Shown here in pieces: positions 1 through 40,674 of a stretch of 40,674 bases of DNA (the stretch's first letter is position 1; every line of letters begins with the position of its first letter). The notes under the pieces were generated by a model. The model saw only the letters and a list, made by a program, of their open reading frames with translations. It had not been told where the DNA came from and did not search any database. A program made the position numbers and the translations under genes. The stretch comes from Bacteroidota bacterium (GTDB taxonomy: Bacteria > Bacteroidota > Bacteroidia > M30B66), in NCBI GenBank assembly GCA_947460255.1, contig CANHIS010000023.1:1-40674 (forward strand), written 5' to 3'.

Positions 1-93
1 AAAGTTCATTTCTCAATGGGTGAAGACAATTACACCGGCATTACTCTATCAGGTCCTGCTGCAGAGGTATTTACAGGAACAATCGAAATCTGA
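1..93 (+). CDS. dapF: Diaminopimelate epimerase, C-terminal end only (partial)
   Basis: The first reading frame is open from base 1 and ends at TGA 91-93, giving about 30 residues that finish in the pattern L-S-G-P-A-x-x-V-F-x-G-x-I-x-I. That pattern matches the usual C-terminus of DapF, where a GPA-x-x-V-F-x-G-x-I strand closes the second half of the pseudo-dimeric fold. DapF converts LL- to meso-diaminopimelate for lysine and peptidoglycan synthesis. The catalytic cysteines lie outside the window, so the call rests on the tail alone. The stop codon overlaps the next start by one base (TGATG), which suggests translational coupling. Confidence 0.6.
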   Translation, partial: KVHFSMGEDNYTGITLSGPAAEVFTGTIEI

Positions 94-599
94 TGCGCCC
101 TTTGGTGCTGAAGAATTTACATCCAATTACATTGCCGCTTCAAGCAGGCAGATACCTTGTTATTGCTGGCCTTCACAAGATTCCTCCACATGTTGCTTTG
201 ATCGAATCGGGTAAGTATTTTGCGCTTACCGTGAAAGGTTCAGAATTCCATGAAGATGCAAATCGCTTGATAAGTAGTCTGCTAAACAAAGGCACTGCTG
301 TGTTGCTATTAAAGATTAAATCGGTCGAAACAACCAGCAATCCCAATCTCTTTTTTAGTGAGCTTAAGAATCTCTCCGAAAACGAATCTTGCCTCGATCC
401 CATCCTCGAATTCCTTAAAATTGAGATGAATATTCTCCCCGAAAAGCCATTTTTACATGGTCTCATCGAAGAGCTTCAACAATTAAATCTTATTGAAGGT
501 CTTTACATGAATAAGGTTTCCCTTTCGGGGGAACTTGAACTGCAGCGATACGATCGTCAAGCGATTAACCAAAGAATCCGCGAGTTACGCAAAGATTAA
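93..599 (+). CDS. Conserved-looking hypothetical protein coupled to dapF
   Basis: I do not recognise this 168-residue protein. Its ATG overlaps the dapF stop (TGATG), so both are probably made from one mRNA. There is no signal peptide and no strongly hydrophobic segment. The N-terminal 60 residues look beta-rich, with a central H-K-I-P-P-H-V-A-L motif followed by G-K-Y-F-A-L-T-V-K-G. The C-terminal half is charged and probably helical, ending in a basic R-Q-A-I-N-Q-R-I-R-E-L-R segment. It is likely cytoplasmic. Its TAA (597-599) directly abuts the stop of the convergent aldehyde dehydrogenase gene at 600, with no room for a terminator. Reality as a gene is supported by the tight coupling and full length; its role is unknown. 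Confidence 0.75.
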   Translation: MRPLVLKNLHPITLPLQAGRYLVIAGLHKIPPHVALIESGKYFALTVKGSEFHEDANRLISSLLNKGTAVLLLKIKSVETTSNPNLFFSELKNLSENESCLDPILEFLKIEMNILPEKPFLHGLIEELQQLNLIEGLYMNKVSLSGELELQRYDRQAINQRIRELRKD

Positions 600-1991
600 T
601 CAGCGCATAAAGCGTTTTACAATCCAAGTCCACTTACCAAAAGGCGCATACCGAAATGGGATGTCGGGCCAAAAACTATTGAACATCATCGCTTTTTGAT
701 GGCTGAAAGTGTCGAATCCGAACTTTCCATGATAATTTCCAAATCCACTGTGACCCACGCCGCCAAAGGGAAGCTTCGGATTGGCCAAATGAATCAATCC
801 TCCATTGATCACACCTCCACCAAAACTTAGGTCTTCTTCGATGTCTTGGATGTTTTTCTTCGATTTACTGTAAATGTAAAGCGACAGCGGATTCGGCATT
901 TTTCGTACGATATCTTTTGCCTCAGCCAATGAATTGAACGTGATGATTGGAAGAATGGGACCGAAGATCTCCTCTTTCATTACCAATGATTCCAAACTTG
1001 GATTTAACAATAGTGTTGGCTCGATCCACAATGATGCTTCATCGCTTCGACCACCAAATTCAACATGCTCGTTGGAGATCAATTGCTTCAACCGCTCGAA
1101 ATGGCGAAGCGATACAATCCTCGACAATGAATCACTTTGCTTCGATTCCTTCCCGAAAAACGCCTCAATCGCCAGTTTCAACTGTCGAATCAATTCATTC
1201 GATAGGCTTTCATGCACCAACAAATAATCTGGTGCAACACAGGTCTGTCCAGCATTCCAGAACTTCGACCACACAATCCGTTTGGCCGAAATCTCCACAT
1301 CAGCGGTTTCATCAACAATGCATGGACTTTTTCCTCCCAATTCCAAAGTAACTGGCGTAAGTTTCTCAGCTGCAAGTTTGTAGATGATTTTTCCTGTGCT
1401 TTCAGAACCAGTAAAAAATACATATTCAAAGCGATGTTTTTGAAGCATTTCTGGCAATACCACATGACCATCTCCTTCAACAACAGTGAAAAACTGAGGG
1501 TCGAAAAAATCAGCCACCAATTTTTTCATCAATGCAGAACAATTGGGCGTTAGCTCAGAAGGCTTTAAAACTACACAGTTTCCAGCAGCAATAGCGTTCA
1601 AGGCTGGGGCAAATGCCAACATAATAGGGTAGTTCCACGGACTAATCACCAACACCTGACCAAGAGGTTGAGGAATGATATAGCTACTTGCAGGAAAATG
1701 AACCAAAGGAGTTGAAACCCTTTTCTTTGCTACCCACCGATGGATATTACTTAATGCTTCATTGATTTCAATTTTCAGAAATCCGATTTCACTGCTGAAT
1801 GCTTCAAAAGGATGCTTTTTTAAGTCTTTTTGGAGTGCGTCAAGAATATCTTTTTCATGACGTTCCAATAGTTTGAGCAGCCTTCTTAGTTGTGTCTTTC
1901 GAAAATCTACTGATCTGGTTGCTCCCGACTCAAAAAAGGCGCGTTGAGCATGAACAACATCCCATGGGATTTCATTGTAGTGGCTCATCAT
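600..1991 (-). CDS. Aldehyde dehydrogenase, ALDH3-like class
   Basis: NAD(P)-dependent oxidation of aldehydes to carboxylic acids, probably of fatty or aromatic aldehydes as in the class 3 family. The 463-residue length fits ALDH3 rather than the roughly 500-residue tetrameric classes. Visible signatures are the cofactor-site F-T-G-S-E-S-T-G, the general base in L-E-L-G-G-K-S-P (Glu217), and the nucleophile in N-A-G-Q-T-C-V-A-P-D-Y (Cys251). It is the last gene of the minus-strand operon. I place the start at ATG 1991, which overlaps the upstream TGA in a TGATG arrangement; a GTG one codon earlier and another ATG one codon later are possible. The physiological substrate cannot be read from the sequence. 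Confidence 0.93.
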   Translation of the reverse strand: MMSHYNEIPWDVVHAQRAFFESGATRSVDFRKTQLRRLLKLLERHEKDILDALQKDLKKHPFEAFSSEIGFLKIEINEALSNIHRWVAKKRVSTPLVHFPASSYIIPQPLGQVLVISPWNYPIMLAFAPALNAIAAGNCVVLKPSELTPNCSALMKKLVADFFDPQFFTVVEGDGHVVLPEMLQKHRFEYVFFTGSESTGKIIYKLAAEKLTPVTLELGGKSPCIVDETADVEISAKRIVWSKFWNAGQTCVAPDYLLVHESLSNELIRQLKLAIEAFFGKESKQSDSLSRIVSLRHFERLKQLISNEHVEFGGRSDEASLWIEPTLLLNPSLESLVMKEEIFGPILPIITFNSLAEAKDIVRKMPNPLSLYIYSKSKKNIQDIEEDLSFGGGVINGGLIHLANPKLPFGGVGHSGFGNYHGKFGFDTFSHQKAMMFNSFWPDIPFRYAPFGKWTWIVKRFMR

Positions 1992-3550
1992 CACGAGTTT
2001 AAATATCGAAATGCAGCATCAGCACATTTCTGTCCATCCATCGCTGCAGACACTATCCCACCAGCGAATCCAGCGCCTTCTCCACAAGGAAATAGACCCT
2101 CAATTTCGGGGTGCATTAATGTTTCTGCGTCACGTGGAATCCTTACAGGCGTTGAGGTTCTAGATTCAACAGCATGCAAAACGGCTTCGTTGGTATAATA
2201 ACCTTTCATTTTATCGCCAAATGCTACAAATGCTTTGGCTAATCTACCAGCAACAGATTTCGGTAACACTTCATGCAGATTAACCGACTTGATGCCAGGT
2301 TGGTAAGAACTTTCAGGCAAGCTGGATGATATTTTTCGTTGCACAAAATCAGCCATGCGTTGTGCAGGTGCAGTTTGGGTTTTTCCACCAGCCAACCAAG
2401 CTGTTTGCTCTATCGAACGTTGGAAATCCATTCCCGCCAAAGCGCCTCTGTGCTCAAATGACTTCAGATCTTCAGGTTTGATTTCTACAACAATTCCCGA
2501 ATTGGCAAAAGGATTATTTCGTTTCGACGGCGACCAACCATTGGTCACAATTTCGCCCGGCGATGTCGCACAAGGTGCTACAATTCCTCCAGGGCACATG
2601 CAAAACGAATACACTCCACGACTATCCACCTGATTCACGAGCGAGTAGGAGGCAGGTGGAAGATAAAGTCCTCTGCTGTCGCAGTGATATTGAATCTGAT
2701 CAATCAATTGTTGAGGATGTTCTGCTCGAACACCGAGTGCATAAGGCTTAAACTCCAAGAGCACATTTTTCTGATGAAGCAACTCGTAAATGTCTCTAGC
2801 TGAATGTCCTGTAGCGAGAATTGCTGCTGAGCAAGTGATATTTATTCCACCAATCAATTTGATCCCCTTCAGTTTACCGTCTTGAAATTCAAAATCTTCT
2901 ACACGCGAATTAAAATGAACTTCACCTCCACATTGTAAGATTGTTTCCCGCATGCTAACGATGATTCCAGGAAGCTTATTAGTGCCAATGTGGGGATGTG
3001 TATCAACAAGAATTTCCTCAACAGCTCCATGGGCAAAGAAGGTGTTTAACACCCCAGCAATGTCGCCACGCTTGTTAGAACGTGTGTAAAGTTTCCCATC
3101 AGAATAGGTGCCTGCACCGCCTTCACCAAAACAGTAATTGCTGTCTGGATTCACAACATGTTCACGGTTGATAGCCGCCAAATCTCTTCTCCGTGCGCGA
3201 ACATCTTTTCCTCTTTCGAGGATGATGGGTTTTAAACCTTTTTCGATCAATTTCAAGGCAGCAAACAATCCTGCTGGCCCAGCGCCAATCACGATTACTT
3301 CAGGCTTTCCTTGAACATCTGGATATTGAGGATGTTCAGGTTTGCTTTCGGGTGGGATTTCATCAATCCAAACCGTTGCAGTGATATTCACTTTCACTTG
3401 TCGACCTCGAGCGTCGATGCTTCTTCGTCGAAGCAGAACATGTAATTTTTGCTCGTGACTTAGCGAAAGGTATTTGCTAAGATATCGGTGTAAATTCTCC
3501 GAATCAAATCCTGCATCAGGAGGAACTGCCAGTTGAAGTTCTCTCTGCAT
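1991..3550 (-). CDS. FAD-dependent dehydrogenase of the COG2509 family
   Basis: A 519-residue flavoprotein with a dinucleotide-binding Rossmann motif I-G-A-G-P-A-G at residues 88-94, preceded by an N-terminal domain of about 80 residues rich in basic residues (L-L-R-R-R-S-I-D-A-R). Later hallmarks include N-Y-C-F-G-E-G-G-A-G-T-Y-S-D-G-K-L and the C-terminal FAD strand G-L-F-P-C-G-E-G-A-G-F-A-G-G-I. Together these fit the widespread but functionally uncharacterised COG2509 dehydrogenases. The reaction and partner are unknown. It lies 6 bp after porT and overlaps the aldehyde dehydrogenase start by one base, so the two oxidoreductases are probably co-translated; whether they act in one pathway is only an inference. 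Confidence 0.9.
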   Translation of the reverse strand: MQRELQLAVPPDAGFDSENLHRYLSKYLSLSHEQKLHVLLRRRSIDARGRQVKVNITATVWIDEIPPESKPEHPQYPDVQGKPEVIVIGAGPAGLFAALKLIEKGLKPIILERGKDVRARRRDLAAINREHVVNPDSNYCFGEGGAGTYSDGKLYTRSNKRGDIAGVLNTFFAHGAVEEILVDTHPHIGTNKLPGIIVSMRETILQCGGEVHFNSRVEDFEFQDGKLKGIKLIGGINITCSAAILATGHSARDIYELLHQKNVLLEFKPYALGVRAEHPQQLIDQIQYHCDSRGLYLPPASYSLVNQVDSRGVYSFCMCPGGIVAPCATSPGEIVTNGWSPSKRNNPFANSGIVVEIKPEDLKSFEHRGALAGMDFQRSIEQTAWLAGGKTQTAPAQRMADFVQRKISSSLPESSYQPGIKSVNLHEVLPKSVAGRLAKAFVAFGDKMKGYYTNEAVLHAVESRTSTPVRIPRDAETLMHPEIEGLFPCGEGAGFAGGIVSAAMDGQKCADAAFRYLNS

Positions 3551-3556
3551 GAATTG

Positions 3557-4318
3557 TTATTCGAAAGTAAATGAAATATAAATAGCCCTCGAGGTAAGTC
3601 GATCCACACCAGCTGTGTATATATTTCCTTCGTCAATCATCAAGTCTCTCAATCCAAAAGCAAGCTTTATTTCAGGAGAAAACTTGAAGTATTGAGAATA
3701 GAAATCGAAGCCCATTCCTATTTCATAATTGTAGTCGTTTCGTTTTAGTTTCAAAAGTTTTTCCCCCATGGAGTCAACTTTGTCTTGAGAAGCGAGATCA
3801 ATAGTAGGTTTGAACCCGCCTAATACGTAAGCCCTGTAATTTCCATGTCGTTGTGATTTAAATTTTAATACAATAGGAAACTCTAAAAGTGTTGATTCTA
3901 CAGGCTTTGTTCTCTCGTATATTGAGTCAGCCGCAATGTTTTTGATTTGGTAAACCAACGACCGCTCACCAAATGATAGCGTTGGTAAAAAACGTAAATC
4001 AAGATTATCGCCCAAGTGAAGATTCGAAACAATACCAAGAGAAAAACCACTTGCTCGTTGAGGTGTGATCGACATTAAGCTGTCGAGCAAACGAATATCT
4101 TCAACAGGCTTTGCAGTAAAATTGAAAGTATTCACTCCTAAAATGAATCCAAAATGCACAATCTGCCTATCGTAATTAGGCAGGTTCAAAATCTGTCTTT
4201 TGTTCTGCGCCTCAAGCAATGAACTGGTCATCACGAGCAGAAACATTAGCACCGCAGAAATTTTTGGGATTCTATACACTTGCTTTGTAAATGACTGCTT
4301 CAACGTATTTTTGATCAA
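3557..4318 (-). CDS. porT: PorT family outer-membrane beta-barrel (type IX secretion)
   Basis: A predicted outer-membrane barrel of about 250 residues with an N-terminal hydrophobic export signal ending in S-S-L-L-E-A-Q. Just after it comes L-N-L-P-N-Y-D followed by H-F-G-F-I-L-G-V-N, the hallmark opening of PorT/SprT proteins. The rest is alternating beta strands ending in an aromatic residue near the C-terminus (F-T-F-E). PorT is needed for T9SS function in gliding or gingipain secretion systems. It sits 2 bp downstream of ubiE, the neighbour commonly seen for porT in Bacteroidota. The longest frame starts with TTG at 4318; a GTG at 4279 would give a more ordinary 25-residue signal peptide, so the exact start is uncertain. 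Confidence 0.82.
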   Translation of the reverse strand: MIKNTLKQSFTKQVYRIPKISAVLMFLLVMTSSLLEAQNKRQILNLPNYDRQIVHFGFILGVNTFNFTAKPVEDIRLLDSLMSITPQRASGFSLGIVSNLHLGDNLDLRFLPTLSFGERSLVYQIKNIAADSIYERTKPVESTLLEFPIVLKFKSQRHGNYRAYVLGGFKPTIDLASQDKVDSMGEKLLKLKRNDYNYEIGMGFDFYSQYFKFSPEIKLAFGLRDLMIDEGNIYTAGVDRLTSRAIYISFTFE

Positions 4319-4320
4319 TA

Positions 4321-5061
4321 TTATTTCACTCCGGTGTACAGACTTACGATACCGAAGGTTACTCGTTCAGCTTTTAATTCCTTGAATCCCGCTTTCTGTG
4401 CGACTTCCAGAAAACTATCACCTTCTGGAAATGCATTCACTGATTCATAAAGATATCGATAGGCTGAATCGTCTTTCGAAATGAGTTTTCCCCACCACGG
4501 ACAAAAATACCGGAAATAAAAATCATACAACTGCTTTACTGGAAATATCGTCGGTCGAGAAAATTCCAAAATCACCACTTTCCCTCCAGGCTTCATCACA
4601 CGATTCATCTCCGACAAGCCTTTGAGCAAGTTTTCGAAATTCCGAACGCCAAAAGCAACCGTTACCGCCTCAAAGGTATTTTCTTGGTAAGGAAGGTTTT
4701 CTGAATCGCCTTTTACAAGCTGAATCAGATGGCCCAAGCCTTTCTTTTTCACTTTTTCACGACCAATTTCAAGCATGCCTTCAGACAAATCAAGTCCGAT
4801 AATCTGCTCTGGTGAAATTTTTCGCATCGCTATAGCTACATCAGCTGTTCCAGTAGCGATATCTAAAATATTTTTCGGCTGCTTCCGACGTAATCGATTC
4901 ACCATCAATTTTCGCCAATAAATGTCGGTTCCTAACGACAAAAAACGATTCAGGAAATCGTAGCGCCCCGAAATCGAGTCGAACATCTTCTCGATTTGCT
5001 CTTTCTTTCCGGTTTCTTCCTGATAAGGTTTAACTTCCATGCGTTCTGAAACAGCGTTCAT
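4321..5061 (-). CDS. ubiE: Demethylmenaquinone methyltransferase
   Basis: An S-adenosylmethionine-dependent C-methyltransferase for the last step of menaquinone synthesis. The 246-residue protein has F-D-S-I-S-G-R-Y-D-F-L-N-R near the N-terminus and the SAM-binding loop L-D-I-A-T-G-T-A-D at 66-74. Further on come A-F-G-V-R-N-F and M-K-P-G-G-K-V-V-I-L-E-F-S-R-P, all typical of UbiE/MenG. It starts with ATG, 24 bp after the kinase gene, and is followed after 2 bp by porT. Menaquinone is the usual quinone of Bacteroidota, so a MenG role is more likely than a ubiquinone one. Confidence 0.95.
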   Translation of the reverse strand: MNAVSERMEVKPYQEETGKKEQIEKMFDSISGRYDFLNRFLSLGTDIYWRKLMVNRLRRKQPKNILDIATGTADVAIAMRKISPEQIIGLDLSEGMLEIGREKVKKKGLGHLIQLVKGDSENLPYQENTFEAVTVAFGVRNFENLLKGLSEMNRVMKPGGKVVILEFSRPTIFPVKQLYDFYFRYFCPWWGKLISKDDSAYRYLYESVNAFPEGDSFLEVAQKAGFKELKAERVTFGIVSLYTGVK

Positions 5062-5085
5062 GCGAATTTGTTGTGCTTTGCAAGA

Positions 5086-6075
5086 TTATGATAAGCGAAG
5101 AATTTCATCCAAAAGTTGCTGTTTATCTATCGGAACAACACCAACTTTCTCGCATGCCAATCCTCCTGCTAGATTCGAGAATGCCGCCAAAGCATCTTTA
5201 GGGATTCCCGCAGCCATGCACAATGTTGCCACACTAATCACTGTATCACCAGCTCCACTCACATCCGTAATATTTCGAACATGAGCTGCGATTTTATTGT
5301 CACTGATCGAATCTGAAACATACACACCTTCTTCCGAAAGGGTAATTAAGGAAACATGGTGTTTTAAAGTTGTTCGCAACAACCGGTCTGCTTCACGCAA
5401 CGATTCTCTGTCTTTCGGATTCACCTGAATTTTCAAGCCTTCCTTTATTTCTTTTAGATTCGGCTTGAACAGGTCAACTCCAATGTAATTTGTGAAATTT
5501 CTTTTTTTCGGATCCACTGCTACTGGAATCTTCTTCCCAATACACTGCTCGGTGATTTCAGCAATCAATTCCTCGGTCAACAAGCCTTTGTCGTAATCTT
5601 CGAAGATCACTGCATCGAATTTTTCTTGGTTGATCAATCTGATAAACTGCATCAACACCTGTTTACTATCCGAAGTATTGAGTTCCGCATCGTCTTCTTC
5701 ATCCACACGCAACAAATGATGCGCATTTCCCAAGATTCTTGTTTTAACCGTAGTGCTTCGATTTAGAGACACAATACCATCAGCTCGAAGCTGTTGCTCT
5801 TTCAACAAATCAAAAAAATCAATTGCCGATCGATCGCTTCCAACACAAGCCAAAAGCACAGGTTCTGCACCCATTGCTTTTAAATTCAGCGCCACATTTG
5901 CAGCGCCGCCCAAGCGTTTCTCCAACTTTTTCACACTCACCACAGGAACTGGCGCTTCAGGCGAAATGCGATCCACTTTGCCCCAAACGTAACTATCCAC
6001 CATTACGTCGCCAATTACAAGGATTTTCATCCCGTTGAAGCGCTCAAAAAGCTGGATAATTTCTTCCCGTTTCAT
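5086..6075 (-). CDS. rfaE1: D-glycero-beta-D-manno-heptose-7-phosphate kinase (PfkB family)
   Basis: A 329-residue PfkB sugar kinase matching the kinase half of HldE. It would make heptose 1,7-bisphosphate on the route to ADP-heptose for lipopolysaccharide. Key features are G-G-A-A-N-V-A-L-N-L near residues 56-65, D-P-K-K-R-N-F around 188-194, and the anion hole with catalytic base D-V-S-G-A-G-D-T at 271-278 (Asp277). The nucleotidyltransferase half of bifunctional HldE is absent, so a separate RfaE2/HldC elsewhere is expected. Its ATG overlaps the end of the upstream aminotransferase gene (ATGA), showing coupling within the operon. Confidence 0.9.
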   Translation of the reverse strand: MKREEIIQLFERFNGMKILVIGDVMVDSYVWGKVDRISPEAPVPVVSVKKLEKRLGGAANVALNLKAMGAEPVLLACVGSDRSAIDFFDLLKEQQLRADGIVSLNRSTTVKTRILGNAHHLLRVDEEDDAELNTSDSKQVLMQFIRLINQEKFDAVIFEDYDKGLLTEELIAEITEQCIGKKIPVAVDPKKRNFTNYIGVDLFKPNLKEIKEGLKIQVNPKDRESLREADRLLRTTLKHHVSLITLSEEGVYVSDSISDNKIAAHVRNITDVSGAGDTVISVATLCMAAGIPKDALAAFSNLAGGLACEKVGVVPIDKQQLLDEILRLS

Positions 6076-7268
6076 GCACCAATAGCTTCCAATCCGGCTT
6101 TAAGCCGCTTAGCAGATTCAATGATAAGATCTTCCGAGGTGGCATACGACAAACGAATCGAATTGCTGCATCCAAATGCTTCTCCACTTACAGTGGCCAA
6201 CAAATGCGTGTTAAGCAGATACATCGTAAGGTCTTGTGTATTTCCAATAAGATGACCATCAACGGTTTTTCCAAGAAAAGCACTCACGTCAGGGAAAAAG
6301 TAAAATGCCCCTTGCGGAAGATTTACTTTTAATCCTTTGATGTCTTGCAATAAGCTGTACATCAAGTCTCTACGTTTATGGAAGCCTTCAACCATCGTTT
6401 GCACAACTTCTGGATCAGCCATCAAAGCATCTATTGCTACACGCTGAGAAATTGAACATGTTCCAGAGGTAATCTGCCCTTGGAATTTATCGCAAGCATC
6501 AGCAATCCATTTAGGAGCACCAATGTAGCCCAAACGCCAACCCGTCATGGCGAAGCACTTCGAAAGACCATTTACTGTAATGGTTCGGTCGTAAACTTCT
6601 GGAAATGAAGCTATAGATGTATGTTTTTCGCCAAAGCGGATGTGTTCGTAAATCTCATCCGAAATGATCAACAATTCAGGATATTGAGCGAAAAAAGCCG
6701 CCAAATTTTTCAATTCATCATAACTGTAAACCGAACCTGTCGGATTACATGGCGAACTGAAAACGATCATTCGAGTTTTCTCTGTAATGTGTTCCTTCAG
6801 CATTTCAGGATTGATCTTAAAATCGTGATCTAACCCAGCGTAAACTACTTTCGGAATTCCACCAGCCAAGCGAATCATTTCAATGTAACTCACCCAATAT
6901 GGTGCAGGCAGAAGCACTTCATCACCCACATCAACCAAACTTAAAATCGCATTGGCGATCGATTGCTTAGCACCAGTAGATACTACAATCTGTTCTGGTT
7001 TATAGTCGATCCCATTGTCGCGCTTAAATTTTACCGCAGCAGCTTCACGCAATTCTGCAAAGCCTGCAACGGGCGTATAATGGGTGTAATTTTCTTTAAT
7101 GGCGCGGTATGCCGACTCCTTCAAGAAATCTGGAGTGTCATAATCCGGCTCACCGATACTTAAACTGATTACATCCTTACCTTGAGCCTTCAATTCCCTG
7201 CTGCGACGAGCCATAGCAAGGGTTTCCGACTCACTGAGGACCATCAGCCTTTTCGCAACACGGTTCAT
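6072..7268 (-). CDS. aspC: Aspartate aminotransferase, class I PLP-dependent
   Basis: A fold-type I aminotransferase of 398 residues closely matching the I-beta aspartate aminotransferases. The PLP lysine is Lys237 in N-G-L-S-K-C-F-A-M-T-G-W-R-L-G-Y. Other cofactor residues appear in S-P-C-N-P-T-G (Asn175) and S-D-E-I-Y-E-H (Asp204, Tyr207), and the substrate-carboxylate arginine is near R-L-S-Y-A-T-S. It interconverts aspartate and oxaloacetate with 2-oxoglutarate/glutamate, and many family members also accept aromatic amino or prephenate substrates. First gene of the six-gene minus-strand operon, with a candidate promoter box 25 bp upstream. The divergent neighbour operon contains DAHP synthase, so an aromatic role is possible but unproven. 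Confidence 0.93.
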   Translation of the reverse strand: MNRVAKRLMVLSESETLAMARRSRELKAQGKDVISLSIGEPDYDTPDFLKESAYRAIKENYTHYTPVAGFAELREAAAVKFKRDNGIDYKPEQIVVSTGAKQSIANAILSLVDVGDEVLLPAPYWVSYIEMIRLAGGIPKVVYAGLDHDFKINPEMLKEHITEKTRMIVFSSPCNPTGSVYSYDELKNLAAFFAQYPELLIISDEIYEHIRFGEKHTSIASFPEVYDRTITVNGLSKCFAMTGWRLGYIGAPKWIADACDKFQGQITSGTCSISQRVAIDALMADPEVVQTMVEGFHKRRDLMYSLLQDIKGLKVNLPQGAFYFFPDVSAFLGKTVDGHLIGNTQDLTMYLLNTHLLATVSGEAFGCSNSIRLSYATSEDLIIESAKRLKAGLEAIGA

Positions 7269-7292
7269 TCAGTTTAATTTGAATTTGGGTTG

Positions 7293-7300
7293 CAAACCTA
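7293..7300 (-). promoter_or_regulatory. Candidate -7 promoter box for the aspC operon
   Basis: The minus strand reads TAGGTTTG, an exact fit to the Bacteroidota -7 form TAnnTTTG, 24 bp upstream of the aminotransferase ATG. The partner -33 TTTG is weak. No Shine-Dalgarno sequence is evident before the ATG, as is usual in this phylum. Confidence 0.5.
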
Positions 7301-7320
7301 GCTGAATTTTTTCAATCAGC
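7301..7320. promoter_or_regulatory. Short inverted repeat between two divergent promoters
   Basis: GCTGA at 7301-7305 and TCAGC at 7316-7320 form an inverted repeat around a T-rich centre. It lies exactly between the opposing -7 boxes at 7293-7300 and 7331-7338, so a bound regulator could affect both operons. The arms are only 5 bp, so chance is a serious alternative. Confidence 0.2.
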
Positions 7321-7330
7321 CTAAATGGTC

Positions 7331-7338
7331 TAATTTTG
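7331..7338 (+). promoter_or_regulatory. Candidate -7 promoter box for the epimerase-like/DAHP synthase operon
   Basis: TAATTTTG fits TAnnTTTG exactly and lies 37 bp before the ATG at 7376. A T-rich stretch at 7307-7312 sits near the expected -33 position but is not a clean TTTG. Transcription would start near 7344 with a leader of about 30 nt. Confidence 0.5.
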
Positions 7339-7375
7339 CCGCCCAGCGCAACTCAGCGATGCCCAATTTTTCTTC

Positions 7376-8335
7376 ATGCGCATTACCGCTTCCGTAGCTT
7401 CAGTTCAATCAGATTCCCTGCCGGGGATAGTAAAGCAGCTCGATCATGCTGGTGTAAACGCATACCACCTCGACAGCATCGAAAGCGAAGAGATCTTCCA
7501 TTTTGCATCCCATCTTCGTCAGTTTACTGATAAACCTTTTGATCTTCATCTAATCACCGAAACACCAGAAAAATACTGGGATTTAATTCGACAATCTGGG
7601 ATTCCAGAAATCCATCTACAACTCGAAAACCTCAAAAAACCACTCTTTATTCCTGACGATTTGAAAGGAAAAGTGGGATTGGCTGTTTTGGCTTCCACAA
7701 ATCCTAAGTTGGTTTCAGTTTACCGAAAAGAAGCTGCATCCATCCTATTGATGCTCACAACACCAGGAAAAAGCGGTGGAAAATTCAAGCCTGAACATTT
7801 TGCGAACATCATCCGCTACCGTGAGATGTATCCAGAAATCCCAATGACAGTGGATGGCGGCGTTAACCATGAAGTGGCTTCCGTCTTAAGGCTCATGGGA
7901 ATTCGTACCATCGTTTCTGGCTCCTACCTTTTCAGCAACGAAACGATTCAACAATCGGTCGATTTACTTCATCATCACGAAGAAACAAATTGGACGATCC
8001 AAGACGTGATGGCACGTGGAACCGAAATCTTCACCGTTTCCGAAAAGTCGTTTGGCGTGAATGCGCTTTCTTGGTGGATTAATTCTGCTGGACAAGTCAA
8101 CGATATTAGCCGTTTGCCTGATTGGCAATTTAACCTCGATCAGATCAGTACATTTGCTGAACTCAGTGGCGATGCTCTTTTTGTAGATGAATTGCTCAAA
8201 ATCAGCACCTTGAAAAAAACAATTGCTTCCATGACTCAAGTTCCTCGCTATGTTTTCGCAGTGAATGAACAATTGAAAATCACTGGAAGTTTCTTCATTC
8301 AAATTCCAGAACATGATCTTACATCTTCAAAATAA
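7376..8335 (+). CDS. Ribulose-phosphate 3-epimerase-like protein with extra C-terminal domain
   Basis: Residues 1-195 read as a ribulose-phosphate epimerase-type TIM barrel. The four metal ligands of that family have counterparts: H-L-D (His31, Asp33), D-L-H-L (His58) and T-V-D-G-G-V-N (Asp160), followed by V-S-G-S-Y-L-F. The substrate loop normally reading M-D-G-H-F-V-P-N is replaced by an unrelated S-I-E-S-E-E-I segment, and the usual N-P-G-F-G-G-Q is T-P-G-K-S-G-G-K. Residues 200-319 are an added domain, possibly a decayed CBS pair (D-V-M-A-R-G-T near its start, V-F-A-V-N-E-Q-L-K-I-T-G-S near its end). The gene overlaps DAHP synthase by 23 bp. An altered substrate is likely, and a regulatory role is possible. 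The fold call is firm and the function is not. Confidence 0.72.
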   Translation: MRITASVASVQSDSLPGIVKQLDHAGVNAYHLDSIESEEIFHFASHLRQFTDKPFDLHLITETPEKYWDLIRQSGIPEIHLQLENLKKPLFIPDDLKGKVGLAVLASTNPKLVSVYRKEAASILLMLTTPGKSGGKFKPEHFANIIRYREMYPEIPMTVDGGVNHEVASVLRLMGIRTIVSGSYLFSNETIQQSVDLLHHHEETNWTIQDVMARGTEIFTVSEKSFGVNALSWWINSAGQVNDISRLPDWQFNLDQISTFAELSGDALFVDELLKISTLKKTIASMTQVPRYVFAVNEQLKITGSFFIQIPEHDLTSSK

Positions 8336-9311
8336 CCTTTCCGACGACCAAATTCAACAGCTTGCAGCAGTCCACAAAGCAGCATGGTTCAAGCAATTCG
8401 ATGAATTGGTTTTCGTTTTACCAGCATCGGTGAAACAAGTGCCAGATTCAATCAGTCAATACGTTACAGGTTCTTGGGCTACTGATACCGATATCCAACT
8501 TGCTTCTCGAACGTACAGAAATGAAGTACGTAAAGTGTCTTGGGGTTCAACTGTGATCGGTGGAAAATCCGGAAATACCGTTCTTATTGCAGGTCCATGT
8601 TCTGCCGAATCTACCGAACAACTCGAACAATCTGCACAGCTCCTCACTGAACTCGGAATTAAAAATATCCGCGCAGGCGCTTTTAAACCACGTACTTCTC
8701 CTTATACATTTCAAGGTCTAGGCCTAGAAGGTTTGAAAATGCTTGCAGATGTTCGTGCAAAATACGGTCTCACTGTAGTTACTGAAGTGCGCGACGCCAC
8801 GCATGTTGAAGATGTGATCGAGTATGCCGATGTGATCCAAATTGGTGCAAAATCGATGTACGACCATGGTTTGCTAAAACGCTGCGGAAAAACGCAGAAA
8901 CCTGTGCTTCTTAAACGTGGATTTGGTTCAACTTTACAAGAATTCGTTCAGTGCGCAGAATTCATCCTATCTGGTGGAAACCCAAATGTGATCCTTTGTG
9001 AACGCGGAATCCGCACGTTCGAGACCAAAACACGCTTCACACTTGATCTTTGTGGCGCAGCTTACCTGAAAGAATACACCAACTTGCCTGTAATTCTCGA
9101 TCCTAGTCATGCCATGGGCTACGCTTACGGTGTGCCTGACCTAGCGCGTGCTTGCACTGCCATGGGCGTTGATGGCTTACTCGTTGAGGTGCATCCAACT
9201 CCAGTGAAAGCATTGTCCGATGCATCACAACAGCTTGATCACGACCAATTCCGCGCTTTAGTGAAAACTTTGCATCCAATTGCTGCTGCAGTAGGGCGCC
9301 AAATCATATAA
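8313..9311 (+). CDS. aroF: 3-deoxy-7-phosphoheptulonate (DAHP) synthase, class I-beta
   Basis: Condenses phosphoenolpyruvate with erythrose 4-phosphate, the first step of the shikimate pathway. The 332-residue protein has an N-terminal domain of about 85 residues resembling the ferredoxin-like regulatory domain of I-beta enzymes. The catalytic barrel then shows A-G-P-C-S-A-E-S (metal Cys96), K-P-R-T-S-P (125-130), L-L-K-R-G (Lys201), C-E-R-G-I-R-T-F-E, D-P-S-H (His266) and V-E-V-H-P (Glu292). K-P-R-T marks DAHP synthase; KDO-8-phosphate synthase has K-x-N-R-S-S there. No chorismate mutase domain is fused, unlike many Bacteroidota versions. It starts inside the end of the epimerase-like gene and is followed after 4 bp by a phosphatase gene. 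Confidence 0.95.
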   Translation: MILHLQNNLSDDQIQQLAAVHKAAWFKQFDELVFVLPASVKQVPDSISQYVTGSWATDTDIQLASRTYRNEVRKVSWGSTVIGGKSGNTVLIAGPCSAESTEQLEQSAQLLTELGIKNIRAGAFKPRTSPYTFQGLGLEGLKMLADVRAKYGLTVVTEVRDATHVEDVIEYADVIQIGAKSMYDHGLLKRCGKTQKPVLLKRGFGSTLQEFVQCAEFILSGGNPNVILCERGIRTFETKTRFTLDLCGAAYLKEYTNLPVILDPSHAMGYAYGVPDLARACTAMGVDGLLVEVHPTPVKALSDASQQLDHDQFRALVKTLHPIAAAVGRQII

Positions 9312-9315
9312 CCCC

Positions 9316-9987
9316 ATGCATTTCTACGAGAATCTTAGGTTTTTAATGAACGATCTGGCAAGTTTTCCAGATCAGGATCACTTGAATTCCATTGCGAAAG
9401 GTGGTCCATTTACAGCCGAAGATCTCGCTGCAATATCCAGAATCTCCGGCATCCCAATCGGGAAACTTTTTGATTCCAATTTGGATGATCTGCACAAACG
9501 ACCACAAAATCTGAAGTTGATCATTTTCGACGTCGATGGCGTGATGACTGATGCCGGTATGTATTACACCGAAAGTGGCGATGAAATGAAAAAGTTCAAT
9601 GCCCGCGACGGACTAGCCATTCGTGCTCTTCGAAATGCAGGATACGAAACTGGCATCATCAGCCACGGAATCAATATCAACCTTATCCAAAAACGCGCTA
9701 CTTTACTCAATATAGCACGTGTTTACGCAGGAAATCGTCCTAAGAATGAAGTCCTTGCAGAATGGTGCACCGAACTAGGTATTTCATTCGATCAAACAGC
9801 CTTCATTGGCGATGATGTAAACGATTTGCCCATCATTCGCATTGTTGGTTTTAGCGCCTGTCCGGCGGATGCGCTGGATGCCGTTAAAGCTGAAGCGGAT
9901 GTAATTCTGTCTAAATCCGGAGGCCAAGGTTGCATTCGCGAATGGGCCGACAGATTCTTACTTGATCGTCCACTGGGCGAAGATTAA
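9316..9987 (+). CDS. kdsC: KdsC-like HAD phosphatase with N-terminal extension
   Basis: Residues 65-220 are a capless HAD phosphatase of the KdsC type. The nucleophile motif is F-D-V-D-G-V-M-T-D (Asp72, Asp74), the loop-3 lysine is in R-P-K-N-E-V-L (Lys143), and the last metal motif is I-G-D-D-V-N-D (165-170). KdsC removes phosphate from KDO 8-phosphate for lipid A-core synthesis. At 223 residues it exceeds the usual 170-190 because of about 62 extra N-terminal residues. These resemble the last helices of an XRE-type helix-turn-helix domain (A-E-D-L-A-A-I-S-R-I-S-G-I-P-I-G-K-L-F). Position next to DAHP synthase leaves open a different sugar-acid phosphate substrate. Confidence 0.82.
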   Translation: MHFYENLRFLMNDLASFPDQDHLNSIAKGGPFTAEDLAAISRISGIPIGKLFDSNLDDLHKRPQNLKLIIFDVDGVMTDAGMYYTESGDEMKKFNARDGLAIRALRNAGYETGIISHGININLIQKRATLLNIARVYAGNRPKNEVLAEWCTELGISFDQTAFIGDDVNDLPIIRIVGFSACPADALDAVKAEADVILSKSGGQGCIREWADRFLLDRPLGED

Positions 9988-9993
9988 CCAACC

Positions 9994-11031
9994 ATGATGA
10001 AACTACAAAACGATATCGTATTGCGCGCCGCGAAAGGCGAACTTACCGAAAGAAGTCCAATTTGGCTGATGCGTCAAGCAGGCCGAATCTTGCCTGAATA
10101 CCGAGAAGTACGTTCAAAGTTATCAGGCTTTATTGAACTGGTCGAAACACCAGAATTTGCAGCGGAAGTAACCATTCAGCCTGTTGATTTATTGGACGTA
10201 GATGCTGCCATTATCTTTTCCGACATTTTGGTTATTCCACAAGCCATGGGATGCGCCTACCAAATGATCGAAAGCAAAGGTCCATTTTTCCCTCAAACAG
10301 TGCGCAATGAAGCAGAATTGAAAGGGATTCACGTAGCCGATCCTTATACCGATCTGAAGTTTGTAACCGATGCCATTCGCCTCACCAAAAAGAATCTTAA
10401 TGGTCGTGTTCCATTGATTGGTTTTGCAGGTGCTCCATGGACCATCTTCGCTTACATGACCGAAGGTTCAGGTTCGAAAACATTCTCCGTTGCTAGAAAA
10501 ATTCTTTACACCGATCCAGCTTTTTCTCACAAGCTGCTCGACATGATTGCAGACTCGACAATTGCTTATCTCAAAGCACAAATCGAAGCTGGTGCAGACA
10601 TGGTACAATTGTTCGATTCATGGGCTGGAATCTTAGGACCAGACCAATACCGTGAGTTCTCTTTACGTTACATTAGAAAGATTTGCGAAGCGATTACAGA
10701 AGTTCCAGTTACTGTTTTTGCAAAAGGTGCTTTCTATGCAATTCCTGAAATGGCCGATCTTCCTTGCAGAACGATTGGTTTAGATTGGCATACCGATATC
10801 CGCCAAGCACGCGAACAAATTGGTGCATCAAAAACGCTCCAAGGAAATGCTGATCCATGTTTGTTATATGCAGATGAGGAAACAATTTCTGCAGGTGTAA
10901 AATCGATGTTGTCAGCGTTTTCAGGTACTCCGCATATCGCGAACCTCGGCCATGGCTTGTATCCAGATACAAATCCAGACCACGTGCGCCATTTCATTAG
11001 AGAAGTAAAAGCATTCAAACATGCTAAATAA
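9994..11031 (+). CDS. hemE: Uroporphyrinogen decarboxylase
   Basis: Decarboxylates the four acetate side chains of uroporphyrinogen III to give coproporphyrinogen III in haem synthesis. The 345-residue length is typical. Signatures are W-L-M-R-Q-A-G-R at 24-31, F-S-D-I-L-V-I-P with the catalytic aspartate (Asp77), G-F-A-G-A-P-W-T, and N-L-G-H-G near the C-terminus. It starts 6 bp after the phosphatase gene and is the last member of the operon. An ATG-ATG doublet at 9994 and 9997 leaves one codon of ambiguity in the start. A short hairpin followed by T residues lies 16 bp downstream. Confidence 0.97.
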
Positions 11032-11046
11032 GGTGTTGGAACGTTT

Positions 11047-11074
11047 CTGAAAGGATGCCTTTCGGCTGATTTTT
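11047..11074 (+). terminator. Candidate terminator after hemE
   Basis: CTGAAAGG (11047-11054) pairs with CCTTTCGG (11058-11065) around the loop ATG, with one G-T pair, and a short T-run begins at 11070. The stem is short and the T-run starts four bases late, so this is a modest candidate. Confidence 0.4.
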
Positions 11075-11078
11075 CCAT

Positions 11079-11086
11079 TATTTTTG
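11079..11086 (+). promoter_or_regulatory. Candidate -7 promoter box for the glycosyltransferase gene
   Basis: TATTTTTG matches TAnnTTTG. It overlaps a GTG at 11086 that would otherwise be the longest possible start, so translation is expected to begin downstream, at TTG 11107. Confidence 0.45.
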
Positions 11087-11106
11087 TGACCTCAAACGCT
11101 ACAGTT

Positions 11107-11859
11107 TTGTCCGACAGTTTAGTAATTATCCCAACATACAACGAAAAGGAGAACATCGAGAAGATGATTCGAAAGGTGTTCTCCTTGCCCAAGCTTTTTC
11201 ATGTTTTAATCATTGATGATGGCTCTCCTGATGGCACAGCGGCAATTGTGAAATCTTTGATGCCTGAATTCCTTGGAAAGCTTCACATGGAGGAACGAAA
11301 GGGAAAGTTGGGATTGGGAACTGCTTACATCCATGGATTCAAGTGGGCTTTGGCAAGAGATTACCAGTTCATTTTCGAAATGGATTGCGACTTTTCACAC
11401 AATCCCGACGACCTTGAAAGGCTTTACAATGCATGTTCCTCCGAAGGTGCAGATTTAGCAGTTGGTTCAAGGTACATTACAGGCGTGAATGTCGTGAATT
11501 GGCCTATGAAGCGCGTCTTGATGTCATATTATGCATCTGCTTACGTGAGAAGAATAACTGGAATGAGTATTCGCGACACCACCGCAGGGTTTAAATGTTA
11601 CCGCAGACTTGTGTTAGAAACACTCGAACTCGACAAGATTAAGTTCATGGGATATGCGTTTCAAATTGAAATGAAGTTTACTGCTTGGAAATGTGGATTT
11701 AATATAGTGGAAGTGCCAATTATCTTTTATGATAGAACCGACGGGCATTCTAAGATGTCGGGCAAGATTTTTCGTGAAGCTGTCATTGGAGTAATTGAGA
11801 TGAAAATTAAAAGTTGGTTTAGAAAGTATCCACAGGTTAAAGACAAGCGTGCAGCCTGA
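11107..11859 (+). CDS. Polyprenol-phosphate mannosyltransferase-type GT2 enzyme
   Basis: A family 2 glycosyltransferase of about 250 residues resembling dolichol/polyprenol-phosphate mannose synthases. Motifs are V-I-I-P-T-Y-N-E-K-E-N at the N-terminus, I-D-D-G-S-P-D-G-T, and the metal-binding E-M-D-C-D-F-S-H. The acceptor-region motifs are D-T-T-A-G-F-K-C-Y and D-R-T-D-G-H-S-K-M-S. It would transfer a sugar from a nucleotide donor to a lipid phosphate on the cytoplasmic side of the membrane. There is no C-terminal membrane anchor. I prefer the TTG start at 11107 (S-D-S-L-V-I-I-P follows) because no ATG lies upstream in frame and the GTG at 11086 is inside the promoter box. The sugar and lipid are not determined. 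Confidence 0.85.
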   Translation: MSDSLVIIPTYNEKENIEKMIRKVFSLPKLFHVLIIDDGSPDGTAAIVKSLMPEFLGKLHMEERKGKLGLGTAYIHGFKWALARDYQFIFEMDCDFSHNPDDLERLYNACSSEGADLAVGSRYITGVNVVNWPMKRVLMSYYASAYVRRITGMSIRDTTAGFKCYRRLVLETLELDKIKFMGYAFQIEMKFTAWKCGFNIVEVPIIFYDRTDGHSKMSGKIFREAVIGVIEMKIKSWFRKYPQVKDKRAA

Positions 11860-11899
11860 TTAAGCACTTCTCAACAATCTAAGTTTGCCTCAAAATTGA

Positions 11900-13618
<1,719 letters not shown>

Positions 13619-13640
13619 TTTTATTAGTTATCGCATAAAT

Positions 13641-13680
13641 AAAAAAGCCCTGGAAGACCTAAGTTTTCCGGGGCTTTTTT
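13641..13680. terminator. Bidirectional terminator between pyrG and pckA
   Basis: AAAAAAGCCC (13641-13650) pairs with GGGCTTTTTT (13671-13680), and TGGAA pairs with TTCCG inside that, giving a 15-bp stem with one G-T pair and a 10-nt loop. Both arms carry A/T runs, so it can stop transcription from both convergent genes. Confidence 0.9.
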
Positions 13681-13690
13681 ATTTGTTTAT

Positions 13691-15307
13691 TTACAATTGT
13701 GCAGCTCCAATTTTAGGAGAGGCAGCCTTGATTTCATCATTTGCGAAATCAGCATACTGTTCAAAATTCTTAACGAATTTTTCAGCAAGCTCAGAAGCCT
13801 TTTGGTCAAACATTTCTTTGTCTGGCCAAGCATTGCGAGGAAATAAAAGTTCCGCCGGTACGTCTGGGCAACTTACTGGGGTATTCAAACCGAAAAATGG
13901 AGTTTGGATGTAATCGACGTGATCCAAATCACCATTTAAAGCTGCAGTGATCAAAGATCGCGTGTATTTAAGCTTAATTCTATTTCCAATTCCGTATGGA
14001 CCACCACACCAGCCAGTATTTACCAACCAAACATTAACCTTGGTTTCTTTCAATTTTTTACCAAGAAGTTCAGCGTAACGAGTAGGGTGGAGTGGGAGAA
14101 ACGCTTTTCCAAAACATGCTGAGAATGTAACTTGTGGTTCGGTAACACCTACTTCAGTTCCCGCAACTTTAGCGGTATATCCCGAAATGAAGTGATACAT
14201 TGCTTGTTCGGTGGTTAATCGAGAAATTGGCGGAAGAACACCGAATGCATCAGCAGTTAAAAAGAATATGTTCTTAGGTACATCTCCTACAGACGGTTCC
14301 ATGATATTATCGATCAAATAGATCGGATATGCAACGCGGGTATTTTCTGTTTTTGCAACATTGGTATAATCTATCGTGCGAGTTCCTTCTAGATAGTTTG
14401 TATTTTCAACAAGAGCTCCAAAACGAATCGCATCGAAAATTTGAGGTTCTTTTTCTTTCGACAGATCGATACATTTTGCATAGCAACCACCTTCGAAATT
14501 AAACACCGAATTAGCCGACCAACCGTGTTCGTCATCGCCAATCAGTTTGCGGTCTGGATCAGCAGAAAGGGTAGTTTTTCCTGTTCCGCTTAGTCCGAAG
14601 AAAACGGCTGTATCATTGTCCATTCCAACATTTGCTGAACAGTGCATTGAAAGCACTCCTTTTTCGTGTGGAAGAACGTAGTTTAATACGGAGAAAATAC
14701 CTTTTTTAATTTCGCCAGTGTAACCACTGCCTCCAATGAGGATGATTTTTTTAGTAAAATTTATAATAGAGAAATTGTGCTGTCTAGTTCCATCAATAGC
14801 AGGATTTGCTTTAAATCCTGGAGCATTCACGATATGCCATTCAGGAACAAATTCTTGAAGCTCTTCTGCAGTTGGGCGTAGAAAAAGGTTGTGTGCGAAA
14901 AGATTAGACCAAGAATACTCGTTGATAACACGAATATTCAGTCGATACATTGGGTCTGCACATGCGTAGCTGTCTCTAACAAAAACTTCGCTTCCACTCA
15001 GGTAAGCACAAACACGATTATAAAGTTTATCGAAGGATTCAGATTCGAAACGATTGTTTACATCTCCCCACCAAACAGAATCTTTGGTATTTTCATCGTA
15101 AACTACAAATTTGTCTTTGGGCGAACGACCTGTAAATTCTCCAGTGTCTATAGCTAAAGCTCCTGTGTCTGTTAGCGTGCCTTCTCCATTTTGGAGAGTT
15201 TCTTCGACAAGCTCTGATGGGCTAAGATTCCAGTGAGCAATGCCGATTTCAGCAAGTCCGATTTCAGCTAGTGTATCGTGATTGCCTTTTATGCCTGTAA
15301 ATTGCAT
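13691..15307 (-). CDS. pckA: Phosphoenolpyruvate carboxykinase (ATP)
   Basis: Converts oxaloacetate and ATP to phosphoenolpyruvate, CO2 and ADP, the entry step of gluconeogenesis; in many anaerobes it runs in the fixing direction. The 538-residue protein has F-T-G-R-S-P-K-D-K-F, G-G-S-G-Y-T-G-E-I-K-K-G, M-H-C-S-A-N and the kinase-1a loop G-L-S-G-T-G-K-T-T-L at 238-247, followed by D-D-E-H-G-W. It is a single-gene unit with its own promoter box and a perfect 16-bp palindrome upstream, which suggests dedicated regulation, and it shares its terminator with pyrG. Confidence 0.97.
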   Translation of the reverse strand: MQFTGIKGNHDTLAEIGLAEIGIAHWNLSPSELVEETLQNGEGTLTDTGALAIDTGEFTGRSPKDKFVVYDENTKDSVWWGDVNNRFESESFDKLYNRVCAYLSGSEVFVRDSYACADPMYRLNIRVINEYSWSNLFAHNLFLRPTAEELQEFVPEWHIVNAPGFKANPAIDGTRQHNFSIINFTKKIILIGGSGYTGEIKKGIFSVLNYVLPHEKGVLSMHCSANVGMDNDTAVFFGLSGTGKTTLSADPDRKLIGDDEHGWSANSVFNFEGGCYAKCIDLSKEKEPQIFDAIRFGALVENTNYLEGTRTIDYTNVAKTENTRVAYPIYLIDNIMEPSVGDVPKNIFFLTADAFGVLPPISRLTTEQAMYHFISGYTAKVAGTEVGVTEPQVTFSACFGKAFLPLHPTRYAELLGKKLKETKVNVWLVNTGWCGGPYGIGNRIKLKYTRSLITAALNGDLDHVDYIQTPFFGLNTPVSCPDVPAELLFPRNAWPDKEMFDQKASELAEKFVKNFEQYADFANDEIKAASPKIGAAQL

Positions 15308-15344
15308 AGAGAAGATTAATTAGGAAATGTTGATTTTGGAACAA

Positions 15345-15352
15345 CAAAATTA
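15345..15352 (-). promoter_or_regulatory. Candidate -7 promoter box for pckA
   Basis: The minus strand reads TAATTTTG, an exact TAnnTTTG, 37 bp before the pckA ATG. No TTTG is found at the expected -33 spacing, which would fit a promoter that depends on an activator. Confidence 0.5.
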
Positions 15353-15379
15353 ACATAACCCAACAAATTGACACTCATT

Positions 15380-15395
15380 TAATATTCGAATATTA
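15380..15395. promoter_or_regulatory. Perfect 16-bp palindrome upstream of the pckA promoter
   Basis: TAATATTCGAATATTA is identical to its reverse complement. It lies 27 bp upstream of the pckA -7 box, near or just beyond the expected -33 region, as an activator or repressor operator would. AT-richness raises the chance of a random palindrome, but 16 perfect bases around a central CG is notable. Confidence 0.4.
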
Positions 15396-15439
15396 CTAAG
15401 AATGCATCATTATTTTATCAACCATTCTTTATGATTCGT

Positions 15440-15976
15440 CTATCGCTTTCGCTTACATTCTCCGTTTAGCTTGAAATGCACCATTTTACAATCCTTTATT
15501 CTAGCTTTAGCGTCATCAATAAATTGATAAACCTCGCTTTTTCCTAGCTCAACAAAGGAAATGCAATAGTCTAATTCTCCCTCGCGTCCCCAGGGAATTC
15601 TTTCGTAAGTAATCAATTTGCTACTACTTGTTTTATAGGCTGAAATGAAATTATCGAAAGCTTGAGCTGTTTTTGTGTCGATCCCTGCACCTATACTGTA
15701 AAATGAAACCAACAATTTAGTTATTGATTCATTGTTTGAAGAGGCTTCAATTTCTGACTTTGGCTTTTCGATAATTTCTCTTGATTCGATTGCTTGATTA
15801 GATGCGTTTTCTTGAAGTGGTTCAACTGTTTTAGTTGGCACTTCAAGAACTTTAACATCTGTTGAGTTTTGAGTCAAAGGAGCTTGTTTGTTTTTACAAC
15901 TGAACAAAAGGATCAGTCCAATTAAAATACTTGAAAATGAAACAAGTGAAATTTTAAATTGAGAATTCTTCATCAT
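15440..15976 (-). CDS. Predicted lipoprotein of unknown function
   Basis: A 178-residue protein with a lipoprotein signal peptide: a basic N-terminus, a hydrophobic stretch and the lipobox L-F-S-C, making Cys27 the lipidated residue. Residues 30-80 are low-complexity, rich in T, E, S and K, and probably a tether. Residues 85-178 form a small domain with two cysteines (in D-Y-C-I-S-F and K-D-C-K-M) and a third near the end (G-E-C-K-R-K-R). I do not recognise that domain. The ATG overlaps the stop of the M32 carboxypeptidase (ATGA), so it is the last gene of that operon, although no functional link is evident. Confidence 0.8.
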   Translation of the reverse strand: MMKNSQFKISLVSFSSILIGLILLFSCKNKQAPLTQNSTDVKVLEVPTKTVEPLQENASNQAIESREIIEKPKSEIEASSNNESITKLLVSFYSIGAGIDTKTAQAFDNFISAYKTSSSKLITYERIPWGREGELDYCISFVELGKSEVYQFIDDAKARIKDCKMVHFKLNGECKRKR

Positions 15977-17499
15977 GAAAATTGATAAACCGTTTGGTAC
16001 TTTTTGGTAAGATAGTTTATGAAGATATCTGAATTTAAGCCAGAGCCAGTGGCCATTTTACAGATTTCCTCAGAGTCAAATAAACGCCCCTTTGCAAAGA
16101 TGTTTTCTGACAACCATTGCAGCAATTGTGCCGTATTTCCTTCAGTAAGCTCCTGCTCTAATAAAGGATTCGATTGTTTAGCAGCAGCATAAAACTGGGC
16201 CGCATATAAACTTCCTAAACTATAGGTTGGGAAATATCCAAAACTTCCATGCGCCCAATGAACATCCTGCAAAATACCTTCAACAGGGGATAATGGCTTT
16301 ACACCTAGTAAATTGAAGTACAAATCATTCCAAGCATCAGGCAAATCATTCACATTCAACTTGTTTTCAATTAACAAGCATTCTAGTTTATACCTAATGT
16401 AAACGTGATAATGATAAGTTAATTCATCTGCGTTGGTTCTAATCAACCCGGGTTCTACAATGTTAATTCCATTATAGAATTCGCTCAGATCGATTTTTTC
16501 AAATTGCAAAGGGAAGGAATCCTTCAAAATGCTATAATTGCCCATCCAAAATGGAAGTTCTCTTCCGATCTGATTTTCCCAAAGCCGCGATTGAGACTCA
16601 TGGATGCCCAAAGAAGCGGCTTCAGAAGAAGGGAAACCATACATCCCTTTTGATAACCCTTGCTCATAAATTGCATGTCCGGCTTCATGCAAACACGACC
16701 AAAGCATTTCAGTGAAATTTTCTTCTGAAATTCTAGTTGTGATGCGAACGTCATCTGGGCTCGTTGTAATTGTAAATGGATGAATTGACAAATCTTGTCT
16801 TCCTCTTTTAAAGTCAAAGCCAATTTGCTTCAATAACTTTAAACCCATTTCCCATTGTATTTTTGAGTCGAAATGACCTAAAAGGAATTTGTTATCTGGG
16901 ACAGAATTTGTACCCTTGATCCTATTGAATAAATCATTTAAATGAGGAAGGAGTTTGTTGAAAATCGAATCCAGCAATGTTTTTGTCATTCCTGGTTCAA
17001 ACTCTTCTACTAACGCATCGTAAGGATGTGATTTATAACCAATAAGCTCACATTCATTTTTCTTTAAAGCAACAAGGTTATTTAAAGATGGCGAAAATAC
17101 TTTGAATTCATTCAGCTTTCTAGCTTTTTCCCAACTTGATAAACCTTCTGATGTCGCATGGGAAAGTTGTTCTACAAATGCTCTGTTTAATTTTTCTTTC
17201 CTAGAAAGATCCTTTTTGATTCTTAGTAAGGATCGATGATAAAGTTGATCTGCTTGGTTTTCTTGAAGCAATGAATTTACTAGAACCGAAATCTCACCTG
17301 AAGTGAACTTTTCATGCGATAGTCCTGCTAAGGTTGCTATTTGTCTGCTTCTATAACTAGATGCGCCACTTGGAATGTACGTTTCTTGATCCCATTGCAA
17401 AACAGATGATGCAGACTGTAAATCAGCGATTTCCTGCATTAAAAAACGCAGTCTCTCTGCCTTAGAATTAGGATTTTTCAATGCTTCTGCTTTCAACAA
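15973..17499 (-). CDS. M32 family carboxypeptidase (Taq type)
   Basis: A zinc metallocarboxypeptidase of about 508 residues that trims C-terminal amino acids in the cytoplasm. The zinc site is C-L-H-E-A-G-H (His271, His275), with the downstream glutamate in I-H-E-S-Q-S-R (Glu301). V-L-Q-W-D-Q-E-T near the N-terminus and the H-Y-H-V-Y-I-R-Y segment are also typical of M32. There is no ATG before residue 21 of the longest frame, and starting at that ATG would cut the first helix. I therefore accept TTG 17499, with nearby TTGs at 17496 and 17481 as alternatives. This start lies inside the 3' end of the DUF423 gene (32-bp overlap). Confidence 0.92.
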   Translation of the reverse strand: MLKAEALKNPNSKAERLRFLMQEIADLQSASSVLQWDQETYIPSGASSYRSRQIATLAGLSHEKFTSGEISVLVNSLLQENQADQLYHRSLLRIKKDLSRKEKLNRAFVEQLSHATSEGLSSWEKARKLNEFKVFSPSLNNLVALKKNECELIGYKSHPYDALVEEFEPGMTKTLLDSIFNKLLPHLNDLFNRIKGTNSVPDNKFLLGHFDSKIQWEMGLKLLKQIGFDFKRGRQDLSIHPFTITTSPDDVRITTRISEENFTEMLWSCLHEAGHAIYEQGLSKGMYGFPSSEAASLGIHESQSRLWENQIGRELPFWMGNYSILKDSFPLQFEKIDLSEFYNGINIVEPGLIRTNADELTYHYHVYIRYKLECLLIENKLNVNDLPDAWNDLYFNLLGVKPLSPVEGILQDVHWAHGSFGYFPTYSLGSLYAAQFYAAAKQSNPLLEQELTEGNTAQLLQWLSENIFAKGRLFDSEEICKMATGSGLNSDIFINYLTKKYQTVYQFS

Positions 17500-17863
17500 T
17501 AATACTGATCCATGAAAGGATCAAAACAAGGCCACCTATTGGAGTAATTGGCCAAAGGAACTTCAAAAATTCTAGTCCTGATGTGTCTTTGAATACTATG
17601 AGGTATATCGAAAATGAAAACATGATAGTTCCATAAATCATCAGTTTCATGGCCTTTTCGAACTGCATTGGAAATTTCTCAGACAACATACTCATCGACA
17701 AAAGTGCAATAGCATGAAATAGTTGGATTTGCCCTGCAGTTTTTACGGCATTCAACTGTTCAATTTCGAGTTTTTTTTCGAGTGCATGCGCTGCAAGTGC
17801 CAAAACAACAACCGATGAAGCGCCAAGGAATCCTGACCAGCTTAAACTATTTTTTATTTTCAT
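17468..17863 (-). CDS. DUF423 family small membrane protein
   Basis: A 131-residue inner-membrane protein with four hydrophobic segments. It matches the DUF423/YgdD type: an N-terminal G-F-L-G-A-S-S-V-V-V-L-A-A-H-A-L, a central Q-L-F-H-A-I-A-L-L segment, and a C-terminal P-I-T-P-I-G-G-L-V-L-I-L-S-W. The family has no settled biochemical function. It lies 1 bp after ridA and overlaps the carboxypeptidase start. Confidence 0.88.
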   Translation of the reverse strand: MKIKNSLSWSGFLGASSVVVLALAAHALEKKLEIEQLNAVKTAGQIQLFHAIALLSMSMLSEKFPMQFEKAMKLMIYGTIMFSFSIYLIVFKDTSGLEFLKFLWPITPIGGLVLILSWISIIVESRSIEKS

Positions 17864-17864
17864 T

Positions 17865-18245
17865 TTAAGCTAACGAAGCAATAACTGAAATTTCAACATT
17901 TACTCCTTTAGGCAAACCCGCTACTTGCACCGTTTCACGTGCAGGCGGATTTTCGTGGAAGTAGTTGGCATAGATTGAATTCACTTCGAAAAAAAAAGCC
18001 ATATCAGATAAAAAGATGGTGGTTTTTAGCACTTGCGAGAAATCGCTACCTGCAGCATGGAGCACGGCCTTTAAATTTTGCATTACTTGCTCAGTTTCAA
18101 TTTGCAAGGTTTCCATTTGCAATTCACCAGTTTGTGGATGCAATGCAATTTGTCCGCTAACATAAAGCGTATCGCCAAATGCTACCGCTTGGCTGTAAGG
18201 GCCAATTGGCGCTGGCGCCTGATTAGTGTGAATAATTCTTTTCAT
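17865..18245 (-). CDS. ridA: RidA family enamine/imine deaminase
   Basis: A 126-residue RidA protein that hydrolyses reactive 2-aminoacrylate-type enamines released by PLP enzymes. It has G-P-Y-S-Q-A-V at 15-21, L-Y-V-S-G-Q-I at 27-33, the substrate-carboxylate arginine in P-P-A-R-E-T-V (Arg103), and Glu118 in V-N-V-E-I. First gene of the operon that continues into DUF423, M32 carboxypeptidase and lipoprotein. The candidate promoter box lies 17 bp before the ATG. Confidence 0.95.
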   Translation of the reverse strand: MKRIIHTNQAPAPIGPYSQAVAFGDTLYVSGQIALHPQTGELQMETLQIETEQVMQNLKAVLHAAGSDFSQVLKTTIFLSDMAFFFEVNSIYANYFHENPPARETVQVAGLPKGVNVEISVIASLA

Positions 18246-18262
18246 TTTTAAAGTTCTACATG

Positions 18263-18270
18263 CAAAAATA
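18263..18270 (-). promoter_or_regulatory. Candidate -7 promoter box for the ridA operon
   Basis: The minus strand reads TATTTTTG, an exact TAnnTTTG, 17 bp before the ridA ATG. Short inverted arms ATGCA (18260-18264) and TGCAT (18273-18277) flank it, which may be chance. Confidence 0.45.
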
Positions 18271-18340
18271 CGTGCATACCTGGATATTCAATCAATGGTT
18301 TAATTTTTACATGATGATTTCGTTTCATTAATATTGTCGC

Positions 18341-20347
18341 ATGTTAGCAGTTGGTGCAGTTCCTGAAGTTATTTATGACGTCAGCATAATATTCGGCTTG
18401 GCCGTAATCGTTTTACTTGTTTGTAGTAAATTTAAAATTCCTTCAGTTTTAGGTTTTCTTATAACAGGTGTCATAGCCGGACCAGATGTTTTGCATCTCA
18501 CTCAAAGTAAAGATGATCTTTCTGTTTTTGCAGAAATCGGCATCATTTTTCTACTGTTTAGTATAGGGATCGAGTTCTCTTTGAAGGATTTGATTAGAAT
18601 CCGAAGGCAAGTATTTTTAGGTGGTTTAATGCAAGTGGTAGGAACAACAATTTTTGCAGGGCTCCTTACTTGGTTAAGTGGAATTGGAGGAAGGGAAGCC
18701 ATGATGCTCGGTTTGTTATTTTCATTTAGCTCAACAGCAATTGTATTGAAAGTATTACAAGATATGGGCAGAGTGCATAGTCCTCAAGGAAGATCAACGA
18801 TGGCAATCCTGATTTTTCAGGATATGGCCGTAATCCCAGTGATGTTATTAATCCCATATTTTGCGCCTGACTCTGGAGGATTGGACATTAATTTCTTCGT
18901 CACGATCTTGAAAGCGTTGCTTACTGTTGTTGTTGTTCTGTATTTAGCCCGGGTGTTAATGCCGAAGTTATTGTTTGCCGTAGCGAAGAGCAAGTCAACT
19001 GAATTATTTTTAATGACAGTTTTAGTGGTTTGTTTATCCGTTGCATGGTTAACTGCAGAAATGGGCTTGTCTTTATCTTTGGGAGCTTTCCTTGCTGGTT
19101 TAGTGATTTCAGAATCTGAATACAGTCATGAGGCTTTCTCTACCATATTGCCATTTAGAGAAGTTTTTACCAGCTTTTTCTTCATCTCAATAGGTTTACT
19201 AGTAGATGTCGATTTTATTATTGCCAACCCTATCAATATAGTAATTGGAACGTTCCTCATCTTGGGTTTGAAAATGTTGGTTGGAGGAGTTGCAGTGTTT
19301 TTAACAGGAAACAATGCACGAGTTGCATTTCTCTCCGGATTGTTTATCTGCCAGGTTGGAGAATTTTCTTTCATTCTTGCTGGTAGTGTAATTGAGTTAA
19401 ATCTGTTAAGCAATAAGAACTATCAATTGTTTCTGTCGATTTCTGTTCTTTCCATGGGATTAACTCCTTACTTTATAGAGAAGTCTGATCGTTTTTCATA
19501 TTGGCTTAACAAAGTTTTCATGAGTGAAAATTTGAAGAGTCGTTTTCCTGGTTTGATACGCTCTAGTATAAAGCCAAACAGCCACGAAAATAAATTAACT
19601 GATCATTTAGTAATCGTAGGTTATAGTGAAATTGGTAAAAATATAAGCAAGGTTATAAAAATGGCAAAAATTCCATTTATAGCATTAGATTCTGATCCTG
19701 AAATAGTTTTATCAGCAAAAAATAAACGTGGAACACAAGTTCTCTTTGGTAACGCCTCAAATGTTCAGATTTTAAAACATGCTGGCATTGCACAAGCTAG
19801 AATGGTTGTTATAACGATAAGCAATCCAGCTGAGGTTCATTCAATTGTCGTTGCTATAAGAAAATTAGCACCTAAATGTCATGTGATCGCAACTTCAAGA
19901 AAAACACAAGACTTTGTAAAACTTTTTGATGCGGGTGCAAATGAAATAATCAGTGAGCAATTCGAGATTTCAGTTGAAGTAGTAACTCGTGTATTAAGTC
20001 GATACCTTGTTGCAAGAAACGAAATCGATGATTTTGTAGTACGATTAAGGCAGTTAAACTACGATATGGAACGCAGCATTCGCTATGAACAGCAAGGCTT
20101 GCAAGATTATCGTTTGGAAATATCAGACACCGAGATTATCACAATTCGAATTCGCTCAACATCTCCATTTGTTAACCAAAAATTGGCTAACTTAAAAATG
20201 CGAACAAATTATAATATTTCAGTATTAGCAGTTAAGAGAGGTCCGGATATCACAGCAAATCCTTCGGGAGATCTTGAAGTGTTAGAGAATGACCTACTTG
20301 TTATTTTTGGAAGCCATGAATCTATTGATGCGGTATCGAGATTGTAA
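18341..20347 (+). CDS. CPA2 cation:proton antiporter with RCK domains (Kef type)
   Basis: A 668-residue inner-membrane transporter. Residues 1 to about 390 hold roughly a dozen hydrophobic segments of the Na/H exchanger fold, with I-A-G-P-D and S-S-T-A-I-V-L-K-V-L motifs and I-F-Q-D-M-A-V-I-P holding the conserved aspartate. A cytoplasmic RCK-N/TrkA-N domain starts near 420, with nucleotide loop V-G-Y-S-E-I-G and acidic L-D-S-D. An RCK-C domain covers about 595-668. It would exchange K+ or Na+ for H+ under nucleotide or ligand control. The stop is 5 bp from the convergent yidC stop. A near-match promoter box ends only 4 bp before the ATG. Confidence 0.92.
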   Translation: MLAVGAVPEVIYDVSIIFGLAVIVLLVCSKFKIPSVLGFLITGVIAGPDVLHLTQSKDDLSVFAEIGIIFLLFSIGIEFSLKDLIRIRRQVFLGGLMQVVGTTIFAGLLTWLSGIGGREAMMLGLLFSFSSTAIVLKVLQDMGRVHSPQGRSTMAILIFQDMAVIPVMLLIPYFAPDSGGLDINFFVTILKALLTVVVVLYLARVLMPKLLFAVAKSKSTELFLMTVLVVCLSVAWLTAEMGLSLSLGAFLAGLVISESEYSHEAFSTILPFREVFTSFFFISIGLLVDVDFIIANPINIVIGTFLILGLKMLVGGVAVFLTGNNARVAFLSGLFICQVGEFSFILAGSVIELNLLSNKNYQLFLSISVLSMGLTPYFIEKSDRFSYWLNKVFMSENLKSRFPGLIRSSIKPNSHENKLTDHLVIVGYSEIGKNISKVIKMAKIPFIALDSDPEIVLSAKNKRGTQVLFGNASNVQILKHAGIAQARMVVITISNPAEVHSIVVAIRKLAPKCHVIATSRKTQDFVKLFDAGANEIISEQFEISVEVVTRVLSRYLVARNEIDDFVVRLRQLNYDMERSIRYEQQGLQDYRLEISDTEIITIRIRSTSPFVNQKLANLKMRTNYNISVLAVKRGPDITANPSGDLEVLENDLLVIFGSHESIDAVSRL

Positions 20348-20352
20348 CCAAA

Positions 20353-22152
20353 CTATTTTCCTGGTTGTTGGTAGCCTCTTTTGCGAGCCATTTCTTCAAG
20401 TTTTTGCTGGAATGAGGATTGCTTCTTTGCATTAGGCTTGTTTTTATTCGCCTGAATTTTCGCATGAATCTTTTTCTCATCCACAAATCGTGTAAATGCG
20501 AATTGTTGTCCAAAGGTTATAACGTTTGCAAGGAAGTAATAGTAGTTAAGGCCTGAAGCATAGCTATTTAGAACGAACAAGAAGATGACAGGCATTAAAT
20601 ACATCATCCATTTCAATTGTGGCATTTGGGCATTTGCTCCAGATAATTGGTTGTTCATCATTGTGTAAATGATGGTAGAAATAGTCATCAGCAACGCAAA
20701 TAAACTCACATGATCTCCATAGGCAGGAATGCTGAATGGCAAAGTGTAAATGGAATCATATGTAGATAGATCTTCAGCCCAAAGAAATGACTGTTGACGA
20801 AGTTCAATTGCATTAGGAAAGAAATTAAATAATGCAAGTAGAATCGGAAGTTGCAAAAGCAGCGGTAAGCATCCTCCCAAAGGATTTACACCCGCTTCTT
20901 TATAAAGACCCATCAAAGCTTGCTGCTTCTTCATTGGATCGTCATTTTCGTATTTTTTATTTAAATCATCGATTTCGGGCTTTAGTACTCTCATCTTCGC
21001 TTGAGATAGATAAGATTTGTACTGAAATGGAAACAAAATCGATTTAATAATCAAGGTTAGCAACAATATAATAATACCATAATTTAAAGCATATCCATCT
21101 AACCAATTAAATACAGGTATAACTAAAAATTTATTGACCCATCCGAAAATGCCCCATCCAAGAGGTATTTGTTTTTGAAGATCGTGTCCTGCTGCTTTTA
21201 AAGTCTGAAAATGATTAGGACCGAAGTAGAACTGAAAGTCTGCTGTTTGATTACTGTTGGGATCATAAGCTAAATTTAGGTTCGCATTAAATGTTTTGTA
21301 ATCTTCCTTTTCAATTGGAGTTCGAGTTGAAATTAGAGATCCAGGCTTTATTTCATTTTTGGGTATCATCACGCTCGTGAAGAATTGTTGTTTAAAACCT
21401 ATCCACTTAGCTGCGCCTTGAAATGCAATGCTATCAAATCCTATTGGATTGAGTTTATCTACTTCATTTTCGGCAGATAACATGAAGTAAACCGTCGAGT
21501 TATCGCTTTCATTGCTTCTGTTTTTTTCTTTACCAGGAGCTGCTTGTGACCATTCAACATGAAGATTTTTATCACTAATGTTCTTAATTTGAGGCTGCAG
21601 GTTAAATTTCGTCTGAAGATCGATTGTATATGATTCCGGTTTTAGTGTCCAGTTTAGCTCAACAATACTTCCATCAGATCCCTTTGCTTGAAGTGCAAGA
21701 GTTGAATTATTGGGTGCGGTTGCTCTTTCGAAAACAAGATCTTGATTTGTAATATTCAAACCTTTAACAGGAATCGTGATCTCAAACTTATTTTTGTTAA
21801 ATAATATCAGTTCTTTTTTCTCCCAAGTAGTAAATTTCTTTAATGATACAGATTCAGGACAGCCTCCTTTCGAATTAAATGTTGCCTTCAATAAATCATT
21901 CTCAAGCGTGAAGGTCTGAGCTGAAATATTTTCCGAGGGAGCAAAAACTCCAAGTTTAGAATTTTCTGTTAAGTTGGACGAAGCTGTGGAAGTTTCGGAA
22001 GAAATTGGAGTAACTTTCTTTTCTGTAGTCTTGGAGGCTGTATTGGTATCTACAATCTTTTTCTTTTCTGGTTCATCAGATTTGAATAAGTATGTAGATC
22101 CGACCATAATTAAGCCGATTAAGAGTAAGCCAATGACTGAATTCCTATCCAT
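20353..22152 (-). CDS. yidC: Membrane protein insertase YidC/Oxa1
   Basis: Inserts and folds inner-membrane proteins with or without SecYEG. I place the start at ATG 22152, giving 599 residues beginning M-D-R-N-S-V-I-G-L-L-L-I, the usual Bacteroidota YidC opening. A longer frame from 22200 would have its promoter box inside the coding region. After the first membrane segment comes a large periplasmic beta-domain (about 60-345). The Oxa1 core follows with G-I-I-I-L-L-L-T-L-I-I-K, Q-A-L-M-G-L-Y-K-E-A-G-V-N-P-L-G-G-C-L-P-L-L-L-Q-L and later helices. The C-terminus is basic and lysine/glutamine-rich, as expected for ribosome contact. Confidence 0.96.
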   Translation of the reverse strand: MDRNSVIGLLLIGLIMVGSTYLFKSDEPEKKKIVDTNTASKTTEKKVTPISSETSTASSNLTENSKLGVFAPSENISAQTFTLENDLLKATFNSKGGCPESVSLKKFTTWEKKELILFNKNKFEITIPVKGLNITNQDLVFERATAPNNSTLALQAKGSDGSIVELNWTLKPESYTIDLQTKFNLQPQIKNISDKNLHVEWSQAAPGKEKNRSNESDNSTVYFMLSAENEVDKLNPIGFDSIAFQGAAKWIGFKQQFFTSVMIPKNEIKPGSLISTRTPIEKEDYKTFNANLNLAYDPNSNQTADFQFYFGPNHFQTLKAAGHDLQKQIPLGWGIFGWVNKFLVIPVFNWLDGYALNYGIIILLLTLIIKSILFPFQYKSYLSQAKMRVLKPEIDDLNKKYENDDPMKKQQALMGLYKEAGVNPLGGCLPLLLQLPILLALFNFFPNAIELRQQSFLWAEDLSTYDSIYTLPFSIPAYGDHVSLFALLMTISTIIYTMMNNQLSGANAQMPQLKWMMYLMPVIFLFVLNSYASGLNYYYFLANVITFGQQFAFTRFVDEKKIHAKIQANKNKPNAKKQSSFQQKLEEMARKRGYQQPGK

Positions 22153-22181
22153 GTTGTTTGGGGCTGATTTTTTAAAGGCCG

Positions 22182-22189
22182 CAAAGATA
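22182..22189 (-). promoter_or_regulatory. Candidate -7 promoter box for yidC
   Basis: The minus strand reads TATCTTTG, an exact TAnnTTTG, 29 bp before the ATG at 22152. This supports the shorter yidC start. Confidence 0.5.
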
Positions 22190-22429
22190 ATGTTAATCAT
22201 TTGAATTGGATGTTTTGCAGCCTACATATTAATATCGTTTGCTTTCTGCAGGATTTGCTTAAATCTCTATCTATATATCTTGCTCAATGGAATAATTTCC
22301 CTCTTATGTAAAGATTCAAAGTGGTTTGTTCATATTTTGTATCCATCAATTTAGCTAAGTGTTTGATAGTTATTGAGTTAATAGAATTATCTTTTTTCAT
22401 TAAAGATTTTTTTATGCGAAAGAAATCAA

Positions 22430-22437
22430 TATTTTTG
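22430..22437 (+). promoter_or_regulatory. Candidate -7 promoter box for the secreted-protein operon
   Basis: TATTTTTG fits TAnnTTTG, with a TTTT at 22407-22410 at about the right -33 spacing. Transcription would start near 22443, inside the dyad that follows. Confidence 0.45.
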
Positions 22438-22444
22438 CTCGGAT

Positions 22445-22459
22445 GCATAAGTCTTATGC
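22445..22459. promoter_or_regulatory. Perfect dyad at the predicted transcription start
   Basis: GCATAAG (22445-22451), T, CTTATGC (22453-22459): two perfect 7-bp arms around one central base. It begins 8 bp after the -7 box, so it covers or follows the transcription start. It could be an operator or, less likely because of the tiny loop, a 5' mRNA hairpin. Confidence 0.4.
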
Positions 22460-22494
22460 TCATCAATTGTCATTTCTAACATCCTAACAACTCT

Positions 22495-23019
22495 ATGAAA
22501 CAGCGTTTACGCATTCAGTTTGTACTGGTTTTCAGCTTGTTGCTGATGATACCCGTAGTGAGTTTTGCTCAAAGCAAGTCCTCTGCAGTATCTCAACCCG
22601 CTCCTTATCCAAATTTGAAATCTACAGGAAATCCTGAAGCTGATATTAAACAGCATCAGAAAGAAGTTCAGAAATGGCAACAAAAGGAGCAACAAAGAAA
22701 TTCTTCATTGCAGAAGAATTCTAATACTACTTCAAAACCATCTTCTGTTTCGAATAAGAGAATTGAAGAAAAAAAGAAAGGACTAGCTCCGGTAGGAAAA
22801 AAGCAAAAGATTTCTGTTGGTCAACGTGAAATCACGATTTTAAACTTACCTGGTTATCCAAAGTTTATTGCGACTGGTAATCCAGAGTTAGATGAAAAAA
22901 ATTACCAGTTGGCAAAAGCTAAGTGGATAGACGAGAATCCAGAATTGTATCAAAAACATCTCAAAGAAGGCCAAATGAAAAAAGGCATTTTGAAGAGACC
23001 TAACACAACTAACCGGTAA
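22495..23019 (+). CDS. Small secreted protein with two TGNPE motifs
   Basis: A 174-residue protein with a clear signal peptide (basic start, hydrophobic core, V-S-F-A-Q at about 22-26). The mature part contains two related 24-residue motifs, at 38-61 and 121-144. Both read Y-P-x-x-x-x-T-G-N-P-E-x-D and end in K-W, and 12 of 24 positions are identical. Between them is a hydrophilic linker rich in Q, K, S and N; the tail is basic. No cysteines and no sorting domain are seen. Only 42 bp separate it from the giant protein start, so co-transcription is likely. I do not know its function; a periplasmic or surface partner of the giant protein is only an inference. Confidence 0.8.
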   Translation: MKQRLRIQFVLVFSLLLMIPVVSFAQSKSSAVSQPAPYPNLKSTGNPEADIKQHQKEVQKWQQKEQQRNSSLQKNSNTTSKPSSVSNKRIEEKKKGLAPVGKKQKISVGQREITILNLPGYPKFIATGNPELDEKNYQLAKAKWIDENPELYQKHLKEGQMKKGILKRPNTTNR

Positions 23020-23026
23020 GTTTAGA

Positions 23027-23042
23027 TACATATATATATGTA
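23027..23042. promoter_or_regulatory. 16-bp perfect palindrome just before the giant gene
   Basis: TACATATATATATGTA is its own reverse complement and ends 19 bp before the ATG at 23062. Its core is simple TA alternation, so it may be chance, a protein-binding site, or an easily melted leader element. Confidence 0.3.
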
Positions 23043-23061
23043 CACAACACAAGACGACACG

Positions 23062-26000
23062 ATGAAAAAGATTTTACAACTGTTCACATTGACGCTGCTT
23101 GCCGTTTTTGCGTTTGGGAATCGAGCTCAGGCTCAATGCGCAAATAATAACGTGCTGTTTTTCGGCTATAGTGCTCCAACTACAATTGGTGCTTCTGTAG
23201 GTTCTGAAGTTTGTATCTATGCTGGTGAATATTACCTCATTAGTAACATGCAAGCAGGAAGTACTTACCGCATTTCCTCATGCGGAAGTGCCGATATTAC
23301 TGATACAAGACTAACTGTATTTTCAAATACAGGGGGATCTGCTTTGGCGTTTAACGATGATTTTTGCGGAACTAGAGCACAACTCGACTTTACTCCATCA
23401 GCAAACGGAAACTATCGAATTCTTTTAGATAAGACTGGTCCAGGTAATACCTGCGAATCTACAATCAGCACCAATGAGTGTGGTGAGATTGTTGTAACTC
23501 TTATATCTGCAGGATCTGGTAGCGAGTATTGTATCCCTAACTATACTGCTGGAACCGTAAACGGAGACTTTATTAACGGAGTTACTTTAGGTTCTATTTC
23601 AAATTTGAATTCTGGATTGTCTTCTGGGCCATCATACAATGACTTTACAGCTCAATCAACTCAACTTTCTCCTGGTACAGGTTACACTTTATCTATTCAG
23701 AATAACCCTGATTTTCTAGAGAACATTGCTGCTTGGATTGATTACAACCAAGATTTGGAGTTTTCACAAGACGAACTTCTGGGCCAAATCCAAGTTACTG
23801 CTGGTGCAACTGGAACTATCACATTCACGACTCCTTCATCTGTTGTTGCTGGTGAAACAAGACTCAGAATCAGATCTGCATTTACAATTCCCGTTTCTGG
23901 TGCTGATATGGACCCATGTGCAACATACCAATTTGGAGAAGCTGAGGATTATGCAGTAGTATTTCCTTCAGATCCTCCAGGGCCGACTTCAGATCTAAGC
24001 TTCTCAACTGCTTGCGGAATTTCAACCGCAATTCAAGACAACGCTTGTCCTAACAATACATTATCTACTGTTACGGTTGCTGGTTTGGGTCTTTTAGGGA
24101 CGAATCATTTGATTCAATCTGTAGATATCATTATTGAACATACGATGGCTGCTGATTTGGATTTATTCCTTCAGGGGCCAGATGGGCAAGTTGTAGAACT
24201 TTCTACTGATAACGGAGGTAGCGGTGCTAATTATGGATTTTATCAGACAGATAATTGTACTCAGTTTGCACGCTTTACTATGTCTGCTGCTTCACCAATC
24301 AATGGCGGAACAGCTCCTTTTATAGGATCATTCCTACCTGAAGGCGATTTATCGGATTTCAATGATGGTGGTTCCGCAAATGGTATTTGGAGACTGCGTG
24401 CGTGTGATGATTTTGCAGGAGATGTTGGAACCATTCGTTATTTCAGAATTAATTTTGAGAATGTTCAAACAGAAGTACCTGCTTGTGCTGAGTCTTACGG
24501 CCTTGCAGATGCTGCGCAGAATGTTTCACTCGATCAACAACTTACATGGGTTGCTGGTTTAGGTCAGCCTTCTTCCTATGATGTGTTTTTTGGAACAACT
24601 GCTACACCAGCATTGTCATCCGATAACCAACAAGCAACATCTTACGATCCAGGTGCACTTTTACCAAACACCCAATATTTTTACCAAGTGATTCCGGCAA
24701 ATTCAGCTGGAAGTGCAAGTGGATGTCCTGTTCGTTCATTTACAACCACTGATAACAGCGATGTTATCCTCATGTCGAATGGAGTAATCAATACTTGTTC
24801 AGGAACATTTACTGATGCAGGCGGTGTGAATGGAAATTACTTCAATAACGACACTTTGTTATTGACCATTTTCCCAGACCAGCCAAACTCATCAGTTCAA
24901 GTTGATTTCAATTCATTTGAAATTGAAACAGGATTTGATGCTCTCGTTATCCTTGATGGAATCGACGAGAACAGCACTCTCATAGGTGTATATTTGGGAA
25001 CTGATTCACCTGGAACTGTAACTGCAACAAATCCTCAAGGAGCGTTAACTTTCGCATTTCTTTCTGATGACATTCTTAACGCACCAGGTTGGACTGCCTC
25101 AATATCTTGCGTGCCTTCTGGTTCAACTCCAGGTTGTGCAACTGCATTGTCGCCTGCAAATGACGCAATCAATGTGTCTACACAAGCCAATTTATCTTGG
25201 TCAGCTGGAACAGGAACTGCAACAACTTATGATGTTTACTTTGGTACATCTGCCACTCCAGTTTTACTTCAAGCTGATGTAGTAGGAACTTCTTTTGATC
25301 TTCCAACTTTACTGAATGAAACTATTTACTATTATCAGGTTGTTCCTAAGAACTCTAATGGTTCAGCAACTGATTGTGCAGTTTTAAGTTTCACTACTGA
25401 AGCAGTTGCTGAGAATATTGTTCTTATGCAAAATGGAACTGTCACTACTTGTGATGCTTTGTTCTTTGATTCAGGAGCTGCAGGCAATGACTACAGCAAT
25501 GGAGAATCATTAACATTAACCATTCTACCTGAAACACCAGGAAGTTTAGTTAGTGTAACATTTAATCAATTCAATACAGAGTCAGGAGCAGATTTTTTAG
25601 CTGTTTATAACGGCTCTAGCAGTCAAGTGCCTTTTCCACCTCTTTCTTCTCTTAGCGGAAGTATTTCATTGCCTTTAACCATTACTTCTAGTTCTGTCGA
25701 TGGATCATTAACATTTGTTTTTTCTTCTGACTTTCAAGTTAGTAATTCAGGTTGGTCCGCTCAAATTACCTGCGTAGAAGATAATTTGGTGCCGGATTGT
25801 GCTCTTCAACTCATCCCTTCTAATAACGCGACAAATGTTTCATTAAGTCCAGTTTTAAGTTGGCAGAGTGCCGGTGGGTCCCCAACAGGTTTTGATGTTC
25901 TTTTGGGAACAAGTTCTACCGAATTATTGCTTGTAGGCGATAGCTTGTCAAATAACTCTTTACAACTTGAGTCTCTTGAAGTCAATACTAATTATTTTTG

Positions 26001-29000
26001 GTCTGTGGTACCTTTGAATTTAAATGGTTCTGCGGTAGGGTGTCCTGTTTTTCAGTTTACAACGACACCGAATCAAGAAGTACTAATGTCAAATGATACT
26101 CTGTCGGCTTGCGGTTTTTCCTTTTTTGATAATGGAGGACTTGATCAGAGTTATTCATCAAACGCTTTTGAATCATTAACTTTTATTCCTGAAAACGATG
26201 GAGATCTTGTAAAAGTTGAATTCGTTAGTTTTGATTTAGAAACAGATGTAGATCAGTTGTTGGTTTTCAATGGTTCTAGTTCTGAAAACCTAGATAATTT
26301 GTTAGGCGCTTTCACCGGGACTGATAACCCAGGAACATTTACATCATCAGCTTTGGATGGTTCTTTGACATTTGTGTTTGTTTCGGATGAAGTTAATAGC
26401 TTGAATTCAGGTTGGGAAGCCGATATAACATGCGTTGCAGCTCCATCTGTTCCTAATTGTGCTTTAAATCTTTCACCTGCTAATGGTTTTGTGTCATCCG
26501 AGCCAAATGTTTCCTTATCATGGTCCGCTCCATCAGTTGATATAACTGAATATCAGGTATTCATTTCGACAAGTCCTTTGAACTTGGAACTCATTTCAAC
26601 TCAAGATTCTACAAGTTATAATTTGAGTAACCTAATTGATGGATTTACCTACTACTGGCAAGTTGTTCCAGTTAATCTAGTTGGTCCATCAGTTGGATGT
26701 CCTGTGAATAGCTTTAGCTATACTTCTTCTGTTGTAAATGAAATACTCATGCAAAGCAGCAGTCTTTCTGTTTGCGAAGGCAATTTCTTCGACGCAGGTG
26801 GAGCTAATGCTGATTACAATTCTGACGAACTTTTCACACTTACATTAACACCTTCAACACCAAATTCTTTACTTCAAATAGATTTCTCAGTATTCGATAC
26901 CGAAGAAGAGTATGATTCTTTATTGATTTACAATGGTAATAGCGTCTCTGCGCCTTTACTTGGTAATTTCCAAGGAACATTAGCTCCATTTACAGTAGTT
27001 TCTTCTGCTATTGATGGTTCTTTAACGCTTGTTTTTGCATCTGATGTTTCATTTGAATTTGAAGGATGGGAAGCAGCAATTTCATGCGTTGATGCTGATG
27101 CTGCTCCTGAATGTGCTTCAAATCTTCTTCCTGCAAACAATGCTGTAGAGGTTTCACTTTCTACTAGTCTTACATGGACAACTGGTGGCGGAGCTTCAAC
27201 AGGTTATGATGTTTATTTTGGAACAGATCCTTTGGATTTGGTACTTGTTGCTTCTAATATTCAGACAACTTCATATGTTCCTGAATCGCTTGTTCTAAAT
27301 ACTGCTTACTTCTGGCAAGTGGTACCAAGAAATAATGATCAATTGGCAGAGAACTGTGCAGTGAATGCATTCACCACCGAAGCTTCTCAGAACATTTTGA
27401 TGCAAAACGGAACGTTTACTTTATGTTCTGCTGATTTCTTTGACTCAGGTGATGCTACAGCTAATTACGCAAACAACCAAGATTTAACATTGACTTTCAT
27501 TCCTGAAATTGCAGGTAATGTTATCCAAGTTTCTTTCACTGAGTTTGAAACTGAACTTGAATATGATACATTAAGAATTTTCAATGGTAACTCTACTGCA
27601 GCTCCATTATTGGCTGAGCTTGATGGCACTGCTGGCGCTGGTCAGTCTTATGTTTCAACTGCTCTTGATGGTTCATTGACATTCAGATTTACTTCAGATG
27701 TTTCGTTTACTGAATTGGGTTGGGTAGCTTCTATTGTTTGTGTTAATCCTAATGCAGCTCCTGAATGTGCTTCGAATCCAATTCCTGCTAATCTTTCAAC
27801 TGGAGTTGATAATTCTGGAACAACAATTTCTTGGACTGCTTCAGTTGGTGTAGTAACTGGATATGATGTGTTTTTCGGCACTGATCCTTTAGCCCTTACT
27901 CAAGTGGCTACCAATCAGGTTGGCACTTCATACAATGCTGGCGATCTTGCGCTTAATACAACCTATTTCTGGCAGGTTATTGCTCAAAGCGCAAATGGTC
28001 CGGCTGAAGATTGTGCGGTAAATTCATTTACAACAACTGCTGTTCAGAACATTGTAATGAGTAATGCAACTGTTACAACTTGTGGAGCGAACTTCTTTGA
28101 CTCTGAAGGTGCTGATGCAGATTACTTGAACAATGAGGATTACACACTCACATTCTTGCCTGCTACTTCTGGAAACGTAATCGAAGTAACTTTCAATGAA
28201 TTTGCTTTAGAGGTTAGTCCTTTTGATGGTACCATTTATGATACCTTGTTTGTTTATAATGGTTCTTCTGTAAATGCTCCACTTATTGGTTTCTATTCTG
28301 GAACTACTATTCCAGGACCATTCACATCTTCTGATGCTTCAGGTGGATTAACATTCCGTTTCTCTTCTGATTTTACCGTTGGCGAAGCGGGCTGGGCTGC
28401 TTCTTTAGCTTGTATTGAAACTTCAGGAGCCCCTGATTGCGCTGCTAACCTAACTCCAGCTAATGCTGCTACTGATGTAACTTTTGTTCCGGTTCTTAAC
28501 TGGCAATCTGGTGGAGGAATTGTTACAGGATACGATGTGTATTTTGGAACAGATCCTTTGGCACTAGAACTTGTATCTGACAATCAAATAGGTACAACAT
28601 ATGAGACTGGCGCATTGGAACTTAACACAACTTATTATTGGCAAGTTATTCCTTCGAATGATGAAGGTTCTGCTACTGACTGTCCTGTAAATAGCTTCAC
28701 AACTGCTCCTACGAATGATTTAGTTATTTTCAATGGAGAATTGACTTTGTGCGATGCAACCTTGTTTGATAGTGGTGGATCTGATGGTGATTATGATAAC
28801 GATGAAGATTTCGTTTTAACAATTTTCCCATCAACTCCAGGATCATTTGTTCAACTAGATTTTACTTCGTTTATCACTGAAGAAGGTTTTGACTTCCTTA
28901 ACGTGTACGATGGAAATTCGATTAACGGTGCTGAACTTCTTGATGCTAGTGGAGCTACCCTTCCAGCATCTTTGGTTTCAAGTGCTGCTGATGGAAGTTT

Positions 29001-32000
29001 AACTATTGTATTTAGTTCTGATGGATCAGCGGTTGAACCAGGATTTGAAATTGCTATTAGCTGCTTTACTCCAGCTGAAGCTCCAGGTTGCGCTACAAAT
29101 TATCTTCCAGCTGACCTAACAGTTGACGCATCCCTTAATGCTGTTCTTTCTTGGTCTAATGGTACTGGATCTGCAACTGGTTATGATGTGTATTTCGGTA
29201 CCGATCCTGATGCCCTAGTTTTAGCATCTAACGATCAATCAGAGGCAGTTTATACGCCTGATGGATTATTGCCGAATACTACATATTATTGGCAGGTTGT
29301 TCCTTTCAATTTAGTTGGTGAAGCTACTGGTTGTCCTGTGCAATCATTCACAACAGGCGGAGCTGTTGATATCATTATGACAAATGGTTCAATAACTACT
29401 TGTAATGCGAACTTCTACGATTCGGGCGGACTTGATGGGCAATACCAAAACAATGAGAACTTCACTTACACAATTTTCCCAGGTGCTCCAAATAGTGTTG
29501 TTCAAGTAACCTTCACTGCTTTTGGAGGTGAGGCTTGTTGTGATGATATGTTCATCTTTAACGGTAACTCAATAACAGCTCCTCAAATTGGTAATCTTTT
29601 TGGAGCTCCAACATTGCCTCAAACATTTATTTCAACAGCTGCTGATGGGTCTTTAACTTTCAGATTCGCTTCAGATATTTCAATTGTAGGTTTAGGGTTT
29701 GTTGCATCAGTAACTTGTCTTGACACTACGGTTGTACCAGGATGTGCTACTATCACTAGTCCTGCAAATGGAGCCACTGAAGTAAGCTCTACAACAACTG
29801 TTTTATCTTGGACTGCAGGTTCTGGTTACATTACTGGGTATGATGTTTACTTTGGTGATGATTGTGATAACATGGTTTTGATTTCTGATAACCAAACAGG
29901 TACTACCTTCAATCCAGGACAATTAGCTACAAATGCTTCTTATGCTTGGATGGTAGTTCCGGTGAATGGAGTTGGTGAAGCAACTGGCTGTGCTTGTAAT
30001 ACATTCACAACTAGTGGAAACATCGACATCTTAATGCAGAATGGTTCATTTACTACTTGTGCTGCTAACTTCTATGATTCGGGTGGGTTAACTGGAAACT
30101 ATCAAAACAACGAAAGTTCTGAATTGACTATCTGCCCTGATCAACCAAACAGCGCGATTCAAGTGATCTTTACAGCATTTGATGTTGAAGAACGTTTCAA
30201 TACTCCAAACAATCCTTGGGATTGGATGAGTGTTTACAATGGTACTGGAACTGTTGGAACAGCTTACGTTAGTCCTACATCGGGGAATGAAAAATTTTCT
30301 AATAACGTTATCCCTGGACCATTCACTTCCTCTGCTACTGATGGTTGCTTAACATTTACTTTCTCCTCTGATACTTCAGTACCGCTTCCAGGTTGGGCTG
30401 CAACCGTATCTTGTGTAACAACATCAGATGCTCCTTCTTGTGTAAATATTACTAGTGGACCAGCTGATGGAGCTACTGATGTTTGTTTGAACGATGCTGT
30501 TTTCTCCTGGACTCCAGGAGCTGGATCTCCTGCAACAGGTTATGATGTATATTTTGATTTTGATGGTAGCGGATTTATTCTGCTTGCTGATGATCAAACA
30601 ACCACAACATTCGATCCTGGCACTTTGGCGCCAAACACATCTTATGGTGTTATTATTGTTCCAAGCAATGCAAATGGAGAAGCTGTAGGCTGCGATACAA
30701 TTAACTTTACGACTGGTACTTGTTTGATTTATTGCGATGCAGGTTCAAATATTTGTGATGAGTTTATTGCTAATGTTGAAATGGGAGGTATTAATAATGC
30801 TTCTGATTGCACAGATGGCGGATACGCTGATTTTACAAATCTTTCAACTGATGTTTACATTGGAACTGCTACTAACTTGACTGTAACAAATGGTATCTTA
30901 GATTATCCTCAGGATCAAGCTGGTGTTTGGATTGACTGGAATCAAGATGGTGATTTTGATGATGCTGATGAGACAATAACTGTAAACGGAACTCCTGGAG
31001 TTGGACCTTATACTGCTGCAATCACACCTCCTGTTGGTGCTGTTGAAGGACCAACAACTATGCGTATTCGTATTACCTTCACTGGTATTGTTGATCCTTG
31101 TGGTTCAACAACATTTGGTGAGGTTGAAGATTATACAATTATTGTTAATGCGCCACTCGCTTGTCCTTTCCCTAACAACATTACTACAAGCGAAACAACA
31201 ACAACTGCAACAATCGTTACTTGGGACACTGCGCTTGATGCTGGTGAGTACTTGATTCGTTACCGTGCAGCTGATGCTCCTTTAACTGAGTCTACTTGGA
31301 CAAATCCTCAGGTTGTATTAGCTCCAGACAATTTTACATTCTTTACAGATTTGTTGCCTTGTACTGATTATGTATTACAAATTGCTTCTATCTGTCCTGA
31401 TGAAGCTGATACTACATTCTCTCCAAACGTTTCTTTCTTGACTCGTTGTATAGAGTGTACAGTGGATATGACAATTGAATCTGAAATTTGTGGTGATGAT
31501 TCTAATGGTGGTTGTAATTCTACTCCAGCAGCTTATCAACCAATTGCTTGTGGTGAAACTATTTGTGCAACAAGCTTCATGAGCACAACGACTCGTGATA
31601 CAGATTGGTATTCACTTACTGTGGATAACGAAGGAGTTTATACTGTTAACATCCTTGCTGAATTCGAAGGAACAGTGTTGTTTGTTGATGTGGCTGATTG
31701 TGATAACCTAGTTATTCCTTCTCAAGGTAACTTCACAGCCAATACACCTTATACAATTGCAACATCTCTCACGCCAGGTTCTTATGCTATAGTTTTGGTT
31801 CCAGTATTTGAGCAATCACCTTTTGATTGTTCTGGATATAATGCCTATACTATTGAATTGTCGGGTGGTGTAACTCAAATTGCTCCAATAGCTGATGTTT
31901 GTGAGACAACTGCACCGTTTACTTTGTTCGCAATTCCTTCAGGTGGAACATGGTCAGGTACAGGTGTTTCAGATGCAAATGCTGGTACGTTTGATCCTTC

Positions 32001-33498
32001 AACTGCAGGTATTGGAAGTTTTGTAATCACTTACAATGCAACATCTAATGGTTGTGCTTCTCAAGACACAGTTACAATCAATGTAGTAGCTGCTCCACTT
32101 GCTGATTTTGTTGGCTTGGCTGCTTCTTACTGTCCTTCTGATGCAAGTGCAGAGTTAACAGGGATTCCTGCTGGCGGTTTATTCAGTATCAACAACACTG
32201 ACAATGTTGGAATTGATGGTAATACATTTAGTCCAAGTCTCGTAGCACCAGGTTTATACGCAATTACCTACACTGTAAATACTGACGGTTCATGTGCAGC
32301 ATCTATTACTCAGGATGTATTAGTTAATGGTGCTCCAGCAGCTAGTTTCGTACTTGCTGATTCAACATGTAGCCAAGATTCACCAATCGTGCTTTCTGGA
32401 ACACCTTCTGGTGGTATTTTTAGCGGAGCTGGTGTATTTGCAGGAAGTTTTGATCCATCATTGGCTGGAACTGGTTTGATTTCGATTACCTACTCTGTTT
32501 CAGTTCCTGATTCAGTTTGCCCAGGTGTTGCAATAGAAACTATTCAAGTTAATCCTGCTCCTGTAGTTGTTCTGAATGGTCTGTCTTCTACTTACTGCTT
32601 GAATTCTGAAGTTGTTTCATTGGCTGGTACTCCTGCACTTGGAACATATTCTGGTCCAGGTGTTACTGGTGGAACATTCGATCCTGCTGCGGCTGGAGTT
32701 GGTACTCACACTATTCGTTATGAATTTGACAACGGTACTTGTTTAGGATTTGACGAAGTTGTGGTTACTGTTACTGATAACCTAACACTTACGTTCTCTA
32801 TTCCAACTTCAGTTTGTACTGATGCCGATCCATTCTTGTTGACTTCATCACCTTCTGGTGCAGTGTTTAGCGGAGCAGGTGTAAATGGTCAAACATTTAG
32901 TCCTCAAGTTGCTGGTGTTGGAACACATGTTTTAACAGCTACCTACTCAAATGGTACTTGTTCTGCAACTACAACTCAAACTATCACTGTGAATCCTGCT
33001 CCTGTAGCATCATTTAATTACAGTGCAAATGGTTCGACTGTTGTGTTTAGCAATGCTTCTGTGAACGCTTCTTCATACAGTTGGGATTTCGGTGATGGTC
33101 AAACATCAACAGCGGTTAATCCAAGTCATACTTATGGGGCTAACGGTTCTTACGACATCACTTTGATTGCTTCAAGCGCTGGTTGTGGTTCTGATACTTT
33201 CACCGTAGAACTTGAACTTTCAGTTGGAATTGGAAGTATCGATGGTGTTGACATGATTCAGCTTTACCCTAATCCAACTCAGGGTGATGTGATGTTGACT
33301 TTCAACTCTCTTGCTTCACAGTCATTTGAAGTACGTATTACTGACGCAATTGGTCGTTTGATTCAAGTTGAAAACGTGAACAATTACATGGGCAAATTCA
33401 GCAAGGTTTATGACCTTAGCGATCTAGCTCGTGGAGTTTACACTTTCAGCGTATCTTCTGAGAAAGGTGCAATCAACTTCAGAGTTGTAAAGCACTAA
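23062..33498 (+). CDS. Giant T9SS-secreted multidomain surface protein
   Basis: A 3478-residue predicted cell-surface or secreted protein. ATG 23062 gives a clean signal peptide (M-K-K-I-L-Q-L-F start, R-A-Q-A-Q end near residue 24). Domains in order: a beta-sandwich (25-155); GEVED domain (156-302); P-domain like that of proprotein convertases (311-471); ten FnIII-like units alternating with nine CUB-like units (473-2553); a second GEVED domain (2557-2696); an FnIII domain (about 2700-2795); a PPC-like domain (about 2797-2935); five GG-SG-G units (2936-3310); PKD with W-D-F-G-D-G-Q (from 3311); and a type A sorting domain (from 3399) with Y-P-N-P and D-L-S-D-L-A-R-G-V-Y. The last would be cleaved on export through the T9SS. 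No catalytic domain is recognised; adhesion is an inference. Confidence 0.92.
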   Translation: MKKILQLFTLTLLAVFAFGNRAQAQCANNNVLFFGYSAPTTIGASVGSEVCIYAGEYYLISNMQAGSTYRISSCGSADITDTRLTVFSNTGGSALAFNDDFCGTRAQLDFTPSANGNYRILLDKTGPGNTCESTISTNECGEIVVTLISAGSGSEYCIPNYTAGTVNGDFINGVTLGSISNLNSGLSSGPSYNDFTAQSTQLSPGTGYTLSIQNNPDFLENIAAWIDYNQDLEFSQDELLGQIQVTAGATGTITFTTPSSVVAGETRLRIRSAFTIPVSGADMDPCATYQFGEAEDYAVVFPSDPPGPTSDLSFSTACGISTAIQDNACPNNTLSTVTVAGLGLLGTNHLIQSVDIIIEHTMAADLDLFLQGPDGQVVELSTDNGGSGANYGFYQTDNCTQFARFTMSAASPINGGTAPFIGSFLPEGDLSDFNDGGSANGIWRLRACDDFAGDVGTIRYFRINFENVQTEVPACAESYGLADAAQNVSLDQQLTWVAGLGQPSSYDVFFGTTATPALSSDNQQATSYDPGALLPNTQYFYQVIPANSAGSASGCPVRSFTTTDNSDVILMSNGVINTCSGTFTDAGGVNGNYFNNDTLLLTIFPDQPNSSVQVDFNSFEIETGFDALVILDGIDENSTLIGVYLGTDSPGTVTATNPQGALTFAFLSDDILNAPGWTASISCVPSGSTPGCATALSPANDAINVSTQANLSWSAGTGTATTYDVYFGTSATPVLLQADVVGTSFDLPTLLNETIYYYQVVPKNSNGSATDCAVLSFTTEAVAENIVLMQNGTVTTCDALFFDSGAAGNDYSNGESLTLTILPETPGSLVSVTFNQFNTESGADFLAVYNGSSSQVPFPPLSSLSGSISLPLTITSSSVDGSLTFVFSSDFQVSNSGWSAQITCVEDNLVPDCALQLIPSNNATNVSLSPVLSWQSAGGSPTGFDVLLGTSSTELLLVGDSLSNNSLQLESLEVNTNYFWSVVPLNLNGSAVGCPVFQFTTTPNQEVLMSNDTLSACGFSFFDNGGLDQSYSSNAFESLTFIPENDGDLVKVEFVSFDLETDVDQLLVFNGSSSENLDNLLGAFTGTDNPGTFTSSALDGSLTFVFVSDEVNSLNSGWEADITCVAAPSVPNCALNLSPANGFVSSEPNVSLSWSAPSVDITEYQVFISTSPLNLELISTQDSTSYNLSNLIDGFTYYWQVVPVNLVGPSVGCPVNSFSYTSSVVNEILMQSSSLSVCEGNFFDAGGANADYNSDELFTLTLTPSTPNSLLQIDFSVFDTEEEYDSLLIYNGNSVSAPLLGNFQGTLAPFTVVSSAIDGSLTLVFASDVSFEFEGWEAAISCVDADAAPECASNLLPANNAVEVSLSTSLTWTTGGGASTGYDVYFGTDPLDLVLVASNIQTTSYVPESLVLNTAYFWQVVPRNNDQLAENCAVNAFTTEASQNILMQNGTFTLCSADFFDSGDATANYANNQDLTLTFIPEIAGNVIQVSFTEFETELEYDTLRIFNGNSTAAPLLAELDGTAGAGQSYVSTALDGSLTFRFTSDVSFTELGWVASIVCVNPNAAPECASNPIPANLSTGVDNSGTTISWTASVGVVTGYDVFFGTDPLALTQVATNQVGTSYNAGDLALNTTYFWQVIAQSANGPAEDCAVNSFTTTAVQNIVMSNATVTTCGANFFDSEGADADYLNNEDYTLTFLPATSGNVIEVTFNEFALEVSPFDGTIYDTLFVYNGSSVNAPLIGFYSGTTIPGPFTSSDASGGLTFRFSSDFTVGEAGWAASLACIETSGAPDCAANLTPANAATDVTFVPVLNWQSGGGIVTGYDVYFGTDPLALELVSDNQIGTTYETGALELNTTYYWQVIPSNDEGSATDCPVNSFTTAPTNDLVIFNGELTLCDATLFDSGGSDGDYDNDEDFVLTIFPSTPGSFVQLDFTSFITEEGFDFLNVYDGNSINGAELLDASGATLPASLVSSAADGSLTIVFSSDGSAVEPGFEIAISCFTPAEAPGCATNYLPADLTVDASLNAVLSWSNGTGSATGYDVYFGTDPDALVLASNDQSEAVYTPDGLLPNTTYYWQVVPFNLVGEATGCPVQSFTTGGAVDIIMTNGSITTCNANFYDSGGLDGQYQNNENFTYTIFPGAPNSVVQVTFTAFGGEACCDDMFIFNGNSITAPQIGNLFGAPTLPQTFISTAADGSLTFRFASDISIVGLGFVASVTCLDTTVVPGCATITSPANGATEVSSTTTVLSWTAGSGYITGYDVYFGDDCDNMVLISDNQTGTTFNPGQLATNASYAWMVVPVNGVGEATGCACNTFTTSGNIDILMQNGSFTTCAANFYDSGGLTGNYQNNESSELTICPDQPNSAIQVIFTAFDVEERFNTPNNPWDWMSVYNGTGTVGTAYVSPTSGNEKFSNNVIPGPFTSSATDGCLTFTFSSDTSVPLPGWAATVSCVTTSDAPSCVNITSGPADGATDVCLNDAVFSWTPGAGSPATGYDVYFDFDGSGFILLADDQTTTTFDPGTLAPNTSYGVIIVPSNANGEAVGCDTINFTTGTCLIYCDAGSNICDEFIANVEMGGINNASDCTDGGYADFTNLSTDVYIGTATNLTVTNGILDYPQDQAGVWIDWNQDGDFDDADETITVNGTPGVGPYTAAITPPVGAVEGPTTMRIRITFTGIVDPCGSTTFGEVEDYTIIVNAPLACPFPNNITTSETTTTATIVTWDTALDAGEYLIRYRAADAPLTESTWTNPQVVLAPDNFTFFTDLLPCTDYVLQIASICPDEADTTFSPNVSFLTRCIECTVDMTIESEICGDDSNGGCNSTPAAYQPIACGETICATSFMSTTTRDTDWYSLTVDNEGVYTVNILAEFEGTVLFVDVADCDNLVIPSQGNFTANTPYTIATSLTPGSYAIVLVPVFEQSPFDCSGYNAYTIELSGGVTQIAPIADVCETTAPFTLFAIPSGGTWSGTGVSDANAGTFDPSTAGIGSFVITYNATSNGCASQDTVTINVVAAPLADFVGLAASYCPSDASAELTGIPAGGLFSINNTDNVGIDGNTFSPSLVAPGLYAITYTVNTDGSCAASITQDVLVNGAPAASFVLADSTCSQDSPIVLSGTPSGGIFSGAGVFAGSFDPSLAGTGLISITYSVSVPDSVCPGVAIETIQVNPAPVVVLNGLSSTYCLNSEVVSLAGTPALGTYSGPGVTGGTFDPAAAGVGTHTIRYEFDNGTCLGFDEVVVTVTDNLTLTFSIPTSVCTDADPFLLTSSPSGAVFSGAGVNGQTFSPQVAGVGTHVLTATYSNGTCSATTTQTITVNPAPVASFNYSANGSTVVFSNASVNASSYSWDFGDGQTSTAVNPSHTYGANGSYDITLIASSAGCGSDTFTVELELSVGIGSIDGVDMIQLYPNPTQGDVMLTFNSLASQSFEVRITDAIGRLIQVENVNNYMGKFSKVYDLSDLARGVYTFSVSSEKGAINFRVVKH
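24478..30720 (+). repeat. Tandem FnIII-like/CUB-like array, ten and nine units
   Basis: FnIII-like units begin at 24478, 25129, 25792, 26452, 27106, 27760, 28432, 29083, 29737 and 30433, so the period is 651-696 bp (217-232 residues). Each opens with P-x-C-A and contains G-Y-D-V-Y-F-G-T. CUB-like units follow, the first at 24760, opening with M-x-N-G-x-x-x-T-C and ending in a cysteine after G-W-x-A. Protein similarity is strong while DNA has diverged, which points to old duplications under selection. Units 5 to 8 look most alike. Confidence 0.9.
31867..32991 (+). repeat. Five tandem 74-79-residue GG-SG-G units
   Basis: Units begin at 31867, 32089, 32326, 32551 and 32773, spaced 222-237 bp. 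Each has an early cysteine, then P-S-G-G or similar, S-G-x-G-V, F-x-P-x-x-A-G-x-G and I-x-Y, and a later cysteine. They resemble the short Ig-like surface repeats common in T9SS adhesins and precede the PKD domain. Confidence 0.8.
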
Positions 33499-33515
33499 TC
33501 CTATAATCTGAATTC

Positions 33516-33546
33516 AAAAGCCCGGTAGAACTTCTACCGGGCTTTT
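33516..33546 (+). terminator. Terminator of the giant gene
   Basis: AAAAGCCCGGTAGAA (33516-33530) pairs with TTCTACCGGGCTTTT (33532-33546), followed by further T residues, 17 bp after the stop codon. A strong GC stem with flanking A and T runs. Confidence 0.9.
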
Positions 33547-33617
33547 TGTTTTTGTGCTCAATTTGATTAATCAGCTTATTTTCTTTCTTGATATCTGATG
33601 CTAGAAATATTTCAAAT

Positions 33618-33651
33618 AAAAAAGGCTATCCACCTTGATGTGAATAGCCTT
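33618..33651 (-). terminator. Terminator of the hpt-adk operon
   Basis: AAGGCTAT (33622-33629) pairs with ATAGCCTT (33644-33651), extended by CAC/GTG after a mismatch, with loop CTTGAT. The A-run at 33618-33623 becomes the T-run on the minus strand, so it terminates adk transcripts. Confidence 0.8.
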
Positions 33652-33672
33652 GACTATATTGTTTTCTATTAT

Positions 33673-34245
33673 CTACATAGCTGTTATGGCGTCGTTTAAG
33701 GATGCAGAAATCTCCTCAATTTTACCAACTCCTTTGATGGCTGTATACTTTCCTTGATGGTTATAGAACTCGGCCAGAGGAGCTGTTTTTGCGTTATATT
33801 CTTTGATTCGATTTTTGATTATGTCTTCATTTTGGTCATCGCTACGACCGGAATCTTTACCCCGATTTAGTAGTCTTGAAACAAGTTCTTCTTCTTCTAC
33901 TACCAATGCCAACATACCAGAAATAGAAGTGCCTGATTCATTCAGCAAATAGTCTAAAGCTTCAGCTTGCGCTACAGTTCTTGGAAATCCATCAAAAATA
34001 AAACCACCTGCATTAGGATTCTGTTGCAATTTTGAACGAATCATGCCAATAACAACAGCATCAGGTACAAGGATACCTTGATCCATAAGTTTCTTAGCCT
34101 CTAGACCAAGTTCTGTTCCAGCTGCAATTTCACCTCGCAATAAGTCGCCAGTTGACAAATGAATCAGATTGTACTTTTCAACAAGCATTGCAGATTGTGT
34201 TCCTTTTCCTGCTCCCGGAGGTCCGAACAGTACTAGATTAAGCAT
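33673..34245 (-). CDS. adk: Adenylate kinase
   Basis: Interconverts ATP plus AMP with two ADP. The 190-residue protein starts at ATG 34245 with M-L-N-L-V-L-F-G-P-P-G-A-G-K-G-T-Q, the P-loop at 8-16. L-S-T-G-D-L-L-R (AMP site) and F-D-G-F-P-R-T follow. The lid is short and has no zinc cysteines (R-G-K-D-S-G-R-S-D-D), as in the short-form enzymes. Starting upstream at TTG 34293 would add residues not seen in the family. It lies 4 bp after hpt. Confidence 0.96.
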   Translation of the reverse strand: MLNLVLFGPPGAGKGTQSAMLVEKYNLIHLSTGDLLRGEIAAGTELGLEAKKLMDQGILVPDAVVIGMIRSKLQQNPNAGGFIFDGFPRTVAQAEALDYLLNESGTSISGMLALVVEEEELVSRLLNRGKDSGRSDDQNEDIIKNRIKEYNAKTAPLAEFYNHQGKYTAIKGVGKIEEISASLNDAITAM

Positions 34246-34249
34246 AGTT

Positions 34250-34792
34250 TCAGTTGTTTTTAAGTTGATAAATGTGTGGCAAATTCCTTCCAAGACCGTC
34301 GAGATCTAATCCGTACCCAACTACAAATCTATCAGGAATTACAAATCCTTTATAGGTTACATCCACCTCGGTTTCATGACGATCTGGTTTCACCAAAAGT
34401 GAGCAAATTGAAAGGCTAGCCGGATTTTTAGTCATTATTTGATTAACCAACATGGTAATGGTGTGTCCAGTATCCACAATATCTTCCACTAGAATTACAT
34501 GTCTGCCTTCTGGATTTTCCGTAAGTCCAATAAGTTCCTTCATTTGTTTGGTACTTTCTGTTCCGTTATATGAAGATACTCTGATAAAACTTAACTCACA
34601 GGAAAATTCTAGCTTTTTCAATAAATCGGATGTGAACATAAATGAACCATTCAATACACTGATTATTAATGGAGTTTCTCCATGGTATCTGCTGTTCATT
34701 TCTTTTGCCAATTCTTGAACTCTCTCTAGAATTGCCTCTTCCTGTATGTAAATACTAAAGATTTTATCGTGAATGCTGATTTCCTTTTCCAT
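34250..34792 (-). CDS. hpt: Hypoxanthine phosphoribosyltransferase
   Basis: Purine salvage enzyme that converts hypoxanthine (and often guanine) with PRPP to the nucleotide. The 180-residue protein has the PRPP motif V-I-L-V-E-D-I-V-D-T-G-H-T at 99-111, the flexible-loop R-V-S-S-Y-N-G-T at 71-78, and V-L-N-G-S near 47-50. ATG 34792 gives the usual family length; the longer frame to 34894 overlaps purK and is not expected. First gene of hpt-adk, divergent from purK with a 51-bp gap. A near-match box (TATTTTTA on the minus strand, 34802-34809) may be its promoter. Confidence 0.95.
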   Translation of the reverse strand: MEKEISIHDKIFSIYIQEEAILERVQELAKEMNSRYHGETPLIISVLNGSFMFTSDLLKKLEFSCELSFIRVSSYNGTESTKQMKELIGLTENPEGRHVILVEDIVDTGHTITMLVNQIMTKNPASLSICSLLVKPDRHETEVDVTYKGFVIPDRFVVGYGLDLDGLGRNLPHIYQLKNN

Positions 34793-34831
34793 CTTGGGCG
34801 GTAAAAATAGGAATTTCTGCAGGGAGGATGG

Positions 34832-34839
34832 TATATTTG
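34832..34839 (+). promoter_or_regulatory. Candidate -7 promoter box at the purK start
   Basis: TATATTTG is an exact TAnnTTTG but ends 4 bp before the purK ATG. Transcription would begin at or next to the start codon, implying a leaderless or nearly leaderless mRNA, or else the box is fortuitous. Confidence 0.35.
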
Positions 34840-34843
34840 GCAA

Positions 34844-35986
34844 ATGAATCAATCGAATCCTATTCCAATAATTGGAATTCTTGGTGGAGGTCAACTCGGG
34901 CGCATGTTTATACAGAATGCAATTCGTTATGACGCCACTGTTTTTATTCTAGATCCTGAAGCGAATGCTCCCTGTGCACAACTGGCCAGTCGATTTGTGC
35001 AAGGTGATTTCAATGATTTTCAAACTGTGTTGGATTTTGGTAGATCGGTTGGTATTCTCACAGTAGAAATTGAACACGTCAATGCAAGCGCTGTTTTACA
35101 ATTAGAAAGTGAAGGTATTCGGGTTTATCCTCAGTCGCATGTTTTGTCGCTTATTCAGCATAAAGGGAAGCAAAAAGATTTTTATGCAATGCATAATATT
35201 CCAACTTCACCGTATGTATTTGTAGAGAATCGAGCAGAAATCTCTGATTTAGATGAATCGTGGTTTCCTTGTTTTCAAAAGCTATTTACTTCTGGTTATG
35301 ATGGCAAAGGTGTAAAGCGTTTAAACTCAAAGGCTGATATTGAAGAGGCATTTGATTCGCCATCTTTACTTGAAAAACTAGTCGACATTAAGATGGAAAT
35401 TGCAGTAATGGTTTCTGGACATGCAGATAAATCATTTAAAGCATTTCCGGCTGTTGACATGGTGTTTCATCCGGAAGCTAACCTTGTTGAATTTTTATCT
35501 GCTCCTTCAGAATTACCGGTTCATGTAACATCTCAGGCTGAAGAAATGGCAATTGACATCGCCCAAAAGCTTGGGATTCAAGGATTGCTTGCCATTGAGT
35601 TTTTTCTTGATATAAACAATCAGTTAATTGTAAACGAAATGGCACCACGTCCGCATAATTCCGGACATCATACCATCGAAGGAAATGTGGTTAGTCAGTT
35701 CGATCAACATTTCCGAAGTATTGTAGGATGGGCTCCAGGCGAAACATCTACTGTTAAGCCTGCTGTGATGTTGAATGTGCTTGGTGAACCTGGTTATTCT
35801 GGGGATGTAAAGTATGTTGGATTGGAAGAAATTTCAGCAATGCCTGGAGTGAGTGTCCATTTATACGGCAAGAAAACTACCAAACCATATCGAAAGATGG
35901 GCCATATCACTGTCACCGCAGAATCAACAGCAGAAGCTATGAAAATCGCCCATAAAGTGAGAGATGTCATCAAAGTAATTGCCTAG
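34844..35986 (+). CDS. purK: N5-carboxyaminoimidazole ribonucleotide synthase
   Basis: ATP-grasp enzyme that carboxylates aminoimidazole ribonucleotide with bicarbonate in purine synthesis. The 380-residue protein shows I-L-G-G-G-Q-L-G-R-M at 12-21, T-S-G-Y-D-G-K-G-V in the ATP-grasp loop, and N-E-M-A-P-R-P-H-N-S-G-H-H-T-I-E with the metal and substrate residues. purE follows after 5 bp, and PurE completes the two-step route. No second methionine precedes the G-G-G-Q-L-G motif, so ATG 34844 is the only reasonable start. Confidence 0.97.
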   Translation: MNQSNPIPIIGILGGGQLGRMFIQNAIRYDATVFILDPEANAPCAQLASRFVQGDFNDFQTVLDFGRSVGILTVEIEHVNASAVLQLESEGIRVYPQSHVLSLIQHKGKQKDFYAMHNIPTSPYVFVENRAEISDLDESWFPCFQKLFTSGYDGKGVKRLNSKADIEEAFDSPSLLEKLVDIKMEIAVMVSGHADKSFKAFPAVDMVFHPEANLVEFLSAPSELPVHVTSQAEEMAIDIAQKLGIQGLLAIEFFLDINNQLIVNEMAPRPHNSGHHTIEGNVVSQFDQHFRSIVGWAPGETSTVKPAVMLNVLGEPGYSGDVKYVGLEEISAMPGVSVHLYGKKTTKPYRKMGHITVTAESTAEAMKIAHKVRDVIKVIA

Positions 35987-35991
35987 TAACT

Positions 35992-36516
35992 ATGGAAAAA
36001 GCACGTATTGCCATCATCATGGGAAGCAGCAGTGATCTGTCTGTGATGAAGCCAGCCGCAGAAGTTTGCGAAAAATTTGGGATACCGTTCGAAGTCACCA
36101 TTGTGTCAGCACATCGAACGCCTGATAGGATGTTTGATTATGCAAAATCAGCCCGACATCGAGGCATCGAAGTGATTATTGCAGGTGCTGGAGGAGCAGC
36201 TCACCTTCCGGGGATGGTTGCCTCATTAACAACTTTGCCTGTGATAGGTGTGCCTGTGAAGTCGTCAAACTCTATTGATGGCTGGGATTCTGTTTTGTCG
36301 ATCCTTCAGATGCCGTCTGGTATACCAGTAGCAACAGTGGCACTCAATGGAGCTGCCAATGCTGGTTTGCTGGCTGTTAGAATTTTAGGAGCTTCCAACC
36401 TTTCAATCGCACAAGATTTGGAACGCTACCAACAAGAGTTGGCCGATAAAGTAATGGGAACTTTAGAAGAGCCAGAGCGCCTTGGATTGAGTTTTCAGAG
36501 GAAATTCACAATTTAA
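35992..36516 (+). CDS. purE: N5-carboxyaminoimidazole ribonucleotide mutase
   Basis: Class I PurE, which moves the carboxyl group from N5 to C4 of the imidazole ring after PurK. The 174-residue protein has M-G-S-S-S-D at 10-15, S-A-H-R-T-P at 39-44 with the catalytic histidine, and I-A-G-A-G-G-A-A-H-L-P-G-M-V-A. It ends with a slightly extended basic tail (R-K-F-T-I). The purK-purE pairing supports the class I assignment. Confidence 0.97.
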   Translation: MEKARIAIIMGSSSDLSVMKPAAEVCEKFGIPFEVTIVSAHRTPDRMFDYAKSARHRGIEVIIAGAGGAAHLPGMVASLTTLPVIGVPVKSSNSIDGWDSVLSILQMPSGIPVATVALNGAANAGLLAVRILGASNLSIAQDLERYQQELADKVMGTLEEPERLGLSFQRKFTI

Positions 36517-36525
36517 GTTAATATT

Positions 36526-36569
36526 TTTACAGCATTCAGTTTGCATCAGGTAATAACAAACGCTGTAAA
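36526..36569. promoter_or_regulatory. Long interrupted inverted repeat in the leader of the barrel-pair operon
   Basis: TTTACAGC (36526-36533) pairs with GCTGTAAA (36562-36569), and GTTTG (36539-36543) pairs with CAAAC (36557-36561). That gives 13 base pairs with a 5-nt bulge on one side and a 13-nt loop. It ends 11 bp before the ATG at 36581 and has no T-run, so a terminator of purE is unlikely. It may be a leader hairpin or an operator. Confidence 0.45.
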
Positions 36570-36580
36570 TTGAGGCGTTT

Positions 36581-37423
36581 ATGAGAAAGCTTTTATCTGT
36601 TGCTTTTTGTGCAATATTCATTGCAGTATTTCAACTCCCTACTATTGCAGGCAACGAGAATCAGCCAGTTGGAGCTCGTTCTGCTGGCTTGGCGAATGCA
36701 AGTTTAACATTAAGTGATGTGTGGAGTGTTCACCACAATCAAGCAGGTTTAGGATCGATTCGGAAAATCTCGGCAGGCGTTTATTACGAAAGTCGATTCT
36801 TGATGCCTGAACTTGGAATAAGTGCAGGAGCATTGGCCATACCGATTGGTAAAGGAACATTCGGTTTAAGTTTTCGTTCGTTCGGCTATCAAGCTTACAA
36901 GGAGAATAAGATTGGACTCGCATACGGAAGAGCATTTGGCGATTTCCTTAGTATCGGCATGCAACTTAATTTTCAGTCAGCCGTTTTCTCCGAATTTTAT
37001 GGCAGCTCATCCACATTTACTGCAGAAATTGGAGCCATCTACAAAGCAGGCAAAAAGGTAACCTTAGCAGCTCATCTATTCAATCCTAATCAATCTCGAA
37101 TTGCGGAGTTTGATGATGAAAGAATTCCATCGGTGATCAGGTTTGGTGCACGATATCTTTTCTCAAGCCAAGTTTTTGTGGTGGCAGAGGTTGAAAATGC
37201 ACTTTATCAAAAACCGGTTCTCCGCGGAGGTCTCGAGTATCGTCCCATTGACATTTTGTACGTTAGAGCAGGAATTTCAGGAAACCCAATGAATAGCAAT
37301 TTTGGCTTCGGACTGCAGATGAAGAAGTTTCAATTAGATTTTGCAGGGGCGTTTCATCAAGTCTTAGGTTTTACACCAAAGATTTCTCTCACTTTCAATC
37401 CAACTGCAGGGAATGAAAAGTAG
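36581..37423 (+). CDS. PorV/FadL-like outer-membrane beta-barrel protein
   Basis: A 280-residue protein with a signal peptide (M-R-K-L-L start, P-T-I-A-G end near 24) followed by G-A-R-S-A-G-L-A-N-A-S-L and H-H-N-Q-A-G-L-G. That opening pattern is shared by PorV/PorQ and FadL-type barrels. The rest is amphipathic beta strands with G-F-G-L-Q and a C-terminal S-L-T-F segment. It sits 64 bp after purE behind a leader hairpin and overlaps the next gene by 11 bp, so it is probably made together with the helix-hairpin-helix barrel. A true T9SS PorV is longer (about 390 residues), so this is a relative, not PorV itself. Its function is unknown. Confidence 0.75.
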   Translation: MRKLLSVAFCAIFIAVFQLPTIAGNENQPVGARSAGLANASLTLSDVWSVHHNQAGLGSIRKISAGVYYESRFLMPELGISAGALAIPIGKGTFGLSFRSFGYQAYKENKIGLAYGRAFGDFLSIGMQLNFQSAVFSEFYGSSSTFTAEIGAIYKAGKKVTLAAHLFNPNQSRIAEFDDERIPSVIRFGARYLFSSQVFVVAEVENALYQKPVLRGGLEYRPIDILYVRAGISGNPMNSNFGFGLQMKKFQLDFAGAFHQVLGFTPKISLTFNPTAGNEK

Positions 37424-39497
37424 GATTCTAATTTTCTTATTGGTTATTTGTTTGCATGGATTTGGTCAACAGTTGCCTGATCCTAGAACAGATGGTTTCA
37501 TCGAGCAGAAAATCGAAACGATTGCAGAAAATGCTTCTGAGGATATCGACTTTACAACAGTTTTTGAGGCGCTTAACTATTACAAGGGGAACCCTTTGGA
37601 ACTAAATACAGCGACTACCGAAGATTTGCAACAACTGTTTATTGTTTCAGATTTTCAGATTGCCTCATTAATTACTTATCGACAAAAGTACGGCAAGCTT
37701 CTGTCGATTTATGAACTTCAAGCGGTACCTGGATTTGATCTTCCAACCATTTACCAATTGCTGCCATTTGTTAAAGTCTCTAGAGACCTGAATCGATTGA
37801 ATATCTCCTTGCGTGACATTTTTAAATATGCCACACAAGAAGCAGTTTTTAGAACGGCACAAGTGATTCAAGAGCAAAAGGGGTTCAGCGAAGCCGATTC
37901 TGCAACTTTAGCCGATAATCCAAACGTGCGCTTTATGGGAAGTCCGCAAAGACTTTTTGCTCGTTATAGATTCAAATATGGAACTTTTGTGAGTGCTGGA
38001 TTTACAGCAGAAAAAGATGCCGGAGAAGAGTTTTTCAAAGGAAGTCAACGCCAAGGTTTCGACTTTTATTCAGCGCATTTCGCACTCAGAAATATTGGAA
38101 GATTGAAAGCCTTAACTATAGGCGATTTTCAAGCGCAATTTGGACAAGGCTTGGCACTTTGGACAGGTTTTGGTTTTGGGAAAACAGCTGATGCCATGAA
38201 TGTTAAGCGGTCAGGATTAGGATTAAAACCCTATACTTCGATCAATGAAAACTTATTTCTACGTGGAGTGGGAGCCACCTGGGCGCTTGGGGCGTTTGAA
38301 ATAACTGCCTTTGGATCGATGAAAAAAGTAAATACAAATGCTTCATCGATCGATTCTGTGAGTCAGGATATTCAAGCATTCTCGAATTTCAATCTAAGCG
38401 GTTTTCATCGCACGCCTAATGAATTGCTCGACAAAGGAAACATCAACGAACAAGTGGTTGGTGGCCATCTTGCTTGGAAAAAGAGAAATTTAAATCTGGG
38501 TATCACATTCGCCGATTTCAAATACAGTGCTGCGCTCACCCGTTCTGATGCACCATACAACGCCTTTGAGTTTAATGGGATAAACAACCAAAACATAGGC
38601 TTTGATTTTAATTGGGTGTACAGAAATCTCAACCTTTTTGGAGAGGTGGCTAGAAGTAAAAACGGAGGAGTTTCGGCAACAGCAGGTTTAATTGCAAGTC
38701 TAGATCCCAAATTATCTTTTTCTTTATTGCATCGTAGGTTTGGCAGAGATTATCAAGCTGTTTATACCGCTGCGATTGCTGAAGGATCCCGCGCCATAAA
38801 TGAGTATGGAACCTACATGGGAGTGAATATTCGTCCATCCAAAAGCGTAAGTATTTCAGGGTATTATGATTATTGGACATACCCATGGCTGCGTTTTTTG
38901 GTTGATGCGCCCTCTAATGGCTATGACGCGCTTGCACAAATCAATTATACGCCTTCACGTTCAATGGATATGTATTTCCGGTACCGTGAACGCATTCGAG
39001 CCAGGAATACCACTTCTGACTTTGACGAATTGATAGACTTTCCGCTGGAACAGCTGCAGCAAAACTTTCGATATGATATCATCTACAAGATTTCTCCGTC
39101 ATTTAAGCTTAGAAATCGAGTTGAATATGTGCGTTTTAATACCATCGAAAACAATGTAGAACAAGGCTATGCCGTGATGCAGGACATCATCTACAAGCCA
39201 ATGATGAAGCCTATTTCATTTTCATTTCGTTACGCGCTATTTCGCACAGATGGCTTTAATCCGAGAATTTATGCCTACGAAAACGATATGTTGTATTCGT
39301 TCTCCATTCCAGCATATTTCAACAAGGGTTCTAGAACCTATCTAAATGTTGAATACAGTCTCAATAGAAGTATTGATCTCTGGTTTAGATACGCACAGTT
39401 CTTCTACACTGATTTGGATCAAACTGGATCAGGGCTCACTGAAGTTCAAGGGCCATTAAGATCGGATTTCAGAATCCAACTCCGCGTTAAATTTTAA
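37413..39497 (+). CDS. Outer-membrane beta-barrel with N-terminal helix-hairpin-helix domain
   Basis: A 694-residue protein with a short signal peptide (ending G-F-G-Q near 19). A periplasmic region follows with a ComEA-like double helix-hairpin-helix at about 60-120: N-P-L-E-L-N-T-A-T-T-E-D-L-Q-Q-L, then I-Y-E-L-Q-A-V-P-G-F-D-L. From about 165 to the end it is rich in alternating aromatic strands and finishes in R-I-Q-L-R-V-K-F, as outer-membrane barrels do. Similar HhH-plus-barrel proteins occur across Bacteroidota without an assigned role. DNA binding during uptake is one idea; a protein-interaction role for the HhH is another. It starts inside the preceding barrel gene. Confidence 0.82.
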   Translation: MKSRILIFLLVICLHGFGQQLPDPRTDGFIEQKIETIAENASEDIDFTTVFEALNYYKGNPLELNTATTEDLQQLFIVSDFQIASLITYRQKYGKLLSIYELQAVPGFDLPTIYQLLPFVKVSRDLNRLNISLRDIFKYATQEAVFRTAQVIQEQKGFSEADSATLADNPNVRFMGSPQRLFARYRFKYGTFVSAGFTAEKDAGEEFFKGSQRQGFDFYSAHFALRNIGRLKALTIGDFQAQFGQGLALWTGFGFGKTADAMNVKRSGLGLKPYTSINENLFLRGVGATWALGAFEITAFGSMKKVNTNASSIDSVSQDIQAFSNFNLSGFHRTPNELLDKGNINEQVVGGHLAWKKRNLNLGITFADFKYSAALTRSDAPYNAFEFNGINNQNIGFDFNWVYRNLNLFGEVARSKNGGVSATAGLIASLDPKLSFSLLHRRFGRDYQAVYTAAIAEGSRAINEYGTYMGVNIRPSKSVSISGYYDYWTYPWLRFLVDAPSNGYDALAQINYTPSRSMDMYFRYRERIRARNTTSDFDELIDFPLEQLQQNFRYDIIYKISPSFKLRNRVEYVRFNTIENNVEQGYAVMQDIIYKPMMKPISFSFRYALFRTDGFNPRIYAYENDMLYSFSIPAYFNKGSRTYLNVEYSLNRSIDLWFRYAQFFYTDLDQTGSGLTEVQGPLRSDFRIQLRVKF

Positions 39498-40674
39498 CTA
39501 TTTAAGCTGATTGAGTTCGTCCTGCACGAAAGCAGCAAGTTCACGAATATACTCGCTCGAAAAATCAAATTTTATCCCGGCCATTTCATACAATTCGGGC
39601 AAAGTATGGGTGTAACCGGCTGTTAACGCTGTAGTATATTGCTCGAGCGTTTTCTGAGGATTCGTTTTGTAATTTTTCCAGATTCCAATAGAGGCAAGTT
39701 GCGCAATTCCGTATTCGATGTAATAAAATGGCACTTCAAAGATGTGAAGTTGACGGTGCCATCCAAAAGGTTCATAAGCTGAGGTTTCGCTGCGGTCGAT
39801 AACATTTCCCGCATATTTTCTAAAAACACGAATCCATTCAACTTGTCGGTCTTGCTCTGAATGCTTTGGATTTAGATAGAGCCAATGTTGAAACGCATCA
39901 ACTGTGGCTATCCATGGCAGAATGGAAAGGATTTTCTCAAGTTGATATTTTCGAGCCCGCTTTAGTGTTTCCGCATCTTGAAAAAATACGTCCCAATGTT
40001 CCATCGAGATTAATTCCATAGCCATAGAGGCCACTTCAGCAATTTCTGAAGGCGTGCTTTTGAATGCTGTAAGATCAAGGTCTTTGCTAAGCCAAGAGTG
40101 CACCGCATGGCCACCTTCGTGCATCATGGTAACCATATCACGCATGGTTCCAGCAGAATTCATGAAAATGAAGGGCAGCGAAGATCGGTGCAGCGGATAA
40201 TTATAACCACCTGGCGCTTTGCCAATTCTAGAATCTAAATCTAGATGACCCTTTTCTTGCATCAACCGAATTACTTGGCCAAAATCAGGACGAATTCTGC
40301 TAAATACTTCGATTGTTTTTTCGATCAGATCATCTGAGTTTTTGTAGGGTTCTAAAGGAGCTTGAAGCTCTGGGTCAACCTCTAAATCCCAAGGCATTAA
40401 TTTCTCGTAGTCGAGTAATCTTTTTCTTTCAGATTCGAAAGAAGAGATAATTGGCACAATGTGTTCAGCCACGCTATTATGAAAATCGAAGCAATGTTGC
40501 GCTGTGTAATCGAAGCGCCCGAGGGCATCGAACATGTAATCGCGGAAGTTTTCGTAATCAGCTCCAACAGCAACTTGGTGTCGAAGATTTAGTAGTTTGT
40601 TGAACAGGGAATTTAGCTCGGTTGCAGAGGATAAGCGACGTTCGTTGATTTTGGTGTAAACCTCTTTTCTAAGC
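39498..40674 (-). CDS. M3 family oligoendopeptidase (PepF type), N-terminus beyond the window
   Basis: The frame is open from the right edge (40674) down to TAG 39498, so at least 391 residues of the C-terminal part are present and the true start lies outside. The zinc motif is M-M-H-E-G-G-H-A-V-H, with the third ligand region E-I-A-E-V-A-S-M-A-M-E downstream. The preceding stretch F-R-D-Y-M-F-D-A-L-G-R-F-D-Y-T also fits M3 enzymes; its methionine at 40535 is internal and not a start. It degrades oligopeptides, usually in the cytoplasm. Its stop codon abuts the stop of the convergent barrel gene. Confidence 0.93.
   Translation of the reverse strand, partial: LRKEVYTKINERRLSSATELNSLFNKLLNLRHQVAVGADYENFRDYMFDALGRFDYTAQHCFDFHNSVAEHIVPIISSFESERKRLLDYEKLMPWDLEVDPELQAPLEPYKNSDDLIEKTIEVFSRIRPDFGQVIRLMQEKGHLDLDSRIGKAPGGYNYPLHRSSLPFIFMNSAGTMRDMVTMMHEGGHAVHSWLSKDLDLTAFKSTPSEIAEVASMAMELISMEHWDVFFQDAETLKRARKYQLEKILSILPWIATVDAFQHWLYLNPKHSEQDRQVEWIRVFRKYAGNVIDRSETSAYEPFGWHRQLHIFEVPFYYIEYGIAQLASIGIWKNYKTNPQKTLEQYTTALTAGYTHTLPELYEMAGIKFDFSSEYIRELAAFVQDELNQLK

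Follow-up and report, generated by a model that had tools for sequence, protein, structure and literature searches.

The window, the whole 40,674-nucleotide stretch of Bacteroidota DNA analysed here, carries near its right end two adjacent genes for predicted outer-membrane barrels, referred to below as the PorV-like gene and the HhH barrel gene (Table 1). The first-pass annotation had described two overlapping frames at this place, and reading of the bases bore this out. The pair is preceded by frames recognised from their translations as purK and purE and is followed, on the opposite strand, by a frame whose translation reads as an oligopeptidase-like protein. A promoter and terminator scan gave no signal above that of shuffled sequences. 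Elsewhere in the window, an uninterrupted reading frame of 3486 aa spans positions 23038-33498.

Table 1. Coordinates (window numbering) of the features of the two-barrel locus.
Feature	Position	Strand	Basis or comment
PorV-like gene, PorV/FadL-fold 14-strand outer-membrane barrel (predicted), 280 aa	36581..37423	+	frame, AlphaFold2, profile
Frame overlap, 11 bp	37413..37423	+	bases read; same overlap in 20/30 loci of family f2
HhH barrel gene, ComEA-type HhH domain and 24-strand barrel (predicted), 694 aa	37413..39497	+	frame, Pfam, AlphaFold2
Acidic N-terminal segment of the HhH barrel protein, residues 24-59, net charge -5	37482..37589	+	family median -7
HHH_3 (ComEA-type) domain, degenerate hairpins, residues 61-120	37593..37772	+	Pfam
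24-strand barrel, residues 141-693, with net positive charge on its inward-facing residues	37833..39491	+	AlphaFold2, charge estimate

The product of the upstream gene matches the NCBIfam profile PorV_fam with an E value of 1.7e-13 and 50.8 bits. This lies below the 90-bit cut-off of the model, and the protein is therefore termed PorV-like rather than being filed in the PorV/PorQ family. Its AlphaFold2 model (pLDDT 91.2) contains 14 strands, as in FadL-type barrels. The model superposes on the solved PorV structure 6h3i_F with a TM score of 0.75; Z scores against solved PorV range from 29.6 to 30.4, and FadL fits equally well (Z up to 31.7). A Z score of 26.7 was obtained with chain 9n2d_B of the Bacteroidota BAM complex, in which a FadL-like barrel also partners a large barrel, although the large barrel of the present pair has an HHH_3 domain and no other Pfam domain.

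The downstream gene had been noted for an HhH domain of the ComEA type lying ahead of a large barrel in the same chain, an arrangement that the analysis upheld. HHH_3 (PF12836) is matched with an E value of 1.9e-7 and 31.5 bits, against a Pfam cut-off of 27, and the predicted strands follow it. It is the sole Pfam match at E<=1; in particular, the Pfam search detected in this protein no secretin domain, as in PilQ-type DNA-uptake channels, and no CarboxypepD_reg or Plug domain. The domain belongs to the same class as that of ComEA, and ComEA structures 8dss and 8dfk are among the solved relatives; other PDB sequence matches beyond ComEA and PorV were weak and were set aside. Unlike ComEA, the HhH domain of the window is fused to a barrel, has lost its hairpin glycines and scores far below the ComEA models, all of which remained under their cut-offs (22.3 bits against 152 for the NCBIfam comEA model). 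The AlphaFold2 model of the whole protein (pLDDT 85.5) shows a small helical N-terminal part followed by 24 strands by our own count. The portion from about residue 130 to 694 aligns end to end with FimD and PapC, ushers whose barrels likewise have 24 strands; alignments to full ushers cover 361-382 residues at an rmsd of 3.7-4.3, with Z scores of 13-15, and identity is 10-12%. Strand number and size are thus similar, but neither usher domains nor a chaperone were found, and the resemblance is one of fold only. The highest Z score (17.7) was given by AlgE, a polyanion exporter, but over a partial alignment, and among the Foldseek and VIA matches listed no single structure was a close relative of the whole large barrel.

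The charge of the barrel interiors was estimated by assigning strand residues to the inner or outer face from hydrophobicity rather than from coordinates, a rough procedure whose sole control is the PorV-like barrel. The net charge of the inward-facing residues of the large barrel had a median of +10 in one set (4 to 16, n=65) and +8 in another (-6 to 17, n=72), as opposed to a median of -1 (-5 to 4, n=62) for the PorV-like barrel treated in the same way. ComEA-type HhH domains bind DNA through a G-h-G hairpin. Such hairpins were present in 0/65 HhH barrel proteins of the window's group and in 19/72 phylum-wide, and the net charge of the domain is -2 in the window, with a median of -3 in its group. 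In families f14, f16 and f27 the second hairpin of the HhH barrel's own domain is deleted in 8/8 sequences compared. The loss of the hairpin glycines and the negative net charge make it doubtful that the domain in the window grips DNA, an idea considered at the outset; in this clade its sequence suggests that it more likely contacts a protein. A separate ComEA-like HhH protein encoded in the window's genome (G000:C10) carries net charges of +4 and +3 on its two HhH segments.

The HhH barrel was present in 111/148 genomes of a phylum-wide panel (single-sequence search) and in 228/295 genomes of the class (profile search). In two sets of HhH barrel loci a PorV-like match was found in 28/30 and 56/71. 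In 73 of 80 named loci the PorV-like gene precedes the HhH barrel gene in the same orientation; in two of the remaining seven it is hidden by a start call that is too long. The gap between the two genes has a median of 2 bp over 141 loci, in which the other recurrent neighbours, as judged from the clusters read, are mostly metabolic and variable. The association thus exceeds chance. It has exceptions. Parabacteroides distasonis has both genes, whereas Bacteroides finegoldii, Phocaeicola massiliensis and a Prevotella have the HhH barrel without a PorV-like partner, none being found near it in these three of the four named Bacteroidales records; the same was true of 23/23 loci of family f16. When 15 genomes with an unlinked HhH barrel were searched in full with the PorV-like profile, five (G002, G007, G041, G071 and G110) gave no match; G063 gave a weaker one of 90 bits. 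No publication on the pair, and no transformation data for it, were found in the open-licence part of PMC. A Bacteroides thetaiotaomicron protein annotated as an HhH domain protein, BT3167, is listed in an iron-response table (PMC10434189).

Since ComEC, the known importer of DNA across the inner membrane, was found in 148/148 panel genomes, its co-occurrence with the pair says nothing; standalone HHH_3 proteins, likewise found in 148/148, do not discriminate either. Gene order was examined in family f2, which may be Sphingobacteriaceae and in which 66/81 genomes carry the HhH barrel. Within the best 30 loci of this family, comEC is the next gene in 27, at distances of -13 to +62 bp. In a partly overlapping set of 44 loci with wide flanks, drawn from the 66 genomes, comEC follows immediately on the same strand in 39, which span 20 genera by our own count, and occurs somewhere in the locus in 41; the PorV-like gene immediately precedes the HhH barrel gene in 36. 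Starts and stops within this three-gene unit often overlap. By comparison, the commonest other neighbours reach 10/44 at position -2 and 14/43 at position +2. The maintenance of comEC directly after the pair while the flanks reshuffle is the strongest new evidence obtained here. In G099, an f2 genome lacking the pair, the order MerR gene, comEC, subsequent gene is kept; 46 bp precede comEC, and tblastn detected no remnant of the pair between the MerR gene and comEC; the HhH barrel is absent from the 5 sampled members of its genus. Outside f2, comEC was nearby in 0/137 loci, the window included, and in the window's genome it lies on another contig (G000:C25). Because it is confined to f2, the linkage, strong as it is, may stem from one event.

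These data bear on the possibility that the HhH barrel serves as an unspecialised porin or conducts polymers such as acidic glycans, its proximity to comEC in f2 being due to coincidence or shared regulation. The match to AlgE and the restriction of the linkage to one family agree with such a role. Yet the linkage holds over 20 genera in spite of the turnover around it, often with overlapping starts and stops, and no polysaccharide gene set appeared among the recurrent neighbour clusters read. We consider this explanation quite unlikely.

Several features of individual loci were recorded. The HhH barrel frames of two f2 genomes look broken, one by an in-frame TGA (G207, where comEC still follows) and the other by a TAG that leaves two pieces (G196). 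A frame read as a RecQ-like helicase comes after comEC in 12/43 f2 loci (for instance, L265:9521-11419). The comEC gene of the window's genome (locus L218) is preceded by a PorP/SprF gene and a gene for a PorE-like OmpA/TPR protein. In G037 (L289:5707-8945) a 387-aa ComEA-like protein with four HHH_3 stretches is encoded directly upstream of comEC and overlapping it. Finally, a ComEC match in G115 (C1:162198-162944) contains two in-frame TAA codons; this 2.0-Mb genome lacks the HhH barrel.

A second connection between the two barrel kinds came from genomes carrying the FMO protein (PF02327), which was found in 36/148 genomes making up families f14, f16 and f27. Being FMO-positive, f16 is probably Chlorobiaceae, to which the naturally transformable Chlorobaculum tepidum (PMC3842273) is related. 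All six long PorV-type proteins examined (371-386 aa) have a C-terminal HHH_3 domain, with E values of 1.3e-12 to 1.9e-17. Each is the best PorV-type match of its genome; they come from five FMO-positive genomes (f14 and f27) and from G001 (f11), in which the PorV-type match is itself weak (56.8 bits). ComEA models matched 3/3 of these proteins tested with NCBIfam. The occurrence of HhH domains on both kinds of barrel, taken with the hairpin deletion in f14, f16 and f27 noted above, suggests that the large barrel and the PorV-type barrel work together. Together with the PorV-like/HhH barrel/comEC unit of f2, these fusions strengthen the part of the initial proposal that tied the pair to DNA uptake, whereas the part that relied on the HhH domain holding DNA is weakened.

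The pairing of a FadL-fold PorV-type barrel with a much larger one recalls the SprA-PorV complex of the type IX secretion system (T9SS). The pair might accordingly be a T9SS-like protein transporter or surface assembly system in which the PorV-like barrel is the carrier, the large barrel the exit or anchor, and the HhH domain a protein-binding element. Besides the fold and profile match to PorV, a porD-type gene of the T9SS lies divergently upstream of the pair in 32/141 loci (one example matching the NF052317 equivalog), the hairpins are lost in the window's group, and the f16 loci without an adjacent PorV-like gene belong to genomes without SprA. SprA, however, has 36 strands (PMC10994853) as opposed to the 24 predicted for the HhH barrel, and lacks the HhH domain of the latter. 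Moreover, SprA_N was absent in 31/148 genomes, namely G002 and all 30 of f16 (20 listed by name, the other 11 deduced by elimination), 30 of them being FMO-positive, and the HhH barrel was retained in 31/31. Since the HhH barrel is thus not restricted to SprA-bearing genomes, the notion that it is a T9SS part was rejected. Loss of the PorV-like gene does not strictly accompany loss of SprA either, for G007 and G041 have SprA. The conserved third gene in f2 is comEC and no T9SS gene, and the domains found on both barrel kinds are of the ComEA type. For these reasons a T9SS-like transporter appears rather unlikely.

A different Bacteroidota route to ComEC has been described in Riemerella, where a screen identified ComEC, DprA, ComF, RecA, a CarboxypepD_reg barrel and DUF5689, HhH and DUF1343 proteins as essential, and reported unfamiliar proteins and no pilus homologues (PMC8459023). 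As far as the available text of that study goes, none of the essential proteins is recognisably a PorV-like/HhH barrel pair, other outer-membrane proteins being needed instead. Like the pair, the Riemerella module RA0C_RS04915/04920/02645 combines an outer-membrane barrel with an HhH protein feeding ComEC (PMC8459023), but the RS04915-type barrel is of another family, with CarboxypepD_reg and a sub-cut-off Plug match (seen in the relative from locus L206). Putative relatives of RA0C_RS04915 were recognised by domain make-up and gene order, and such a barrel adjoins the DUF5689 gene in 11/12 DUF5689 loci fetched. Among 37 class genomes of the phylum panel, the window's included, DUF5689 scored above 140 bits in 18/20 lacking the HhH barrel and in 3/17 having it. 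In 295 class genomes, with Riemerella-type barrels counted at E 1e-100 or better, 39 had both barrels, 25 only the Riemerella type, 189 only the HhH barrel and 42 neither; the HhH barrel is thus also present in 39/64 genomes having the Riemerella-type module. The association is negative but weak (odds ratio 0.35, a figure that ignores kinship), and clean replacement of the HhH barrel by the Riemerella-type module was therefore dropped as a main argument. In 10/12 loci of the series L206-L217, an Exo_endo_phos-type gene (domain shown for L206) lies near the Riemerella-type barrel and DUF5689 genes; a surface DNA-processing unit is a possible reading of this group.

Co-occurrence of the two genes across Bacteroidota and their position before comEC in f2 lead us to propose that the pair is a phylum-wide two-barrel unit and, probably, the portion in the outer membrane of a pathway that imports DNA and ends at ComEC. 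The two proteins would form a complex in which the PorV-like barrel sits on the HhH barrel as PorV does on SprA, where it could close or gate a side opening or else carry a surface subunit. DNA would enter the large barrel through its wide lumen, which the estimate above makes positively charged. On the periplasmic side, the HhH domain or domains, sited on the large barrel in the window and on the PorV-type barrel in the Chlorobia-like genomes, would pass DNA to a membrane-anchored ComEA-like HhH protein, or dock the barrel to it. From this protein (in the window's genome presumably that of contig C10), DNA would go on to ComEC, the outcome being transformation or DNA scavenging.

The second outcome deserves separate mention, in that the pair might import DNA as a source of food or phosphate and not for recombination. 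The genomic evidence just set out fits this as well, as does the wide spread of the HhH barrel, which extends to some lineages that are, to our knowledge, not described as transformable. The linkage to comEC is compatible with either use, and the lack of a nuclease among the recurrent neighbour clusters read speaks against a nutritional one. We regard a purely nutritional role as unlikely. Turning back to import toward ComEC, we tentatively raise the possibility, less secure than the route itself, that the pair constitutes a new Gram-negative DNA-uptake gate, in which a wide HhH barrel of 24 strands, with a PorV-type carrier barrel as its gate, takes the place of the pilus secretin. Where a T9SS exists, the PorV-like protein might bring in a T9SS-secreted surface DNA receptor; this would explain why porD is a neighbour and why SprA-less genomes have no PorV-like gene close to the HhH barrel.

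For the passage of DNA through the outer membrane of Bacteroidota, the pair offers a concrete, deletable candidate in most of the phylum. One family has it linked to comEC. Relatives occur in green-sulfur-type genomes that bear FMO, and kin of these organisms undergo natural transformation in the laboratory. If the proposal is true, the pair would define a type of pore for natural transformation and a route by which genes spread among gut and environmental bacteria.
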